Assembly (NCBI GenBank): GCA_035653615.1
Contig: DASRBN010000031.1
Span: forward strand, 62,001 to 126,000
Direction of reading: 5' to 3'
DNA: 64,000 bases
DNA from: Ktedonobacteraceae bacterium
GTDB taxonomy: Bacteria; Chloroflexota; Ktedonobacteria; Ktedonobacterales; Ktedonobacteraceae
This document shows, in pieces, positions 1 to 64,000 of this stretch (the stretch's first letter is position 1; each line of letters opens with the position of its first letter). A program made the translations under genes and the position numbers. The notes under the pieces were generated by a model. The model did no database searches and had not been told where the DNA came from. It worked only from the letters and a program-made list of their open reading frames with translations.

Positions 1-94
1 ACCTTCATTTGGTCTAATCTATTAGATGTCGTTGCCTATCACTGATCATCTTCGTTATCTTCTCACACCTGCTTCCCAATAGCAATAGCGCAAG

Positions 95-3000
95 CTAACT
101 TTCAGCCGATGTTACCACTTCCATCCGGGGTATTATCGAAGCGAGGTAGCTGGTAAGCGCGGCTATATTTGGGTGATCGAAGACCATGTTCGCCGGAACG
201 GCTCTATCCAGCATCGAATGCAAGCGGTTGCGCAACTCCACTGCCATTAGGGAGTCCATACCTACTTCGAACAGGTTCTGTTCTGGCTCAAGATTGAAGG
301 AAGAATCCAGCCCCAGTACCTGCCTGACCTGTAAGTAAACATGTTGCTGCAACAAGTTCAACCGGTCGCTTGCCGGCGCCGTCTCCAACTTTCGCATCAA
401 GTCTTCATGCGGGGCCTGCCCAGGGTTACCAGGATTTTGCGCACGCGCTTGCACTTTATCTAATAACACCTTGAGGAAAGGTGGCCTCTCGTTATCAGCG
501 AAGTGCTTCCCAAATCGTGTCCAATCGATTGGCAGTACCCCTATCTGTACAGGGCGCGCTTGCAGCAGTTGCTCCAATACCACCATCCCCTGCTCAAGGC
601 TAATTGGTTGCATGCCATCTCTGGCCAATCTTCGTTCTATCGCTGTCGATGAGAGGGCCATACCTGCATCGGCCCAGGCGCCCCAGTTAATACTCGTTGC
701 CGCCAATCCCTGCGCACTGCGATAATGGGCCAGCGCATCCATAAATGCATTGGCAGCCGCGTAGTTTCCCTGTCCTGCCGATCCCATCAGCGAAGCGCCT
801 GACGAAAACAGGACAAAGAAGTCGAGTGACATATCGAGTGTGTGCGTGTGCAGGTTCCAGCTCCCGTGCATCTTGGGCGCCATGACCTTACTGAAACGCT
901 TCCAATGCTGTTGCAAAAGAACGCCATCATCGAGTACACCGGCTGCATGAATGATTCCGCGTAGCGGCGGCATAGTCTTCCGTATGGTTTCCATCATCTG
1001 AGCCACCGCCTCTTCCTTAGACACATCGGCTCGTATCACCAGCACTTTTGCGCCTGCTCGCTCAAGCTCGTCAAGAACCGGTTGCGTACCAGCCGAAGCA
1101 CCACTCCTGCCAGTCAGTACCAGGTATTTTACTCCGCCCTGCTCAACCATCCAGCGGGCCGCGGCAAGCCCCAGGCCACCAAGGCCACCGGTAATCAGAT
1201 AGGTGCTATCCGTTCGTAAACTGGCCCCGGTTTTTCGTCGTTGATTGCCTGAAATGGCCTGCCTGCTCCTGACCAGGCGGGCTACAAAGCGTTCTTGCGC
1301 GCGGAAAGCGACCTGATCTTCGTCGTCGGGATGCTGAATCTCCTGGAGTAATTCCTCTATTTCCCAGGCAGCATCGCCAACAGAATCAAGGTCTATACGC
1401 TTGCAATGAAAATCTGGTTGTTCCATAGCAATCACACGCGACAAACCCCACACGGGTGCCTGCGTGATCGCAAGATGGTTCTCCCTCCCTGTTACCGGTT
1501 GGCTGCCTTGCGTAATGATATATAGTTGTGGGGAATACGGCCATTTCTTCTGCGCAACCGCCTGGATCAGGTACAGGATACTACCGCAGGCCAACTGCTC
1601 GTCTGTCTCCAAGCTGTCCGTTGTTACCTGTTCTATTTCGCTCGTGTCCAGGCTCCACAGGTGAAGAATTCCCCGGCAGGTATGCTCACCCGCGAAATGT
1701 TGCTCAAGGATCTGCTGAAAATCGGCAGGATTTGAAGGGTCAACGTAATAGTGTCCAGGCTCTTCTTTTTCATTGCTCTGGCCTGCAAAAACCAGCACGC
1801 ACTGTTCTCCCTGCGCTTGCAGCCTTTCGGCCAGTTTGCCGGCCTTTCCGCTCCTATCGGCGAAGATTAACCAGCTTCCATGCTTCACGGAAGATTGTGA
1901 GGCGAGATTGCTTGCCGGGACCGCTCGTGCCTGCTGCTCCCAGCGCAATTCATAGTACCAGTCGCGTGCCTGTTGCTGTACCTTGGGAATAAGTGCCTCA
2001 CGGGAAGCCCGTCGCAGGTGGAGACCCTGGATGCTGGCTATTGCCTGCCCGTTTTCATCCGCGATCCGCATATCCACTACCAGCATGGAGCTTTTCTGGT
2101 TGCTAGCATCCCGCACGTTTACATGGCACCATACACGCGTTCCTGGTCGCTCATAAAAGTGAATGCTATCGATGCTTAAAGGTAGGTAGACGGGCTTTTC
2201 GCTTTCATCGCCTGTCTTTAAAAGGCTTGCCTCGACTGCCTGGAAACAGGCATCTAGCAGGGCGGGATGGATGTAATATTGCTCGATTTCTCGCTCCAAC
2301 TGCATGGGTAGCACAATAGAAGCCAGAGCTTCTCCATCGCGTCGCCAGATTTGTTGCACGCCCTGGAAACTCGGTCCGTATTGGAGACCAACCTCGCGCA
2401 TATGCTGGTAGTGCTGCTCGCTCTCCAGGATTTGAGAACAGCGTGCCTGGATACCAGCAACCGGGAGTGCTTCTGTTGATAGCTTATCCTGGCTGTTTCC
2501 CACGCGTACCTGACCACTTGCATGCAATGTCCACCTGTCCTCCTCCTCGTTCTCTGGACAACTAAAAATCTGTACCTCTGCGCTGGCATCATCCTTCGAT
2601 GGCTTCAGAATCAACTGTATCTGGCGGCTACTGCCACCGGGGAGAGCCAGGGCTTGGTGGATGAACAGGTCATCAAGCTGGATAGACGCTTCCTTCAATG
2701 TTTCTCTTGCACCTGCCATGATCATCTCTACATATGCCGAGGCAGGAATTACCACTGTGTCATAGACCTGGTGATCATTGGACCAGAAGATTGTCCTGGC
2801 AGGCAGCGAGTTCTCGAACACTGTCTCTCTCATCGCGGAACGTAGCCTGTGTCCGAGCAAGGGATGGCGTGTTAAAATGCTGGAAGAACTGTTATAGCGG
2901 CGAAGTCCTGGTTTCTTATCAGTAAACCAGTAGCGCTTGCGCTGCCATTGGTAGGTCGGCAATGTCACGACTGTATAAGGTCCGCTTGCTGCCGGATAGA

Positions 3001-5692
3001 GCTGGCTCCAATTGATCGTGTATCCATGAGTATAGAGGGCTCCCAGGGATGTCAACAGCACCGGGCGCTCAGGCAGGCCTTGTCTCAGTGAAGGCAATAC
3101 CAATCCTTGCTTTTCGTGGTGTTCCAGGCACTGTTTCGTTGGTCGAGCCAGAGCTGGTTGTGGGCTGATTTCCAGAAACGTATGATATCCCATCTCAACC
3201 AGTTCCTCAATCGCCGGACCAAAACGCACCTCCTGGCACATGTTCTGACCCCAGTACCCGGCATCATACTCCTCTCCCGAACATTGCTTCCCCGTCACCG
3301 TCGAAACAATTGGAATAGAGGACTTACCCGGCTGCAATCCCTGTAGTTCCCGCACTAACGGTTCGCGAAACCGTTCCATTTGTGAGCTATGGAAGGCATA
3401 CTCTACCCGCAATCTACGGAAGAAAATGCCCTCTTGCTCTACCAGACTCAGGGCTTCTTCAAGGGCCTCTGCCTCTCCTGAGAGGGTAATGCTCATTGGG
3501 CTGTTCACCGCGCCTATTGAGAGGTGACCGTCGTAACCAGCCAGCAATGATCTCGCCTCCGCCTCAGAGAACTCTATCGCGGCCATCCTCCCTGATCCAT
3601 GTGCCTGCTGCATCAGGCGTCCTCGATGAGCAACGACCCGTATGGCATCCTGTAAATTGAGGACGCCCGCTACGTGGGCGGCAGCTATTTCTCCCACGCT
3701 GTGCCCGACTACCGCTCCAGGTTCGATGCCCCACGAGCGCCATAATGCTGCCAGTGCTACCTGTATCGCGAATACGGCGGGCTGGGCGATCACGGTCTCA
3801 TTCAGTCGCGAGTGCTGCTCATCAGCCTGCAATTCCTCAATCAGCGACCACTGCACATGCTCACTTAGCAAGGCATCACATGCTTCAATTACCGCCCGGA
3901 AGACTGGCTCCTGCTCGAACAATTGCTGGCCCATGCCTGCCCATTGCGTCCCCTGGCCGGCGAACATAAAGACCGGACCCGGTCTCGCCTCGCCTGCTGC
4001 TTCGTTCGCCATTCTCGCCCCTTGCTCTTCGCCGGTGAAGGTTGCCAATTGAGAGGCAAGTTCTTCGTGGCTTTGACCTACCAGCGCAAGGCGATAAGGA
4101 TAGTGCGTGCGTCGCATGCTGGCGGTATAGCATATATTGCGCAAAGATGCCCCTGCGAGCGTTCCGCCAGGAATTGCTAACTCGCGCTGATACACGCGTG
4201 CAAGCTGTCTTAATGCCTCTGGATCGCGAGCCGATATGGGCAGCAGGAAAGAAACATGCTCCTGTGTAGAATGTAATGTACCGTTGTCTGAAGCCTCTTC
4301 CAGCACTATATGGGCATTGGTTCCACTCAACCCTGCTCCGCCGACACCGGCGTATTTGCGTTCAATGCCTTCGGGCCATGCTCGTAAGCTGGTGGGGATG
4401 ACAAGAGGTGTGTCCTTCAGCGAGATGTGTGGATTGAGCGTTTTCAGGTGGAGCACCGGCGGAATCAGGCCATGCTGCATGCTGAGAACGGTCTTGATCA
4501 ATCCGGCCATGCCTGCGCAAGACTCGAGATGACCAATATTTGTCTTTACCGATCCCAGCATACATTCCGCGCCGCTCGGTCGTGGCTGTCCCAGGACTGC
4601 CTTTAAAGCTTCAACTTCAATCGGGTCCCCAAGTACCGTGCCGGTCCCATGTGCCTCGATATACGAGATTTGTTCGGGGGCCAATCCAGCATTGCGTAAG
4701 GCCTGTCGAATAACGGCCTGCTGGGCCAACCCATTTGGCGCGGTCAGGCCATTGGAACGACCATCCTGGTTGACCGCCGAACCGCGAATCAATGCAAGAA
4801 CAGGATCACCATCGGCCAGCGCCTGCGAGAGCCGTTTCAGTATGACAACTGCGCATCCCTCTCCACGCACAAACCCATCCGCGCTGGCATCGAACGTTTT
4901 ACAGTGTCCTTCTGGCGAGAGCGCCCGCATTTTCGAGGTGACGATGGTGGAAAGTGGATAAAAGATCAGATTTGTGGCTCCGGCAAATGCCAGATTACAT
5001 TCGTTGTTACGCAAACTTTGACATGCCAGGTGTATCGCGACCAGCGATGATGAGCAAACTGTATCAATTACCATGCTCGGTCCCTGCAAACCGAGCAGGT
5101 ATGAAAGTCTGCCGGCGGCGAAACTTGGCCCGTTGCCTATGCCTGTGTAGGGATTGGCGCTGGCCGCATTATCATAGACCATCTGCTCTAGCTGCATATC
5201 AAAGTAGTCGCGATTAAAAAGCCCGATGAAGACTCCCGACTGGCTCCCATGAAGCTGTTCGGGTGGTATGCCCGCTCGTTCGAGGGCCTCCCAGGTTACT
5301 TCCAACAGGAGCCTTTGCTGCGGGTCGAGGTAATTCGCCTCACGGGGCGAAATGCCAAAAAACATCGGATCGAACTGGTCTATCGCGTCGAGAAAACCAC
5401 CCCAGCGTGATACTGTCTTCCCAGGCGCGTCTATATCCGGGTCGTAAAATTCGTTGATATCATAGCGGTCAGGCGGCACTTCCGTAATGGCGTCCCGTCC
5501 CTCAACCAGCAACTTCCAGAACGCTTCTGGACTGTTTGCTCCCCCCGGAAAGCGGCAGCTCATACCGATAATCGCGATTGGCTCCGTTCTCTCCCTCTTC
5601 AGAGCCTCTAATTCAAGCTGAAGCCGCCGGATTGTGAGTAAAGCGCGTCGCTCGGGAGATAGATTATTAGAATGTTGTTGAGAATCATTCAT
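95..5692 (-). CDS. Type I polyketide synthase, single module KS-AT-DH-KR-ACP
   Basis: Modular polyketide synthase of 1865 residues that would carry out one extension and reduce and dehydrate the beta-keto group. Domains: an N-terminal helical docking-like segment (about 10-34); KS 36-465 with Cys213 (DTVCSSS), His348 (EAHGTGT) and His388 (NIGHLE); AT 573-880 with Ser665 (GHSVGE) and YAFHS at 765-769; DH about 943-1220 with His974 and Asp1147/Gln1151, although the usual HxxxGxxxxP reads HQVYDTVVIP; KR about 1490-1680 with GGLGGLG, an LDD motif at 1587-1589 (usual mark of B-type KRs) and Tyr1644; ACP with Ser1814 (GMDSL). There is no ER or thioesterase, so the chain must be passed on or released elsewhere. 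The frame is open for 62 further codons upstream, but that stretch overlaps the flavoenzyme gene. ATG 5692 has AGGATCG before it and opens with a typical PKS leader, so I chose it. Probably cotranscribed with the flavoenzyme 32 bp upstream. Confidence 0.93.
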   Translation of the reverse strand: MNDSQQHSNNLSPERRALLTIRRLQLELEALKRERTEPIAIIGMSCRFPGGANSPEAFWKLLVEGRDAITEVPPDRYDINEFYDPDIDAPGKTVSRWGGFLDAIDQFDPMFFGISPREANYLDPQQRLLLEVTWEALERAGIPPEQLHGSQSGVFIGLFNRDYFDMQLEQMVYDNAASANPYTGIGNGPSFAAGRLSYLLGLQGPSMVIDTVCSSSLVAIHLACQSLRNNECNLAFAGATNLIFYPLSTIVTSKMRALSPEGHCKTFDASADGFVRGEGCAVVILKRLSQALADGDPVLALIRGSAVNQDGRSNGLTAPNGLAQQAVIRQALRNAGLAPEQISYIEAHGTGTVLGDPIEVEALKAVLGQPRPSGAECMLGSVKTNIGHLESCAGMAGLIKTVLSMQHGLIPPVLHLKTLNPHISLKDTPLVIPTSLRAWPEGIERKYAGVGGAGLSGTNAHIVLEEASDNGTLHSTQEHVSFLLPISARDPEALRQLARVYQRELAIPGGTLAGASLRNICYTASMRRTHYPYRLALVGQSHEELASQLATFTGEEQGARMANEAAGEARPGPVFMFAGQGTQWAGMGQQLFEQEPVFRAVIEACDALLSEHVQWSLIEELQADEQHSRLNETVIAQPAVFAIQVALAALWRSWGIEPGAVVGHSVGEIAAAHVAGVLNLQDAIRVVAHRGRLMQQAHGSGRMAAIEFSEAEARSLLAGYDGHLSIGAVNSPMSITLSGEAEALEEALSLVEQEGIFFRRLRVEYAFHSSQMERFREPLVRELQGLQPGKSSIPIVSTVTGKQCSGEEYDAGYWGQNMCQEVRFGPAIEELVEMGYHTFLEISPQPALARPTKQCLEHHEKQGLVLPSLRQGLPERPVLLTSLGALYTHGYTINWSQLYPAASGPYTVVTLPTYQWQRKRYWFTDKKPGLRRYNSSSSILTRHPLLGHRLRSAMRETVFENSLPARTIFWSNDHQVYDTVVIPASAYVEMIMAGARETLKEASIQLDDLFIHQALALPGGSSRQIQLILKPSKDDASAEVQIFSCPENEEEDRWTLHASGQVRVGNSQDKLSTEALPVAGIQARCSQILESEQHYQHMREVGLQYGPSFQGVQQIWRRDGEALASIVLPMQLEREIEQYYIHPALLDACFQAVEASLLKTGDESEKPVYLPLSIDSIHFYERPGTRVWCHVNVRDASNQKSSMLVVDMRIADENGQAIASIQGLHLRRASREALIPKVQQQARDWYYELRWEQQARAVPASNLASQSSVKHGSWLIFADRSGKAGKLAERLQAQGEQCVLVFAGQSNEKEEPGHYYVDPSNPADFQQILEQHFAGEHTCRGILHLWSLDTSEIEQVTTDSLETDEQLACGSILYLIQAVAQKKWPYSPQLYIITQGSQPVTGRENHLAITQAPVWGLSRVIAMEQPDFHCKRIDLDSVGDAAWEIEELLQEIQHPDDEDQVAFRAQERFVARLVRSRQAISGNQRRKTGASLRTDSTYLITGGLGGLGLAAARWMVEQGGVKYLVLTGRSGASAGTQPVLDELERAGAKVLVIRADVSKEEAVAQMMETIRKTMPPLRGIIHAAGVLDDGVLLQQHWKRFSKVMAPKMHGSWNLHTHTLDMSLDFFVLFSSGASLMGSAGQGNYAAANAFMDALAHYRSAQGLAATSINWGAWADAGMALSSTAIERRLARDGMQPISLEQGMVVLEQLLQARPVQIGVLPIDWTRFGKHFADNERPPFLKVLLDKVQARAQNPGNPGQAPHEDLMRKLETAPASDRLNLLQQHVYLQVRQVLGLDSSFNLEPEQNLFEVGMDSLMAVELRNRLHSMLDRAVPANMVFDHPNIAALTSYLASIIPRMEVVTSAES

Positions 5693-5724
5693 GGGTTCGA
5701 TCCTGCACTTTCTACATCTGGCTC

Positions 5725-7101
5725 CTATACCTCCACTGTTGCCAGCTCTGGGTATATTGGGCATCCGGTTGCTCGTTCGAAAGGAGCAAAGGTATTCCAC
5801 TCCGGGACTGAGAGCAAGAAGGCTGTCAAGGGATTCTCTTCGCTCCAGAAGTCGCCACACAGCAGGCGAGCGAGCCATTTTCTGGAAAATTTAACTCCAT
5901 ATTTGGAGCGGTTGAAAGGAATGCCTGCTCTTGGCGGCACAGGCTCTTCCGATAACTGTGCCTGATTCGAGGTCATACGGGCAATTTGCTCCTCAAAATT
6001 GAAATTGGATTCATAGAAGGAGTACATGACACGAAAGTAACAATCATAGCCAGTCTTATAGAAGTTTTCGTATTGTTTCGCGGCCTGTTCAGCTGAGATC
6101 TCTCCGGATAGGATCAGCGCGATCGTCTGGCCTGCCCTGCGCCCGGTCGTCATCGCCAGGAATACGCCGCCCGAGAAGATGGGATCAACATAGCACCCGG
6201 CGTCTCCGACCAGGAAGTAACCTGGCCCTGCCGCTGTTTCGACGTAATAGCAGTAGTCCGATTCCGTTCTGATGTTCCCCAGCGGTGTAGTCCCTGCCAG
6301 GCGTTGTTGAATGCGTGGAATGCGATGGATGTGCCGCTCGAAAACCTCTTCTGGAGAAGAACCCTTGAGAAATTCGGCGCGTGTTACTGTACCTATGCTG
6401 ATAACATCATCTTTGACCGGAATGGCCCAGACCCATCCCTGACTATGGTTGCCAACCTGAATATCGCCGGGGTAGCCGGGGTTATTTTTCTCATTGAAAT
6501 CACCAAAGTGCCGGAAAATTCCAATCATCTTCTGGCGTGTAATCGGTTTGCGCAATTTGAAGAAATTGGCAATCGTTCCAGTCCTGCCACTTGCGTCGAC
6601 TACATACGCGGCCTCTTCTCTGTATATCTGCCCCTGGTATTCATACTCCACTCCAACGATTCGTTCTCCTTCAAGCAAAGGACGAATCACCTGCGCGTGC
6701 TCAAGGACATCTACTCCGGCCTCTTTCGCGCTCTCTAACAGAACATTGTCGAAATGAGCGCGTTCGACTTGAAAGGCATAGTGAATGTACTCTGGACCCT
6801 GATCGGTGAAGTCGATGCGCCGGAAATCGCCATCCCCTCCACAAAATTCCGCTCCCCACTTAGGAACATACTGTTGCTGCTTTATTTTCTCCAGCAGGCC
6901 CATTTGCTCCAGCAAGCGGGTCATATAAGGCAGCAATGACTCGCCGATATGAAAACGTGGGAAAACTGTGCGTTCCAACAAAAGAACAGAGAACTTCTTC
7001 TGAGCAAGAGTGATGGCAGTAGTTGCTCCTGCCGGGCCACCACCAATAATAATGACATCGTAGCATCCAGCGTTTCGAGTAGCAGTGTGTTTACTGGCCA
7101 C
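5725..7101 (-). CDS. FAD-dependent halogenase-like oxidoreductase
   Basis: Flavoprotein of about 458 residues in the halogenase/geranylgeranyl-reductase superfamily. The FAD Rossmann motif GGGPAG lies at about 20-25, followed by FPRFHIGESLLP, a signature shared with CndH/PltA-type phenolic halogenases. A Lys near residue 81 (VPKWGAEF) aligns by position with the lysine these enzymes use to carry the halogen. WVWAIP near 223-228 fits the WxWxIP motif typical of flavin-dependent halogenases. By family, it would halogenate or hydroxylate an aromatic or carrier-bound polyketide precursor using FADH2 from a separate reductase; no reductase gene is seen here. The frame extends to ATG 7167, but GTG 7101 is preceded by GAAAGGA at good spacing and is my choice. 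It lies immediately upstream of the PKS on the same strand, so it is probably a tailoring enzyme of that cluster. A non-halogenating monooxygenase is the main alternative. Confidence 0.8.
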   Translation of the reverse strand: MASKHTATRNAGCYDVIIIGGGPAGATTAITLAQKKFSVLLLERTVFPRFHIGESLLPYMTRLLEQMGLLEKIKQQQYVPKWGAEFCGGDGDFRRIDFTDQGPEYIHYAFQVERAHFDNVLLESAKEAGVDVLEHAQVIRPLLEGERIVGVEYEYQGQIYREEAAYVVDASGRTGTIANFFKLRKPITRQKMIGIFRHFGDFNEKNNPGYPGDIQVGNHSQGWVWAIPVKDDVISIGTVTRAEFLKGSSPEEVFERHIHRIPRIQQRLAGTTPLGNIRTESDYCYYVETAAGPGYFLVGDAGCYVDPIFSGGVFLAMTTGRRAGQTIALILSGEISAEQAAKQYENFYKTGYDCYFRVMYSFYESNFNFEEQIARMTSNQAQLSEEPVPPRAGIPFNRSKYGVKFSRKWLARLLCGDFWSEENPLTAFLLSVPEWNTFAPFERATGCPIYPELATVEV

Positions 7102-7410
7102 AGTCGATATCCTTTCGTCGGTATAAATTTTAGCAGTATGTTTACAGACAACATGATGACGAAACAAGCAATGTGCGAGTTCTCATCTTCGCTGTTCTAA
7201 GTGTACCTGGGAATGCGTTTTTGTTTATCGTGTAAATAACGTATTGGACTACGTATTTTTCCGAATGAAAATCTGGCAGTGCAGGCTATCCGAGTAGAGA
7301 GTATCTTGAAGGAGCATCCTGTTATAGTTGAGCTAACGCGCCGCAGCCATTGAAACCCAGAAATGTATCCAACCGTGTCCTCTTCAGGAGAAATAGCAGA
7401 AAGGAAAAAC
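7102..7410. other. Intergenic region between divergent genes
   Basis: About 309 bases between the divergent flavoenzyme gene and the Gln-rich gene. It is AT-rich in its middle third (about 7205-7275) and should hold both promoters, but I see no hexamer pair good enough to call. If translation of the flavoenzyme began at ATG 7167 the region would shrink to about 240 bases. Confidence 0.5.
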
Positions 7411-7413
7411 GTG

Positions 7414-7875
7414 ATGTGGCCGTTTGACGCGAATAATCAACAGATGTACCAGCAGTATGCCAATGCCTGGGAGCAGGGGACATACAACCAGTTACCCAAC
7501 CAGGAAGTGCAGCAGAACTACCAACGGTTCGTACAGAATGCCCCGCCGCAACTTGTACAACAGGTTCATGAACAGTACTTCCAACAGGCACCCGCGGAAC
7601 AGCGAGGTGGTTTGCTACAGGGAGTCCTTTCAGGACTGATGCAGCGTGGGGTGAATCCCCAGCAGGCTGGCATCCAGAACACCAATCCCTATAATATGTC
7701 GCCACAAGAAGCCGGGCGCCTGATGGGGTATGCACAGCCATATATGCCTGGCATGCTTCAACAAGTGATGGCAAATCCGGCGGCGCAATCGGCGGTCGCA
7801 GGTCTTGTCTCCTATGCTGCCAAACAGATGCTTGGCAATCGCGGGAACACAACCGGCGGTGGATGGAACTTATAA
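7414..7875 (+). CDS. Glutamine-rich small hypothetical protein
   Basis: Protein of 153 residues with no domain I recognise. It is very rich in Gln, Asn, Tyr and Pro (QQMYQQYANAW near the start, QQAPAEQ further on), and ends in a Gly-rich tail (NRGNTTGGGWNL). The C-terminal half (about 95-140) is more hydrophobic and could form helices (VAGLVSYAAKQM). No signal peptide is seen. AAAGGA at 7400-7405 sits 8 bases before ATG 7414; GTG 7411 is an in-frame alternative. An upstream ATG at 7363 lacks a ribosome site. The gene is a single transcription unit, closed by two hairpins, and is inserted between minus-strand PKS-cluster genes. Function unknown; the composition suggests a self-associating or surface-sticky protein, which is only a guess. 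Confidence 0.7.
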   Translation: MWPFDANNQQMYQQYANAWEQGTYNQLPNQEVQQNYQRFVQNAPPQLVQQVHEQYFQQAPAEQRGGLLQGVLSGLMQRGVNPQQAGIQNTNPYNMSPQEAGRLMGYAQPYMPGMLQQVMANPAAQSAVAGLVSYAAKQMLGNRGNTTGGGWNL

Positions 7876-7878
7876 AGA

Positions 7879-7903
7879 AGAGCAGTTGCGTTACTACTGC
7901 TCT
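7879..7903. terminator. 8-bp hairpin after the Gln-rich gene
   Basis: AGAGCAGT pairs perfectly with ACTGCTCT across a 9-base loop, just after the stop codon at 7875. The T-tract that follows is weak (GTTAGTTT). Confidence 0.5.
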
Positions 7904-7928
7904 GTTAGTTTCGTGCCATGATATCCTT

Positions 7929-7960
7929 GCCAGACTACCAGGGTAGTTCTGGCTATTTTT
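7929..7960 (+). terminator. Rho-independent terminator
   Basis: GCCAGA-CTACC pairs with GGTAG-(T)-TCTGGC with one bulged T and a 2-base loop, followed on the plus strand by TATTTTT. It ends the Gln-rich gene transcript. The T-tract overlaps the last codons of the convergent ligase gene. Confidence 0.65.
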
Positions 7961-10121
7961 CCACCTCACGCCGGGCTTCACTTTCCGGTGTTTCTCGCGT
8001 AAGTAATTGCCGGATTTCAACATCAGACATTTGCTCGATCTGAGAGGCATATGAAGATAAATCGCTATTCCTCACATTGCCTCCCCGGTCATCTTTCCAG
8101 TCCTCGCGCGTGAGTGCATCAATCTGTTGCTGCACCTCAGCTTCTGAAAGTCGTTCAATTTCGGCCAATGCCCGCGATGCCGCATCATCCTTTGTACCTG
8201 AAGCCTGCTCACCTGTCCCATCAACAGGCCCCGAGGGTTGAAGGTTGATTGAACGCCGCAGCATGGCAACTAAATGGGAAGCGAGGTCGCGGGCAGTAGG
8301 ATAGCTCCATAGAATTGTTACGGGAAGTGTCAGTTCCAGGCTCCCCTCCAACCAGTTGCGCAATTCCACTGCCATGAGCGAACCCAGACCGAACTCACCC
8401 AGCGGTCGCTGTGCATCTATCTCCGCGATATCGACCTTTAACATACTGGCCAGTTGTTCGCGAATCCGAACTTCTAAAAACTTCTCTGCTGATCCTTCAC
8501 CGTCTTCTAGAATGCTGGCGCGTATCCTGTTATCTCCTGCTGAGGAAGAACCAGGTCTGCCTGGCAGGCCCGATCCTTCGATCAAATCTTTGCGCAGTAT
8601 CTTTCCAAGTGAGCTTTTAGGCAGCGCTTCCCGGAACTCAACAACGCGCGGTATCTTGTAATCGCTCAATCTCTCCTTACAATGCAGCAAAATCTCCAGT
8701 TCCATAGATGCCAGATTTTTCGCTGCCCCCTCAGTATTGTTGAGAACGATTACCGCCTTTATCGCCTGCCCTCCATAGGGTCCGGCTATGCCAACTACCG
8801 CTGCCTCTTTTATGGCCGGATGAGTCTGAAGCACCTGCTCTATCTCCAGCGGATCGACCTTTTCTCCGCCGCTCTCAATAAAGATCTTCTTACGTCCGGT
8901 AATGTAGAGCCGTCCCTGCTCGTCCTTTTTGCCCAGGTCGCCGGTAAAATAAAAGCCATCTCTAAACACTTCGCGATTCAGTTCAGGCATGTTGAGATAG
9001 CCGCCGGCCATAGCTTCGCTCTTTACCGCGATCTCCCCAATGCTCCCCGCGGGCAGTTCTTCCAGCGTTCCATTTGTTATCCGCACTTCTATATTCCCGC
9101 TGGGTCTACCTACCGAATCGAAGCGTACTGCCTCATCAGGCTCCATATTCAGGGCCACCGATCCCGTTTCCGTGCTGCCGTAAATCGACCGCAGCGGAAT
9201 ACCGAATCGTTGTTTAAAGCGTGTAAAGACCTCTTCGGGCAAAAAATTTCCACCGCTCAGGCAGAGCCGTAAAGTAGAGACATCGACCTGTACATCTTCT
9301 GGGGTTTCCGCGAGCGCACCGGAGATATAGGGCGTCGCCGGTAGTATCGTGACCTTTTCGCGTTTGATAAGCTCAAACACTCGTTGCGTGCGAAAGAGAA
9401 AAGGAACTTCAACCGTCACACTATCCCGGGTGACAGGCTCTAACATTACCAGTGTTGCTCCGGTCGCTACCGGTGCCAACATGCATTTGCCGAGGCCATG
9501 GGCATGAAATAGCGGCACAACGCAAAGCACAGTATCCAGGGATGTCATATGTGTCGCATCAATATATGCTTCGGTTTCATATGCCAGGTTTCTCTGCGTC
9601 CTACACACTTTTTTGGCCCGTCCGGTAGAACCAGACGAGTACTGGTAAATTACCGGCCCATCAAAAGGTGCATAGATAGCATCGAGGTTCATTGTGGAAG
9701 TGTCTTGAGGCAAAGTGATGGTCTCATTAGACTCACCGGCGATAATCAGCGCAATGTCTTTTTCTATTGCGCTGATGCTCTGCCTGCATAATTCTGAACG
9801 CTCAGTATTCGTTATGATACCCTTGACTTCGTTGTCCGTGAGATAGTATTTTAACTCTTCGACTTTCGAGGAGGGGTTTAGAGGAAGTGCGATCACTCTC
9901 AGGCCTGCCAGCGCATAAAAGCTCACCACAAATTCGATGGAATTGGGCAGTACAAGCGCGATACAGTCTCCCTCACCCACATTCATTGCGCGCAAACGGT
10001 CCATGAAACGCGCTACTCGCCCAAGAAGCTCCGCATAGGTAATGCCTGAGCTTCCCAATACAAGCCCGGTTTTGTCTGGATAGGCCCTGGCAGTTTTTGT
10101 AAGCGAGTGAAATAGCATCAT
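7953..10121 (-). CDS. Acyl/aryl-AMP ligase fused to acyl carrier domain
   Basis: ANL-superfamily adenylating enzyme with a carrier domain, 722 residues. It should activate a carboxylic acid as acyl-AMP and load it on its own phosphopantetheine arm. The ligase spans about 1-515: YSSGSTGRAKK (161-171), YGSTETG (314-320), YFTGDLG (391-397), GRKKIF (409-414) and the catalytic Lys507 in SLGKILRK. The carrier domain covers about 545-615 with Ser581 in FGLGSLMAVEL; the usual Asp before that Ser is Gly, a tolerated variant. The C-terminal tail holds two copies of a short helical motif (EIERLSEAEVQQQI and QIEQMSDVEIRQLL) like the tails of PKS/NRPS loading proteins, probably for docking. GAGGAG lies before ATG 10121. 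It is probably the starter-loading enzyme for the PKS at 95-5692, although the Gln-rich gene lies between them. Substrate cannot be read from the sequence by eye. Confidence 0.88.
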   Translation of the reverse strand: MMLFHSLTKTARAYPDKTGLVLGSSGITYAELLGRVARFMDRLRAMNVGEGDCIALVLPNSIEFVVSFYALAGLRVIALPLNPSSKVEELKYYLTDNEVKGIITNTERSELCRQSISAIEKDIALIIAGESNETITLPQDTSTMNLDAIYAPFDGPVIYQYSSGSTGRAKKVCRTQRNLAYETEAYIDATHMTSLDTVLCVVPLFHAHGLGKCMLAPVATGATLVMLEPVTRDSVTVEVPFLFRTQRVFELIKREKVTILPATPYISGALAETPEDVQVDVSTLRLCLSGGNFLPEEVFTRFKQRFGIPLRSIYGSTETGSVALNMEPDEAVRFDSVGRPSGNIEVRITNGTLEELPAGSIGEIAVKSEAMAGGYLNMPELNREVFRDGFYFTGDLGKKDEQGRLYITGRKKIFIESGGEKVDPLEIEQVLQTHPAIKEAAVVGIAGPYGGQAIKAVIVLNNTEGAAKNLASMELEILLHCKERLSDYKIPRVVEFREALPKSSLGKILRKDLIEGSGLPGRPGSSSAGDNRIRASILEDGEGSAEKFLEVRIREQLASMLKVDIAEIDAQRPLGEFGLGSLMAVELRNWLEGSLELTLPVTILWSYPTARDLASHLVAMLRRSINLQPSGPVDGTGEQASGTKDDAASRALAEIERLSEAEVQQQIDALTREDWKDDRGGNVRNSDLSSYASQIEQMSDVEIRQLLTRETPESEARREVEK

Positions 10122-10172
10122 AGATTCTCCTCTTTTATGTAGCTCCCCAGGAGGAAAACAACATCTTCCCCA

Positions 10173-12919
<2,747 letters not shown>

Positions 12920-12978
12920 TAGGCGAAGGAACGCCAAAAAAAAACGTCCAAAAAGGCAGTGTGTGAGTAGACAGGAGA

Positions 12979-12987
12979 TGTTATAAT
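12979..12987 (+). promoter_or_regulatory. Extended -10 promoter for heme A synthase
   Basis: TGTTATAAT at 12979-12987 is a perfect TGnTATAAT extended -10. The -35 position (12959-12964, GTGTGT) is poor, as is common with extended -10 promoters. It lies about 115 bases upstream of ctaA and faces it. Confidence 0.4.
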
Positions 12988-13100
12988 GAAGATGGGAATA
13001 AGAAAGCTCGAAGAAAACTTTTTCATCTTCAGTTATGATCTGAGCAGACCTGATTTACTTTCAGCGACCCTGTTTCATCGCTTTAAGCATATTTAGAGTA

Positions 13101-14099
13101 GTGGGAAACAAGATAATGATCGCACAACGTTTGATAAGAATATTTGCCATCATCACCGCTATCGGCGCGTACATCATGATCATTCTGGGTGTACTCGTCT
13201 CGACCTCCGGCTCCGGTCATGGTTGCGGCAACACCTGGCCGTTTTGCGATGGGCAGATTATTCCTGGCGTGATTACTATTCAGGGAGTGATCGAATACAG
13301 CCATCGCGTCATGTCGAGCCTGGACGGCTTTCTGGTGCTTGTTTTGACGGTATGGGCATGGTTCATGTATCGCAAGGATTTTCGCGTCAAGCTCTTTGCA
13401 TTTCTGAGCCTGCTCTTCGTGATCTTGCAAGGAGCGTTGGGAGCGGTAACCGTTGTCTACGAGGGGACGCTCGCGCTCAACTGGATATTATCCGTCCATT
13501 TCGGACTCTCCTTGATAGCCTTCGCCAGTGTGATCTTGCTGGTCATCCGTCTTTTCCAGGTGGGTAGAGAACAACGGGGCATATCGACGGGGATTGCTCC
13601 AGAAGTTTCGCGGTTGCAACTGCCCATCTTCGGATTGGCCGTATACACCTATATTGTCGTCTATACAGGCGCGTTAGTTGAGCATACAGGCGCGGTAACG
13701 AGCTGCGGCTATCAAATTCCGGGATGTGGTTCAGTATATTTTCCCAGCTTCACCTCGTTGGCCGGTATCCAGGTACTTCATCGTTATGTAGCCGCGCTGC
13801 TGTGGGTGCTGGTCCTCGGCCTGCTGATCACCATTTTGCGCTCTTACCGCGACCGGCGAGACCTCGTGCAAGGAGCATTGTGGGCGTTTGGCCTGATTAC
13901 CTTGCAGGCGATAAGCGGCATGTTCAACGTCTTCACGGGTGGTCAACTGCTGGCCGCGCTCGTCCATACAACATTGATTGCCAGCTTCTTCTCAGTGCTC
14001 TGCTTCCTCTGGTTGCAGGTTGGATGGCCCTGGAAGCGCAAGAAGGCAGTTCAGCAGATTGAGAGCAAGCAATCATTGGAATTAAAGACCGTTTCCTGA
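13101..14099 (+). CDS. ctaA: Heme A synthase (CtaA/COX15)
   Basis: Integral membrane enzyme of 332 residues with eight predicted membrane helices that oxidises heme O to heme A for aa3-type cytochrome oxidase. Four conserved heme-ligand histidines are visible: His68 (EYSHR), His133 (SVHFG), His227 (VLHRY) and His289 (LVHTT), along with Glu65. Cys42/Cys49 (CGNTWPFC) form the extracellular loop pair seen in the Bacillus-type enzyme, and a second pair, Cys202/Cys209 (CGYQIPGC), lies in the second half. The start is uncertain: GTG 13101 or ATG 13116, both with weak ribosome sites. No heme O synthase (ctaB) or oxidase genes adjoin it; the neighbours are unrelated and on the other strand. The protein ends with a short basic cytoplasmic tail. 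Confidence 0.92.
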   Translation: MGNKIMIAQRLIRIFAIITAIGAYIMIILGVLVSTSGSGHGCGNTWPFCDGQIIPGVITIQGVIEYSHRVMSSLDGFLVLVLTVWAWFMYRKDFRVKLFAFLSLLFVILQGALGAVTVVYEGTLALNWILSVHFGLSLIAFASVILLVIRLFQVGREQRGISTGIAPEVSRLQLPIFGLAVYTYIVVYTGALVEHTGAVTSCGYQIPGCGSVYFPSFTSLAGIQVLHRYVAALLWVLVLGLLITILRSYRDRRDLVQGALWAFGLITLQAISGMFNVFTGGQLLAALVHTTLIASFFSVLCFLWLQVGWPWKRKKAVQQIESKQSLELKTVS

Positions 14100-14120
14100 T
14101 GATGCGTTCCTTCCCGTATC

Positions 14121-15005
14121 TCAAGCTTCCACAGCATTCGACAGGTGTACCAGGCGCGCGCTTGCTTCCCACATGCCTCGCTGTAACGTAACATCATAGG
14201 AACGCGGTGAAGATCGAATAGGGATGCATTTTGCGAAGTATTTGCCGTTAATTCCCTCAACATCAGATGAGCTTGCCAGGTAGATGGATGTACGTGCCCC
14301 TTTTTCGGGACTGGAACCGAGACGCGAGAGGATGGATTTCGCCGCGGCCTGTACACGGGGACCGACATTATTCATACCCATGTTGGTGAAAACAAAACCG
14401 GGATGGGCGCAATTGAGAGTGACGCCTGAACCTTCCAGCTGGCGCGCCTGTTCATAGGAGCAAAGGAGCATGGCTAGCTTGGATTGAGCGTAGGCGCGCC
14501 AGGCATTGTATCCTCTAACCAACTGCAAATTATCCAGGTCAATGCGGCCAGAAGTATGTGCATCGGAGCAGACATTGACAATACGCGCTGGCGCGCTGGC
14601 GTTGAGCCTGTCAAGCAGTAAATTGTTGAGCAGGAAAGGCGCCAGGTGATTGACCGCGAAAGTCATTTCCAGACCATCTACCGTCTCTTGCCGCTTCAGC
14701 ATAAAAACTCCCGCGTTATTAATCAAAACGTGAAGGCCGGGATACTGTTCCATGAAGGTCGCGACGAGTTGGCGAATAGAACCTTGTGATGAGAGGTCGG
14801 CAAGTAATAGCTCAATCCTGGGATTATGGGTAGTAGTACGAATTTCTTGGACAGTATCTTCTCCCCTGGCCTGGTTGCGAGCGACAATAACGACGGTTGC
14901 TCCCTGCCGTGCCAGACCCATTGCGGTTGCCTTGCCAATACCGGAAGTTGCCCCGGTTATCAGGCAGATCTTACCTTTCATACGATCCCGAACATTTTCT
15001 ATCAT
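14121..15005 (-). CDS. Short-chain dehydrogenase/reductase (retinol dehydrogenase-like)
   Basis: Classical-type SDR of 294 residues, NAD(P)-dependent. The Rossmann motif TGATSGIG is near residue 19, NNAG is in the second half of the fold, and the active-site YAQSK comes later with the paired Ser in VNVCSDAH. The spacing and the phrase FAVNHLAPFLL resemble the retinol dehydrogenase/WW-domain oxidoreductase group, which act on lipophilic alcohols or ketones; the real substrate is unknown. The frame extends 17 codons further, but AAGGA stands 7 bases before ATG 15005. It converges on ctaA with a gap of only 21 bp and no visible terminator. Likely cytosolic and monocistronic. Confidence 0.88.
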   Translation of the reverse strand: MIENVRDRMKGKICLITGATSGIGKATAMGLARQGATVVIVARNQARGEDTVQEIRTTTHNPRIELLLADLSSQGSIRQLVATFMEQYPGLHVLINNAGVFMLKRQETVDGLEMTFAVNHLAPFLLNNLLLDRLNASAPARIVNVCSDAHTSGRIDLDNLQLVRGYNAWRAYAQSKLAMLLCSYEQARQLEGSGVTLNCAHPGFVFTNMGMNNVGPRVQAAAKSILSRLGSSPEKGARTSIYLASSSDVEGINGKYFAKCIPIRSSPRSYDVTLQRGMWEASARLVHLSNAVEA

Positions 15006-15248
15006 AGTTTTTCCTTGTTGCATTCGAAAATAGGCGGTAGCCTGTAATTTCCCCAACTTTATACCAGAGAGGGCTTGTTATCTCAGTTGATATTCTATCA
15101 TGTGATGCTACCTTGAATTTCTAGCCTGCACCTATTTACCTCTCTCGCAACTGCCCGGTTCTGGCGAATTTCGGCAGGCAGGGATATAATCTGATGAAGT
15201 TCTGATTGTTGGCCAATCAATTCGTCGCACACCTGTTGGGAGAACTCC

Positions 15249-16397
15249 ATGAAAAGAACAATATTTACCGAAGAACATGCCATGTTTCGCGACACGTTCC
15301 GTCATTTTGTAGAGAAAGAAATGGTGCCGTATATCGGCCAGTGGGAAAAGGATGGCATCGTTTCCCGCGAACTCTGGCTAAAGGCTGGAGAACAGGGTTT
15401 TCTTGGCCTCAATGTACCGGAAGAATATGGCGGCGCCGGCATCAACGATTTTGCCTTTAACGCGATTATGACGGAAGAAACGACGCGGGCTGGCGTAGCC
15501 AGTGCGGGCGCGGGATTTGGCCTGCATAACGATGTTGTTCTGCCATACTTTCTCTCTCTTGCGACAGAGCAGCAAAAACGGCGCTGGCTGCCAGGTATGT
15601 GTACCGGCGAGTTGATCACAGCCATTGCCATGACCGAGCCGGATACGGGCAGTGACCTTGCCGCAGTGCGCACAACTGCTATCCGGCATAGGGATACATA
15701 TATCCTCAATGGTCAAAAAACCTTTATCACCAACGGCATCTTGAGTGACATTGTGATCGTGGTGGCGAAAACACAGCCAGAACTGGGCCATAAAGGGATC
15801 AGCCTGATCGTGGTAGAACGCGGTATGGAGGGCTTCAATCGCGGGCGCAACCTGGAAAAAATGGGCCTGAAAGCGCAGGATACGGCGGAACTCTCGTTTG
15901 AAGACCTACATGTATCGGTGGACAACGTGCTTGGCGAGGAAGGAAAAGGATTTTATTACTTGATGCGCAATCTTGCTCAGGAGCGCCTGAGCGTTGCGGT
16001 CGCGGCAGTGGCAGCATGTGAAACTGCACTGGAGATCACGCTGGATTATTGCAAACAGCGCACCGCATTCGGCAAACCAATAGGCAGCTTCCAGAACTCG
16101 CGTTTTAAGCTGGCCGAGATGAAAACAGAGATCGAAATCGGACGCGTCTTCGTCGATCGCTGCATCGAGGAGCTGAATGCAGGAGAGCTGACTGCGGAAA
16201 CGGCTTCAATGGCGAAATGGTGGACGACCGACCTGCAAAAGCGTGTGCTCGATCAATGCGTCCAATTGCACGGCGGTTATGGTTACATGCTGGAATATCC
16301 AATTGCCCGCGCTTACCTGGATGCCCGCGTGACGAGCATCTATGCCGGAACCAACGAGATTATGAAGGAGATTATCGGTCGCTCTCTAGGCCTTTGA
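15249..16397 (+). CDS. Acyl-CoA dehydrogenase, long-chain/isovaleryl type
   Basis: FAD-dependent acyl-CoA dehydrogenase of 382 residues, the first step of beta-oxidation or branched-chain acid breakdown. The N-terminal helical domain (about 1-115), middle beta domain with AIAMTEPDTGSDL (about 125-137) and C-terminal helical domain are all present. The end reads YAGTNEIM, not the YEGT of short/medium-chain enzymes, while Glu258 in AACETALE sits where long-chain and isovaleryl-CoA dehydrogenases keep their catalytic base. This points to the LCAD/IVD subgroup. GGGAG precedes ATG 15249. It stands alone; electron transfer flavoprotein genes are not in the window. Substrate chain length cannot be set by eye. 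Confidence 0.92.
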   Translation: MKRTIFTEEHAMFRDTFRHFVEKEMVPYIGQWEKDGIVSRELWLKAGEQGFLGLNVPEEYGGAGINDFAFNAIMTEETTRAGVASAGAGFGLHNDVVLPYFLSLATEQQKRRWLPGMCTGELITAIAMTEPDTGSDLAAVRTTAIRHRDTYILNGQKTFITNGILSDIVIVVAKTQPELGHKGISLIVVERGMEGFNRGRNLEKMGLKAQDTAELSFEDLHVSVDNVLGEEGKGFYYLMRNLAQERLSVAVAAVAACETALEITLDYCKQRTAFGKPIGSFQNSRFKLAEMKTEIEIGRVFVDRCIEELNAGELTAETASMAKWWTTDLQKRVLDQCVQLHGGYGYMLEYPIARAYLDARVTSIYAGTNEIMKEIIGRSLGL

Positions 16398-16438
16398 GAA
16401 AGGCGTTCTCTTTCAAGTGACCATCCAGATCTCTATTA

Positions 16439-17209
16439 TTATGGTGCTTGCCACAGCCAGCGCGAATAGGCCCGTGCCATAGTCTTGCCCTCGCGCGTGA
16501 TGCGCTGGAACCGGCTAAATTCCTGTCCTGCTGCGGGGTGTGGCTCAAACCAGTTCTGTATTTCCAGTTGTTCCCCAAAGCGCGGGCTGTCGCTATACTC
16601 GATATCGTAATGACGAATCTGGAAACTGGCACCGGCGGGAGTGATACCGCTCGATCCCAATACTTCCCAGCCCGCGTTGTCCAACATTTCCACTGCCGAA
16701 GCATTATTGAGGTGCTGCATAAGGTCGATCTCTGAGAAATGTACAACGGCAGAGGTCGTGACAGGGGGATGGTCGGGAAATGCCGGAAATGCCGGTTCTG
16801 GTTTTGGCGCTGAAACTCCGCCGGGCAGCCAGATCTGTGCCGTTCGATCAGGCAGTCGCGTGGGGCGACCGTGAGTATCAACATAGACCCAGAGCGTATG
16901 GGCGCTTGCCAGTGGTTCCTCTTCCGGGTTGCCGGCCAGCCTTGCCTCATATCCCCTCTGCGCTGTAATGCGCGAGAAGCCAATGCCGAAGGTTCTTAAT
17001 TCGAGGCGTGTGTGATATGGTATGGGCCTGGCGAAGGACATGACCGTCCTTTTGATGACCCAGTAGCCGCTTCCTTCGAGCCGGGCATCCCCGGCGTCAC
17101 GCGCGGCGATCTCCTGCATATAGCGCAAGAAGGCGGCGGGCGTGAGCAGGCCATCGCAGTTACATTCATCGTAGCGAACGGTATGTGTGAGACAAAACAG
17201 CCGGTTCAT
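16439..17209 (-). CDS. Acyl-ACP thioesterase-like double hotdog protein
   Basis: Protein of 256 residues with two hotdog halves, as in acyl-ACP thioesterases (FatA/FatB-like). The first half carries DECNCDGLLTPAAFLRYMQE; the second carries the active-site helix IDLMQHLNN, where Asp and His match the family. It would release free fatty acids from acyl carrier protein or CoA. An open frame runs upstream into the transporter gene, but ATG 17209 overlaps the transporter's TGA as ATGA and gives the natural N-terminus MNRLFCLTHTV. Translational coupling with the DMT exporter suggests that the acid released or a derivative is exported, though this is only an inference. A 4-hydroxybenzoyl-CoA thioesterase-like role is an alternative. 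Confidence 0.82.
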   Translation of the reverse strand: MNRLFCLTHTVRYDECNCDGLLTPAAFLRYMQEIAARDAGDARLEGSGYWVIKRTVMSFARPIPYHTRLELRTFGIGFSRITAQRGYEARLAGNPEEEPLASAHTLWVYVDTHGRPTRLPDRTAQIWLPGGVSAPKPEPAFPAFPDHPPVTTSAVVHFSEIDLMQHLNNASAVEMLDNAGWEVLGSSGITPAGASFQIRHYDIEYSDSPRFGEQLEIQNWFEPHPAAGQEFSRFQRITREGKTMARAYSRWLWQAP

Positions 17210-18183
17210 GCGTGTTCCTTTGTATTTGGATTGACTGCCTGTTTTTCTATGCTGCCGACCATAATCTCGGAATTCTGTTGTTGTTGCCGGCGCGTTCGAA
17301 AGAGATATTTCAACGGTGAGGCCAGTACATTGCTGGTGGAGAGCCAGGACCCGGCGATGATCAGCAGGAATCCAACAATGATAGCCGCGTTGAGCGGTTC
17401 GCCAAGCAATATTACACCCAGGAGAACAGCAACAGCCGGGTTGACATAAGTGATGACGGTGGCCCGGCTGGCTCCAACTTCCGCGATGAGCGCGAAATAG
17501 ATCATGTAAGCCAGCGCGGTACAGATCACGCCGAGTACGAGCAGACTTGCGATCACTTCTGTATCTGGTATTTTGCCAGGAAGGTGGGTCAGTGCAAGTG
17601 GCGACACTACAATTGTTGAGGTAGTACACATGACGGCTACTACTCCAAGTCGTGGTAAGGCAGCAATGGTTGGTCGCTTAACCAGCAGGACGCTCAGAGC
17701 ATAACAAGCGGTGGCCAGTAGCACCAGTATGGCCCCTAGAAGCCTTTGTTTATCTCCACCGACATCAAAACCTAGTAGAGTTATGACCCCGGCTATACCT
17801 ATAAATAGTCCCACCAATCGCAGACCCGTAACCCGTTCGCTATGATCTAAACGGAGCGCAAACAGCGCGACAAGCAATGGATCGGCGGCGATAAGCAGGC
17901 TGGTGAGTGATGACGCGATATGCTGCTCGCCTGCGCTGATCAGCAGAAAAGGTGCCGCGATCTGTATGCAGGCCAGTGCGGCTACCACGTACCATTTCTT
18001 TCGGAACTGGCGCAATCCTCCACGCCGCGCCGCCAGTGGAAGCAATACAATGGCGGCAATGCCGACGCGGGCAAATACTACGACACTCGGATCAAGTTCT
18101 TGTAGCGCAATTTTGATGAATAAATAGGGTATGCCCCAGATCACCGACATCGCGATGAACAGTAGCCAGCCCTTACGGCTCAT
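17206..18183 (-). CDS. DMT-family transporter (two EamA domains)
   Basis: Membrane protein of 325 residues with about ten helices arranged as two EamA repeats, the drug/metabolite transporter (RhaT/YdcZ-like) topology. The repeats begin near MSRKGWLLFIAMSVIWG and near LLGAILVLLATACYALS. Each ends with the typical Gly-rich final helix (VGLFIGIAGVITLLG and IIVGFLLIIAGSWL). Members export amino acids, nucleotides, toxins or other small metabolites; the substrate here is unknown. ATG 18183 is preceded by GCAGGAGGG, so the 15 upstream codons of the open frame are left out. It is first in a two-gene operon with the thioesterase, overlapping by 4 bases. Confidence 0.88.
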   Translation of the reverse strand: MSRKGWLLFIAMSVIWGIPYLFIKIALQELDPSVVVFARVGIAAIVLLPLAARRGGLRQFRKKWYVVAALACIQIAAPFLLISAGEQHIASSLTSLLIAADPLLVALFALRLDHSERVTGLRLVGLFIGIAGVITLLGFDVGGDKQRLLGAILVLLATACYALSVLLVKRPTIAALPRLGVVAVMCTTSTIVVSPLALTHLPGKIPDTEVIASLLVLGVICTALAYMIYFALIAEVGASRATVITYVNPAVAVLLGVILLGEPLNAAIIVGFLLIIAGSWLSTSNVLASPLKYLFRTRRQQQQNSEIMVGSIEKQAVNPNTKEHA

Positions 18184-18512
18184 GATCCCTCCTGCGAATA
18201 CTAGAGATAAGTCATGCCTGCTCTCCATTTCCTCAACGAGGTGGAGATGGATAGAACAACCGCGATCTTACATCTCGTTACGCGCTCTCTGGAAAGTTCT
18301 ATCAGGCGGAGCAATTTATTTCGTGAGAACCATGCACAACTGAATAGCGGTTCCCTGTCAGTATAGCACAATCTTGCGCTTATATTGTCTTCGACTATAT
18401 TCATGTTCATCTGGCATACCTGTTACCTACCAGATAGTAATTCCAATGATCAAAGTAATGTGTGTATAATGCGTTAAGTTGTGTTTGAGCATTCGGAAAA
18501 GGTAGTGATCCT
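18184..18512. other. Intergenic region with divergent promoters
   Basis: A 329-base gap between the divergent exporter and sensor kinase genes. On the plus strand TATAAT at 18465-18470 is a good -10 for the kinase gene, about 40 bases before its GTG; TTCCAA at 18441-18446 is a poor -35. Nothing coding is seen. Confidence 0.45.
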
Positions 18513-19856
18513 GTGAAGGCAGATGATCTTCTCAAATTCCAGTTAGAGCAACGCGTGGATGAGGGGAAAGTGATGGCTCATGGTCGCCGGGCATTGTTGA
18601 TCGATCCGGCCGTTTTTGATGCCCTGCATCTTGAGCTGGCCGGTTTTCTAAGTGAGGACGAAGCGCGCGGAACGCTCAACAGGCTTGGATATGCCATGGG
18701 CCATAATGCTGCTCGCCGGCTGCGCGACCGCTACCACTGGAATGATGAGCAAGAATGGATCGCGGCCTGCGCGGTCATGATGTCTTCGTCCGGCCTGGCC
18801 AATACAAAGGTGAAGCAGCTCGCGTTCGATCACTCCAGGGGCACTTTTCTGGCGGAGTTTACCTGGACCGGCTCGTATGAGAGCGAAATGCACCTGCGGC
18901 ATTCTGCTATGTCCCGGTCGCCTGTATGCTGGATGCTGGCAGGCTACGCGAGCGGCTATTGTAGCTTTGCCGCCGGCCAGCGCCTCCTTTGCCTGGAGAC
19001 GGAATGTGCCGGCAAGGGTGATATGCAGTGCGTTGCCCTGGTCAAGCCTATCGCTGCCTGGGGTGAAGCGGCACGCAAGAGCGCCTTCGATCTTGTGCGC
19101 TTTGAGGCGCTGCATAGAATGCACAGCCTTCACGAGCAACTCCTCCAAAAAGAGGATTTAAACAGCGAGCAGCAGCAAGCGATACTGGCAGAAGCTCTCA
19201 AAGAGGCGAAACTCAAGGCGCTGGAAAGTCAGGTCAACCCGCACTTTCTTTTCAACACCATTAATGTGATCGCTAAACTGGCCTTTCTGGAAGGGGCGAC
19301 TGAAACGGAAGCGATGGCCTACGCGCTGGCCGATTTAATGCGCTATTCGCTGCGGAGTTCTTCGGATGCCAATAGACTGGTGACGCTGCGCGATGAAGTG
19401 GAGCACGCGCGCCAGTACTTGTTGATCCAGAAGACACGCTACCGCGACCGCTTGCAGTTCAACCTGGAGATCGATGAAATGGCGCTGGATATGCGCGTAC
19501 CCCCGCTCAGTATCCAGCCAATTATTGAGAACGCTTTCGTTCATGGCCTGGAGCCAAGCGAACGTCCCGGCCAGTTGCTTTTGAGCGTGCAAAGAGCGCG
19601 CGAATTTGTCGTCATCAGCGTTCAGGATAATGGTGCCGGCATGAGTGGCGAACATGTCCATAAATTGCTGGCCGGGGAAGCAGAGCGGGTCTCCGATCAT
19701 TGGAGCGCCCATACGACCGGGTTGGGGCTAACTCATGTGCGCGACCGGCTCCGCTATTACTATGGCGAACAATGTCAACTGGTCATTGAGAGCGAATTAG
19801 GCAGTGGCACTACGGTGCGGGTGCTCTTGCCTTTAAATGGAGCGCCTGATACGTAG
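18513..19856 (+). CDS. V4R-domain sensor histidine kinase (LytS/YesM type)
   Basis: Soluble sensor kinase of 447 residues with no membrane helix. The N-terminal part (about 1-180) combines an XylR-N-like region with a V4R (4-vinyl reductase) domain carrying Cys150, Cys160, Cys165 and Cys173 in the typical spacing; such domains bind small hydrophobic or aromatic ligands or metal. A helical linker rich in Glu and Gln (about 195-238) leads to the His_kinase domain with phospho-acceptor His244 in SQVNPHFLFN, then a HATPase with PIIENAFVHG, DNGAG and GLGLTHVRDRL. GTG 18513 follows AAAGGT. The two response regulators downstream at 19878 and 20309 are its natural partners. An aromatic or lipid-like signal sensed in the cytoplasm is my inference from the V4R domain. 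Confidence 0.88.
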   Translation: MKADDLLKFQLEQRVDEGKVMAHGRRALLIDPAVFDALHLELAGFLSEDEARGTLNRLGYAMGHNAARRLRDRYHWNDEQEWIAACAVMMSSSGLANTKVKQLAFDHSRGTFLAEFTWTGSYESEMHLRHSAMSRSPVCWMLAGYASGYCSFAAGQRLLCLETECAGKGDMQCVALVKPIAAWGEAARKSAFDLVRFEALHRMHSLHEQLLQKEDLNSEQQQAILAEALKEAKLKALESQVNPHFLFNTINVIAKLAFLEGATETEAMAYALADLMRYSLRSSSDANRLVTLRDEVEHARQYLLIQKTRYRDRLQFNLEIDEMALDMRVPPLSIQPIIENAFVHGLEPSERPGQLLLSVQRAREFVVISVQDNGAGMSGEHVHKLLAGEAERVSDHWSAHTTGLGLTHVRDRLRYYYGEQCQLVIESELGSGTTVRVLLPLNGAPDT

Positions 19857-19877
19857 GACCAGATTTTTCATCCAGCG

Positions 19878-20288
19878 ATGGCTAAAGTAATGGTGACACG
19901 AAACGTCTACAAATTGATGGTGGGCGATGATGAAGAGATTGAAAGGAGAACAATCCAGCTGCTGGTGGAGCGACAACTGCCAGGAGTCAAGCTGGTAGAT
20001 GTCGCTGCTACCACGACGGAGCTACTGGTGCGCCTGCATCTTGCCCGGCCTGAACTGCTCATCCTCGACAGCCGTCTGCCGGGAAGTGATCTGATGACGA
20101 CGCTCCATTTGCTGTTGAGCCAGCAGCCTGCTCTCAGAATCATCGTTCTGGCCGATTATAATGAAGAATCCTTGATGGAACGCTGCGTTCGCTTTGGCGC
20201 TTTCGCCTATTTGACCAGGCCGGTACAGCCGGCGCGGCTCTTGAGTGTCTTGAAAAGGGCGATTGTTGTCCTGGAAAATACAGTGTAA
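19878..20288 (+). CDS. Stand-alone receiver protein with degenerate signalling residues
   Basis: Single receiver domain of 136 residues without an output domain. The acidic pair Asp17/Asp18 and the phospho-acceptor Asp64 (LLILDSRLPG) are in place. However, the conserved Thr/Ser is Ala92 (IIVLADYN) and the conserved Lys is Arg114 (YLTRPVQP). Those two residues normally read out phosphorylation, so this receiver may be phosphorylated without the usual switch, or act as a phosphate sink or a binding partner. It lies 21 bp after the V4R kinase and 20 bp before an AraC-type regulator, in one operon. The ribosome site is weak; ATG 19890 is a possible alternative start. Confidence 0.8.
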   Translation: MAKVMVTRNVYKLMVGDDEEIERRTIQLLVERQLPGVKLVDVAATTTELLVRLHLARPELLILDSRLPGSDLMTTLHLLLSQQPALRIIVLADYNEESLMERCVRFGAFAYLTRPVQPARLLSVLKRAIVVLENTV

Positions 20289-20308
20289 GGGCGAGCTTTG
20301 CGCTCGCT

Positions 20309-21121
20309 ATGGACAGGTTCGGTTCGATGGGAACGCGTCTGTATCGCATTTTGATAGCTGAAGATGAAGAGATTGCGCGGCGCGCGCTCTGCCTTGCCTG
20401 CGAAAAGAGCGGTTGTCCGGTAGAGGTGGTATTTGAGGCGGCGACCGGGCGACAGGTGGTGGAAGCTGTTGGCAAGCTCCAGCCCGACATCATTTTGATG
20501 GATGTTGTTATGCCGGGTGTTGACGGCTTGACTGCTACCAGGTATGTTCACCAGCTTTACCCCACTACAAAAGTGGCGATTGTCTCCGCCTACGATAAGT
20601 TCGATTACGCGCAGGAGGCGCTGCGGGCCGGCGCGGTCGATTACCTGCTCAAGCCTGTGCGACCCGAACAACTCACGGCGTTACTGAAGAGATTATGCGC
20701 GGACCTGGACGCCGGAGATGCGAAGAAGGCAGCGATTGCCGTTTCCTCAGACATCCTTGAGAAAGACTCCACTGGCCTTGAACAGTATCGCCCGCACGAT
20801 GTAGCCTTGAAACATGCTCAGGCATATATCAGCGAGAACTATGCTCGCGGACTTACCCTGAAGCAGGCAGCAGCTCATGCACATATGGCTCCTACCTATT
20901 TCAGCCGTATCTTCAAGCAGGAAATCGGTTGTACCTTCAGTGAGTATGTAACGCATATCCGCTTGCAACAGGCAAAACATTTGCTCAGTACGACCACACT
21001 TTCCATTGCGGAGATCGCCCACGCTGTTGGCTACCAGGGACCCAACTACCTGACCGAGGTTTTCAAGGCGGTTGAAGGGACAACTCCTGGCAGCTATCGG
21101 CGCACTCATGATGAACACTAA
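20309..21121 (+). CDS. Response regulator with AraC-type DNA-binding domain (YesN-like)
   Basis: Transcription factor of 270 residues. The receiver (about 12-130) has Asp19/Glu20, phospho-acceptor Asp65 (IILMDVVMPG), Ser in IVSAYDKFDY and Lys in YLLKPVRP, all intact. A linker leads to an AraC/XylS double helix-turn-helix (about 165-265), with the conserved second motif IAEIAHAVGYQGPNYLTEVFK. This is the usual partner of YesM/LytS-type kinases such as the one at 18513, and the gene closes that operon. ATG 20309 lies just behind a small hairpin (GCGAGC/GCTCGC at 20291-20308); ATG 20327 is an alternative. Targets are unknown; the methionine-type operon 200 bp downstream is a candidate only by position. 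Confidence 0.9.
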   Translation: MDRFGSMGTRLYRILIAEDEEIARRALCLACEKSGCPVEVVFEAATGRQVVEAVGKLQPDIILMDVVMPGVDGLTATRYVHQLYPTTKVAIVSAYDKFDYAQEALRAGAVDYLLKPVRPEQLTALLKRLCADLDAGDAKKAAIAVSSDILEKDSTGLEQYRPHDVALKHAQAYISENYARGLTLKQAAAHAHMAPTYFSRIFKQEIGCTFSEYVTHIRLQQAKHLLSTTTLSIAEIAHAVGYQGPNYLTEVFKAVEGTTPGSYRRTHDEH

Positions 21122-21328
21122 CGCATAGTTATGGCGAAGAATTATGCAATCCTCCTCTTTTTAGCCCGTATAGACCCGGTTACCACAACTATACAATGCC
21201 TATCATCATAAAATTCCGTAGAAAAAGATAATTTTTCGGATAGATGATGGCGTCCAATTCGATTAAGCTAATTCGTAAATGGCGATGACTTTCGCTGTGA
21301 GGAGAGCAGAAAAGGAATTGCGATTTTC

Positions 21329-22213
21329 ATGCTACAACCTGTGCAAGACCAATCAGATTATCCGCTTACCGGCCAAACTTCGCGTCTACAACGGCTTTGG
21401 GAGAGCGGTGGTTTCGCTCTCACCCTGCAACTTCCTCCACTCCTGACCGCCGAAACCGGTAACATCATGAAGAAGATAGTAGCTCGTGCTCCTGCATTTG
21501 ACGCGGTGCTGACTGTTGATGCGCCGGATGGCGCGATAGCGGTCAGCAGCCTGGCAACGGCGGTGCTGCTGAAACGCGCAGGGATAGAAGCGATTGTGCG
21601 GATCAGCGGGCGTGATCGCAATCGTCTCGCGTTGCAAAGCGACCTCCTGGGTCTCGGCGCTTTAGATATTCATACGCTGCTCGTCGATATGCAACCACTG
21701 GCGCGAGAATCCCTCGGCCAGAATGCTGATGCCCGTCTCGTCACCGACCTGGATGGGCCGGCCTTGCTTGCCACTGCTGTACGGATGCGCGATGAGGGCC
21801 GCTTCATATCGGGAGCCAGCATCAAGAAACGCCCGCTCTTCTATATCGGAGCTTTTCTTCCGCTGGAACTGCCCATCGAAAGTGCGGCATTGAGTAGCGC
21901 CCAATTCGTTGTTACGCCGCCGGTAGATGACGTACAACGTTTCATTGCCGCGCTTATGTCTTTCGAGACTAATCATGCCGATTTTTTATCCACAAGGCCG
22001 CTTCTGGTAAGTCTTCCATTGTCTCCGGCAGGGACTGAAGAGGCTCTTGAAAAAGGAGATATGAGCACGCAATGGATAGTCACTGCCATTGAGGCGCTGA
22101 AAAATTTCAAAGAGATACATGGTTTCAATATTGTGGTTGCCAGGCAAGGCGACCTGGCGGTGCTGGAACAGGTCATGCGGGTGGTCGATCTACGGCGAGC
22201 GTTGAAGCCATAG
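21329..22213 (+). CDS. Degenerate methylenetetrahydrofolate reductase paralogue
   Basis: Protein of 294 residues recognisable as a MetF relative by comparison with the true reductase at 24913: the same core reads GRDRNRLALQSDLLG here and CRDRNRIALQSELIS there, and RMRDEGRFISGASIKKRP parallels RMRDNGELLSGQKIDDPP. The start of the barrel reads LTLQLPP where active MetF proteins have an ExxPP-type Glu that protonates the flavin; here it is Gln. The TGD motif that normally contacts folate/FAD is also lost (LLVDMQPL). It is therefore probably not an active reductase; it may bind folate, FAD or the real enzyme. It is the first gene of the 21329-26370 operon. The ribosome site for ATG 21329 is not ideal (AAAGGA 14 bases away). 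Confidence 0.7.
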   Translation: MLQPVQDQSDYPLTGQTSRLQRLWESGGFALTLQLPPLLTAETGNIMKKIVARAPAFDAVLTVDAPDGAIAVSSLATAVLLKRAGIEAIVRISGRDRNRLALQSDLLGLGALDIHTLLVDMQPLARESLGQNADARLVTDLDGPALLATAVRMRDEGRFISGASIKKRPLFYIGAFLPLELPIESAALSSAQFVVTPPVDDVQRFIAALMSFETNHADFLSTRPLLVSLPLSPAGTEEALEKGDMSTQWIVTAIEALKNFKEIHGFNIVVARQGDLAVLEQVMRVVDLRRALKP

Positions 22214-22245
22214 AGCCATGTTGATACAAAAAGGATGTGTCGTCT

Positions 22246-23811
22246 ATGCTTATCGAATTAAAGCCAATGAAACGAAAGAACGATGAGCAGGTAGCGGCCG
22301 TTTTGAGCGCGCTTGGCAAGGTAGCGGCTGACTATCATCAAAATCCCGCTTACCAGCAGCTTCTACGCAATGCTCATGTTTCTTTCGATTGGATTCAGTA
22401 CAAGAAGAATTTCAGGCCACCGGTTACAGAGCGCGTGGCTTTCGACCCTGATTGCCAGACCGTTCATCACCGTGAAGTGTTGATTGATCTTCGCCAGGTC
22501 GAGGCAGAAACGTTCGCTGACCAGTTGCGCCAGTTGCTCGATAGCTGGGCGCCTACCATGTCTCCCTCCCGGAAATTGCTCGAATCCTCTTTCCATGAGC
22601 CCGGTGTTCGCGGCGATTCGGCTATAGCGGTAGTGGCTCCTGGCGCGGTAGAACAACAGGCGGTTGCCAGCGCCCCAGGTAAAGAAAAGCTCTACCTCGA
22701 ACCATTTCAACCGGCCCGCAATAGCATTATCTGGTCGTTCAACAGCCTTTTCTGGAATGCTCTGGACAAATGGGAAGCCAGTTTCAACAAGGGTTACGAG
22801 GTATCCCTGCCGGGTGGCGTGACCGATGCCTGCAATCCCGATTTTGTGGCGGAGTCTGTGAAACAACTATGCCGGGTGCTCGACGATCTGCGCTCAAGAG
22901 ACCAGCTGCCTGAACAGATCTTCGTGCTTGAGATAGGAGTGGGCAATGGCACCCATGCCCGCACCTGGCTTGACGAATTTCAGCGCTATACACGCGATAA
23001 GCCCTCTTACTATGATCGCCTGCATTACCTGATGAGCGATTTCTCCCTGTGCGTCCTCGATGCCGCGCGTGAGGCCGTCGGGCCATATCTCGATAAGGTG
23101 AGCTTCCTGGTGATGGATGCGACCGACCCGCTGAAAAGCCTCTCGTTTTTGCGCTACAAGATCATGTTTATTCACATCTCCAATGTCTACGATAACCTGC
23201 CCAGTAGCGAACTGGTCAGGTGGGATAACCAGTATTACCAGGTCGAGGTGAGGGCCTACCTGCCCCTTGTTGAGGCTGAGAAAATCGGCGAAAAGTATCA
23301 CCTGGGCGGGCGCGACCTGGTGACCACTATCATCCGGTTTCTCAGGATTGGCCCGGAATACTTCGACGATATTGACGAGGGTGTTCGCTTCTGGAGCGAT
23401 GTCTGGTACGCGCTCAAGCTAGAAGAGCGTTGCGTGCTGCTGCCTGATCTCACCCAGCTCAAGCTGTTTGATGGCTTTGATGGTATGGATGTGCAGACCC
23501 TGCTTGAGGATGTGGGTGGCAATATACGCATGCACCTGAACGAGATGGCGCTGAAAAGTTTCATGAATACCGTACCGTTGCTGCATCCACGCGGGGTTTT
23601 CCAGGTGCAGGATATTTTCGTGACCGACCTGGAACAATACTATACCGGGTTTCGCGGGCCGGGCAAGTACGACGGCTCGGTGGTCAACTGGGTGAATGGC
23701 CCTCTGCTACGGCTGGTCGGCAAACGCTGTGGGTATGATGTGCATTTCCAACCGTTCGTTTATCGTCAGAACTCGAATATTACGATCCTGACAACGAGTG
23801 TGAGGGACTGA
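22246..23811 (+). CDS. SAM-dependent methyltransferase of unknown substrate
   Basis: Protein of about 521 residues with a Rossmann-type methyltransferase core in its middle: motif I is VLEIGVGNGTHA (227-238), followed by SDFSLCVLDAAREAV and DATDP, which fit motifs II and III. The layout is loosely like MidA/NDUFAF7-type (Methyltransf_28) enzymes, which methylate Arg in proteins, but I cannot assign it. The first 150 residues have no domain I know, and the C-terminal third is mixed alpha/beta with many Tyr and Asp. ATG 22246 with AAGGA 10 bases upstream is preferred over GTG 22237. It sits between a dead-looking MetF paralogue and core-MetE, so a role in methyl transfer or SAM turnover is likely by context. 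Confidence 0.65.
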   Translation: MLIELKPMKRKNDEQVAAVLSALGKVAADYHQNPAYQQLLRNAHVSFDWIQYKKNFRPPVTERVAFDPDCQTVHHREVLIDLRQVEAETFADQLRQLLDSWAPTMSPSRKLLESSFHEPGVRGDSAIAVVAPGAVEQQAVASAPGKEKLYLEPFQPARNSIIWSFNSLFWNALDKWEASFNKGYEVSLPGGVTDACNPDFVAESVKQLCRVLDDLRSRDQLPEQIFVLEIGVGNGTHARTWLDEFQRYTRDKPSYYDRLHYLMSDFSLCVLDAAREAVGPYLDKVSFLVMDATDPLKSLSFLRYKIMFIHISNVYDNLPSSELVRWDNQYYQVEVRAYLPLVEAEKIGEKYHLGGRDLVTTIIRFLRIGPEYFDDIDEGVRFWSDVWYALKLEERCVLLPDLTQLKLFDGFDGMDVQTLLEDVGGNIRMHLNEMALKSFMNTVPLLHPRGVFQVQDIFVTDLEQYYTGFRGPGKYDGSVVNWVNGPLLRLVGKRCGYDVHFQPFVYRQNSNITILTTSVRD

Positions 23812-23914
23812 TGTCAGCAGATGAAAGGCAAGCAAACCGATGATGGCTCAGGATAAACAACGGCATGAAAGAAGGCCGGGTGGTAAGCGTAGGGAACGCG
23901 AAAGGGGGAGTTTT

Positions 23915-24916
23915 ATGGCGATAGATAAACTCTTGCCGACGAGCGTGATCGGCAGCTATTCCGTACCGGACTGGCTAGAACGAGCCAAGACCGACTATTT
24001 ACAACGCCGGATCAGCGGCGACCAGCTCAACGATATGCACAATATCGTCATCCAGGCCACGATTAAGGATCAGGAACGCGCGGGCGTCGATATTCTGACC
24101 GATGGCGAATTGCGCCGCGATAATGATATTGATTACTTTGCCTATCGTATTCCGGGCGTCGAAATCGATCATCGCACGAAGGCCTATTACTATGATTTCT
24201 ATGACAGCGTCATCCGCCACAAGATTCCTACCGCGTCGTTAGGGCTGCTGCCCGATCTAGAATTTCTGAAGCAGAATACCGATAGAGCTGTTAAATTCAC
24301 CATTACCGGCCCGCTGACGCTCGCCAAGCGCATCAAGAACGAATATTACCAGCACGAGGAAGAGGTTGCGTTGGAACTTGCCCGCATCATGAACGGGGAG
24401 CTGAAGGCGCTGGCGAAAGCGGGGGCCGATTATATCCAGCTGGACGAATCGTACCTGACCGGTTATCCAGAAGACCTCGCATGGGTGGTGCGAGCGCTCA
24501 ATATCGCGACCGAGGGTGTGGAATCGCATATTATCCTGCATGTTTGCTATGGGAATCGTTATGGCAAGCCGTATTGGGATGGCAATTATCGCTTCCTCTT
24601 TCCAGGAATCTTCGAGGCCCATATTCACCAGCTGGCGCTGGAGTTTGCGCGCAAGGGCGACGAGGACCTGGAATTGTTCAGTAAATATCCCTCGGAGCTA
24701 GAACTGGGCGTGGGAGTTATCGATGTCAAGAGTTCGCTTGTTGAAACGCCGCAACAGGTAGCAGAGCGGATACGGCGCGCGCTCAAGCATGTGCGGCCCG
24801 AAAAGCTCTACGTCAATCCCGATTGCGGGCTGCATCATCTTCCCCGCGAGATTGCCTTTAAGAAGTTGAGGGCAATGGTCGAGGGAGCAGAGATTGTTCG
24901 CCAGGAGTTATCATGA
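23915..24916 (+). CDS. Core methionine synthase (MetE catalytic domain only)
   Basis: Protein of 333 residues that corresponds to the catalytic half of cobalamin-independent methionine synthase without the N-terminal half (full MetE is about 750). It opens with TSVIGSYSVP, as MetE C-terminal domains do. Zinc ligands are visible: His209 and Cys211 (LHVCYGN), a downstream Glu and Cys304 (NPDCGL). Known stand-alone core-MetE proteins, including one characterised from Dehalococcoides (also Chloroflexota), take the methyl group from methylcobamide rather than methylfolate, so this one probably does too. ATG 23915 follows AAAGGGGGAG; 25 upstream codons of open frame are basic filler and were left out. 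The next gene, MetV-MetF, overlaps its stop by 4 bases. Confidence 0.85.
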   Translation: MAIDKLLPTSVIGSYSVPDWLERAKTDYLQRRISGDQLNDMHNIVIQATIKDQERAGVDILTDGELRRDNDIDYFAYRIPGVEIDHRTKAYYYDFYDSVIRHKIPTASLGLLPDLEFLKQNTDRAVKFTITGPLTLAKRIKNEYYQHEEEVALELARIMNGELKALAKAGADYIQLDESYLTGYPEDLAWVVRALNIATEGVESHIILHVCYGNRYGKPYWDGNYRFLFPGIFEAHIHQLALEFARKGDEDLELFSKYPSELELGVGVIDVKSSLVETPQQVAERIRRALKHVRPEKLYVNPDCGLHHLPREIAFKKLRAMVEGAEIVRQELS

Positions 24917-26370
24917 GTCCAGAGCAGAGCAGCAAACACATAGAGGATGAGCAGATAGCAGCTTCACAAAGTCCTGTTCCAGTTAAGCCTGCACCAACTC
25001 CGTCAGGAAAGGGACGACCGTTAAGAGTACTGGCAAGCGCGGTTGGAAAAGAGGCGGTTAGCGAGGTTGGACAGGTGGGGAATGTAGTGGGACGGGCATT
25101 GCTCCAGTGCGAGAAGCTGACAAAGGAAGCGCTTTTCGGCTGTCATATGTGCGGCCAGTGTATTTTGCAGCAAACAGCCCTGATCTGCCCCATGCGCTGC
25201 CCAAAGGGAATGCGCAATGGGCCGTGCGGGGGTCCGTCCCTTGATGGCCGCTGTGAAGTCTATCCTGAGCGGCCCTGTATCTGGGTTGAAATCTACCAGC
25301 GTTCGCAGCATCTGGGCCTGACCGGTCGCATGGAGAAGCTGCAATGGCCGGTCGATTGGTCATTGCAGGGTACCTCGGCCTATGGCAATGTCCTCAACGG
25401 AAAATGGTTCACACCCAAATGGTCTGAAGTCTTAGACCGTCCAAAGCCCGCGTTGAAGGCCGGTACGAAGTTGGAACATGCGCTGAACGCGGGGCGGTTC
25501 GTGATAACAGCCGAGTTAGGGCCGCCGCGTTCCGCCAATGCTGATCTTATACGTAAGAAGGCCGAGTTGCTGCGTGGGAAAGTCGCGGCGGTGAATGTCA
25601 CCGATAACGCGCTGGGTATCGCGCGGTTGTCCAGCCTGGTTGGATGCGTGATCCTGCAAGAGATGGGAATAGAGCCGATTTTACAGATGAGCTGCCGTGA
25701 TCGTAACCGTATTGCGTTGCAAAGCGAGCTTATCAGTGCGGCGGCGCTGGACATCAACAATGTACTGCTTTTGACGGGAGATCACCAGCGTTACGGCGAC
25801 GACCCGGGGGCGATGGGTGTGTTTGACCTGGATAGCACTTCGCTACTGGCGCTGGCTCGTCGTATGCGCGACAATGGTGAATTGCTATCCGGCCAGAAGA
25901 TAGATGACCCGCCGAGTCTTTTCCTGGGAGCGGCAGCCAACCCGGAGGGCGAACCGCTCGACCTGCAGGTCTTGCGCCTGCAAAAAAAGGTGGCGGCAGG
26001 CGCCGATTTTATTCAGACGCAGGCCGTCTTTGACATCGACTACTTCAAACAATGGATGGCCAGGGTGCGCTCGCCTGGCCTGCATCAAGCAACCAGAATC
26101 CTGGTTGGCATCCTCTTGTTACAATCGGCGGAGCGGGCCAATTTCTTGCGGGAGCATGTGCCGGGAATGCGTGTTTCCCAGGCAATAGTCGACCGCCTGG
26201 CAAACGCGTCTGACCCGAAGGCAGAGGGCAAGCAAATGGCGCGGGAACTCATTCAATCGCTGGCCGAGATCGAAGGCGTCGCCGGCATTCACGTGATGAC
26301 AATTGCCTGGGAGGAGGCCATTCCAGAGGTGATTGAGCCGTTCGATGCGTATGTCAATAATGTTTCCTGA
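24913..26370 (+). CDS. MetV-MetF fusion: methylenetetrahydrofolate reductase
   Basis: Fusion of 485 residues. After a Ser/Pro-rich leader (1-40), residues about 60-165 form a MetV-type domain with nine cysteines (66, 77, 80, 83, 92, 96, 105, 114, 122; core CHMCGQC and CPMRC) that should bind zinc or an Fe-S cluster. Residues about 185-480 form the FAD-dependent MetF barrel, with Glu201 in ITAELGPP and LLTGDHQ intact. MetV and MetF are separate proteins in acetogens, where MetV links MetF to a low-potential electron source; fusion suggests the enzyme here does not simply use NADH. It reduces methylene- to methyl-tetrahydrofolate, supplying core-MetE, whose stop codon it overlaps as ATGA. Confidence 0.87.
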   Translation: MSPEQSSKHIEDEQIAASQSPVPVKPAPTPSGKGRPLRVLASAVGKEAVSEVGQVGNVVGRALLQCEKLTKEALFGCHMCGQCILQQTALICPMRCPKGMRNGPCGGPSLDGRCEVYPERPCIWVEIYQRSQHLGLTGRMEKLQWPVDWSLQGTSAYGNVLNGKWFTPKWSEVLDRPKPALKAGTKLEHALNAGRFVITAELGPPRSANADLIRKKAELLRGKVAAVNVTDNALGIARLSSLVGCVILQEMGIEPILQMSCRDRNRIALQSELISAAALDINNVLLLTGDHQRYGDDPGAMGVFDLDSTSLLALARRMRDNGELLSGQKIDDPPSLFLGAAANPEGEPLDLQVLRLQKKVAAGADFIQTQAVFDIDYFKQWMARVRSPGLHQATRILVGILLLQSAERANFLREHVPGMRVSQAIVDRLANASDPKAEGKQMARELIQSLAEIEGVAGIHVMTIAWEEAIPEVIEPFDAYVNNVS

Positions 26371-26710
26371 TAATTATCTATAAGTGGGCCACGAAGCATC
26401 TCGGCCCCTTCCATTCAGCCTTCTCACGAACTATAAGAAAAATCAGGTTGAAAGTCTCCAGCAAATCTGCTGAACAAACGCGAGCAAGAAATTTTGAAGC
26501 GACTGCCCGCTTAGATCTGGAAAATAGACGCGCGGTATGAGTACCCTATTCTCAGCTTCACCACATGTTTGTCTCAGTCTTGCTTCACCAGGCCATGCTA
26601 TACTCTCCATAAAGAAACTGATTTGTGTAGGGTTGAGAATAACGAGCGAAGGAATTGCAAAGACTCGCTTCTGGGAAGAAGTCAGTTTCTCATGAAGTGG
26701 AGAACAGGCG
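26371..26710. other. Intergenic region upstream of two-component pair
   Basis: A 340-base gap. GGGCC...GGCCC at about 26388-26412 might end the methionine operon but lacks a T-tract. TATACT at 26599-26604 could be a -10, but there is no matching -35 at 17 bases. Open frames here are antisense shadows. Confidence 0.4.
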
Positions 26711-27385
26711 ATGAAAGCCCATATTCTTGTTGTGGATGACGACCCGCGCATCACCGATCTATTGCGGCGCGTGCTGGCGTATGAAGGATATAGTGTGGTC
26801 GTCGCGGCCAGCGGCAATGAGGCCCTGGATCGCGCACTGGAACGCCCTCCCGACCTCATTGTCCTGGATCTCATGCTGCCGGGACTGGATGGCCTGGAGG
26901 TCGCGCGGCGCCTGCGAGCAGCAGGCGACCGGGTGCCCATTCTAATGCTGACCGCGCGTGACGCGGTCGCCGATCGCGTGAAAGGTCTGGAAACAGGGGC
27001 CGACGACTACCTGGTGAAGCCATTTGCGCCTGAAGAATTGGTGGCACGTGTCAAGGCCTTACTGCGGCGCAGCCAGGAGGAGCAGCATGAGGTCTTACGT
27101 TATGCAGATGTCGAGTTAGATACGGGGACGCGCATCGCTCATCGCGGCACGCGTGAGATTGAATTATCCCCCACCGAGTATGAGTTGCTGGCCCTTTTTC
27201 TGCGGCGACCGCGCCAGGTTCTCACGCGCGAAATCATCCTGGACCGTGTCTGGGGATTGGACTTCGAAGGGTCGTCCAATGTGATGGAAGTGTACGTGGG
27301 CTATCTGCGCGCCAAACTGGAAGCGGAGGGCGAGCCCCGTCTGATCCATACTGTGCGCGGCGTTGGCTATGTCTTCAAAGAGTAA
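26711..27385 (+). CDS. OmpR-family response regulator
   Basis: Two-domain regulator of 224 residues. The receiver has Asp10/Asp11, phospho-acceptor Asp53 ([10 protein letters not shown]), Thr in LMLTARD and Lys in YLVKPF, all canonical. The C-terminal winged helix (about 128-222) carries [16 protein letters not shown] and [11 protein letters not shown], and ends in VRGVGYVF. The closest known group is the MprA/TcrA type that pairs with HAMP-containing kinases. ATG 26711 follows GTGGAG. The partner kinase starts 90 bp downstream. No clue to the signal or regulon is visible, although the TerC-family gene after the kinase is a possible target. Confidence 0.93.
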
Positions 27386-27475
27386 GCCCGTCTCCTTGCT
27401 TGAGCAGAGCAGGAGGTATAAGTAGGGAAGTGTCATTGTCAGGCTGATAGGATTATGAACAGCGTTGAGAGGTGA

Positions 27476-29050
27476 ATGAGGATGGCTCCAACGACTATGA
27501 GAACTGGAAGCAGGTCTCGCTTGCCTCGTTCCCTTCGCCTGCGCCTGCTAGTGGGGTATGGAGCGCTGCTTACTCTTGCCCTCGGCTTTTTCGCGGTTCT
27601 CATCATGGTTCTAACCACTGATGCCCTCAATCAAGGGGTGGAAAGCGCTATCAATGCGGAGGCCCGGATTGTCACTGCCGACCTGCGGCGCGAACTGAGT
27701 CCGGCATCTCCTTACTGGCCCGCGCAACTCTCCCTGCCGACTGTGAGTAGCTATAGCGAGCCGGGGGTTGTGATTGAAATTCTGAATGCCCAGGGACAGG
27801 CGCTCTATCCCGCGAATAGTGGGACAGCGTCGATGATTCCCATCAGCGCTGATCTGTTCCGGTCGGTGCTTTCTGGCCAACAATCCCCACTGTATACGAC
27901 AAGTGTGAATGGAGAACAGGTACGAGTAGGAGCATTTCCCATTCGGGTACCGGGGAATGGAGCAAATACGAATGGGGGAGATGGGACAGGGCCGGTTATT
28001 GGCGTGTTGGTGGTGGCTAAATCGCTGAGCGATGTCAATGCCACGCTCATGCTCATACGCGTTTTGCTGCTGGTGATCGGTTTAGGAACGCTTGTCTTCA
28101 CACTCTGTGGCACCTGGGTGTTATCCACTCGCGTATTGCGGCCACTTGCCGAAATCGTAACCACTGCTCGTGCCATTGCAGCTTCCACTGCCCGTGGGAC
28201 GCGCCTGGGCAATCTGAGCCAGCGCGTGCCCGAGCCTGGGAGTCACGATGAGATGGCCCTGGTCGTCGATACCCTCAATGATATGCTGGCATCGTTAGAG
28301 AGCGCAACGCAAACACAGCGACGGTTCGTTACCGATGCCTCACACGAACTACGTGCCCCCCTGACGACGATTCAAGGCAACCTGGCATTCTTGCAACGCC
28401 ATTTTGAAGAGATTCCCCCAGATGAACGCCGCGCTATGCTCGCCGATGCGCATGGGGAAACATTACGGCTCAAGGAACTGGTGGAGGAATTGCTGCTGCT
28501 GGCCCGCGCTGATGCCAGCATGGATATCACAGAGGAAAGAGAAGAGAGGAAGGCGCTGGCCGGAGAAAAGAGAGAGCCGCAATCCCTTGTCGAACTCGAT
28601 CATGCCCTCCTTCAACTCGTGCGCCAACTGCGCGGGCGCTTAACCGTTGATGGGTCAAAGCTGAAGCTGGAAATCGGCCATATAGAGCCGGTGCGCGTGC
28701 GTGGCGATGAGGAAAGCCTGCGCCGTGTGATGCTCATCCTGCTCGACAACGCGCTGAAATATACTCATGGAAACGATGGGGAGGGTCCTGGCCGTGTGAT
28801 CGTCTCGCTGGAGCGGGTGGAGAATCAAGCCGTCCTGCGGGTGCAGGATACAGGTATTGGCATTGAGCCTGCTGACCTGCCGCATATCTTCGAGCGTTTC
28901 TACCGCGCTGATCGCGCTCGTTCGCGTCATGGAACAGGGTTAGGTCTTTCCATTGCGCAAACCATTGTGGATCGATTGGGAGGACGGATCACTGCTGAGA
29001 GTAGTCCGGGCCAGGGAAGTACCTTCAGCATGTGGCTGCCACTCGCCTGA
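27476..29050 (+). CDS. Membrane sensor histidine kinase (HAMP-HisKA-HATPase)
   Basis: Sensor kinase of 524 residues. Two membrane helices (about 25-47 and 192-215) flank an extracytoplasmic domain of about 145 residues with no motif I recognise. HAMP covers about 216-275, HisKA has His290 in FVTDASHELRAPL, and HATPase_c shows DNALKYT, DTGIGI, FERFYRADRARS and GTGLGLSIAQTIV. An insert rich in Glu/Arg (about 358-372) lies between HisKA and HATPase and makes the protein a little longer than usual. Start: ATG 27476 behind GAGAGG, or ATG 27482. It forms an MprB-like pair with the regulator at 26711. The signal is unknown. Confidence 0.92.
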   Translation: MRMAPTTMRTGSRSRLPRSLRLRLLVGYGALLTLALGFFAVLIMVLTTDALNQGVESAINAEARIVTADLRRELSPASPYWPAQLSLPTVSSYSEPGVVIEILNAQGQALYPANSGTASMIPISADLFRSVLSGQQSPLYTTSVNGEQVRVGAFPIRVPGNGANTNGGDGTGPVIGVLVVAKSLSDVNATLMLIRVLLLVIGLGTLVFTLCGTWVLSTRVLRPLAEIVTTARAIAASTARGTRLGNLSQRVPEPGSHDEMALVVDTLNDMLASLESATQTQRRFVTDASHELRAPLTTIQGNLAFLQRHFEEIPPDERRAMLADAHGETLRLKELVEELLLLARADASMDITEEREERKALAGEKREPQSLVELDHALLQLVRQLRGRLTVDGSKLKLEIGHIEPVRVRGDEESLRRVMLILLDNALKYTHGNDGEGPGRVIVSLERVENQAVLRVQDTGIGIEPADLPHIFERFYRADRARSRHGTGLGLSIAQTIVDRLGGRITAESSPGQGSTFSMWLPLA

Positions 29051-29208
29051 ACTTCCTGCTCACTATCTTCTCCATACCACCTCACCGGTGTAAGTTGGCC
29101 AGGAAAACCAGCAACAAACAATGCAGATGAAACCTGGCGAGCTTAATGCCAGTATAAGAGTAGAAAATGTGATTAGAAGCAAGGTACGTGTAAAAAAGGA
29201 GGAGCAAG

Positions 29209-29949
29209 TTGCTCGAATTGTTAGGCACGCTGGGTGGCATCATTCTGATTGACCTGGTACTTAGCGGAGATAATGCCCTGGTGATTGGTGCTGCCGCCGC
29301 CGGATTACCCCGGCGGCAGCGCTGGTATGCCATTGTGCTTGGCGGAGGTGGGGCCATCATCTTGCGTATTGGTTTTGCCATTCTCGCTACGTTCTTGTTA
29401 CGGCTCCCTTTGCTTCAGGCGCTAGGTGGAGTTCTGCTACTTTTCATTGCTGTACGCCTGCTGATGGGACGAGGCGAGCCGCAACGGGTGAAATCTGCTG
29501 AACAGGCACGAGGAGTAGCTCAAAATTGCTCTGCCCCAACTGCGTATCCTACTGAGGAAAAAGGGTTCTGGGCGGCATTCTTGACCATTCTGATTGCTGA
29601 TGTAACGATGAGCCTGGATAATGTGCTTGCCATTGGCGCTCTGGCTTCTGGCAACCTGCTGTTGCTAGCCGGAGGCTTGCTCATCAGTATCATACTGCTA
29701 CTGGTGGGTAGTGCCCTGGTGGCCGAACTAATCAGCCGGTTACCCTGGCTGCTGGATGTCGCGGCACTCGCGCTGGCATGGACTGCGGCAAATATGATCC
29801 TGGATGATATTCGTTTGGGGCCAGTGTTTGAACATCTTCCATGGACGCAGATCGCTATTCCAGCAATTGCATTTGTAATTGTGATTGTGGCTGATATCCT
29901 CTTAAGGCTGCGTGAGAGGCAAAATATCGCCCCTAAAAACGTGCGGTGA
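29209..29949 (+). CDS. TerC-family membrane protein (YjbE/YkoY-like)
   Basis: Seven-helix membrane protein of 246 residues. The two membrane acidic signatures of the TerC family are present: LVLSGDNALV near residue 18 and VTMSLDNVLAIG near 138. In Bacillus, family members move manganese out of the cell and supply it to secreted enzymes, and they are often controlled by the manganese yybP-ykoY riboswitch. I looked for that riboswitch in the 158 bases upstream and do not see it. The start is TTG 29209, fixed by a strong AAAGGAGG six bases before it. A cytoplasmic loop (about 88-120) is rich in Gly, Glu and Ala. It follows the two-component pair on the same strand. Confidence 0.85.
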   Translation: MLELLGTLGGIILIDLVLSGDNALVIGAAAAGLPRRQRWYAIVLGGGGAIILRIGFAILATFLLRLPLLQALGGVLLLFIAVRLLMGRGEPQRVKSAEQARGVAQNCSAPTAYPTEEKGFWAAFLTILIADVTMSLDNVLAIGALASGNLLLLAGGLLISIILLLVGSALVAELISRLPWLLDVAALALAWTAANMILDDIRLGPVFEHLPWTQIAIPAIAFVIVIVADILLRLRERQNIAPKNVR

Positions 29950-30304
29950 AGAAAAGAACAGAAGGTGGAGAGCGGGGGGTGCAAGTCTGGGGTTGAACAC
30001 TCTCCATCCTTCCACCACAAGCATATTCTAGCTACATGAATTGACCCTGTAGATTGCCTGAGATGAAATTAAGAATACTCGCTCTTCTGCCGTTTCGTCA
30101 CTACTCTACTCTCAGCTTCGGTTCAGCATTACCACAGCGTTAATTCATCCAGACCTGTTATGCTCTGGATGTGCGATGGCTGGAGCTTGTTCCAGAGTAA
30201 GCCACGCAATAGAGGTAGAGAATGACAACAAACGATGAATGCCTTTGTTGTCGTAACGATGAGAATTTGTAAGACGTACAACCACGTGCATAGAAGAGGT
30301 AGAT
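29950..30304. other. Intergenic region
   Basis: A 355-base gap after the TerC gene. I see no strong hairpin, promoter or conserved repeat. Short open frames on the minus strand (about 30145-30489) have unlikely composition and no ribosome site. Confidence 0.4.
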
Positions 30305-30784
30305 ATGCAAGAGATAGCTCTGCGCGAAGTGAGACAAAACAATGCAGCAGTTACCGGATATCGTCCATCTAAAGGGGAAATCTCGATTCCCGAAGACCCC
30401 GGGAAAGTCGTGAGAACTCCAAAGGTGTTGATTAAAGGCGATACCCGGCTGCAAGCGAGGGAGTCAGAAAGTGCTGTTAGGGCAATCAAAGGGCGATATT
30501 ACATCGAGACGGAAGATTTGCTGGAACCCTTGCAAATCATCTGGATGGTGGAAGAAGGAACTATTCTCAATTCCAACAGAAAGTGCGCTGATGTGGAGTT
30601 TGGTATAGACGGAGCAAGAGCGGGAGAGGTGCGGACGCATGTTGTGGCGGCGCAGGTGACGGAGAGAGGTGGTATGGGCTGCACGGTTCACAGCAGCGTC
30701 TTCGTCCAGATTCTCTTGACCGGTGATGATGCTGAGCACAGGATACGGCCACGGACGCTTGAGGATGTCAATGCAATTTGCTAG
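30305..30784 (+). CDS. Hypothetical protein
   Basis: An open frame of 159 residues that I do not recognise. It is mixed charged, with no signal peptide or membrane helix. The front is basic and disordered-looking; the rest alternates short hydrophobic strands (YYIETEDLLEPLQIIWMV, SVFVQILL). AGAGGTAG precedes ATG 30305, codons favour G in the first position as in real genes, and the stop lies 11 bp before the cupin ATG, as in an operon. Against it: frames of 110-114 codons are open on the opposite strand over the same stretch and no family is evident. I treat it as a probable but unproven gene. Confidence 0.4.
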   Translation: MQEIALREVRQNNAAVTGYRPSKGEISIPEDPGKVVRTPKVLIKGDTRLQARESESAVRAIKGRYYIETEDLLEPLQIIWMVEEGTILNSNRKCADVEFGIDGARAGEVRTHVVAAQVTERGGMGCTVHSSVFVQILLTGDDAEHRIRPRTLEDVNAIC

Positions 30785-30795
30785 AGGAGGTATCA

Positions 30796-31281
30796 ATGGC
30801 TCAATATAGTACAGAGGTTCGGCTGAATCCTGCTGATGAGATGATCCAGGTTGGCAAGCTACAGATCCGTTTCCTGGTCACCGGCGCTCAATCTAATGGC
30901 AGCGTCGCAGTCTTCGAGTTGACTGTTCCTGCTGGAGAGAAGCTTCCTGCCCCGGCACATAGTCACGATGCATATGAAGAAACACTTTATGGGCTCGAAG
31001 GGGTTACTACCTGGACGGTCGATGATGTATCCATCGAGGTGGGGCCTGGACAGGTGTTGTGCATACCACGTGGCGCGGTTCATACTTTCGCCAATCATGG
31101 CACGGTAGATGCGAAGTCGCTAGCTGTCCTGAGCCCGGCTGTGATTGGGCCGGAGTTCTTTCGCGAGATGGGTGCTGTGATCGATGCCGCCGGCGGAACT
31201 CCCGACCGGACAAAGATGGCGGAAGTGATGCTTCGACACGGCCTTACCCCCGGGATCGGTCCCGGGGGCATGTCATTCTGA
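30796..31281 (+). CDS. Single-domain cupin protein
   Basis: Small cupin of 161 residues. Metal-binding cupin motif 1 is HSHDAYEETLYGLEG (two His and Glu) and motif 2 is PRGAVHTFAN (His), so a metal-binding site is likely. Such proteins range from dioxygenases and isomerases to simple ligand binders; the substrate is unknown. AGAGGAGG stands before ATG 30796; an upstream in-frame TTG at 30778 is ignored. The last residues are odd: GIGPG is encoded by a perfect GC palindrome and GMSF-stop by the beginning of an intergenic repeat (TGTCATTCTGA), so the natural C-terminus seems to have been replaced when the repeat arrived. Confidence 0.85.
   Translation: MAQYSTEVRLNPADEMIQVGKLQIRFLVTGAQSNGSVAVFELTVPAGEKLPAPAHSHDAYEETLYGLEGVTTWTVDDVSIEVGPGQVLCIPRGAVHTFANHGTVDAKSLAVLSPAVIGPEFFREMGAVIDAAGGTPDRTKMAEVMLRHGLTPGIGPGGMSF
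31247..31268. repeat. Perfect 9-bp GC-rich inverted repeat
   Basis: CCCCCGGGA, loop TCGG, then TCCCGGGGG. It covers the final codons of the cupin gene and touches the repeat at 31271. It could act as a terminator stem, but no T-tract follows. Confidence 0.7.
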
Positions 31282-31326
31282 GCGCAAGGGCCGAAGCCCT
31301 GAGTGCAGCGAACGGGGAAGAATCTC
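31271..31326. repeat. TGTCATTCTGAGCGCA-type intergenic repeat, long variant
   Basis: Begins TGTCATTCTGAGCGCA and ends GGGGAAGAATCTCTC, with an internal AGGGCC...GCCCT stem that the shorter copies lack. It fills the whole gap between two convergent genes, supplies the cupin stop codon, and abuts the stop codon of the DUF499 gene at 31327. When translated, this repeat family gives the well-known HSERSEES-like peptide in false ORFs. Confidence 0.85.
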
Positions 31327-34300
31327 TCATTCCTCTTCAAAATCAAAGCTCTCGAAGCGCAGCGTGCGGCAGTTCTCCTCGATGGTGCGTTTGATGTCAT
31401 CGGGGACGGCAGGGATGGTGGCCTGAATTTCCAGCGTCACCTGCACGTCTGCTCCATAGATGGCGGTCAGGTGGCGCACGACCTCGTCCATGATCGTCCC
31501 GGCATTTCCCGCCATCATGCGTGGATTGAGTTTGATTGAGCCGTGAAAGCGTTGCGCCTGCGGTGTTCGTTCTGCCGGAAGTGTTGTCTGCTCCGTTGAG
31601 GATGGCGTTGCTGTTGGGCGGGCAGGCTCCAGAAGGGTTGAGCCGCCGCGCTCGCTGACCGCGGGCGATTTCGCGCTGCTTGCGCCGGGTGCCGTATAGG
31701 TAAGTGCCGTGGCGGCCTGTTGAGTGACCTGGGCGTCAGCCACGAACTGCCTCGCGGCGGCTTCGGGTTTCACTACGACGGCATTGCTGTTGAGCGCGAC
31801 CTGCACCTGCTGGCCCGCCTTGAGACCGAGATAGCGCTGGCGCTCGGCGTCGTAGCTGTCGGCGTAGGCAAACGTTTCCTGCTCCCAGGTAAGCGATTGC
31901 ACGCCTTCGCGGATGGCCGCCAGCAGCACCTCGGTATTCTTCAGGCGTGGCAGGTAGAGGTAGCGGGCGAAAAATTCGGCCAGTTCTTTGACGGTGACAT
32001 GATCGCCGCGCCAGAGGGGAATCTCGTCCATTTTGCCGCGCAGCAGGGTTCCGGCGTATTGCGTGAGCAGGAGATCTTCCGTGCGCAGCTTGCGACTGGC
32101 GTTGCTCGCCAGCGGACTTTGTGGCTGGGGCTGCAAGCGATACTCCTCGATGCTCTCCGGCTGGTGCGTATCAAGTTGCTCGGGGACAAGCAACCAGATG
32201 TAGGTTTCGGGGATGCGCGCCTTCACCGTTTCCTCCGCACTCTTCAGGCGCGTGCTGGCCTGGTTGCGCTGCGAGGCGTCCAGGTTGAGCGACTCGCTAT
32301 CCCGCAGGATCGACTCCCACGCCAGGAATTGTCGCATCCCCTGCTTCAAGTCTTCCAATCGCGCGCGATCAGCCGCCAGGAAGACCAGCGTGTTGCGGTA
32401 GTGACGCAGCGCATCTCCCCGTGTGTTGAGGATATCCCGTGCCTGTGCCATGCCGCTGCTCTGCGCATCGTGCAGGGCGTGGGAAAATCGCGGCTTGAGG
32501 ATCACCAGTCGTGCCGCCATGTCGTCGTCGGCGACATCGCTGCTGGACGCCGGGCAGGGATGCACGCGAGCAAAATCGCCGCGATTGGCCTGCTCGGCCC
32601 GCACACGTTCTTCGATTTTATCGAGTACCTCTTCATCAGAGTACTGCGCGGCGCGATCCTGCGCCAGGCGGGCGACCGTGGGCTGCGTGCTGTACCAGTA
32701 GCGTTGCCCCTCCACCGTCAGATAGGCCGAGGAATCGGCGAGACGGCGCAGGGCATCGCCGAAAATGGCAACGCTCTCTCCCGGCTGTGTGCAGCCCAGG
32801 TTGATCTGTCGCACCGGCAACCCCCGGTTCTGGCTGCGCAGCGTGGGAGCTGAGCCGAGGTAGATGGTGCGGGCCACACGGCGGCAGGCCGAATAGCGCC
32901 CCAGGTTCGGATTCTCACGGTCCAGGCGTGCTGGGAGCGCGTTCGTACCATCGACTTCGCTCTCAATCACCGGCACCCAGCTATTCTCCAGGTAACGGGT
33001 CAGTTCGTATTGCACTTTGGGCGCGGCCACCGGCACCGTTGCGGGCATGATGAGGATGCTGTTATCCTGGCCCTCCCACAGCGCATGCACAACCGCGGCC
33101 ATCAGGCGCAGCACGCCGCGTGTCCGCTGGAACCCCTCGATACTTGACCAGTCGGTATAGAGCCGGTCAAAGAGTTCGGGATGGATGGGATAGGCATGAC
33201 GAATGCGCCGTTCGTAATCGGCCTCACCACAGACGGCGGGAAATTCTTGCGGCTGGCCGCGGTAGAATTCGACGAAGGCTCGAGCGACGGCATCGCGCGC
33301 GACAAAGCTGGCCGGGTCGGCGATATTCTGGAACAGGCGACGGCGCACGATCTCAAAGCCCTCCTCGGCATCGGCCGGTCGCCAGGGCGACTCGACGCGC
33401 CCAAAGATACGCTTGAGTCGTTCGGCGGCTTCGCGACCGCCTTCGCCGCCTGTTTCGGCATCGGAAGCAGGAATGGTCGCCACCAGCAGTGTGCGCGGGG
33501 CCGCTTTGGCCGCCTCGGTCAGCGACTGCGCGAAGCTGAGATTGGCGTCGAACGAGCCGCCGGGCAGGCCGGAGATATTATACAGCTGGCGGGCATAGAC
33601 CACCCATTCGTCGATGAGAATGAGGCAAGGGGCCGCTGCCGCAAATAGTTCGCGTAGCACGTCCGAGCCGGGACTGACACCCTGCCGATCCGCCTCGGCC
33701 ACCATCGCGAAGCCATCCTTGCCGAGCAGTTGCCAGGCCAGTTCGCCCCACAGCGTGTTCACTATGCAGCCATCTGGTTTGGGACGCGGTATACCCGGCG
33801 AGAGTTCGTAGCCTACCAGCACGGCACGCTGCGCCTCCGGCGGTTTTGCTACTCCAGCTTCGCGCAGCACTGCGTCAAGACCGGCCAGTTCGGAGGCCGG
33901 TACGCCTGAGAAGAGATGGTACAGCGCCAGCAGCGAGTGCGTCTTGCCGCCACCAAAGTTGGTTTGCAGGTCGACCACCGGGTTGCCACCACTACCATCG
34001 AGGCGCTGCAGGGCATCGATCAGCAAGCGGCGCAGGCCATAGGTCAGGTAGGTGCGCTGGTAGAAGGCGCGTGGGTCGCGGTACTCCTGCGCGCCGAGGC
34101 CGCGAGCCACCTGTCCCAGGTCGGCGGCAAACTCGGCGGACTCGTAACGACCGGAAGCGACATCGGGATGGGGCGTAATCACCTCGCGCCAGGGACGCAG
34201 CCCCATGCCCGGTCGTCCCTCGACGGAGGTAGCGGAGACCTTGCGTGTCTCGTTGCGCGCCTGCTCTTCAAATCGCTGGCGCAACAGTTCCTGTTTCTGC

Positions 34301-34692
34301 CGCTCCACCTCACCTGCCTCCTGCGCGGCGGAGACGGCGTTGAGCAGGCGCTGAATGCTATCGAGCGCGCGGTAGGCGTCGTCGGTGCTGAAAGGACGCT
34401 GGTGCGCCCACTCGTTGCGCGTCTCGCGCAGTTCGCTCACCAGCGAGCGCTCCGCGTGTCCCAGCACGTTCCTGAACACCGGCTGCCACTGATCCCAGAT
34501 GATCAGCAGCAGCGCCTGTGAATCCAGGTGCAGGCCATCGTCGCCGATATGCTGATCGCGCAGCGCCTGCACCGCCTCGTACTGCCAGCGCGAGCCATAG
34601 GTAGCCTGCATCTGGCGCTCCACAAAAGGCTGCAACCCCTGCTTCAACAGGCTCAATGCGCGCCCCACGCGCTCGTAGTTGCTCTGTGCCAT
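31327..34692 (-). CDS. HEPN (Swt1-type)-DUF499 ATPase, putative defence protein
   Basis: Large protein of 1121 residues. The N-terminal 120 residues look like a Swt1-type HEPN domain, with R92-N-E-W-A-H97 matching the RxxxxH catalytic motif of HEPN ribonucleases. After a coiled segment (about 125-150) comes a DUF499 P-loop ATPase: Walker A NFGGGKTH with Lys250, and Walker B LILIDEW (357-363). The long middle part is helicase-loader-like, and the C-terminus (about 1040-1121) is a small alpha/beta domain. DUF499 proteins are found with DUF1156 methylases and helicases in predicted phage-resistance operons. It is the last gene of the minus-strand operon 42451-31327, 317 bp after the PD-(D/E)xK gene. 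No stretch of obviously foreign codon use is apparent by eye. Large open frames on the plus strand here are shadows. Confidence 0.88.
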   Translation of the reverse strand: MAQSNYERVGRALSLLKQGLQPFVERQMQATYGSRWQYEAVQALRDQHIGDDGLHLDSQALLLIIWDQWQPVFRNVLGHAERSLVSELRETRNEWAHQRPFSTDDAYRALDSIQRLLNAVSAAQEAGEVERQKQELLRQRFEEQARNETRKVSATSVEGRPGMGLRPWREVITPHPDVASGRYESAEFAADLGQVARGLGAQEYRDPRAFYQRTYLTYGLRRLLIDALQRLDGSGGNPVVDLQTNFGGGKTHSLLALYHLFSGVPASELAGLDAVLREAGVAKPPEAQRAVLVGYELSPGIPRPKPDGCIVNTLWGELAWQLLGKDGFAMVAEADRQGVSPGSDVLRELFAAAAPCLILIDEWVVYARQLYNISGLPGGSFDANLSFAQSLTEAAKAAPRTLLVATIPASDAETGGEGGREAAERLKRIFGRVESPWRPADAEEGFEIVRRRLFQNIADPASFVARDAVARAFVEFYRGQPQEFPAVCGEADYERRIRHAYPIHPELFDRLYTDWSSIEGFQRTRGVLRLMAAVVHALWEGQDNSILIMPATVPVAAPKVQYELTRYLENSWVPVIESEVDGTNALPARLDRENPNLGRYSACRRVARTIYLGSAPTLRSQNRGLPVRQINLGCTQPGESVAIFGDALRRLADSSAYLTVEGQRYWYSTQPTVARLAQDRAAQYSDEEVLDKIEERVRAEQANRGDFARVHPCPASSSDVADDDMAARLVILKPRFSHALHDAQSSGMAQARDILNTRGDALRHYRNTLVFLAADRARLEDLKQGMRQFLAWESILRDSESLNLDASQRNQASTRLKSAEETVKARIPETYIWLLVPEQLDTHQPESIEEYRLQPQPQSPLASNASRKLRTEDLLLTQYAGTLLRGKMDEIPLWRGDHVTVKELAEFFARYLYLPRLKNTEVLLAAIREGVQSLTWEQETFAYADSYDAERQRYLGLKAGQQVQVALNSNAVVVKPEAAARQFVADAQVTQQAATALTYTAPGASSAKSPAVSERGGSTLLEPARPTATPSSTEQTTLPAERTPQAQRFHGSIKLNPRMMAGNAGTIMDEVVRHLTAIYGADVQVTLEIQATIPAVPDDIKRTIEENCRTLRFESFDFEEE

Positions 34693-34747
34693 GATGTCTC
34701 TCTCCCTTATCTATCATCGTTTTTCACAAATTATTCCGGCAACTAAG

Positions 34748-34866
34748 CGATCAATCGGCGCCACGGCTGTGTCGTAGGGGCCGATTGATCGCGCCCACCG
34801 CCGATTGATCGGCCCCTGGCCTTGAGGTCTGCGGTGTCGCCATCAACCGTAATGGCCGATTCATCG
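34748..34866. repeat. Four copies of a GCCGATTGATCG motif
   Basis: The 12-mer GCCGATTGATCG occurs at 34780-34791 and 34800-34811, inverted at 34748-34759, and with one change (GCCGATTCATCG) at 34855-34866. The first and second copies can pair as a long hairpin. They lie in the 317-base gap 34693-35009 between two genes of the defence operon, which otherwise contains only the repeat at 34921. They could fold in the operon mRNA or serve as protein sites. Confidence 0.75.
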
Positions 34867-34920
34867 GCGTCCACTACCGATTACGGACTTTCACCTTCAA
34901 GAATGGTAAGAATCGCGTGT

Positions 34921-34950
34921 CCATGTCATTCTGAGCGCAGCGAAGAATCC
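34921..34950. repeat. TGTCATTCTGAGCGCAGCGA-type repeat, internal copy
   Basis: A short copy beginning CATGTCATTCTGAGCGCA and ending GAAGAATCC, between the PD-(D/E)xK and DUF499 genes. Same family as 31271, 42677 and 43069. Confidence 0.85.
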
Positions 34951-35009
34951 CTCGCCCGAAGTTGTCCAGCCGCCCCGGTTTCAGCCCCTGGCCCACTTCT
35001 GGGTAATCA

Positions 35010-36026
35010 TCAGAACGAATCTCTTGCTCTCATGCTCTGGCAAAGCGCACGGAATTGCAGACGTAGTGTCTGAAGGTCTGCCCTGCTATCCCCTGTAAGC
35101 ACGTGCAGGAATTCCGGCACCGCCCAGCGAAACAGTATTGCCTGGCGCGCCATATAGATACCAACTGCATTGATATGAAGCTGGTCATCATAATCAAGCA
35201 GCAGATAACCGGCTAACTGATAGAGGTAATCCGCCTTCAGTTGCGGAGCTATGCTTGTTTTGATATCAATAAGACAGCCATCGACAACCAGGTCAGCATC
35301 CGCTCCTCCAACATCGCCGCTTCCTGCGAATGTAGGATTCAGTACGTGGGGCAGCGACAGGAGATGCTGGTAGCGGTCATAAAAGGCGTTGAATAACATC
35401 CCCATATCGTCGATCCAGGATTGCTGTGGGATAGCCAGCAATTCCTCAACGCTACGCTTCACTGTGGGCTGCATAAGCGGGCCTTGCAGGTAGGTATTGC
35501 TACGGGCGGCCTGTTCAAACAGACTCAACACGAAGCAATAACGATCCAGTAGGTGTTCCGCTTGAAGTTCCAGCCGTCGTCCAACAGGCTGAATGACCTT
35601 TAGTACGGCATCCAAAGCTTCAAAGAACTGCCGGATGAGCTTGAAAGGATAGGGACCTTGCGCGACCCCCCGCGTGATATCAAAGAAAATGGGGGTGATC
35701 AAGAGAATTTTAAACACTTCATCCTCATCTAAAAGGATATCCTGCTCACTGCTTGCGGGCTGTACCGCCAATTGTAGAGCCCCCTCCCATGCGACGAGTC
35801 GTTGATACGGTGTGATGGCGAATGCATAGCGTATACGATAATCGATAGCTGTACCGAGATAGATATAGGGATAGGACTCCCCAGTTTGAACAACGGGCCG
35901 AAGCGTAAGAGCATCCCTCAGCTGACGATTGGCATCCTTTGTCAGCGCACCCGTCTGTGAAAACTGTTGTTTGATGAACTGTCCCATGAAACTGGCCCTG
36001 TCATTGAGATGTGAGGTAAGCGACAT
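35010..36026 (-). CDS. PD-(D/E)xK-like nuclease, putative defence component
   Basis: Protein of 338 residues that would normally be called hypothetical. Residues about 240-275 carry a plausible PD-(D/E)xK nuclease core: Asp245 in GGADADLVVDG, then Asp254-Ile-Lys256 in CLIDIKTS, followed by a helix with YLYQLAGYLLL, as in RecB/Cas4-like nucleases. The N-terminal 230 residues are mostly helical and of unknown fold. AAAGGA lies upstream of ATG 36026. It sits 78 bp after the methylase and ahead of the DUF499 gene on the same strand, so it is probably part of the same system, perhaps its DNA-cutting subunit. Not all DUF1156/DUF499 loci known to me include such a gene. The nuclease call rests on motif reading only. 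Confidence 0.65.
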   Translation of the reverse strand: MSLTSHLNDRASFMGQFIKQQFSQTGALTKDANRQLRDALTLRPVVQTGESYPYIYLGTAIDYRIRYAFAITPYQRLVAWEGALQLAVQPASSEQDILLDEDEVFKILLITPIFFDITRGVAQGPYPFKLIRQFFEALDAVLKVIQPVGRRLELQAEHLLDRYCFVLSLFEQAARSNTYLQGPLMQPTVKRSVEELLAIPQQSWIDDMGMLFNAFYDRYQHLLSLPHVLNPTFAGSGDVGGADADLVVDGCLIDIKTSIAPQLKADYLYQLAGYLLLDYDDQLHINAVGIYMARQAILFRWAVPEFLHVLTGDSRADLQTLRLQFRALCQSMRARDSF

Positions 36027-36104
36027 GGTTTCATCGATTCCTTTGCTACTTAAACAACAATCAGTACAATCTATCCTTGCCGTTTACGATTTTTAAAGAC
36101 CTTT

Positions 36105-38942
36105 CTACCCCATATACGTCGCTTCCCACAACCCTGCATCTCCAGCCTCGCGATGCGCCAGGCGGCTAATCTCAGACCATGACGTGACCAGGCTGTTGTA
36201 GGCCAGCGCCTCCTGCGCCCAGCCCTTGCGCTCGCAGAGCGTGTAGAGGCGATAGGCCAGGTCGCGGGCAATCTCGCCGCGCGCGCCCGCCAGTCGCAGG
36301 ACATCGCCCGCGCCAACCTCGCCTTTCTGATTGAGCGCCGCGATCATGCGCTGTGTCACCTCCCATACCGTCAGGTGCGAGGAGCGCGGATTCCAGTTTT
36401 CCAGCAGGTCCTCGCGGCGCACCAGTCGCACCTTGCCGCCGTGCGCCTGCACCAGCCCGGCGTCGACCATGCCCTGCACGCTCGTATTCTTCGCCTTCGA
36501 AAGCGTCTCGGCCATGCCGTATTCGCCCTCGTTCATCGCATACTGCTCGAACCACGCGACAGCCCAGCGCGTCTCGCCATCGTACTCGCCCTCCTGCTCG
36601 GCCAGCGCCTCATCCAGCGCGCGATTGATCAACTGCAGCGCCGTGCGCACGCCCATGCGCGTTCCATCCGACTCGACCACCCTGCTGTAGCGCGAGTAGA
36701 TCGCCATTCCCGGGCCGATGCTCGCCTGCGCCAGGTCCACCGGCGCGATGCTGCCATGTTGCAACTTCTTCAGCGCGGCGGGCAGTTCCGCCTTGAGCGC
36801 GGTGAGGAACTGGCGACGCGACGCCACCGGCGCATGTTCCTCGCGCGGGCGGCAGACAAGAACGATGGACGAGGCAAGAGCATTTGTTCCCAGACCAACG
36901 CTGCGATTGAGCATTTCCGTGCGCACCGGCCATGTTCCGGTAATGGCAAAACCGGCGCGAATCAACCCTTCCAGCATCGTTTCCCAGCCGGTCGAGGCGA
37001 TGTTCTTTATACCATTACTATTGCCAGTTTCTTCATCTTCACTCTCACCCTCTGCCTCAGACTCAGCCTGTTTGAAGGCGTAGTAGACCGTCAGAGGGTA
37101 TTCCGGATTCTGAGCCTTTCTCATGCGCTCGAAAGCCTGCCCTAACCCTGTCTCAAAGAACTGCTGCGCCTCGCCCTTATTGCCATTAAAGCGGTACGGC
37201 GTCGCCACCAGTTCCTGCGCTTTGGGTACCAGCATCGTCCTGAACAGGTCGGGGTAGAGCGTGCCAAGCGAGCGCCGCAACCAGACATAGAAGAAATCCG
37301 CCAGGTCAGCGTACCCGATATTGTCATAGTACGGTGGATCAGTCGAGATCATGGGATCCATTACGCCATTGATAGCTGTGGCAGCATCGCGCTGTTGCGC
37401 TACACCTTTTGTTTGAGCGGGCGATATTTCGATAACCTGAGCTACCCAATCGACGGCTCCCATGTAATTCCCACTGGAGTCACTGAACGGATTCGCCTCG
37501 GCGAAATCCCATACCATCGGAATAGCTTGACGAGCGAACGTATTACGCACTGTGTCTCGTCCAGCATGCCAGGAACAAATAGTTGACCAGTAATCTGCTC
37601 CCTTATCCAGCGCAATCCCCAAATACGTCGCTACCGCATCAGCATACGCCGTTGCGCCCCTACCTCCGTCATTGAGCGAGGTGCCATCATCGGTCCAGCC
37701 AGCTTCACGTGCATCAGCCAGCACACGCTCCCTGGCTTCCAGCACAAGATCACCGAAGGTGGTTAGCGCGACAAGCTGGCGGGAGGTGAATAAATCGCAA
37801 TGTTTTGTCATGCCGTAAAGCTGTACGCGGAAACCCAGCGCCTGTTCTGGTAGAGTTGTATCAGGTACATCTTGAGGTTTCGCCTGGGAAGCAGTAGCTT
37901 CCTGCTCTTCGTTTGGCGAGATATATGCTCGCCCACCATGGCCTTCGGCAACGATTGCCATGAGTTGCGCGCCTATGCGACCGGCTTTGCCCTCGCTGCG
38001 AACGTGGTCGAAAGATACAGGAGTGCCACAGGCGATGCAAATAGCGCCACGCCGGTTGACTGTGCCATCCTGTGGCCTGCCCTTGCCTGTCTTCACAGCG
38101 AAGTGGATGGCTGGAGGCGTGACGCCGCGGTCGATCTGTGGGTCAACCCATGCCTCTTTACCCTTCTTTTTGGAGAGCCACCATTTGCTGGTTAAAGGCA
38201 TCTGTGCGCCGCAGGCGGGATTGGGACATTGTACGGTACGCACCCACAACCAGGCGATTACGGTTGCTTCGCCGCCGCCGTATTCGTGCGGCAGCGTGAC
38301 GTGCGGGTAGAGGTGGCCGATGCGCCGCGCTGCTTCGTCGCGCATCCACTTGCCGTAGTAGCGGATATCGCTGGCAAGGCCGCGTGCGCCGTGCCAGTCG
38401 CCACCCATCAGCGATTGGCGCGCCTGCGGGTTCACGGGCGTCTGCCCGGCAAACTTCGGTGGAATCTCGATCAGCGCCTTGTTGATGAGGACCGCCACGG
38501 GGTTGAGGTCGCTGGCATGCGCTTCCAGGCCCAGTCGTTGCGCTTCCAGCGGAATGGAGCCGCCGCCCGCGAAGGGATCGAGAACCGGCGGCGGGTTGTC
38601 ACCGGTCGATTTGAGAATCTCGGCCCGCGCCATGCCTAAGACATCCTCGTTATTGGAGTTTTCCCAGAGGACCAGCTGTTCTATCAGCTTGAAGAGTCGC
38701 TCGCGTTCGGCTTGCTGTTCCTGCTCGGTTGGAAATTGCTCAGGATGGGCCGAGGGGTCATCGACGAGCGAGGCGAAGAGGACAGCGCGGCATGTTGCCA
38801 GTGGTTTGCGTGACCACCACAGATGCAGCGTCGAGGGGTGGCCGTGCCGGATGGATTTCTCGCGGGCCGAGGCGACGTTGATAGCGTTGAGCGGCAGGGC
38901 GACCTCGATCAATTTGGTGCGATAGGATGGTTGCATACTCAT
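36105..38942 (-). CDS. DUF1156 adenine-specific DNA methyltransferase
   Basis: Protein of 945 residues that should methylate adenine (N6) in DNA. The N-terminal DUF1156 region has RHGHPSTLHLWWSRKPLA (32-49). SAM-binding motif I is LDPFAGGGS (121-129) and catalytic motif IV is STDPPYYDN (533-541), a beta-type order with a large insert between them. The insert holds a zinc-ribbon-like set, Cys239/Cys244 and Cys302/Cys305. The C-terminal third may be target recognition. ATG 38942 overlaps the helicase TGA as ATGA, so the two are translationally coupled. In restriction-like systems the methylase marks host DNA as self; here the helicase, nuclease and ATPase around it would act on unmarked DNA. 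Confidence 0.93.
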   Translation of the reverse strand: MSMQPSYRTKLIEVALPLNAINVASAREKSIRHGHPSTLHLWWSRKPLATCRAVLFASLVDDPSAHPEQFPTEQEQQAERERLFKLIEQLVLWENSNNEDVLGMARAEILKSTGDNPPPVLDPFAGGGSIPLEAQRLGLEAHASDLNPVAVLINKALIEIPPKFAGQTPVNPQARQSLMGGDWHGARGLASDIRYYGKWMRDEAARRIGHLYPHVTLPHEYGGGEATVIAWLWVRTVQCPNPACGAQMPLTSKWWLSKKKGKEAWVDPQIDRGVTPPAIHFAVKTGKGRPQDGTVNRRGAICIACGTPVSFDHVRSEGKAGRIGAQLMAIVAEGHGGRAYISPNEEQEATASQAKPQDVPDTTLPEQALGFRVQLYGMTKHCDLFTSRQLVALTTFGDLVLEARERVLADAREAGWTDDGTSLNDGGRGATAYADAVATYLGIALDKGADYWSTICSWHAGRDTVRNTFARQAIPMVWDFAEANPFSDSSGNYMGAVDWVAQVIEISPAQTKGVAQQRDAATAINGVMDPMISTDPPYYDNIGYADLADFFYVWLRRSLGTLYPDLFRTMLVPKAQELVATPYRFNGNKGEAQQFFETGLGQAFERMRKAQNPEYPLTVYYAFKQAESEAEGESEDEETGNSNGIKNIASTGWETMLEGLIRAGFAITGTWPVRTEMLNRSVGLGTNALASSIVLVCRPREEHAPVASRRQFLTALKAELPAALKKLQHGSIAPVDLAQASIGPGMAIYSRYSRVVESDGTRMGVRTALQLINRALDEALAEQEGEYDGETRWAVAWFEQYAMNEGEYGMAETLSKAKNTSVQGMVDAGLVQAHGGKVRLVRREDLLENWNPRSSHLTVWEVTQRMIAALNQKGEVGAGDVLRLAGARGEIARDLAYRLYTLCERKGWAQEALAYNSLVTSWSEISRLAHREAGDAGLWEATYMG

Positions 38943-41900
38943 ACGGGAAGAACTCCTCTGGATAGTAGTTTTGCTAGCTCATAATTGACGCTGGTTGCGC
39001 CAAAGTCCGGTTCGCGCCCGAATGGCCGCTTGACGTAGTGGGTAGTGGTCGTCTCGCCATCGATCAGGACAATGGCGAGGATGAAATCGTCGGGTTTGTT
39101 GAGCGCGGTCAGGATTTCGTTGCGCGTGACGGTGACAGTTGTGGCATCTTTGACGCGGCCTTTGACCTCGATGAAGCGCAGTTTGCCGGTGCCGGGAATG
39201 GACGATTCGATATCGTAGCCGCACTTCTCGGCGCTCACATCGCGTGGCACATAACCCAGCGCGCGTTCAGCCTGCATGACGGCCTCCATTGCCAGTCGCT
39301 CGACGCGGGCCGTTTCGTGTGCCTGCTCGTCGCTTGCCGGAGCGGCGATATCCAGCAGACGCGCCAATAGTGCCTGTGGGACGATCAGGGCGCAACCGAT
39401 GACGACCGGCGGCAGCGGGGAGAGCTTGCGCTCCTGTTCCAGTTCGGCGACGCGGCGATCCAGCCGGTCGAGCAGTTCCTGCGCCCGGCTGCGGGCGTTG
39501 CGCGAGTTGAGGCGCGCATTGGGCCGGCCCGCCGCTTCCTGCATGCGCAACTGCTCGGCGCGGTTATCCCAGAAGCTGATCTCGGTCGTCAGCCGCTCGT
39601 TGACGGCGGCGATAGTCTTGTTGATCTGGGCCTCGCGCCGCTGTTTCACTTCGGCCAGGTGGCGCGGCACCAGTTCGGTGATGGCATAGCCGCGTGCCTG
39701 CCCTTCCAGATCGCCGGCCAGCCAGGATGCGCCGCGCAGTTCGGCAGCGATAGCCTGCTCTTCATCCGTGAGCGGGCGATAGTCGAGGAAAGGCGCGTAA
39801 CCCGCGCTGCGCAGGGAACCGGCTTCATCCAGTTCGATAAAGTGCAACTGGCGCGAGACTTCGTGGCGCTTGCCCGCGCTGTCGTGGCTGGCATCCTGGA
39901 TGGTCTCTTCCAGATAGAACAGCACGCGCATCTGCTCGCTCGAATCGGTCGGGTCCACGAGTATGGCTCCCTGTTTCAGCAGGTCGCGCTGCTGCTCCAG
40001 CACCAGGTCGAGCGTGGCATCCAGCAGGGGATGGCCGGGGGCAATCAAGACAGCAGGAGGCTTGCCATCGACATGGACGCGCTCCTTCTCAAAGACGATA
40101 CGCTCGTAGCGGCGCAGGATGACCGCCCGGCTATCATGACGGGGCGGGCGCTGGCGAATGGCAGACGGAACGTTGGTGATCTCATAGCGTTGCGGCTCGC
40201 GCTCGTAGATGCTGCCGCCCAGGCGTCGAAAGGCTTCCAGGAAGAAGGAGGCGATGTAGTGCGGCTGCAACCGACGTGCCTGGGCGCGCTCCATCTCCTC
40301 ACGAATCTGCCGCACGCGCACCACGTCCATCACTTCGTGCGTCAGGGCGCGCTCTTCCAGCAGGGTCTGCAAATGGTCGCGGTCCAGCGCCCGGTCAACC
40401 ACGTGGAACAGGCGAGCGCGCACGGCGGGCTGCTCCCCGTAGCGAATGGCCTCCACGATCAGTTCGCGCAGGGAGCGATCTTCAAACAGTTTGTCGTTGC
40501 CCAGCACATCGAAAACCTGCCCGCCAAGGGCCTCGCGCTCTTCCGCCAGCTTGTGCAGCAGCGTATCGAAGACTTCGCCTTCGCGCGTATCAACGGCCAC
40601 GAGATTCCACAGGTGGCAGACCTCCGTTTGCCCGATACGGTGAATGCGCCCGAAACGCTGCTCGATGCGATTGGGGTTCCAGGGCAGGTCGTAGTTGACC
40701 ATGAGATGGGCGCGCTGCAGGTTGATGCCCTCCCCGGCGGCATCGGTCGCCAGCAGGATGAGCGTCTCTTTATCCTGCGTGAAGGCTTCCTGCGCGGCAG
40801 CACGTTCGGCGCGGCTCATACTGCCGTGAATGGTAACAACCGCCTCGGCACTGCCAAGCAGGGTACGGATGCGCCCTGCCAGGTAATTGAGGGTATCGCG
40901 GTGTTCGGTGAAGATCACCAGCTTGCGGCGCTGCCCTGCCGGGTCGAACATCTCCGTTTGCTGTTCAAGGAGACTAGCCAGTTCCTCCCATTTGCGGTCC
41001 GTCCCGCTGCGTCGCACCTGCAAGGCCAGCGCCTCCAGCGTGGTCAAGGTGGCAATCTCGGCTTCCAGTTCAGCGATGGTGCGGGCCGCCGATGCCTGAT
41101 CGACGACCTGCTCCTCCGTCGCCTCGCGCTCGGCGTCCGGCGCGTCCTCCAGGTCGTCGAGATCGTCTTCGTCAAAGGATGGCAGGTCGGCGAGCAGTTC
41201 AAGCGGAGCCTGTATGTTCTGCAGTTGGGCCTGCTTTGTTTCCTGTAACCGGCGTTCCAGCCGTTCGCGCCTGCGCCGTAGGGATTGATAGATCGCTTCC
41301 GGTGAGGAGGCAAGGCGGCGTTGCAGGGTCGTGAGGGCAAAGCCAATGGTGCCCCTGCGGGCCTTCTCAAGGGCATCGGCGCGATTGAACTCGGCGCGCA
41401 CGTAAGAGGTCACGGCCTGATAGAGCGCGGTTTCCTGTGGCGAGAGGCGGTAGGTGACGCTATAGGCGTAGCGTTCGGGAAAGAGCGGCCTGCCCTCGAA
41501 GGTGTAAAGCTGCTCTTTGACAAGGTGGCGCATGAGATCAGAGGCATCCACAACGTGGACGCCCTCGCGGAACTTTCCCTCGAAGCGGTCGGCATCGAGC
41601 AGGCGCAGGAAGAGTTGAAAATCCTCTTCTTTGCCGTTATGTGGGGTGGCAGTGAGCAGCAGCAGGTGGCGCGTGAGCGTGCCGAGCAGTTCGCCCAGGT
41701 GGTAGCGTTTTGTATACTTCGGCTCGCCGCCGGCAAAGGTGGCCGACATCTTATGCGCCTCATCGACCACGACGAGATCCCACTCGCTCTGCCGCAGCGT
41801 CTCCTGCGCGGCCTCACTGCGCGAGAGTTTGTCGAGGCGAGCGATGCATAGCGGCATCTCCTGGAAAGCGTTGCCGGAGACGGAGGCCTCCAGCCGGTCA

Positions 41901-42451
41901 TTGGTCAGGATGGCGAAGGCCAGGTGGAAGCGGCGGGCAAGTTCGTCCTGCCATTGCTCGACGAGGTTGCCGGGAGCGACAATGAGGCAGCGCCGCAGGT
42001 CGCCGCGAATGAGCAGTTCTTTGATGAGCAGGCCGGTCATAATCGTTTTGCCCGCGCCGGGATCATCGGCCAGCAGGTAGCGCAGCGGCTGCTTCGCCAG
42101 CATGGTCTCGTAGACGGCGGTGATCTGGTGTGGTAGCGGCTCGATCAACGAGGTATGCACGGCGATGAGCGGGTCGAAAAGGTACGCCAGGCGAATGCGA
42201 TAAGCTTCGGAGGCGAGACGGAAGAGCGAGCCATCGGCATCGAAACGCCAGGGCAAATTGGCGGGCACAATCTCCAGGCCGGCAATAACGTCCTGGTACA
42301 GCAATTCGCTGCCCAGCCGCCCGTCAGCATCCCGGTACACCACTTCCACGCCAACGGAGCCATGCTGCCTCGCGCTGACAATGCTGACGGTAGCAGCAGG
42401 CAGCAATCCCCTGACCTGCGCGCCGGGGACCAGTTCTTCCAGGGATGCCAT
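38939..42451 (-). CDS. SNF2/DEAD-like helicase with C-terminal DUF3883 domain
   Basis: Protein of 1170 residues. Superfamily 2 motor: motif I DDPGAGKT (129-136), motif II DEAH (230-233), motif III LLTATPHNG, then IFTEHRDT, ATDAAGEGINLQ and QRFGRIHRIGQ, the last typical of SNF2-type translocases. A charged insert rich in Asp/Glu lies between the two RecA lobes (about 410-450). The C-terminal 100 residues match DUF3883, with Asp1080 (GYDIES) and Glu1095-Val-Lys1097 (FIEVKGR), a PD-(D/E)xK-like arrangement that could cut DNA. It is first in the four-gene operon. Similar helicases occur in DISARM-like loci, but no drmA, drmB or drmC homologue is present here. ATG 42451 follows GAGGGTGG. Confidence 0.92.
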   Translation of the reverse strand: MASLEELVPGAQVRGLLPAATVSIVSARQHGSVGVEVVYRDADGRLGSELLYQDVIAGLEIVPANLPWRFDADGSLFRLASEAYRIRLAYLFDPLIAVHTSLIEPLPHQITAVYETMLAKQPLRYLLADDPGAGKTIMTGLLIKELLIRGDLRRCLIVAPGNLVEQWQDELARRFHLAFAILTNDRLEASVSGNAFQEMPLCIARLDKLSRSEAAQETLRQSEWDLVVVDEAHKMSATFAGGEPKYTKRYHLGELLGTLTRHLLLLTATPHNGKEEDFQLFLRLLDADRFEGKFREGVHVVDASDLMRHLVKEQLYTFEGRPLFPERYAYSVTYRLSPQETALYQAVTSYVRAEFNRADALEKARRGTIGFALTTLQRRLASSPEAIYQSLRRRRERLERRLQETKQAQLQNIQAPLELLADLPSFDEDDLDDLEDAPDAEREATEEQVVDQASAARTIAELEAEIATLTTLEALALQVRRSGTDRKWEELASLLEQQTEMFDPAGQRRKLVIFTEHRDTLNYLAGRIRTLLGSAEAVVTIHGSMSRAERAAAQEAFTQDKETLILLATDAAGEGINLQRAHLMVNYDLPWNPNRIEQRFGRIHRIGQTEVCHLWNLVAVDTREGEVFDTLLHKLAEEREALGGQVFDVLGNDKLFEDRSLRELIVEAIRYGEQPAVRARLFHVVDRALDRDHLQTLLEERALTHEVMDVVRVRQIREEMERAQARRLQPHYIASFFLEAFRRLGGSIYEREPQRYEITNVPSAIRQRPPRHDSRAVILRRYERIVFEKERVHVDGKPPAVLIAPGHPLLDATLDLVLEQQRDLLKQGAILVDPTDSSEQMRVLFYLEETIQDASHDSAGKRHEVSRQLHFIELDEAGSLRSAGYAPFLDYRPLTDEEQAIAAELRGASWLAGDLEGQARGYAITELVPRHLAEVKQRREAQINKTIAAVNERLTTEISFWDNRAEQLRMQEAAGRPNARLNSRNARSRAQELLDRLDRRVAELEQERKLSPLPPVVIGCALIVPQALLARLLDIAAPASDEQAHETARVERLAMEAVMQAERALGYVPRDVSAEKCGYDIESSIPGTGKLRFIEVKGRVKDATTVTVTRNEILTALNKPDDFILAIVLIDGETTTTHYVKRPFGREPDFGATSVNYELAKLLSRGVLPV

Positions 42452-42676
42452 CAGCGACCACCCTCATTTCCAGTACAGCAAGAGATGCTCCCACCCTCAA
42501 CCGCTCACCAATACAGCAGTTGGTACAATACTCTTCTGATGATGTAGTGCTAAAGTGGAAATATGCAGTTCCAGATGGAACGGCTTTAGTGTAGCGTATT
42601 CTGGCAAGAAATGCAAGAGATAACGGAGAGGGGTGACAGCGATTTACAGGTCGATGATACGAGTACCCACCCGAAC

Positions 42677-42755
42677 ATGTCATTCTGAGCGCAGCGAAGA
42701 ATCTGCGTGGTGAAGAATCTGCATGGTGAGAGGGATTCTGAGCGCAGCGAAGAAT
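42677..42755. repeat. Two tandem TGTCATTCTGAGCGCAGCGA-type copies
   Basis: One copy at 42677-42708 (CATGTCATTCTGAGCG then AGCGAAGAATC), a short spacer with GAAGAATCTGCATGG, and a partial copy GGATTCTGAGCGCAGCGAAG ending near 42755. They lie in the 397-base gap between selC and the helicase gene, which must also carry the operon promoter; I see no clear promoter hexamers. Confidence 0.85.
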
Positions 42756-42791
42756 GGCAGGCTCATACCGAGCCTGGTTATTAATCTTCGT

Positions 42792-42813
42792 CAGGGACCG
42801 CGGCTGGTCCCTG
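42792..42813. terminator. Hairpin downstream of selC
   Basis: CAGGGACC pairs with GGTCCCTG around a 6-base loop, 36 bases past the 3' end of tRNA-Sec. There is no T-tract. The first 11 bases (CAGGGACCGCG) also occur inside the tRNA gene at 42875-42885, so this might instead be a remnant of a partial tRNA copy. Confidence 0.35.
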
Positions 42814-42848
42814 CCCCGGTGGGCTACTGATAAACATCTCTTTCTGGG

Positions 42849-42944
42849 CAGAGGCGTATGGGAGTCGAACCCACCAGGGACCGCGCCGAGCGACCCCTCA
42901 GCCGTTTTGAAGACGGTGAGACCCACCGGGGCCCCTACACCTCC
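42849..42944 (-). tRNA. selC: tRNA-Sec (anticodon TCA)
   Basis: A 96-base selenocysteine tRNA. Acceptor stem of 8 bp: GGAGGTGT (42944-42937) with ACGCCTCT (42857-42850), two G-U pairs. D-stem of 6 bp (GGGGCC with GGTCTC). Anticodon loop CTTCAAA with TCA at 42910-42908. Long variable arm (GAGGGGTCGC...GGTCCC), and a T-arm with GGTTCGACTCC. The 8-bp acceptor, 6-bp D-stem and UCA anticodon are the marks of bacterial tRNA-Sec. CCA is not encoded directly after the discriminator G (the next bases are CCC). It implies that the organism has SelA, SelB, SelD and at least one selenoprotein elsewhere. It lies upstream of the defence operon on the same strand. Confidence 0.93.
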
Positions 42945-43068
42945 ATGCTGGTTGGTGGGAATATTTTGCCATTCCACACCTCGCTTGTCAAGCAGGACAT
43001 TACTGCTCTGATGATTCCTCAGAAGTGGGCCAGGTGACGGAAATCGGGCGGCTGGGCGGCTCCGTGCG

Positions 43069-43158
43069 AGGGATTCTTCGCTGCGCTCAGCATGACAGGC
43101 CCCGGAGACAGCCAGGTGTCTCCGGGGCCTGTCATGCTGAGCGCAGCGAAGAATCCCT
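43069..43158. repeat. 90-bp perfect palindrome from two inverted repeat copies
   Basis: Arms 43069-43110 and 43117-43158 are 42-base exact reverse complements around the 6-base centre GCCAGG. The outer part of each arm is the GGATTCTTCGCTGCGCTCAG/CTGAGCGCAGCGAAGAATCC repeat, the inner part a GGCCCCGGAGACA/TGTCTCCGGGGCC stem. It lies in the 254-base gap 42945-43198 between selC and the HAD gene, and could form a long hairpin or cruciform or serve as a strong terminator for the HAD gene. Confidence 0.95.
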
Positions 43159-43198
43159 GCCCATTTCTATAGAATCACCATATTACTGTTCTACCGTG

Positions 43199-43852
43199 TC
43201 AGGCGAGTTCCCGAATCCGTGCTACATTGACCTCGGTGAGGTCTTTTACCATCAACTCGGCCTTGCGCAAACCCGGCAGGTCGCGATTGCCCGCGACGGC
43301 GATGCAGCGCATACCGGCGGCGTGAGCCGCCTCGACACCCGCCACGGCATCCTCAATCACCAGGCAATAGACCGGGTCTATATTCAGAGCTCTGGCCGCC
43401 GCCAGGAAAATATCGGGTGCGGGCTTGCCACGTGCAACCGTCTCTCCAGACACAAGAACCGTTAGATATTGATTCAAGCCCAGTAGCTCGCTAATCAGCC
43501 GGATATTCTCCGCCGGCGTCGATGATGCGAGCGCCTGCAGGAAACCCGCCACGTGCAGTTCGCGCATCAATTCCATCGCACCGGGCAGAGGGGCTGCTGT
43601 TTCACGGATGTATTCTCGGTAGTATGCTTCTTTGCGGTCTGCCAGGGCGCGTGCCTGCTCGGAAGCGAGCGGCCCCCATTTTTCGGCCAGGATATCGTCA
43701 TTGCGTTTGCCGAAGGTACTCCAGAAATCGGCATCTGTGAAAGGGATACCCTCCTCGCGTGCCAGGCGTAACCATGCGCGCCGGTGTTGCTCTGCGCTAT
43801 CGATGATGACGCCGTCCAGGTCCCAGATGACAGCCCGTATGGGATGTGGCAT
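43199..43852 (-). CDS. HAD-superfamily phosphatase/phosphoglucomutase-like
   Basis: HAD subfamily I hydrolase of 217 residues. Nucleophile motif DLDGVIIDS is near the N-terminus, motif II is ASSTP, the Lys is in GKPAPDIF, and the last acidic motif is IEDAVAG. The four-helix cap between motif I and II and the DLDGVI(I)DS form resemble beta-phosphoglucomutase and sugar-phosphate phosphatases; the substrate is unknown. The open frame runs another 52 codons upstream, but that part would overlap the paaK-like gene start. MPHPIRAVIWDLDG from ATG 43852 is the normal family N-terminus, with GGAG 11 bases before it. It is divergent from the PaaK-like gene with a 116-base promoter gap. Confidence 0.88.
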   Translation of the reverse strand: MPHPIRAVIWDLDGVIIDSAEQHRRAWLRLAREEGIPFTDADFWSTFGKRNDDILAEKWGPLASEQARALADRKEAYYREYIRETAAPLPGAMELMRELHVAGFLQALASSTPAENIRLISELLGLNQYLTVLVSGETVARGKPAPDIFLAAARALNIDPVYCLVIEDAVAGVEAAHAAGMRCIAVAGNRDLPGLRKAELMVKDLTEVNVARIRELA

Positions 43853-43968
43853 GTATGTTAACGCTCCAATCTTTTTTCTAATCATAGCACACACCGCTTT
43901 CTCTAGACGCCCGGCAGGGGTAGTGTTACAATCTGAAAGGATTTTAGTAGTTTGGAGGACTATTCTGG

Positions 43969-45312
43969 ATGAGTTATCGTACGTTCTATAACGAGGAAAT
44001 AGAAACACTGCCTAAAAATAAGCTGAAGGCGATGCAATTGGAGCGTCTTCAGGCCATTGTCGAGCGGGCATATAATCAGAACCGGTTTTATCGTAACCTG
44101 TATGACGAAGTGGGTGTCAAACCATCGGATATCCGGTCGTTGGAAGATATTCAGAAATTGCCGTTCCTGGAAAAGAAGACGGTACGCGCTGCTTATCCGT
44201 ACGGGATGGCTTTCGTCAAGCCGGGCGGCGAAGGCGGCGCGGTAGAGGTGCATGCTACAAGCGGCACGACGGGAAAGAGCGTGCCGGTGTTTGCAACGAA
44301 AAAGGATATCGATTACTGGGCGGATCTCAACGCGCGTGAGTTGTGGATGACTGGCCTGCGTCCTGGCGATATTTTGATGAACTGTTATGGCTATGGGCTG
44401 GCGACTGGCGGTTTTGGTTTTCATTACGGCGCTATGGCCATGGATGTGATGGCGATTCCCATGGGTTCGGATGCGCGCCAGCATGACCGCATGATTGACT
44501 TCATCGTTGACTTTGGCGTCACCGCCATGTGCATGACACCGTCGGTTGGCCTCTATCTTGGCGGGAAGGCGCGGGAGCGAGGCGTGGATTTTCGAGAAAC
44601 CAGGCTCAAAATTGGTCTGTTCGGCGCGGAACCGTGGCCGTGGGAGACGCGTTTGAAGCTCGAAGAACTCTTCAATATCACCGCCTACGATGAATTTGGC
44701 ATGACCGAATTTCTTGGCCCTGGCATGACCTGCGAGTGTGAAGTACGCGACGGCATGCATGCCTGGGCAGATGCGTTTCTGGTCGAGTGCATCGATCCTG
44801 ATACAGGCGAATGGGTGCCGGATGGGCAGGATGGCGAACTGGTCTGGACGTGGCTCGCAGCCGATGGAACGGCCATGATTCGCTATCGCAGCCGTGACCT
44901 CTCGCGCACCTGGTGGGAAGATCGCTGTGCCTGCGGGCGCACGCATCCCAAAATCGGTGCGATCAAGGGGCGCAGCGACGACGCGGTCTCGATTCGCGGC
45001 CTGATCGTCTTCCCCAGCCAGGTTGAAGCTGCCCTGGTGAAGTTTCCCGAAACGGGCGCGAATTTTCGCATCATCGTCGATAAACATAATGGCCTGGATA
45101 CGTTCGATCTCAAAGTCGAAGTGAAGGATGCGGCTCTGCTGAATAATGCTGAACGCGCCCGTACTTTGAGCCATGAGATGGCCGAGTCGGTCAAGGCCGT
45201 TACGGGGAATACGCCAAAGGTAGAGCTGGTTGCTCCTGATAGCCTGCCACGCGCCAGCGGCGGCGAGTCCAAGACCGCCAGCGCGCGCGTTGAGGATAGG
45301 CGCAAAAAGTAG
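43969..45312 (+). CDS. Phenylacetate-CoA ligase-like adenylating enzyme
   Basis: Protein of 447 residues in the PaaK branch of the ANL superfamily, forming aryl-CoA thioesters with ATP. The opening LQRLQAIVERAYNQ-like helix (here ERLQAIVERAYNQNRFYR) and the P-loop ATSGTTGKSVPV (about 96-107) are typical, as are YDEFGMTE and YRSRDLSR. The cysteines CECEVRDG and CACGRTHP suggest the zinc site seen in PaaK relatives. It is a single gene with GGAGG at 10 bases before ATG 43969. No phenylacetate catabolism genes (paaABCDE) adjoin it, so the substrate could be another aryl or short acid. A 404-codon open frame antisense to it is a shadow. Confidence 0.88.
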   Translation: MSYRTFYNEEIETLPKNKLKAMQLERLQAIVERAYNQNRFYRNLYDEVGVKPSDIRSLEDIQKLPFLEKKTVRAAYPYGMAFVKPGGEGGAVEVHATSGTTGKSVPVFATKKDIDYWADLNARELWMTGLRPGDILMNCYGYGLATGGFGFHYGAMAMDVMAIPMGSDARQHDRMIDFIVDFGVTAMCMTPSVGLYLGGKARERGVDFRETRLKIGLFGAEPWPWETRLKLEELFNITAYDEFGMTEFLGPGMTCECEVRDGMHAWADAFLVECIDPDTGEWVPDGQDGELVWTWLAADGTAMIRYRSRDLSRTWWEDRCACGRTHPKIGAIKGRSDDAVSIRGLIVFPSQVEAALVKFPETGANFRIIVDKHNGLDTFDLKVEVKDAALLNNAERARTLSHEMAESVKAVTGNTPKVELVAPDSLPRASGGESKTASARVEDRRKK

Positions 45313-45315
45313 CAG

Positions 45316-46179
45316 CTAGCGCATAATTCCTTGCATATACAAAACAATAACAATCGCGCCGATGCCATTATTAACCATGTGCAGCAGCATCCCCGGCCAG
45401 ATCGACTTTGTGCGCCAGCGCAAGAAGGCCAGGGCCAGCCCGATAATGAACAGCACCGCGAACGAGCCTGGATCGGCGTGCGCGACCCCGAAGATGAGCG
45501 CGCTGAAGACAATCGCCCAGCCCACAGGCATGCCGCGCCTTAATCCTTGAAAGACGAAGCCGCGGAAGAAGATTTCTTCACAAAACGGCGCAACGAAGAC
45601 GGCGACTAACAACGTGGCGTACGTGGTCAAGGGCGCTTTTTTGCTCTCCGCGAGCAAAACCTGGTCGTTGGTTTGCAGGTTCAGGTGAAATGCCGTAATC
45701 AGGTATTGATAGATGTTGTTCACGGCTAAAATGGCGATAATGAGTACTACTATCCAGAAAAATGTGGCACCAACGGAAAATTTGCGGAAGCCGAGCGCCT
45801 TTAATGATAATCTGGCATGGCGAGCAATCCCGCGGAATACAGCATTGGCATAATAAAAAGGCGCTATCAGGAATGCCGCTTCGATAATGGTCGAGAAAAT
45901 CAGGGTGATAATTGCTGCGACCAGGTCCTGTTGCGGCGTGAGAGTTCCCGTACTGGATGTTTTGCCTCCGCCTATACTATTGAGCAAGAAGGCTAATAGA
46001 ATCCACGGGACCAGTGTAAGTAAAATGCCCGTAAACGTTTGTCGTATTGTCCACGGCGCCTGGTCTTTTTCAAGAGGGTCGGCCGGCTGTGGTTGTCCCG
46101 GCGGCATGTATGGTGCGTATGCCGGCAATTTGCTCAAGTTTTCTTTATCGCGCTCTGGTTCAATCAAGTCATTCTCCAA
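45316..46179 (-). CDS. CPBP-family intramembrane metalloprotease
   Basis: Membrane protein of 287 residues of the CAAX-prenyl-protease-like/ABI family. A Pro-rich cytoplasmic leader (1-45) precedes about eight helices. The three active-site motifs are in place: EEIFFRGF, FGVAHAD and HMVNN. Family roles include bacteriocin self-immunity and processing of membrane proteins; the role here is unknown. ATG 46179 is followed by MENDLIEPERD. It converges with the paaK-like gene, with only 3 bases between their stop codons, so the two transcripts must overlap. Confidence 0.88.
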   Translation of the reverse strand: MENDLIEPERDKENLSKLPAYAPYMPPGQPQPADPLEKDQAPWTIRQTFTGILLTLVPWILLAFLLNSIGGGKTSSTGTLTPQQDLVAAIITLIFSTIIEAAFLIAPFYYANAVFRGIARHARLSLKALGFRKFSVGATFFWIVVLIIAILAVNNIYQYLITAFHLNLQTNDQVLLAESKKAPLTTYATLLVAVFVAPFCEEIFFRGFVFQGLRRGMPVGWAIVFSALIFGVAHADPGSFAVLFIIGLALAFLRWRTKSIWPGMLLHMVNNGIGAIVIVLYMQGIMR

Positions 46180-46349
46180 TTGTTATGGCAGACGATCTGG
46201 CGCTGTTCATCATGCCCTATGATGCCATCTTTCATATCAAGGCTATTGTAACAAAGAAGGGAATAGTTTGCTATGCCCTGTTGTTGAAACTACAGAGTCT
46301 TCGAGAAGGTATGAAGGTAGTCACAGAGGACGTGGCTATCGCAAGAATA

Positions 46350-46358
46350 TGGTATACT
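46350..46358 (+). promoter_or_regulatory. Extended -10 promoter for the small Cys-rich gene
   Basis: TGGTATACT fits TGnTATAAT in 8 of 9 positions and lies about 54 bases before the TTG start at 46412. The -35 is poor. Confidence 0.4.
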
Positions 46359-46411
46359 ACGTACATCACTCACTTATCGCAAGGGAATGATTATCTACCA
46401 GGAAGGACGAA

Positions 46412-46696
46412 TTGTTGGCAGGTACGATAGAAACAAATCCAGCCGAAAACTGCAACTGGCGCAAGCATAAAAATGGTTGTCCATTTTACCGCGAGCGATG
46501 GTTTCCAGGCAACGATGTGGCCGCGGGGGAGCCAATGTACCAGGTTTTCTGCATGAAGAATACCCCACCCGTTACGTTTGAGGAACAAGAGCGCTGTTTA
46601 CGTAGCAAGACATCGTGCTGGCGCCTGGCAAATAAACGCCAGGCAAAGTCAGAAGAGCAATCTCCAAGCGAAGAAACCCCGTCTGCCGCTCGTTAG
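46412..46696 (+). CDS. Small Cys-rich hypothetical protein
   Basis: Protein of 94 residues with six cysteines spaced in two groups (NCNWRKHKNGC and FC...ERCLRSKTSCWR), which suggests a small zinc-binding or disulphide-stabilised fold. The tail (about 72-94) is Ser/Glu/Pro-rich and probably disordered. No signal peptide. Two in-tandem TTG codons (46412 and 46415) follow GGAAGGA at 46401-46407; no ATG fits. An extended -10 lies upstream and a terminator hairpin just after. I do not recognise the family, but the Cys pattern and signals make it a likely gene. Confidence 0.6.
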   Translation: MLAGTIETNPAENCNWRKHKNGCPFYRERWFPGNDVAAGEPMYQVFCMKNTPPVTFEEQERCLRSKTSCWRLANKRQAKSEEQSPSEETPSAAR

Positions 46697-46699
46697 AGC

Positions 46700-46729
46700 A
46701 AAAAAGGGCCAGCAGCCGAAACCGCTGGC
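46700..46729 (-). terminator. Rho-independent terminator
   Basis: On the minus strand GCCAGC pairs with GCTGGC around a 10-base loop, followed by CC and a run of six Ts. It ends the NDK-like gene at 46764 and may also slow plus-strand transcripts. Confidence 0.7.
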
Positions 46730-46763
46730 GTTCTTCTCCGCACAAAATCTACCGGTTGAGGCA

Positions 46764-47771
46764 TCAAAGACTACTTTTGTATAGTGCTACCGCATCACCT
46801 GTATTCATATCCTCTGTTGCTGTAAAGAGATCAACAGATTTGCCGGAGCGGGTAACCTGTGGATTATCTAAAGCGCTTACCGCGTGTTCATAATCGATAC
46901 CCGCTTCGAGCATGCGCCGCAATGTTAAAGGTGGTTGCGTATGCAGGTCTAAGCCCTTGATCTTGCCAAAGAAGTTCACAATCTCAAACATCCCCTCAAA
47001 TGGCCCGGCAGAGAGATGAACCGAATTGTTGGCTATGGTTACTTCCTCGTAACCATACTCCTGGGCGTGAGCATAGAGAATGCCGCGAATTGATCCTGAC
47101 GCTGCTTTCTCAGGGAAGGTTGCGCCTACCATTTCGTTTTTCAGCGCTGACCAATCGCTATTGGAATGCAGCAACATCAGGACGATTTTATGAGATGGGT
47201 TGGTAAAGTGCGAGAGTTGCTCGGGATGAAATCCATTGACGAGGATGATTTTTCTGCCCTCTTTTTCGACAGGCCGGACGTAAAAACCACTTCTGATCTT
47301 GGCCGATTTCCCGGCAAACCACAGGCTATCAAGGCTAGAGCCGGTCTCCTGTGGGTATTCTTTCAAGTACTCATGCCCGCCCAGGATATCATATCCATCG
47401 ATGGACATATCCAGGGCATCCGCAATCCTCTTTTTATCGCCGGCGTTGAGAACGTTAGAAGCAGATCGAGATAGAACATTGATGAAACCATAATGCCTGT
47501 TCATGATCTCCATCTCATCAAGCACGCGCCCGCCCACGACGGTAATGCCCTCGATATGTGCATCGAAGGATTTGATTTTATCGAGTACGAGATCAACAAT
47601 CTTTTCCGATTGATGCCTATCCGGTACCAAGAATATCTCAGGCTTTGTGAATAGTAATAATTCATTGCGCCATGAGCCCTCACCGATTCTTGCCGGCTGG
47701 AGCTCTTCTACTGTTTCGCAATGGAACGCCGTCTCGGTGATTTTCTGAGCTAAGTCCGAAGTTGAATGCAC
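46764..47771 (-). CDS. Protein with nucleoside-diphosphate-kinase-like domain
   Basis: Protein of 335 residues. Its second half (about 165-275) resembles nucleoside diphosphate kinase: MVGATFPEKAASGSIRG (214-230) parallels the NDK phrase around GATNP...PGTIRGD, and His252 in NNSVHLSAGPFEG stands where NDK has its phosphorylated His (NVIHGSDS). The normal HGSDS is changed to HLSAG, so activity is uncertain. The first half is of unknown type, with another kinase-like start (TKPEIFLVPDRH) that hints at a duplicated, decayed NDK half. GTG 47771 follows AGGAGA. It lies 84 bp downstream of the Roadblock gene on the same strand. Confidence 0.55.
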   Translation of the reverse strand: MHSTSDLAQKITETAFHCETVEELQPARIGEGSWRNELLLFTKPEIFLVPDRHQSEKIVDLVLDKIKSFDAHIEGITVVGGRVLDEMEIMNRHYGFINVLSRSASNVLNAGDKKRIADALDMSIDGYDILGGHEYLKEYPQETGSSLDSLWFAGKSAKIRSGFYVRPVEKEGRKIILVNGFHPEQLSHFTNPSHKIVLMLLHSNSDWSALKNEMVGATFPEKAASGSIRGILYAHAQEYGYEEVTIANNSVHLSAGPFEGMFEIVNFFGKIKGLDLHTQPPLTLRRMLEAGIDYEHAVSALDNPQVTRSGKSVDLFTATEDMNTGDAVALYKSSL

Positions 47772-47855
47772 TGGTTGTCTCCTAAAACATATTATGAAAA
47801 TTGGTTGAAAAAGGACATGATCAGAGATAAATATCCTTATGAAAAATGGTGAGCT

Positions 47856-48203
47856 TTAATATGCCGCGACCGCCCTTGAGAGTTGGCGGCAGGCCCTTGT
47901 TATTTCGAGGCGCACGCGGCCAAGGTTACTACTGGGCGAGGTGGTGACGACAAGAATAAGTTCGCCCACCTCCGCGAATTGTACTGTGCCGGTACTCGTC
48001 TCGATAATGACATGCCGTAGGTTGCCATTGTTTATCTGTGTCGTATAATCGGAGATGGAACCAAAGATGGCTGCCGACATTGCGCCCAACATTTCCTCAT
48101 CATCACTGTGCAGCGCCCCGCTGACGATCAAACCATCCTTGCCGACCAGTATGGCGCCCGTGATCTCGTCCAGTTCGGTCAGCCGTTGAAGAATTGTTTC
48201 CAC
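47856..48203 (-). CDS. Roadblock/LC7-domain protein (MglB-like)
   Basis: Small protein of 115 residues made of one Roadblock/LC7 domain: the start LTELDEITGAILVGKDGLIV and the end LGRVRLEITRACRQL are typical. Such proteins form dimers and regulate small Ras-like GTPases (MglA) in bacteria. No MglA-type GTPase lies in the window. GTG 48203 is fixed by AAAGGAGGG. It follows the TPR protein by 18 bp and is probably cotranscribed with it, so the pair may work as a signalling complex with the TPR protein as scaffold. Confidence 0.88.
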   Translation of the reverse strand: METILQRLTELDEITGAILVGKDGLIVSGALHSDDEEMLGAMSAAIFGSISDYTTQINNGNLRHVIIETSTGTVQFAEVGELILVVTTSPSSNLGRVRLEITRACRQLSRAVAAY

Positions 48204-48221
48204 TTTGGCCCTCCTTTTGTG

Positions 48222-50957
48222 TTAGCTCTGCCCTCTTGCCTTTTTCGCCATCGTGAGCGCTTTGTTATAAGCCTCCATGGCCTGTAAATACTCTCCCTGT
48301 CGCATATAAGCATCGCCCAGTACACGATATCCGGCTGAGTATTTGGGGGCCAGTTTGAGCAATGCGCGCAGGTTGCTGACCACCTCGCCAATGAGTTCAG
48401 GGGCGTTGCGTATGATGATGCGATATTCATGCATAGCATCGTCATACGCACCTGCCAGTTGATATTGATAGCCTTTCAACAGGCGCTCTTTATTGCTCAA
48501 CTCACCCTCTGGCATCTTGCTGCCGGTTCCGCGCTCTCCGCTACGCCCCTTAAGGGCAGGAGAGATATCGGCGCGCGCTCCCGACTTCTGCATCGGCTGC
48601 AGGCGGATCGCCGGTCGCTTCATCGTTGTCTCCAGTTCATCTTCGAGCAGCGAATCGGCACGATAGGCAGGTCTGAGTACGTTTTCTTCTGCTGAGGCGG
48701 TATTGGCGCTGGCAGCAGGTGCGAAAGCCTGTCCTGGCGCTGCTTCCACATCCGGCGCCGGCGTTGCTTGAAGCTTCTGCTCCTGGGCCGCGCCTGAAAT
48801 GGGTTGAGAAAGAGTTTCCGTTTCGGCAGCCGGATGAGATTCTTGCGGTGTTTCAGCCTGGGCAGTTGGCTGGAGCGCCGGCTGCTGTTGCAGAGGTGGC
48901 GGTGAAATCATTGCATCGGCCAGTTGCTCATGGACTGTCTCGCGGGCTTCTGCCGCCCATAACGGCTCAACGGGCTGTGGCTGGTCACCGGCTGCAGGCC
49001 GTTCAGAAGTTGGTTCAGTGATCTCAAACGGTTGTGCCACCTCCTCACGTTCGCCGGCTGTGATTGGTGCATTCGCTTGATCTGATTGATAGGACGGCGC
49101 GAAATTGGCAAGTTGCGCCAGTGCCGATGAGAGCGAAGGCTCCTCCTGCCCAGGCTCCGGCGCGATAGCGGAAAGCATGCCGGGTTCCAATGGAACAAAG
49201 CCCTGGTTGTGCAGGTCACGCTCCAGGTTTTCCATAGTAGCGAGGTACTGCTTTTCCTCTTCAGAAAGAGCCTGGCTAACTGGTGCAGCCGGTTCCTCAG
49301 GTTCAGGCTGTGCCTCTGAGGCCGGTGTAGCACTCCATGGCTCTGGCAAGGATATATCGCGCGATTCAGGTACAGTAGCAATGGGTTCCTCTGCTGGTGG
49401 TTCGTCCAGAGTTGCGGCCCCCAGCGATTTCAGCCATTCGGGCCAGCTGGTATCGTCATCCTTGTCGTCAGATGAGAAGAAAATAGGCTCTTCTTTCTGC
49501 TTCGTTGGAGCCTCGGAGTATTGTTCCCATGGGGCTTGAGCGGCAAGGTCTGGTTCTGATTCTTGCCGGGTCGTAGATGCGTACTCTTCCTGCTCCTGAA
49601 TGTTATCAGACTGAAGCGGAGATGACGGCGCCGGCTCACTAGAGTGGGTACGATCACCCCTTGTAAGCATGTCAAGCCAGACAGGAGGCGTTGGCAAATC
49701 GGTTCCCTGGATGTTAGACTGCCAGGTATCTGTAGCAGCCGGTTCGGCACGGTTGATAGGGCTGAGATTATCCCACGTACTGGCAGCTTCTGGGGGCGTC
49801 GAGGATTGCATTTGCTCTGCCTGGTACCATGGCTGCTGTTCGAGAATTGCTGGATCAAAGTCCTCATCGAATGCCTGTGGCTCTTGCCAGCTTTCCTCGC
49901 CAGTTTGATTCGGCTGTGCTGTATTCATATGGGCCGCGTTCATCGGGTTCCACTGGTCGGCATTTTGAATGTTGTTTCCCGACCAGGTGGCGAAAGAAGA
50001 CGATCCTTGAATCGCCGGCATTTCTTGTTGAGGCATTGACAGCGTATCGAGTTCGCTCCAGCTTTCCATATTGTGCCAGTTGCGAGAGGAATCGGAAGCT
50101 GGAACAGGACTGATAGAGCCATTAGCCTCACTAGTATTGGCCACGGATGAGGCGACGACAGGAGCAGAGACTCCATTCGCTTCCGGCAAGACGATGGGTT
50201 CTTGTTTGAGCAACATCAGGAATGGATCGCGGGAGTGATTAGCGGCCAGCTCGCTAAAAAGGTTGGAGGCCATGTTCATCTCAGGATCAAGCTGCCTGGC
50301 CTGCTGTACCAGTGTTTTAGAACGCTCGAAGTTTTGTGGTGCGGTGACATGAGCAAGCAGCAGCAGGGCTTTGACACAGCCGGGTATTTCATCCAGAATT
50401 TGCGTAGCCAGCTGTTCTACCTGGTCATAGAGTCCCTCGCGCCAATATGCTTCGAGCAGGCCGGTGCGAGCGTCGAGGCGATTGGGCGAATTGGCAAGCA
50501 CTGCCTCCCATTCCTGGATGGCCTGAACGAGAAGATCGCCACGCATATAGAGCCGCGCCAGCCCTGCGCGTGAGAACATAAACCCGGGCTGGCCGCTTTT
50601 GGTACTCAACTGGTTAAATTCCTGGCGAATTTGCGGGTTAGCGCGGCTCAGTTCGTATGCCTGCTGGTAGCAATCGAGAGCAGTTTCAACATCAGACATC
50701 CGCTCGCTCATTAAGGCGCGATCACAGTACACAATGACATTCTCTGGATCGTTGGTGAGAATCCAATCGAAGATCTGTTGCGCGTCCTCAAGATGTCCTT
50801 GCGCCATGTACACCTCACCAAGGAGGCGTTGCACTTCGAGTGCGTCGGGAAAATAGGTGAGAAGGTACTGGCACCTGCTCATGGCTTCATCAATATGTCC
50901 GGCGCTAATGGCATCTTCGGTCTTCTGCAAGTATTCGCGAAGCATTGTTTGTGCCAT
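48222..50957 (-). CDS. TPR protein with long disordered middle
   Basis: Protein of 911 residues. Residues about 1-235 form several tetratricopeptide repeats (for example EVYMAQGHLEDAQQIFDWIL and ALDCYQQAYEL). Residues about 270-790 are low-complexity, rich in Pro, Glu, Ser, Gln and Trp-containing short repeats, and likely disordered. Residues about 820-911 return to TPRs (LLKGYQYQLAGAYDDAMHEY, GDAYMRQGEYLQAMEAYNKAL). No membrane helix or signal peptide. A cytoplasmic scaffold with two TPR ends is the simplest reading. GAGGAG precedes ATG 50957. It lies 15 bp after the M16 peptidase gene and 18 bp before the Roadblock gene, so the three or four genes form one operon. Confidence 0.85.
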   Translation of the reverse strand: MAQTMLREYLQKTEDAISAGHIDEAMSRCQYLLTYFPDALEVQRLLGEVYMAQGHLEDAQQIFDWILTNDPENVIVYCDRALMSERMSDVETALDCYQQAYELSRANPQIRQEFNQLSTKSGQPGFMFSRAGLARLYMRGDLLVQAIQEWEAVLANSPNRLDARTGLLEAYWREGLYDQVEQLATQILDEIPGCVKALLLLAHVTAPQNFERSKTLVQQARQLDPEMNMASNLFSELAANHSRDPFLMLLKQEPIVLPEANGVSAPVVASSVANTSEANGSISPVPASDSSRNWHNMESWSELDTLSMPQQEMPAIQGSSSFATWSGNNIQNADQWNPMNAAHMNTAQPNQTGEESWQEPQAFDEDFDPAILEQQPWYQAEQMQSSTPPEAASTWDNLSPINRAEPAATDTWQSNIQGTDLPTPPVWLDMLTRGDRTHSSEPAPSSPLQSDNIQEQEEYASTTRQESEPDLAAQAPWEQYSEAPTKQKEEPIFFSSDDKDDDTSWPEWLKSLGAATLDEPPAEEPIATVPESRDISLPEPWSATPASEAQPEPEEPAAPVSQALSEEEKQYLATMENLERDLHNQGFVPLEPGMLSAIAPEPGQEEPSLSSALAQLANFAPSYQSDQANAPITAGEREEVAQPFEITEPTSERPAAGDQPQPVEPLWAAEARETVHEQLADAMISPPPLQQQPALQPTAQAETPQESHPAAETETLSQPISGAAQEQKLQATPAPDVEAAPGQAFAPAASANTASAEENVLRPAYRADSLLEDELETTMKRPAIRLQPMQKSGARADISPALKGRSGERGTGSKMPEGELSNKERLLKGYQYQLAGAYDDAMHEYRIIIRNAPELIGEVVSNLRALLKLAPKYSAGYRVLGDAYMRQGEYLQAMEAYNKALTMAKKARGQS

Positions 50958-50972
50958 AAAATCGATCTCCTC

Positions 50973-52253
50973 TCAGTCCCCACCTTTCAGCAGTTGGGTA
51001 AGACGTTCTGCTCGTGGTAAATCGTCTGGCCCGATAAGAGCCAGGCGCCGCCATTCGGGAGCAAAACAGCTTTGCGCTATGCGTTGAATATCTTGTGGCG
51101 TTACGGCGTCGATGTACTCTACTGTTTCATCGATATCTATAACACGGCCGCGCAGGCATTCCTGACTTCCCAGCCAGGAGGCTACCTGTTGCGTGCCCTC
51201 TAATCCTAATACCATGTTCCCGCGTACATACGCCTTGATCCGTTCAAGTTCATCAACAGGAACCGGAGTCTCACACAGTTCTGTCAGTGCGTCTACAATG
51301 GCCTGAATAGCCGGCTCAACTTGCGATGGGTCTACCCCCGCGCTTACTACAAAGTTGCCGGTCTCATAGTAGCTGTTAAAATAGCTACCGATATCGTAGG
51401 CGAGTCCTTTCTCTTCACGAATATTCTGGAAGAGCCGCGAACTCATTCCATCCCCTAGAATAGCATTAATTAACAGAAAAGGATAATAGTCGCGAGAAGA
51501 ATAGGCTATTCCTAATGTTCCAAGGCAGAGATTAACTTGCTCTGTTTCTTTTTGTATCATAGCAACAGGTATTGCATCCCCTGGTGGCAGGCTCTCCGCC
51601 CAGTGCCTATGATCGCGGGCTTGCCAGTCTCCAAAAAGCTCTTCCACCAGCTGAATAATGTGCGTGTGTTCGATATTTCCGGCCACGCTGATGATGAGAG
51701 AGTTGGGTCGATAGTATTCGTCGAGGTAAGCAAGCATTTGTTTGCGTGTGATCTTTTCGACCGTTTTCTCAAATCCAGCGTCATCGCGTCCCAGCGGCAG
51801 GCCCGGCCACATCGTTTCATCGATCAGCAAGTTCACCCATTCCTGCGGTTCGTCTCGCGTGGAACTGAGTTCTTCGAGAATGACTGCGCGCTCTTTCTCG
51901 ATTTCAAGCGGGTCGAAGAGCGGCCTGCGCACCATATCCGCCAGGACGCGCATGACCGGCTCTACATGTTCGCCGGGTACGCGTGCGATATAGTTTGTCA
52001 ATTCTTTCCCTGTACTGCCATTGAAAACGCCCCCTACGCCTTCAATCGCTTCTGAAATGAGCCGGGCGGTAGGATAATGCTGCGTGCCTTTGAAGAGCAT
52101 ATGCTCGATAAAGTGCGAGATTCCTGCTTGTTCATCTGACTCATAGCGAGAGCCTACGGTAAAAAAGAAAGCGATACTGGCAGAGCGCATACCCGGCATT
52201 GAAGCGGTCAGTAGGCGAAGTCCATTGGGTAGCGTTGTTCGCTGGTAGTTCAT
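50973..52253 (-). CDS. M16-family zinc peptidase (processing-peptidase-like)
   Basis: Peptidase of 426 residues with the inverted zinc motif HFIEH (His47, Glu50, His51) and the downstream Glu region KERAVILEEL. The catalytic N-terminal domain and the C-terminal M16C domain (about 165-345, with SSRLFQNIREEKGLAYDIGSY-like Arg/Tyr helix) are both present, as in bacterial PqqL/YmxG-type single-chain enzymes. It likely degrades or processes peptides in the cytoplasm, since no signal peptide is seen. ATG 52253 behind GGAAG is preferred to TTG 52256. It is the first gene of the operon with the TPR, Roadblock and NDK-like genes. Confidence 0.92.
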   Translation of the reverse strand: MNYQRTTLPNGLRLLTASMPGMRSASIAFFFTVGSRYESDEQAGISHFIEHMLFKGTQHYPTARLISEAIEGVGGVFNGSTGKELTNYIARVPGEHVEPVMRVLADMVRRPLFDPLEIEKERAVILEELSSTRDEPQEWVNLLIDETMWPGLPLGRDDAGFEKTVEKITRKQMLAYLDEYYRPNSLIISVAGNIEHTHIIQLVEELFGDWQARDHRHWAESLPPGDAIPVAMIQKETEQVNLCLGTLGIAYSSRDYYPFLLINAILGDGMSSRLFQNIREEKGLAYDIGSYFNSYYETGNFVVSAGVDPSQVEPAIQAIVDALTELCETPVPVDELERIKAYVRGNMVLGLEGTQQVASWLGSQECLRGRVIDIDETVEYIDAVTPQDIQRIAQSCFAPEWRRLALIGPDDLPRAERLTQLLKGGD

Positions 52254-52445
52254 CAATACAAGATACTTCCTTGGTCAATAACCAGAATGAGCGAGACGCA
52301 ATGTATGAACCTTTGTATTGCGTGATCAAAAATGTCTCGCAGTAGTATAGACGATTTCATGATGTATCGCAATGGGAGATGGGGACAAAAGTAGCCATTT
52401 TGGATGTTTGCTACGAGGGTTCCCTTATTTGAGGGTGACCATGAG

Positions 52446-52492
52446 GCGACCGCCAGGGTATGTATTGCTCCTGGCGGTCGCTCTGTTTTTTT
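52446..52492 (+). terminator. Strong hairpin with T-run
   Basis: GCGACCGCCAGG (52446-52457) pairs perfectly with CCTGGCGGTCGC (52470-52481), followed by TCTG and seven Ts on the plus strand. It lies after the stop of the minus-strand zinc-ribbon gene (52511), so it stops that transcript only as a stem preceded by As. The T-run faces the other way, where no plus gene is seen. Confidence 0.6.
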
Positions 52493-52510
52493 GTCCCTTG
52501 ATGGCTCTTA

Positions 52511-53512
52511 TTAGAACAGGCCGATGTCGTTGGCCAGATCGCCAAGCCCACCAAGCAGTCCATCTCCCTCGTCGCGGCGTTCGTATCTATCCCGCTCGAA
52601 GTCGCGTTCTATTCCATGCATCAGCATTTCGCCGCCAATGATAGCGGCAGCACCGCCGAGGGCGCCCATGGCGTATTTCCCGCCATCTCCCTGCAACATA
52701 CCGCCGAATCCCCCCTGTTGCCCTTGCATTGGTGTGTATGAGGGCGTTGGGACAATTCCTGCCAGGCTGGTGTGGCAACCGGGGCAGTTGGGAGTTCCAA
52801 CCGGAGCCATTGCCATGCATGTTGGGCAGCGCAGCACCATCGGTTGCTGCCCAACCATGGGCTGTTGCTGGTAGCCTGCCTGACCATACTGTTGCTGGTA
52901 CTGGGGGTTATATTGCGGTTGTCCATATTGTTGCTGGTACGGCTGTTGTTGGTAGGGTTGCTGTTGATAAGGCTGCTGCTGGTACGGTTGGTACTGTGGC
53001 TGGCCATATGGTTGGGAATAGGGCTGTGACTGCGGATATTGCCCGGTTTGCCCATAGGCGGTTTGGGGAGCAGGAGTGCCCGTGGCTATAGGGCTGCCAC
53101 ATCCCGCGCAGAACTTCACGCCAGGATTATTTTGTCGCCCGCAGTTCGTGCAAAAGGCGGGCGCCGGCGCTGCCGTCGCAACCTGTGTAGCCGGAGCATG
53201 CATACTCTGCCCACAATTCGTACAGAAAGCATTACTGGTTGGAACTTCTGTACCGCATGCGACGCAGGTCTGCGTGAGGGGTTGGGATTGAGATTGTGCG
53301 GTGGCAGTCGCGACCTGTGGACTCAATGATGAGCCGCAATGCATACAGAACGCGGCCCCCGCTTTCACCGTTCCACTACAGCGCGGGCAGGTGCTGGTTG
53401 CGGCGGTATTGCTCGCGCCCGTGCCGGCTCCTGTTGGCTGTACTGGTGTGCCGCATTCTGGACAAAACTTTTTACCGGTAACATCATGGCCGCAAGAAGT
53501 ACAGGTTGCCAT
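52511..53512 (-). CDS. Five-zinc-ribbon protein with Tyr/Gln/Pro-rich linker
   Basis: Protein of 333 residues. Four C-x2-C...C-x2-C zinc ribbons fill the N-terminal half (CTSCGHDVTGKKFCPECG, CPRCSGTVKAGAAFCMHC, CVACGTEVPTSNAFCTNC and CTNCGRQNNPGVKFCAGC). They are followed by a linker of Tyr-Gln-Pro repeats (about 150-225, mainly PYQQQ units), a fifth ribbon (CPTCMAMAPVGTPNCPGC), and an acidic/basic C-terminus containing a Gly/Ala helix that could touch a membrane. Such proteins are common in Ktedonobacteria-like genomes and unassigned; nucleic-acid or protein scaffolding is likely. ATG 53512 follows AAGGAAGGTG. Confidence 0.8.
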   Translation of the reverse strand: MATCTSCGHDVTGKKFCPECGTPVQPTGAGTGASNTAATSTCPRCSGTVKAGAAFCMHCGSSLSPQVATATAQSQSQPLTQTCVACGTEVPTSNAFCTNCGQSMHAPATQVATAAPAPAFCTNCGRQNNPGVKFCAGCGSPIATGTPAPQTAYGQTGQYPQSQPYSQPYGQPQYQPYQQQPYQQQPYQQQPYQQQYGQPQYNPQYQQQYGQAGYQQQPMVGQQPMVLRCPTCMAMAPVGTPNCPGCHTSLAGIVPTPSYTPMQGQQGGFGGMLQGDGGKYAMGALGGAAAIIGGEMLMHGIERDFERDRYERRDEGDGLLGGLGDLANDIGLF

Positions 53513-53618
53513 GGATTTCACCTTCCTTATGACTGAGAATAGACGCCTGTTTAGTCTGATTGCAGTGTAGCACAGTTTGGTCGATTCGTCGAGATAGATT
53601 GGTAACTTTTCGGAAATG

Positions 53619-53651
53619 AAAAAACACCAGGGCAGTATCCTGGTGTTTTTT
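53619..53651. terminator. Bidirectional rho-independent terminator
   Basis: A 13-bp perfect stem, AAAAAACACCAGG with CCTGGTGTTTTTT, around a 7-base loop, with T-runs on both strands. It lies 21 bases beyond the sigma factor stop codon and ends that minus-strand gene. Confidence 0.9.
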
Positions 53652-53671
53652 TCGTCTGGGGAATGAGGCGA

Positions 53672-54775
53672 TCACACGCACTCTCTCAAAGCAGCGTTCC
53701 CGCTAATACCGCGCAACTTCATGAGGGCTACCACCTCAAGCTGGCGCACACGTTCGCGGGAGATGCCCAGTTCTTTGCCAACCTCAAGCAAGGTGCGGCT
53801 GCGTCCATCGCCAATGCCATAGCGGAGAGTAATCACCGCACGTTCGCGGGGTGTAAGTAGCGCAAGTGCGCGATGTAGTTCTTCGCCGAGCAGGTGTTGC
53901 GAGGCGGTTTCTGCCGGGGCTGGAGCCGCGCTGTCTTCCAATGTATCGGCCAGGGAGTAGCGCGCCTCATCATCGACAGGCGCATCCAGTGAAACTGGCT
54001 GCTCAATGATACCAAGCAAATCAACAACTTCTTCCAGATTGATGTTGCATGCCTCTGCAATTTGCTCGGGCAACGGATCAAGGCCGTTCTCCTGTGATAG
54101 CTGGGCGGCAACCCGTCGTACTTTCCGCAGGCGTGTGGCTACGTGTTCTGGCAGGTGGATCAGGCGCGATTGTTCGCCTGCTGCGCGGCTGACTGCCTGG
54201 CGAATCCACCACGTGGCATAGGTGCCGAAATGGCAGCCGCGGCGGTAATCAAATTTCTCCGCGGCGCGCATGAGCCCCAGATTGCCCTCTTGAATAAGAT
54301 CGATAAGTGGGACGCCCGTGCTGGTATAGCGGCGCGCGATGGCGATGACCAGGCGCAGGTTTGATTCGATCAGCTTGCGGCGCGCCATTTCATCACCGGC
54401 TGCGGCGCTACGAGCCAGTTCGATTTCCTCGGCGTGGGTGAGTAGACCCAGGCCACGAATATCGCGCAGGTAGCTCTGAAAAGCATCCTCAGAGCCTTGC
54501 GCTGTGCGAGTACTCGCCGACCGCGTGCGCCGTTCGCGTAAAGTTAGTTCTTCCAGTACTTCATTTTCACCAATATCATCAGTTTCATCAAGCAGCGTGT
54601 CTTCCATATCTTCTATAGAAGGATCTGCAACCAGAGGTTCAGTATCGCGCTTAGAAGTGGATGTAACCAGGAATGTATCCAGATGGGTTTCCAATTCTTG
54701 AGCGGTCGCAGGGAATACCGCGGGCGCAGCCAGTATAGAACTAAAAACATCGCTCGTAGGATCGACTATTGCCAT
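53672..54775 (-). CDS. RNA polymerase sigma-70 factor (RpoD-related)
   Basis: Sigma factor of 367 residues with regions 1.2, 2, 3 and 4. Region 1.2 begins DAFQSYLRDIRGLGLLT; region 2 contains NLRLVIAIARRY, IQEGNLGLMRAAEKFDY and TYATWWIRQA; region 4 has TPRERAVITLRYG and the helix-turn-helix LLEVGKELGISRERVRQLE. Region 1.1 is replaced by an acidic, Thr/Ser-rich leader of about 90 residues, so it is a group 1 or group 2 factor. One oddity is RRGCHFGTYATWWIRQA, where the usual form is RG.KFSTYATWWIRQA. GGGAG precedes ATG 54775. It is a single gene, flanked by a long upstream gap and a strong terminator. Confidence 0.93.
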   Translation of the reverse strand: MAIVDPTSDVFSSILAAPAVFPATAQELETHLDTFLVTSTSKRDTEPLVADPSIEDMEDTLLDETDDIGENEVLEELTLRERRTRSASTRTAQGSEDAFQSYLRDIRGLGLLTHAEEIELARSAAAGDEMARRKLIESNLRLVIAIARRYTSTGVPLIDLIQEGNLGLMRAAEKFDYRRGCHFGTYATWWIRQAVSRAAGEQSRLIHLPEHVATRLRKVRRVAAQLSQENGLDPLPEQIAEACNINLEEVVDLLGIIEQPVSLDAPVDDEARYSLADTLEDSAAPAPAETASQHLLGEELHRALALLTPRERAVITLRYGIGDGRSRTLLEVGKELGISRERVRQLEVVALMKLRGISGNAALRECV

Positions 54776-55276
54776 AATTCCACGCTCCCTTCGGGAAACT
54801 TACCGACAAAATCAGCTGTCGGACTCCTCCGTGTGGCCTCGTGGTCAGCACTCACAGGCCGGAGAGCAAACTAGTGCTGAACGTGCGTTTATGCTTACCC
54901 TTTTCCTTCCTTTTCTTCTCTTATTGTATAGAGTAGGCCAGACCATAGCATCAGGTGATTACCCTAGATCAGATCAGGTTCTAACCGTATCTTACGAGAT
55001 GGAAGCGGGTTCATAAAGTAATACGATACAGCATAATAAACAGTTTTGATCATGTAAAAGCCCAGATAAGGACTTGTTCTTAATACGCAAAAAAATGCCA
55101 AATCGTTACGTTGTACTGCTGATTTCAAAGTATCCAGGCAACGGGCTTGATAAGGGCATCTACTGGTATATCACGGCTATTACACATATATGAACTCATT
55201 TGACAGTGCGTTTGCCTACTTTCTGGACGTATGAGAATGATGACCATGAAAGTAATCAGGGGTATATCAAAGTCAA
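54776..55276. other. Long intergenic region upstream of the sigma gene
   Basis: A 501-base gap. It has a pyrimidine-rich tract on the plus strand (about 54896-54925) and a purine-rich counterpart on the minus strand before the sigma gene, and AT-rich stretches at 55010-55110. It should hold the sigma promoter(s). No repeat, RNA gene or coding frame with a ribosome site is seen. Confidence 0.4.
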
Positions 55277-55618
55277 TCAAGGCTCATCGGGATTGGGATT
55301 CTCATTATCGAAAGGGTCATGCACGCCATGCCCGCGATCATAAAAGAGTTGCAACGGCTCGGCCAGGTGATCTTGATAATTGGGGCGTTTATGCCATTCC
55401 TTCAGTCTGGCCGTTTCGGCATCCATGGAAAGGTTTACACGGTCATTCGTGACTGAAGTGATGGCGTCGTAGGGAATGTAGCGATCCGTAGGGAAAAAGT
55501 AACCTTTGTGTACGAGAAAAGAATCTTCGTACACTTTCGCGATATGACCAATATCCTGGTCATCGGAGGTATACACATGCATATGCTCGTGAATATCGTG
55601 CTGGTTCCAATTGGGCAT
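55277..55618 (-). CDS. PRC-barrel-like (DUF2171-type) small protein
   Basis: Protein of 113 residues. The first 70 residues form a small beta-barrel pattern of DUF2171/PRC type: VYTSDDQDIGHIAKVYEDSFLV, then YIPYDAITSVTNDRVNLS. The rest is His-, Pro- and Asp-rich and probably disordered, ending in NENPNPDEP. Family members bind RNA, photosynthetic reaction centres or other proteins, or respond to stress; the role is unknown. The ribosome site (AAGAGG) is close to ATG 55618. A frame on the opposite strand is a shadow. Confidence 0.7.
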   Translation of the reverse strand: MPNWNQHDIHEHMHVYTSDDQDIGHIAKVYEDSFLVHKGYFFPTDRYIPYDAITSVTNDRVNLSMDAETARLKEWHKRPNYQDHLAEPLQLFYDRGHGVHDPFDNENPNPDEP

Positions 55619-55812
55619 AGCCTCTTAACCCACTTTCTGTGATGATTTGTTCTGATAGGTTCCACGTTTTTTTATAACCGAAAGTTTCAAGGTACTGCTG
55701 GTATGAGGCGTTCGGGGATATATAAAACTTCTTCGATTGATCTGAGTCATATACTGGAAATAGACATGTTTAGAAAAATCTTCATAGGTTAAGGCGGTTG
55801 TGGAGGTAAAAC

Positions 55813-56409
55813 GTGGAAGATGTGCATATTCACCCAACGGCAGATGTTGCTCCCGGCGCCCGTATTGGGAAGGGAACACGTATCTGGAATCAAGCGCAGG
55901 TGTGCAATGGCGCGTGTATTGGTGCGGATTGCAATCTTGGCAAGAATGTCTACATTGATGTTGATGTGGTGATTGGCGAGCGCGTGAAAATTCAAAATAA
56001 TGTCTCGGTCTATCATGGTGTGACCATCGAGGATGGAGTCTTCATCGGCCCGCATGCCTGCTTTACCAATGATAAGCTTCCTCGCGCTATTACTCCTGAT
56101 GGCCTGCTCAAGGGACAGGATGATTGGGAGGTCGGGTTGATACGGGTGTGTACAGGCGCATCGATAGGGGCGGGTTCGATCATTTTACCAGGCGTCACTA
56201 TCGGTGCATTTGCCATGATTGGCGCAGGCTCGGTCGTGACTCGTTCGGTTCCGGCGCACGCGCTTGTGTATGGCAATCCGGCCCGGCAGCATGGCTACGT
56301 GTGTCACTGCGGCCAGCGCCTGCTGGGCGTCGAACAAATCTCCTCAAATCTGGATGGTTTTTGCCTTTCTTGCGACAGGCATGTGAAGATACCCTTTCCT
56401 GAAAGATGA
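55813..56409 (+). CDS. wbpD: Left-handed beta-helix N-acetyltransferase (WbpD-like)
   Basis: Acetyltransferase of 198 residues with hexapeptide repeats ([40 protein letters not shown] and following), the left-handed beta-helix fold. It fits WbpD/WlbB, which acetylates the 3-amino group of UDP-GlcNAc3NA using acetyl-CoA, and the loop with [10 protein letters not shown] is typical of that group. The C-terminus has an extra zinc-ribbon-like part (CHCGQ...CLSCDR) not needed for the fold. GTG 55813 follows GGAGG. It begins the polysaccharide operon and is the fourth enzyme of the pathway by order of reaction. Confidence 0.85.
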
Positions 56410-56411
56410 GG

Positions 56412-56541
56412 CGGGCGACCACAAAGGTGCGCCCCAACTGGTATATTCGAACACCTTTTGTTTGAAGGAAATCCCCGTAGGGACAGCGACTTTGCCTGTC
56501 CTGGTGCCCCGACGAGGACAGGCACGAGGCGCTGTCCCTAC
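56412..56541. repeat. Nested inverted-repeat element in the wbp operon
   Basis: Three structures lie between the acetyltransferase and aminotransferase genes. A GGGCG(A)CC-ACAAA-GG(TG)CGCCC hairpin covers 56412-56434. An imperfect TTCGAACA/TGTTTGAA pair lies at 56446-56466. A nested element covers 56477-56541, with outer arms GTAGGGACAGCG (56477-56488) and CGCTGTCCCTAC (56530-56541) and inner arms GCCTGTCCT (56494-56502) and AGGACAGGC (56515-56523). The last looks like a REP/MITE-type mobile repeat. Confidence 0.8.
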
Positions 56542-56568
56542 AGAGTGGATTGATAAAGGAACAAGCAT

Positions 56569-57684
56569 ATGATTCCAATTGCCCATCCTCTTCCCGGCGC
56601 TGAAGAGGAAGCAGCTATTTCGCATGTTTTAGCCTCGGGTCAGCTGGCGCAGGGAGAACAGGTTGCCGCATTCGAAAGGCGTTTTGCCGCGCTCTGCCAG
56701 GTGCAGGAGGCCGTAGCGGTTTCTTCGGGCACGGCCGCGCTTCATCTTTCCCTCTTAGCGCACGGCATTGGGGCCGGTGACGAGGTGATTACCACGCCTT
56801 TTAGTTTTGCCGCGACCGCTAATGTCATCTTGCTGGCTGGCGCAACCCCCGTATTTGTCGATATCGACCCCGAGACCTACAACATCGACCCGGCGCAGGT
56901 TCAGGCGGCAATCACACCGCGCACGAAGGCAATTCTACCCGTGCATCTCTACGGCCATCCTTGCGATATGGAGCGCCTGGAAGCGATTGCCGTGACTAAT
57001 AACCTGCTGATTATCGAGGATGCGTGTCAGGCACACGCTGCGAGCATACATGGCAAGCCGGTTGGGAGCTATGGCACGGGTTGCTTCTCTTTCTATGCTA
57101 CCAAAAATATGACGACAGGCGAAGGCGGCATGGTTACAACAAATGATCCCGTTATCGCCAATCGCGTGCGCCTGCTGCGCAACCATGGGCAGGCAGAACG
57201 CTATCGCCATGTAGCACAGGGCTACAATTTTCGCATGACCGAGATGCAGGCGGCATTGGGCCTGGCGCAACTTGAAAAGCTGGAACAATTTACGGAACGG
57301 CGTATCGCCAATGCCATGTTTTTGACGGAGTGCCTGAGTAAATTCGTCCAGGTACCGGTGGTCTATCCGGAATATCGTCACGTCTTTCACCAGTATACGA
57401 TTCGGGTGCCGGAGGGCCAGGATCGCGATGAATGGGCCAGGAGATTGCAGGCACGCGGTGTCGGCACCGGAATACATTATCCCTGCCCGATTCATAAGCA
57501 ACCATTTTACGCATCATCTCCTGGTTTATTTCGCGTATGGAGTCCCTTGAAGAGTGTTTCCGGGGTGCAATTGCCGGTTGCGGAAGTTGCCGCGCAACAG
57601 GTGCTATCGTTGCCCGTTCATCCGGCCTTGAAGATGGAAGAACTGAAGAAAATCGCGACGGAGGTTTTAGCGCTATGCGATTGA
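56569..57684 (+). CDS. wbpE: DegT/DnrJ-type sugar aminotransferase (WbpE-like)
   Basis: PLP-dependent aminotransferase of 371 residues. The Schiff-base Lys179 lies in FSFYATKNMTTGEGGM, the phosphate-binding region is VSSGTAALHLS, and Asp151 is in IEDACQAHAA. By family and context it transfers an amino group from glutamate to UDP-3-keto-GlcNAcA (WbpE/WlbC step). AAGGA precedes ATG 56569, and it is separated from the acetyltransferase gene by the 160-base repeat element. The next gene overlaps its end by 10 bases, so the aminotransferase and dehydrogenase are coupled, as their linked reactions would favour. Confidence 0.9.
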   Translation: MIPIAHPLPGAEEEAAISHVLASGQLAQGEQVAAFERRFAALCQVQEAVAVSSGTAALHLSLLAHGIGAGDEVITTPFSFAATANVILLAGATPVFVDIDPETYNIDPAQVQAAITPRTKAILPVHLYGHPCDMERLEAIAVTNNLLIIEDACQAHAASIHGKPVGSYGTGCFSFYATKNMTTGEGGMVTTNDPVIANRVRLLRNHGQAERYRHVAQGYNFRMTEMQAALGLAQLEKLEQFTERRIANAMFLTECLSKFVQVPVVYPEYRHVFHQYTIRVPEGQDRDEWARRLQARGVGTGIHYPCPIHKQPFYASSPGLFRVWSPLKSVSGVQLPVAEVAAQQVLSLPVHPALKMEELKKIATEVLALCD

Positions 57685-58712
57685 GGGTAGCGGTTGTGGG
57701 TGCCGGTTCAATGGGCATGAATCACCTGCGTGTGTTGCGGGATTTCAGCGATGAACAGGTACTATTGGTAGGTGTAGCGGAAGCGCACGAACCCACGCTG
57801 CGGCGCGCAACAGGGCGCTTCTATGTCGCAGGATATACCGATTATCGTGAAATGGTGGAAAAGACCCGTCCAGACCTGGTCGCGGTGGTTGTACCAACCC
57901 ACCTGCACTATGAGGTTGCCTCTTTTATCCTGGACCGCGGTATCAATGTCTTCATCGAAAAGCCTATGACCGGTACTATCGAGGAAGCGTCGGCGCTAAA
58001 TGAGCTTGCTCGCGTCCGTGGAGTGAAAATAGCGGTAGGACACATTGAACGCTTCAACCCGGCCATTATACAGCTAAAGCAGCGTCTTGCCGGTGGAGAA
58101 CTGGGTCAAATCTTTCACCTGCACGCGCGCCGGCTTGGCCCATTTCCCCAGCGTATTCGCGATGTCGGAGTCACGCTTGACCTGGCAACGCACGACATCG
58201 ATGTCATGCGCTACCTGGCCGATTCTGAGGTCGAGCGGGCCTACGCTGAAACGCAGCGGCGTGTCCACGACCGCCATGAGGATGCGATCCTCGGTATCTT
58301 GCGCTTTAGAAACGGGGCGATAGGGATGCTGGATGTCAACTGGCTGACCCCTACGAAAGTGCGCGAATTGAGTATTACCGGCGAGAAAGGCATGTATCTC
58401 GTCAACTACCTGATGCAGGACCTCTATTTTTATGAGAACGACTATTCTCCGGCCAACTGGGATACATTGCGCACCCTCAAAGGCGTGAGCGAGGGGACAA
58501 TGACCCGCCTCAAGGTACAAAAAATGGAGCCGCTGCGCCTGGAATACGAAGATGTGTTTGCCGCGCTATGCAGCGATACACTGCCAACAGTTACCGGTGA
58601 GGATGGGCTTGCCGTATTGAAAGTTGCACTGCAACTTTCCGGCGCCTCACTCCCAGGGGTGGACGTAAAACAGCAAATCCATGCAACTGTGAAAGTGAAT
58701 GCCGAATTATGA
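57675..58712 (+). CDS. wbpB: Gfo/Idh/MocA sugar-nucleotide oxidoreductase (WbpB-like)
   Basis: NAD-dependent dehydrogenase of 345 residues. The Rossmann motif GAGSMG is at about 8-13, EKP at IEKPMTG is the family signature, and GHIERFNPAI fits WbpB/WlbA proteins. It oxidises the 3-OH of UDP-GlcNAcA, and in the Pseudomonas pathway its NAD is regenerated with 2-oxoglutarate produced by WbpE. The open frame begins 46 codons earlier inside the aminotransferase, but ATG 57675 with GGAGG gives the family N-terminus MRLRVAVVGAGSMG. Its TGA overlaps the ATG of the next gene. Confidence 0.9.
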   Translation: MRLRVAVVGAGSMGMNHLRVLRDFSDEQVLLVGVAEAHEPTLRRATGRFYVAGYTDYREMVEKTRPDLVAVVVPTHLHYEVASFILDRGINVFIEKPMTGTIEEASALNELARVRGVKIAVGHIERFNPAIIQLKQRLAGGELGQIFHLHARRLGPFPQRIRDVGVTLDLATHDIDVMRYLADSEVERAYAETQRRVHDRHEDAILGILRFRNGAIGMLDVNWLTPTKVRELSITGEKGMYLVNYLMQDLYFYENDYSPANWDTLRTLKGVSEGTMTRLKVQKMEPLRLEYEDVFAALCSDTLPTVTGEDGLAVLKVALQLSGASLPGVDVKQQIHATVKVNAEL

Positions 58713-60136
58713 TGAGCAGGATGGGTGAAGAGAGTAAGGGCGACCCGATTCAAACGGTGGCCGTAGTTGGGCTCGGCAAAATTGGCTTACCGCTTGCTGT
58801 GCAATATGCCATGCACGGACGAAAGGTGATTGGTTGCGATATTAATCCCGAGGTAGTTGCTACGGTCAACGCCGGGCGAACGCATATCCAGGAGGAAGCG
58901 GAACTTGCTTTTGAGGTTCCCAGGCTGGTACGGGAGGGCTTGCTCCGCGCAACGACGGACACTACGAATGCGGTTCGCCAGTCCCAGGTGGTCGTCATAA
59001 TTGTGCCGGTAGTTGTTGATGCCTGGCACGAGATACATTTCGCTGCGATAGATGTGGCCACAGCTGCCATTGGAGCAGGTCTGCAACCCGGCTCGCTGGT
59101 GATCTACGAAACAACTTTGCCCGTGGGCACTACGGCTCGACGGTTTCGCCAGATGCTTGAAGGAGCTTCACGCCTCGAGGCGGGTAAAGATTTTTACCTT
59201 GCGTATAGCCCGGAACGGGTGGCATCCGGGCATATCTTCAGAGACCTGCGTATGTATCCAAAGGTAATCGGTGCTATCGACGAGAGTAGCCTGGCCGCGG
59301 CAGAGTCGTTTTATCGCTCTGTGCTGGATACAGAAATTATTACCATGGCTTCAACAGATGAGGCCGAGTTTGTGAAACTCATCGAGACAACCTACCGCGA
59401 TGTCAATATCGCCCTGGCAAACGAGTTCGCTTGCTACGCCGATATGCAGGGGTTGAACGTGAACGCGGCTATAGCGGCTGCCAATACACAGCCGTATTCC
59501 CATATTCATACTCCTGGCATTGGCGTCGGCGGCCATTGCATTCCAGTCTATCCTTATTTTCTTTTCAATGGGGTTGAAAAGGCAGTTCTGCGAACGCTGG
59601 CCGGTGCCAGTTTGCCGGTGTTGCTTTTGCCACAGTATGCCCGCCAGGTCAATGACGCGATGGCGGAATATGCGGTGCGCAGAGTCGAAGATATCCTTGG
59701 ATCATTGGTTGGATTGTCTGTCTTGATCCTGGGCGCGGCGTATCGAGGAAATGTGCGGGAGGCGGCGTACACCAGCGCAGGATTGATACGGGACGCGCTG
59801 GTAAGGCATGGGGCAACTGTCTATTTGGATGATCCCCTCTTCACTAAAGATGAATTACATGCGCTCGGATTTACCCCTTTTTGTGAAGGGCTTGAGGATG
59901 AGGTACGCGCTATTATTCTCCAGGCCGATCACCAGGCCTATCAATCGTTCGATTTTAGCCGCTTTACTCACTGTGAACTCTTGCTCGATGGAAGACGCGC
60001 CTTCTCTCGCGAGAACATTGAGTCCCAGGGATTGCGGTATCTGAGTATTGGAGATGGGTGCTACAGAAGAGCTAAATCATTAAAAAGCAATCATAGCTTC
60101 GTCTCCGCGATTTCACTTATCAGGAGGAGCGAATAG
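58709..60136 (+). CDS. wbpA: UDP-GlcNAc 6-dehydrogenase (WbpA/WecC type)
   Basis: Nucleotide-sugar dehydrogenase of 475 residues, oxidising UDP-GlcNAc to UDP-GlcNAcA with two NAD. The Rossmann motif is GLGKIGLPLA (about 21-30), the active-site region is SPERVASGHIF, and the catalytic Cys277 lies in GVGGHCIPVYPYF. It is longer than usual by about 30 residues, ending in a basic Ser/Lys-rich tail (RRAKSLKSNHSF). The start ATG 58709 overlaps the previous stop as ATGA, and its TAG overlaps the next GTG by one base. It provides the first step of the ManNAc3NAcA route. Confidence 0.92.
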   Translation: MMSRMGEESKGDPIQTVAVVGLGKIGLPLAVQYAMHGRKVIGCDINPEVVATVNAGRTHIQEEAELAFEVPRLVREGLLRATTDTTNAVRQSQVVVIIVPVVVDAWHEIHFAAIDVATAAIGAGLQPGSLVIYETTLPVGTTARRFRQMLEGASRLEAGKDFYLAYSPERVASGHIFRDLRMYPKVIGAIDESSLAAAESFYRSVLDTEIITMASTDEAEFVKLIETTYRDVNIALANEFACYADMQGLNVNAAIAAANTQPYSHIHTPGIGVGGHCIPVYPYFLFNGVEKAVLRTLAGASLPVLLLPQYARQVNDAMAEYAVRRVEDILGSLVGLSVLILGAAYRGNVREAAYTSAGLIRDALVRHGATVYLDDPLFTKDELHALGFTPFCEGLEDEVRAIILQADHQAYQSFDFSRFTHCELLLDGRRAFSRENIESQGLRYLSIGDGCYRRAKSLKSNHSFVSAISLIRRSE

Positions 60137-61185
60137 TGCGGGTAGCATCGATTGTGGGGGCGCGCCCGCAGTTTATAAAGCTTGCGCCGGTCAGTGCCGC
60201 GTTACGTCAATTACATGAGGAGATCATCATTCATACGGGGCAGCACTACGATTATCGCATGTCGGCCCAGTTTTTTGATGAGTTGGCAATACCGGTGCCT
60301 GACTATAACCTCGGAGTTGGCTCCGGTTCCCACGCTATACAGACCGCACGCATGCTTGAATCCCTCGAGCCGGTTCTAATGCAGGAACGTCCCGACCGGG
60401 TCATGGTCTATGGCGATACGAACTCTACACTCGCGGGTGCGTTAGTGGCGGCCAAACTGCATATTCCCATTGCGCATGTTGAAGCAGGGCTGCGCAGCCT
60501 TAACCGTGCTATGCCGGAGGAGGTCAATCGAGTTGTAACCGATCATCTTTCAGACCGGCTCTTTTGCCCGACCGAAACGGCCTGCATGCACCTGGAGAGC
60601 GAGGGTATTACGCAAGGTGTCGAGTTGGTGGGGGATGTGATGTACGATATGCTGCTGCGCGTACAGCCAGAACTGGAGGCCCGTACCCGGTCGCTTTTAT
60701 CCACCTATGGTGTCTCGCCGCGAGGCTATCTCTTGCTCACGGTACACCGGCCCGTCAATACCGATGATCCTGAAGCCATGAGCAGTATTGCACAGGCGCT
60801 GAATAGACTGGATATGCCGGTTATTTTCCCCCTGCATCCACGCACGCGCAAGCTGATAAAGGAGTACGACATCAAGTGGGGGGACTATATCAGGTTTATC
60901 GAGCCGGTGGGGTATCTGGATATGCTGGCGCTCGAAAAGTCCGCGTTTCGTGTGCTTACGGATTCAGGCGGCGTGCAGAAGGAAGCATTTCTGCTGGGTG
61001 TGCCCTGTGTCACACTGCGTGAGGAGACGGAATGGATCGAGACGGTTGAAAGCGGGTGGAATATGCTGGCCGGTTGCAGGGTCGAGGCTATTTTGGAAGC
61101 GGTAAACAGACTAGAACCTGAGGCATGTGCCATCAATCCATTTGGTAAGGGGGATGCTGCGCTGCGTATAGCACGCGGTTTATAG
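60136..61185 (+). CDS. wbpI: UDP-N-acetylglucosamine 2-epimerase family (WbpI-like)
   Basis: Non-hydrolysing epimerase of 349 residues. It opens with GARPQFIKLAPV and has HTGQHYDYRMS, HVEAGLRSLNRAMPEEVNR and DSGGVQKEAF. The RSxNxxMPEE form is that of WbpI, which makes UDP-ManNAc3NAcA from UDP-GlcNAc3NAcA, rather than of WecB (which has RTGDxxxPxPEE). This and the four genes upstream complete the pathway. AGGAGGA lies before GTG 60136. Substrate choice rests on that motif and on context. Confidence 0.88.
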   Translation: MRVASIVGARPQFIKLAPVSAALRQLHEEIIIHTGQHYDYRMSAQFFDELAIPVPDYNLGVGSGSHAIQTARMLESLEPVLMQERPDRVMVYGDTNSTLAGALVAAKLHIPIAHVEAGLRSLNRAMPEEVNRVVTDHLSDRLFCPTETACMHLESEGITQGVELVGDVMYDMLLRVQPELEARTRSLLSTYGVSPRGYLLLTVHRPVNTDDPEAMSSIAQALNRLDMPVIFPLHPRTRKLIKEYDIKWGDYIRFIEPVGYLDMLALEKSAFRVLTDSGGVQKEAFLLGVPCVTLREETEWIETVESGWNMLAGCRVEAILEAVNRLEPEACAINPFGKGDAALRIARGL

Positions 61186-61228
61186 CTACTATGAGGGATG
61201 TAGCGTCCTGGGAGGGAGAAGATGAGAG

Positions 61229-62518
61229 ATGAGCTATATACTGTTTGTAACGCCATATTATCCGCCGGAGAAAACCCCGCCTGCTATACGCATTAGCGAA
61301 ATGGCACAGCAACTGGTGACGAGGGGCCATCGCGTTACCATCTTAACTACTTTTCCTAACTTTCCATCAGGTGTTGTTCCGCTGGAATACCGGGGCCGCT
61401 TCATTCAACATGAAGCTCGTAATGGAGTGCGGATTGTGCGTGCCTGGAGCTACATCACACCAAACAAGGGATTTTTCCGGCGTATTCTGGGGCAGCTTTC
61501 ATTTGGTTGTATCGCGCCCTTGCTTGGGTGGAAAGACGTTGGTCGTCCGGACCTGATCATTGCCGAATCTCCACCGCTCTTTGATGCTATCGCGGCGCGC
61601 CTGTTGGCATGGGGCAAGCGCTGCCCCTACATTTTTACCATTGCCGATCTCTGGCCCGAATCTGCTGTTCAGCTGGGTATGTTGCGGAATCGCGTGGCAA
61701 TCAGGCTGGCCGAATGGTTGGAGTGGTCGACGTATCAGCGAGCCTGGCGAGTATGGGCGGTAACGCAAGGTATTCGCGATATACTTATCGAGCGCGGTCT
61801 TGCCCCCGAACGTGTTTTTCTCCTGACAAATGGCGTCGATATCAACAAATTTCGCCCGCTGTCTCGCGCGCAGGCACGTGCCGAACTCGGCTGGGATAAT
61901 CGCTTTACCGTTCTCTATGCCGGGACGCATGGAGTGGCACAAGGGCTGAATACAGTACTCGAGGCGGCCCGGAGAATGCAGGACAATGCAGATGTGCGTT
62001 TCGTTTTCGCCGGTGATGGCGCTGAGAAAGCCTATTTGATGACTCAGGCCAGCATATGGCACCTGGAAAATGTCTCGTTTCTGGAGCCGCAGTCGCATGA
62101 GCGTATGCCATTACTTCTTGCGGCCGCAGATGTGTGCCTGGTGCCTCTACGCAGGATTCCTTTATTTGAGGGAGCGCTGCCGTCCAAGATATACGAAATT
62201 ATGGCCTGCGCTCGCCCTATCCTGTTAGGCGTCGATGGAGAGGCCAGGCGGCTTGCGGAGCAGGAAGCTGGAGCAGCAATGTATGTGGAACCCGAAAATC
62301 CTGCTGCGCTGGTATCTGCGATTCTTTCCCTGCGCCAGAATCCAGAAATTGCCGGGATATTAGGTCGACGCGGGCGCGCATTTGTCGCGTCACGTTATGA
62401 CCGGGCAAAGCTTTGCGAGACGCTGGAAGCACAAATTGAGGCATTGCCTGGCAGGAAGCAAGCAGCTATCGAGGCAGCGGAGCCGGTTTCCGCAGGCACC
62501 GGGACTCGGAGAGGTTAG
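61229..62518 (+). CDS. GT4-family glycosyltransferase (WbuB-like)
   Basis: Glycosyltransferase of 429 residues with two Rossmann domains. The N-terminus has FVTPYYPPEKTPPAIR and GHRVTILTTFPNFPSG, typical of WbuB-type GT4 enzymes. In the donor-binding half, GDGAEK, PLLLAAADVCLVPL and PSKIYEIMACARPIL fit the EX7E-like GT4 pattern. It probably adds an N-acetylated sugar to the growing lipid-linked chain in the cytoplasm; UDP-ManNAc3NAcA is a natural candidate donor from the operon. The start is ATG 61229, 43 bp after the epimerase gene, in a G/A-rich stretch that gives several possible ribosome sites. Confidence 0.88.
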   Translation: MSYILFVTPYYPPEKTPPAIRISEMAQQLVTRGHRVTILTTFPNFPSGVVPLEYRGRFIQHEARNGVRIVRAWSYITPNKGFFRRILGQLSFGCIAPLLGWKDVGRPDLIIAESPPLFDAIAARLLAWGKRCPYIFTIADLWPESAVQLGMLRNRVAIRLAEWLEWSTYQRAWRVWAVTQGIRDILIERGLAPERVFLLTNGVDINKFRPLSRAQARAELGWDNRFTVLYAGTHGVAQGLNTVLEAARRMQDNADVRFVFAGDGAEKAYLMTQASIWHLENVSFLEPQSHERMPLLLAAADVCLVPLRRIPLFEGALPSKIYEIMACARPILLGVDGEARRLAEQEAGAAMYVEPENPAALVSAILSLRQNPEIAGILGRRGRAFVASRYDRAKLCETLEAQIEALPGRKQAAIEAAEPVSAGTGTRRG

Positions 62519-62611
62519 CTGTGCAATGAAGTATTTAACTTTTTAGACACTTTTATACTGAAAACAGGTAACTATCTATCAGGAAGAAGGGGAAAGGGAA
62601 GGAGGTAAGAT

Positions 62612-63319
62612 ATGCTGCCCAATCTTCAAGAACACAACGCTCGCATGAATGAAATCATTGGCAATAAGCTTTCAATTGAATATAACCGTAACCTTCCGTA
62701 TGGGGCAAGATCGGTTGTGCCACGCACCTCTTTTATGTATGCTTGCTGGCAGGTCGCGGTAGACTTTGCCTTTGGACTGCTTGGTGTTCTGCTACTCCTC
62801 TTGATTTTGCCGGTTATGGCGCTGCTCATTTACCTGGATTCGCCAGGCCCCATTTTTTACGGCCAGGAACGCCTGGGATATATGGGGAAGCCTTTTCGCA
62901 TTTACAAGTTCCGTTCAATGCGTCCAGATGCTGAGAGCGATGGCAGGGCAATATGGGCCGCCAGGCATGATACGCGGATCACACGGGTTGGCAGGGTGCT
63001 ACGTGCCACGCACCTGGACGAACTGCCACAGGCATTCAATATTCTACGCCGCGAGATGAGCCTGGTGGGGCCTCGTCCGGAGCGAGAAGAATTCGCGCGC
63101 GAAATGGAGATGCTTGATCCTGCCTATCATGATCGTTTGCTGGTCAAGCCTGGGTTAACGGGCTGGGCGCAGGTCAAATTCGGTTATGGGGAGGGAGATC
63201 ATAGCGAATTATACAAGCTGCAATATGACCTGTACTATATCGCCCATCGTTCGTGCTGGTTCGATGTTGTCATTATTTTGAAAACACTAGTTGAGGTATT
63301 ACGCTTTCATGGAAGATAA
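62612..63319 (+). CDS. Initiating sugar-phosphate transferase (bacterial sugar transferase family)
   Basis: Protein of 235 residues with one membrane segment (about 50-76, FGLLGVLLLLLILPVMALL) and a cytoplasmic catalytic domain of the WcaJ/PglC (PF02397) type: GPIFYGQERLG, YKFRSM, THLDELPQAFNIL and MSLVGPRPE are the family motifs. It transfers a sugar-1-phosphate from UDP-sugar to undecaprenyl phosphate and starts a repeat unit. It is the short form, without the five-helix N-terminal domain of WbaP. AAGGAGGT stands before ATG 62612. Confidence 0.93.
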   Translation: MLPNLQEHNARMNEIIGNKLSIEYNRNLPYGARSVVPRTSFMYACWQVAVDFAFGLLGVLLLLLILPVMALLIYLDSPGPIFYGQERLGYMGKPFRIYKFRSMRPDAESDGRAIWAARHDTRITRVGRVLRATHLDELPQAFNILRREMSLVGPRPEREEFAREMEMLDPAYHDRLLVKPGLTGWAQVKFGYGEGDHSELYKLQYDLYYIAHRSCWFDVVIILKTLVEVLRFHGR

Positions 63320-63359
63320 GAATCGCCCTACGATCAGGAATAAAGTAGGAACTTCCCTG

Positions 63360-64000
63360 ATGAGTAGACGAAAGCCCCGCGGGGCTTTTTTACCATTTGC
63401 TATGCCGCATATTACTCAGGCGGAAATTGATGAAGTGGTCGATACGCTGCGTAATGGTTGGTTAACGACCGGGCCGAAGACAAAACGCTTTGAGCGCGAG
63501 TTCGCGCGGAAAGTGGACGCTCCTTATGCCATCGCGGTTAATTCTGCTACAGCCGCGCTGCATCTTGCCCTTGATGCGATTGGCCTGCAAGCTGGCGATG
63601 AGGTGATTGTGCCGGTCTATACCTTCACGGCCTGTGCGGAGGTGGTGTGCTACTTTCGCGCGCGTCCCGTGTTCGTAGATGTTGACCCTGTCACCTGTAA
63701 TCTCGATCCTGCCAGGTTGGAGAGCTGCATCACGCCGCGCACGCGGGCAATCATCGTGGTACACCTGGCCGGTTTAGCGGCAGAGATGGATGAAATACTG
63801 GCTATCGCGCATAAAAATCATCTACCGGTCATCGAGGATGCCGCGCACGCTTTTCCTGCCAGCTATCGCGGGCGCAAGATTGGTTCGATAGGGGACTTTA
63901 CCGCATTCAGCTTTTATGCGACGAAGCCCTTATCTACAGGCGAAGGGGGTATGCTTACTACAGCAAATCCTGCCTATGCGGAACATGCTGCCATGATGTC
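63360..64000 (+). CDS. DegT/DnrJ-type aminotransferase, cut by the window end
   Basis: The first 213 residues of a second sugar aminotransferase, still open at the window edge. LPFAMPHITQAEID and NGWLTTGP are the normal N-terminus of the family, NSATAALHLALDA is the phosphate-binding region, IEDAAHAF gives the Asp, and the Schiff-base Lys is in FYATKPLSTGEGGM. ATG 63360 with AGGA 9 bases before it is preferred; ATG 63309, which overlaps the sugar transferase stop, would add 17 residues. A 4-amino-4,6-dideoxy sugar would fit its place next to a PglC-like transferase. A terminator-like hairpin lies inside codons 4-11. Confidence 0.88.
   Translation, partial: MSRRKPRGAFLPFAMPHITQAEIDEVVDTLRNGWLTTGPKTKRFEREFARKVDAPYAIAVNSATAALHLALDAIGLQAGDEVIVPVYTFTACAEVVCYFRARPVFVDVDPVTCNLDPARLESCITPRTRAIIVVHLAGLAAEMDEILAIAHKNHLPVIEDAAHAFPASYRGRKIGSIGDFTAFSFYATKPLSTGEGGMLTTANPAYAEHAAMM
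63371..63391 (+). terminator. Terminator-like hairpin inside a coding start
   Basis: AAAGCCCC-GC-GGGGCTTT is a perfect 18-base palindrome followed by three further Ts. It encodes KPRGAF of the aminotransferase, so it may act as a partial terminator or attenuator between the sugar transferase gene and this one. Confidence 0.6.

Follow-up and report, generated by a model that had tools for sequence, protein, structure and literature searches.

Organization of the locus

The window analyzed here is a 64,000-nucleotide stretch of a contig from a Ktedonobacteraceae bacterium, and it contains a complete Hma (Type-1 BR) operon in which HmaA, HmaB, and HmaC are all full length (PADLOC scores of 1661.9, 1221.8, and 1078.9 bits, respectively; Table 1). 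An intact PD-(D/E)XK pattern, GYDI...FIEVK, is present in the NOV_C part of HmaA, and the HEPN part of HmaC has an RNEWAH motif. The Hma system is defined by three genes, hmaA, hmaB, and hmaC, in the available part of PMC8565338, and was renamed the Type-1 BR system (a DUF499-centered BREX-related system) in the available part of PMC12839542. The window operon resembles these systems in having a HEPN-fused HmaC and a nuclease-fused HmaA, but differs in carrying an additional 338-amino-acid gene, P0001, between hmaB and hmaC, which falls outside the three-gene definition.

P0001 begins with ATG and lies 78 bp downstream of hmaB, on the same strand as both of its neighbors. The original prediction, which gave no strand, had drawn this frame with exactly these limits and placed it between the DUF1156 methylase and DUF499 genes; both points hold, the peptide that it quoted (GGADADLVVDGCLIDIKTS) is present in the product, and its numbering of D245, D254, and K256 is correct. 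The frame is not a chance one, as homologues are present in Chloroflexota-type relatives and in Actinobacteria, with residues conserved across the aligned members. It was also correctly expected that the gene would be annotated as hypothetical: P0001 has no Pfam match above cutoff and no NCBIfam match, its family is absent from both databases, and we found no literature describing it. Its sole PADLOC match is a partial one to RTasPDDEXK (E value of 2.6e-10), covering model positions 105 to 211 of 226. Scanning positions 34500 to 36300 for promoters and terminators gave no terminator-like site and a single promoter-like site (plus strand), with neither result exceeding that of shuffled sequences.

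Table 1. Features of the Hma operon and of P0001 (window coordinates)
Feature	Coordinates	Strand	Basis
HmaC, HEPN_Swt1 + DUF499 ATPase	31327..34692	-	Pfam, PADLOC; RNEWAH motif
317-bp P0001-hmaC gap	34693..35009	-	Contains a copy of a repeat of this genome (34925-34950)
P0001, predicted RecB/Cas4-class PD-(D/E)XK nuclease gene, 338 aa	35010..36026	-	ORF, conservation, structure and fold comparison
Putative catalytic core of P0001, residues 231-262 (PTFAGSGDVGGADADLVVDGCLIDIKTSIAPQ), with D245, D254, and K256	35241..35336	-	Conservation; coordinates from residue numbers
Residues 57-66 of P0001 (LGTAIDYRIR), conserved GxxxD62 stretch, proposed motif I	35829..35858	-	Conservation, joint loss
HmaB, DUF1156 adenine methylase	36105..38942	-	Pfam, PADLOC; FAGGG and DPPY motifs
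HmaA, Snf2-type helicase with C-terminal NOV_C nuclease	38939..42451	-	Pfam, PADLOC, motifs
NOV_C domain of HmaA, residues 1050-1139	39035..39304	-	Intact GYD...EVK pattern; coordinates computed

Conservation of putative catalytic residues

Relatives of P0001 were collected from 52 loci, and after omission of L073, L074, and L075 (scores of 60 or below) and of L087, which is the same as L083, the alignment held 49 rows including P0001. K256 is invariant (49/49), as is D207 in the 47 rows with a residue there; D245 is an aspartate in 45 of 48 such rows, and position 254 is aspartate or glutamate in 45/49. These are followed by a Q270xxxY274 motif, with Q270 present in 46/49 rows and Y274 in 47 of the 48 rows that are not gapped there. 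Further upstream, D62 is retained in 40/45 rows. The conservation of D245, D254, and K256 that had been proposed as a check is thus evident, and every conserved catalytic position is kept in the window copy.

Three relatives, L016, L017, and L018, lack all of D62, D245, and D254 but retain D207, K256, and R294. They constitute one clade (support of 100/100) on a long branch, and on the pattern of residues lost are probable pseudoenzymes. Nonconservation among orthologues, named at the outset as what would refute the nuclease assignment, is seen in this three-member clade only. The joint loss of D62 with D245 and D254 provides indirect support for a position of D62 in the active site, and we consider that D62 probably belongs to the catalytic set. 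Its surrounding stretch may be equivalent to motif I of the RecB class, in which a histidine is usual at what would be the corresponding position. In the paralogue encoded elsewhere in the same genome (L015), D62 and Y274 are lost and position 254 is a glutamate. We also note that the frames of the decayed clade (L016:386-1321, L017:1484-2410, and L018:8168-9085, all from one taxonomic order) are open and otherwise keep the family pattern.

Predicted fold and nuclease class

An AlphaFold2 model of P0001 built from 28 alignment rows has a pLDDT of 79, with values above 90 in the core and an unreliable segment at residues 84 to 123; strands and helices are predicted at residues 246 to 302. Comparison of the model using VIA-align gave MGME1 as the top entry (Z score of 7.9, rmsd of 4.5, 155 aligned), with Z scores below 8 being middling by the tool's own note. 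The first 30 entries range from 7.9 to 4.5, the first unrelated entry scores 3.9, and the leading entries include MGME1, Dna2, an Argonaute-associated Cas4 protein, AdnAB, RecE, AddAB, Cas4, and lambda exonuclease. All 30 are of what we take to be the RecB/Cas4/lambda-exonuclease class, and this agreement among all of the leading entries weighs more than the middling Z scores. A viral structure library returned helicase-nuclease proteins (best E value of 6.5e-6).

Other searches were less informative. Foldseek comparison of the model with the PDB gave no strong match (the best was Dna2, with an E value of 0.1), and searching solved structures by sequence with the family alignment gave a best E value of only 0.74. 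Pfam PDDEXK_1 matches none of 11 family members at an E value of 0.5, and hhalign comparison with the PDDEXK_1 matches of related genomes is weak, reaching a probability of 11.7% at best, with the aligned piece being the DxK...QxxxY stretch. The family resembles the RecB/Cas4/lambda-exonuclease class in predicted fold and in its D...D-x-K and QxxxY motifs, but differs in lacking a PDDEXK_1 match and in its weak profile comparison.

The proposal that P0001 has a PD-(D/E)xK core is borne out by the residue conservation and the fold comparison together, and structure prediction leads to a nuclease fold of the RecB/Cas4/lambda-exonuclease class. Membership of P0001 in this class of PD-(D/E)XK nucleases is supported by sequence and model alike, and by analogy it would act as a metal-dependent nuclease, with DNA as its likely substrate.

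The N-terminal 230 residues, in which no known fold had been recognized at the outset, are all helical. Because the structural matches to the full model span residues 1 to 338, we suggest that these helices cap the nuclease core. Modeled alone, the N-terminal part gives a poor model (pLDDT of 64) with no structural match above a Z score of 3.7, and residues 1 to 40 are predicted with less confidence (about 60, compared with about 90 in the full model), as expected if the helices pack on the core. A poor isolated model without a structural match does not establish a new fold.

Distribution and genomic contexts of the family

Family members are present in six of 61 related genomes (the window's own genome included), in 17 of 400 genomes from the phylum (presumably Chloroflexota, judging from genome sizes and gene content), and on 37 plasmid records, 35 of which are from Streptomyces. 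The named genome collection has 32 loci, all apparently from Actinobacteria, and no relative was found in two scans of viral contigs or in phage records.

Whether the homologues always sit beside DUF1156 and DUF499 genes had been proposed as a check, and they do not: HmaA, HmaB, or HmaC was found at none of the 52 family loci (tblastn, E value of 1e-5; flanks to ∼10 kb, several loci being at contig ends). Three of the 17 family-carrying genomes of the phylum (G185, G193, and G287) have HmaB matches listed, but these are on different contigs from the family gene or separated from it by 428 kb or more. Reciprocally, none of 20 other Hma loci, which are from the same phylum and were drawn from the better HmaB matches rather than all of them, carries the P0001 family. 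P0001 within Hma has consequently been seen only once, with no recurrence behind a functional link, and the gene does not belong to the core of the system.

In 18 of 36 actinobacterial loci, a Walker A motif lies upstream in the same frame as the family gene, and in both of the two such loci tested Pfam names a UvrD helicase; these fusions recall RecB and AddA. In a clade of solo Streptomyces genes, a TnsB homologue lies ∼1 to 2 kb away in seven of nine tree rows, and that of L012 matches ShTnsB-type chains by phmmer (E value of 4.5e-19). Clustering of the neighbors of actinobacterial loci gave mostly frames overlapping the family gene itself, and pointed to the TnsB cluster. At L012, L083, L084, L089, L098, L101, and L102, the TnsB homologue is accompanied by a TnsC-like ATPase and, in most cases, by another conserved gene, which together make up a transposition module of the Tn7/Tn5053 type.

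For the Chloroflexota-side neighborhoods, selected neighboring frames were scanned, without a control, and the contexts are thus observations rather than enrichment. The own-genome paralogue follows tandem tyrosine integrases, in an island (L015:1178-17355) with a PbeA-like helicase, Type I HsdM and HsdS, and Septu-like PtuA/PtuB. Other family loci have mad7- and mad8/DndH-like genes (MADS/Dnd-like; G023), a Type I restriction-modification system (G367), a Type II methylase (G256), or an LRR-Roc-COR gene (G011), and nothing defense-like was seen among the frames scanned at other loci; L072, for example, has membrane and TPR proteins, and L073 has a primase-like gene.

Two PADLOC models touch the family. 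RTasPDDEXK (PDLC03797), which is DRT-associated, matches the nuclease core in nine of 11 members of the family alignment; P0001 is alike in its nuclease core, but differs in that its match stops short of the whole model. The scans of neighboring frames, which were not directed at reverse transcriptases, turned up none. PDC-S61 (PDLC05052) is matched by a shorter subfamily (five of 10 proteins tested) but not by P0001, at an E value of 1. The available part of PMC11514479 mentions PDC-S61 once, in a table.

P0001 appears to have entered the operon separately

The third-position GC content (GC3) of P0001 is host-like at 0.531, compared with 0.763, 0.689, and 0.749 for hmaA, hmaB, and hmaC, and a window median of 0.567; it is below all 2222 overlapping 1017-nt segments of the Hma genes, the lowest of which is 0.543. 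The gap separating P0001 from hmaC carries a repeat, GATTCTTCGCTGCGCTCAGAATGAC, that has 402 copies in this genome (a reversed control pattern has none) and is often paired in inverted orientation at spacings of a few tens of bases. Window copies are at 34925-34950, 42679-42704, 43071-43096, and 43131-43156, the last three being upstream of hmaA. In a phylogenetic tree, from which the four of 49 rows shorter than 230 amino acids were omitted, P0001 groups with members of its phylum (support of 100/98), and with its own-genome paralogue and the decayed L016-L018 clade (96/92, a grouping for which the tool warns of long branches). The simplest history is the later addition of a host-lineage nuclease gene to a high-GC Hma operon, and the best reading of these patterns is that the family is mobile and resident in the window's phylum, with P0001 inserted separately between hmaB and hmaC.

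Other Hma loci also vary in gene content. The hmaB and hmaC genes overlap or are at most 75 bp apart in eight of the 20 other loci; they are 1412 bp apart in the window. Defense or toxin genes lie between hmaA and hmaB in six of the 20 (L110, L111, L112, L116, L120, and L121), and match Schlafen AlbA_2, AbiJ, an OLD-type AAA ATPase, GmrSD (at two loci), and DarT with Macro. The hmaB-hmaC interval has an FGE-sulfatase-like gene in opposite orientation at L122, and a 23S_rRNA_IVP gene at L123.

Possible roles of P0001

P0001 was originally put forward as the restriction effector of the methylase/DUF499 system, and being a predicted nuclease seated in the operon between methylase and ATPase does speak for it. 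We consider this very unlikely, as an intact NOV_C PD-(D/E)XK site is present in HmaA and a HEPN motif in HmaC, the gene is missing from all 20 of the other Hma loci, and its relatives are not Hma-linked; the claim that P0001 is "the" effector is not supported by these comparisons. With effectors of its own in the HmaA NOV_C and HmaC HEPN domains, the operon does not need P0001 to explain restriction. A primary effector role was accordingly rejected. The available part of PMC12839542 assigns that role in such systems to the helicase-borne nuclease, and describes PD-(D/E)XK nucleases near or within the loci as auxiliary or backup effectors, a kind of extra nuclease that P0001 fits. That P0001 is instead catalytically dead, with a structural or regulatory part to play as its L016-L018 relatives seem to have, is more improbable still: the frame did stay open in the sister clade despite the loss of D62, D245, and D254, but P0001 retains all of the conserved catalytic positions.

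A less easily dismissed explanation, if on balance an unlikely one, is that P0001 is a nuclease with a role of its own, in single-gene defense or DNA-end processing, that came to lie in the operon without being functionally tied to Hma. The strongest point for it is the single occurrence in Hma, and the distinct composition and adjoining host repeat agree, as do relatives that are mostly solo or have other partners, some of them near TnsB or integrases, and the existence in PADLOC of a related single-gene candidate, PDC-S61. Against this, P0001 is on the operon strand just 78 bp past hmaB with its frame and catalytic set intact, no terminator-like site was found between it and its neighbors, and several relatives are also in defense loci. 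We lean, if only somewhat, toward P0001 being a RecB/Cas4/lambda-exonuclease-class nuclease (D245, D254, K256, and Q270/Y274) that is a noncore, separately inserted gene and a probable auxiliary or backup effector of Hma.

As such an auxiliary effector, P0001 may have been recruited to the operon, as GmrSD, Schlafen, or DarTG are at other Hma loci. It could degrade foreign DNA that the HmaA helicase has opened or translocated or, alternatively, stand in when the HmaA NOV_C nuclease is blocked, while the HmaB methylase would mark self DNA. We infer the coupling to HmaA because relatives are fused to UvrD-type helicases and other Hma operons have similar accessory genes. P0001 may cooperate with HmaA and be cotranscribed with the hma genes.

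More tentatively, and with rather little confidence, the family could be viewed as a portable RecB-class nuclease that plugs into whichever DNA motor a defense locus offers and that owes its spread to transposon and integrase elements, making it an interchangeable effector across unrelated systems. The motors would then perhaps be Snf2-type HmaA, the fused UvrD of Actinobacteria, a PbeA-like helicase, a HerA/DndH-like ATPase, and a Type I restriction motor. If the activity is as predicted, the combination of one nuclease family with several DNA motors would give a simple model for effector exchange among defense systems, and the decayed L016-L018 clade provides a natural loss-of-activity comparison.

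The operon type is a known one, and what is new is that a family with UvrD fusions and several defense contexts joins the accessory genes of Hma/BR operons, with composition showing that the accessory gene arrived separately from the Hma core. Elsewhere in the window, a 367-amino-acid gene on the minus strand (53672-54775) matches the C-terminal part of PADLOC MzaA (E value of 5.6e-51).

Follow-up and report, generated by a model that had tools for sequence, protein, structure and literature searches.

A perfect palindrome between a hydrolase gene and the tRNA-Sec promoter

The window, a stretch of 64,000 nucleotides, corresponds to C31:62001–126000 of a 6.59-Mb, 44-contig Ktedonobacteria MAG; the relatives of one of its genes assign it to this class. 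The element described here sits between a HAD-hydrolase gene, the stop codon of which (43199–43201) lies just past the element's right duplication, and the promoter of a tRNA-Sec gene. The features of the locus are as follows (gene calls were made with a simple in-house hexamer model).

42847–42944, minus strand: tRNA-Sec, anticodon tca, downstream of the element (ARAGORN and Rfam RF01852)
42963–42968, minus strand: −10 hexamer CAAAAT of the tRNA-Sec promoter (17-bp spacer)
42986–42991, minus strand: −35 hexamer TTGACA of the tRNA-Sec promoter, 16 bp outside the left end of the element
42999–43007, no strand: left target-site duplication ATTACTGCT, 8/9 identical to 43182–43190 (family-wide, duplications of 8 bp)
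43008–43026, no strand: left terminal inverted repeat CTGATGATTCCTCAGAAGT, a match to the consensus CTGGTGATTNCCCANAAGT
43027–43068, no strand: long-side internal module, about 42 nt from terminal repeat to palindrome, found in many copies (d = 44–48 from the core)
43069–43110, no strand: left palindrome arm (the feature originally reported)
43072–43097, minus strand: core REP-like unit TGTCATGCTGAGCGCAGCGAAGAATC
43111–43116, no strand: palindrome centre GCCAGG, 6 nt
43117–43158, no strand: right palindrome arm
43130–43155, plus strand: core REP-like unit, head-to-head with the unit at 43072–43097
43163–43181, no strand: right terminal inverted repeat ATTTCTATAGAATCACCAT
43182–43190, no strand: right target-site duplication ATTACTGTT
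43199–43852, minus strand: HAD-family hydrolase gene (beta-phosphoglucomutase-like; gene call, with NCBIfam TIGR02009 slightly below cut-off)

An Rfam search of the window returned tRNA-Sec alone and no other family; the presence of this tRNA implies selenocysteine use in this Ktedonobacteria lineage.

The palindrome at 43069–43158 is exact: all 42 of the 42 arm positions are complementary around the 6-nt centre, and the symmetry ends precisely at 43069 and 43158. The chance expectation for such a structure is ~3e-21 per 64 kb, and its single-strand DNA fold reaches −60.2 kcal/mol (z −19). Each arm carries a variant of a 26-nt core (TGTCATGCTGAGCGCAGCGAAGAATC), the two standing head-to-head and linked via a GGCCCCGGAGACA stem. 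An earlier note had described the locus as a 90-bp perfect palindrome with 42-bp arms and a 6-base centre, built of two inverted TGTCATTCTGAGCGCA-type repeats joined by a GGCCCCGGAGACA stem, and on both points it was right; it had overlooked the larger element and the many equivalent palindromes described below. Single cores (TGTCATTCTGAGCG...) occur in the window at 34924 and 42678, and an extended core, split by AAGGGCCGAAGCCCTGAGTGCAGCGAACGGGG, lies at 31270–31328 (plus strand); this form recurs elsewhere in the genome. The palindrome also gives rise to a spurious 146-aa open reading frame (43025–43465, plus strand; contains CHAERSEES), a likely source of mis-annotation of the repeat.

The genome-wide count of palindromic and single copies that the earlier note had proposed gives 59 exact head-to-head pairs of the core and, at up to two mismatches, 605 core occurrences (reversed control: 0), together with 52 exact tail-to-tail pairs. 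Four further copies of the window's 90-mer are present at 96–99% identity. Whole-sequence statistics below come from samples of 864 kb to 1.25 Mb (about one sixth of the genome) plus targeted loci. These numbers bear on whether the palindrome is a chimeric fold-back created during assembly, the one circumstance that the earlier note had named as fatal to its reading. The source is indeed a MAG, but the many independent copies lie on different contigs, the 59 exact pairs have many different centres, and the element also occurs in two other MAGs; an artefact is extremely improbable. A plasmid search for the repeat produced a single 28-nt match and nothing more, and a literature search with the core letters found no relevant description.

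The palindrome is the middle of a 174-bp mini-transposon

Alignment of the palindrome flanks revealed a motif, ACTTNTGGGNAATCACCAG, outside many palindromes: 147 sites were found with up to three mismatches, compared with 13 for a control. The motif forms inverted pairs 58–203 bp long, and direct repeats lie directly outside many of these. In the window, the corresponding ends are 19-nt imperfect terminal inverted repeats (family consensus CTGGTGATTNCCCANAAGT; 13/19 positions paired in this copy), bounded by the 8–9 bp target-site duplication. Since the ends occupy 43008–43026 and 43163–43181 and the duplications lie outside them, the palindrome is nested in a MITE-like element of 174 bp (43008–43181).

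Perfect duplications at other copies include AGTACTCA, TATTTGTT and ACCTTTAC, and a further direct repeat outside ACTTNTGGGNAATCACCAG inverted pairs is GATTATC. Of the 25 copies in which both ends could be recognised, 6 show a duplication matching at 7/8 positions or better, against 0.08 expected from mismatched pairings. Two members, of 58 and 66 bp, carry the element ends and no palindrome, and the 58-bp one has a perfect 8-bp duplication; the palindrome is therefore unnecessary for movement. The family thus combines terminal inverted repeats (25 two-ended copies), target-site duplication, short length, absence of genes and multiple copies, as in MITEs. The palindrome is the middle of a non-coding mini-transposon with dozens of copies in this genome.

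Parts of other copies are found in the window. Half of a second copy—a single core, the long module and a terminal repeat (34995–35013)—occupies 34924–35013 (plus strand). A degenerate terminal repeat, ACTTATAGATAATTATCAG, lies at 26367–26385 (minus strand) with TTGACA pointing outward at offset 9, and is probably an old, decayed copy.

Arm identity is a property of the family

Two features of the family speak to the exactness of the arms. Firstly, identity between arms is local. The two 28-nt arms of one copy differ at 0.67 positions on average, those of different copies at 2.79 (2,000 permutations, none below 2.30), and 43 of 73 copies have identical arms. This identity is confined to the palindrome and absent from the terminal repeats that flank it, which show 6.12 mismatches in 19 positions within a copy and 5.95 in 19 between copies. 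Secondly, copies with similar palindromes are no more alike in the rest of the element (r = −0.02). For example, the window copy and L006 share 94% of the palindrome and 49% of the long flank; for L004 the values are 92% and 62%, and a shuffled flank gives 48%. Taken together, the local arm identity and the flank-independent palindrome similarity mean that the exactness of a single copy is not a clock.

The centres vary greatly (71 forms among 73 copies) and are nonetheless self-complementary, pairing at 75% of their positions (30% after shuffling). Part of this pairing reflects a consensus common to centres of equal length, as between-copy pairing is also 75%. Among 23 copies of equal centre length, compensatory cells numbered 68, where column shuffles gave 25 and never more than 35, an excess that is independent of the shared consensus.

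The earlier note had attributed the exact arms to recent formation, active copying or selection on structure. Copying and/or maintenance of structure survive this analysis; recency as the cause of exactness is not supported, given that identical arms occur in 43 of 73 copies and that the flanking terminal repeats have no such identity. If the window copy had arisen or moved only very recently from a perfect master, this would account for the four other copies that are 96–99% identical across the palindrome. Against this, two-ended pairs with 91–94% palindrome identity have long flanks that are 43–62% identical (shuffled 48%), and the window copy has mismatches in both its duplication and its terminal repeats. 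We consider very recent origin an unlikely explanation. The mirror symmetry is a family-wide property, and alone it does not show that the window copy is young.

Copying between arms, together with exchange between copies, fits these observations; arms that covary would equally result from structural selection or from descent from perfect masters. Correction of quasi-palindromes by template switching is established in microbes (PMC8794818), and accounts for perfect stems and for multi-base compensatory changes; for the present palindrome, we infer the process. Arm-to-arm copying by template switching at the quasi-palindrome, plus exchange between copies, would keep the arms identical, and would weigh more in doing so than the recent birth of each copy.

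Element ends tend to lie at a fixed distance upstream of promoters

Across the genome, element ends tend toward a fixed distance upstream of gene promoters. In 18 of 92 distinct ends, TTGACA (at most one mismatch) starts 10–11 bp outside the end; at other offset pairs the mean is 1.0 and the maximum 3 of 92 ends. TATAAT peaks at offset 33–35. A full promoter (at most 4/12 mismatches) begins at offset 8–13 in 40 of 92 ends, compared with 2–9 of 92 in other windows; only about half of the ends have a promoter. Terminal-repeat and site hits with 3–4 mismatches include some chance matches, which would dilute the phasing signal rather than create it. Promoters are faced by either side of the element, with no orientation bias among promoter-facing ends (short side 17/38, long side 11/28). 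The promoters of tRNA genes account for 4 of 92 ends, making a preference for them suggestive only. In copies with clear duplications, these fill the first 8 bases outside the end, so the promoter is part of the target and not of the element. The window copy fits the phasing loosely: the tRNA-Sec −35 lies at 16 bp, off the main 10–11 bp peak.

Most palindromes (67 of 73) are intergenic, at a median of 51 bp from a stop codon and ~190 bp ahead of a start. A position between stop codon and promoter, fixed spacing to the −35 and compensatory pairs in the arms are what would be expected of a regulatory or RNA element (a bidirectional terminator, an mRNA stabiliser or an upstream activator site) kept in place by selection on structure and spacing. 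Such an origin is quite unlikely: the target duplications indicate insertion, the spacer, centre and flanks are free to vary, and occurrence among relatives is patchy. In copies between tandem genes, mismatches show no excess of G-U (3) over A-C (2), albeit in tiny numbers. No intrinsic terminator, a GC hairpin followed by a U-tract, was found. A hairpin RNA may form at the 3' end of the HAD gene; insertion and copying of the element would explain the palindrome with no need of a host function.

Candidate transposases and related systems

No transposase with matching ends was found in searches (not exhaustive) of this genome and the family, no member of Mutator families PF00872 or PF06782 was found in this genome, and no element ends at IS spacing enclose a transposase. 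An autonomous partner with identical ends is usual for MITEs but not obligatory, and orphan MITEs are known. Two end pairs lying 2–3 kb apart (on C19 and C31) were considered as an autonomous element and rejected, being neighbouring, independent copies around ordinary genes. The genome's ISKra4-family transposases were also rejected as partners, as their ends read GGGTGTAGG... and GGGTGTGTTTC..., not CTGGTGATT. Transposases of this family are found at L328 (C31:221867–223189), L332 (C42:13337–14528) and L329 (in G015), with ends GGGTGTAGGAAATAGTTG and GGGTGTGTTTCATTTTTT; those of C42 and G015 are split across two frames.

Two Mutator-superfamily groups, p-MULT 3 (ISLre2/TnGBS) and an ISKra4-like lineage of p-MULT 4, have been described as inserting upstream of sigmaA promoters at a fixed distance (PMC3942029). 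These elements have 8–9 bp duplications, a terminal C, inverted repeats of 18–39 bp and a −35 spacing of 15–17 bp; in the ISKra4-like lineage promoters lie on either side, and Chloroflexi are among the hosts of p-MULT 4 elements (PMC3942029). The present element shares the fixed distance upstream of the −35, the 8–9 bp duplication, the terminal C, an inverted-repeat length within that range and promoters on both sides. It differs in being gene-free and only ~0.17 kb long, in having less perfect terminal repeats, and in its spacing of 10–11 bp. With no gene, this different spacing and no matching transposase, we do not file it under the promoter-targeting Mutator family. Like the bacterial MITEs Chunjie, Nezha, Correia and QMITE2 (PMC10969869), it is short, non-coding, intergenic and strongly folding, with terminal repeats and target duplications; unlike them, it shows promoter phasing (~10–11 bp from the −35) and a homogenised REP-dimer centre.

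The core itself recalls CGTC-tagged REPs, of which TGTC is a listed variant; these have no dedicated transposase, and some of their dimers are nested in larger palindromes (PMC3733652). Shared features are the TGTC tag, A-T/T-A first stem pairs, a 9-position stem and head-to-head dimers. Differences are two G-A stem mismatches, a loop of 3 (not 4–5), a CTC/CCC tail (not CCA) and the location of the dimer inside a transposable element. Chloroflexi are not among the CGTC phyla of PMC3733652. Variation in the core is coordinated within the small hairpin (ATTCT/AGAAT to ATCCT/AGGAT; GCGCAGC to GTGCAAC). This supports the reality of the REP-like hairpin, although a single core folds weakly.

A tagged small hairpin in head-to-head and tail-to-tail pairs, with ~605 copies, could also be read as a repeat of the REP/BIME type that lacks any enclosing transposon and is mobilised by a REP-associated tyrosine transposase (RAYT). 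The sole Y1 transposase of the genome is a normal IS605 TnpA beside TnpB with no repeat nearby, and was rejected as the mobilising enzyme; the tag is TGTC, in which the repeat differs from GTAG-REPs with a RAYT, and terminal repeats and 8-bp duplications are not RAYT features. RAYT mobilisation is very unlikely.

Other palindromic arrangements of the core are present in the genome. In a second family, the core stands tail-to-tail between outer arms GATGAATTTTCACGATCAAAATCGG (L071:12066–12250 and ~30 other loci). At L116:17960 (C31:37961) and L129:14577 (C44:47577), tail-to-tail cores have other palindromic flanks and a longer loop (e.g., GATCGATCTGGCTCCTT).

Occurrence in other genomes

A scan of 29 genomes of the family detected the terminal repeat here and in two MAGs from a single other genus (G015 and G019), plus one weak match in G005 that has no core; a stricter pattern has no match in 397 other Chloroflexota genomes. 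G015 and G019 are also the only relatives with the core beyond stray copies. Their elements follow the same plan, with the core variant GGAT in both arms, and at least 4 of 9 ends are phased with promoters (e.g., TTGCCG-17-TATAAT, TCGACA-18-TATAAT). The bare core further appears in 74 viral-contig stretches (L148–L221) with unrelated flanks, sometimes as tail-to-tail hairpins. These occurrences suggest wide horizontal spread, and the unrelated flanks mean that the core has a life beyond the element.

A probable orphan MITE that carries a REP dimer

The work presented here establishes, by computation, the boundaries of the element, its duplications, copy number and promoter phasing, the local identity of its arms, and its occurrence across genera. 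With a probability of about 0.77, we read the palindrome as the central hairpin of an orphan MITE, a carrier of a REP dimer, moved by a promoter-targeting DDE transposase, perhaps of the Mutator superfamily. In this mechanism, a trans-acting DDE transposase would cut at the terminal repeats and insert the element beside promoters, its target choice probably guided by RNA polymerase/sigma or by promoter DNA shape. The best candidate class would be the prokaryotic Mutator superfamily (ISLre2/ISKra4-like). The head-to-head dimer of the TGTC-tagged REP-like unit at the centre would be carried as a passenger.

A more specific proposal, which we put forward tentatively and regard as possible though doubtful, is that these elements form a family of orphan MITEs able to recognise sigma70 promoters, inserting ~10 bp upstream of the −35 via a transposase class not yet so linked and carrying TGTC/CGTC-tagged REP palindromes. 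If true, the orphan MITE would give these palindromes a vehicle, where no other is known.

Promoter-phased insertion in bacteria has been described for a few autonomous Mutator-superfamily elements, and is here displayed by a non-coding MITE. Repeats have been little studied in this phylum; the dozens of copies of the element are a natural record of target choice, and its variable yet self-complementary palindrome centres offer ready-made data on arm-to-arm copying. REP dimers nested in a transposable element offer a testable answer to how CGTC-type REPs spread with no dedicated transposase.
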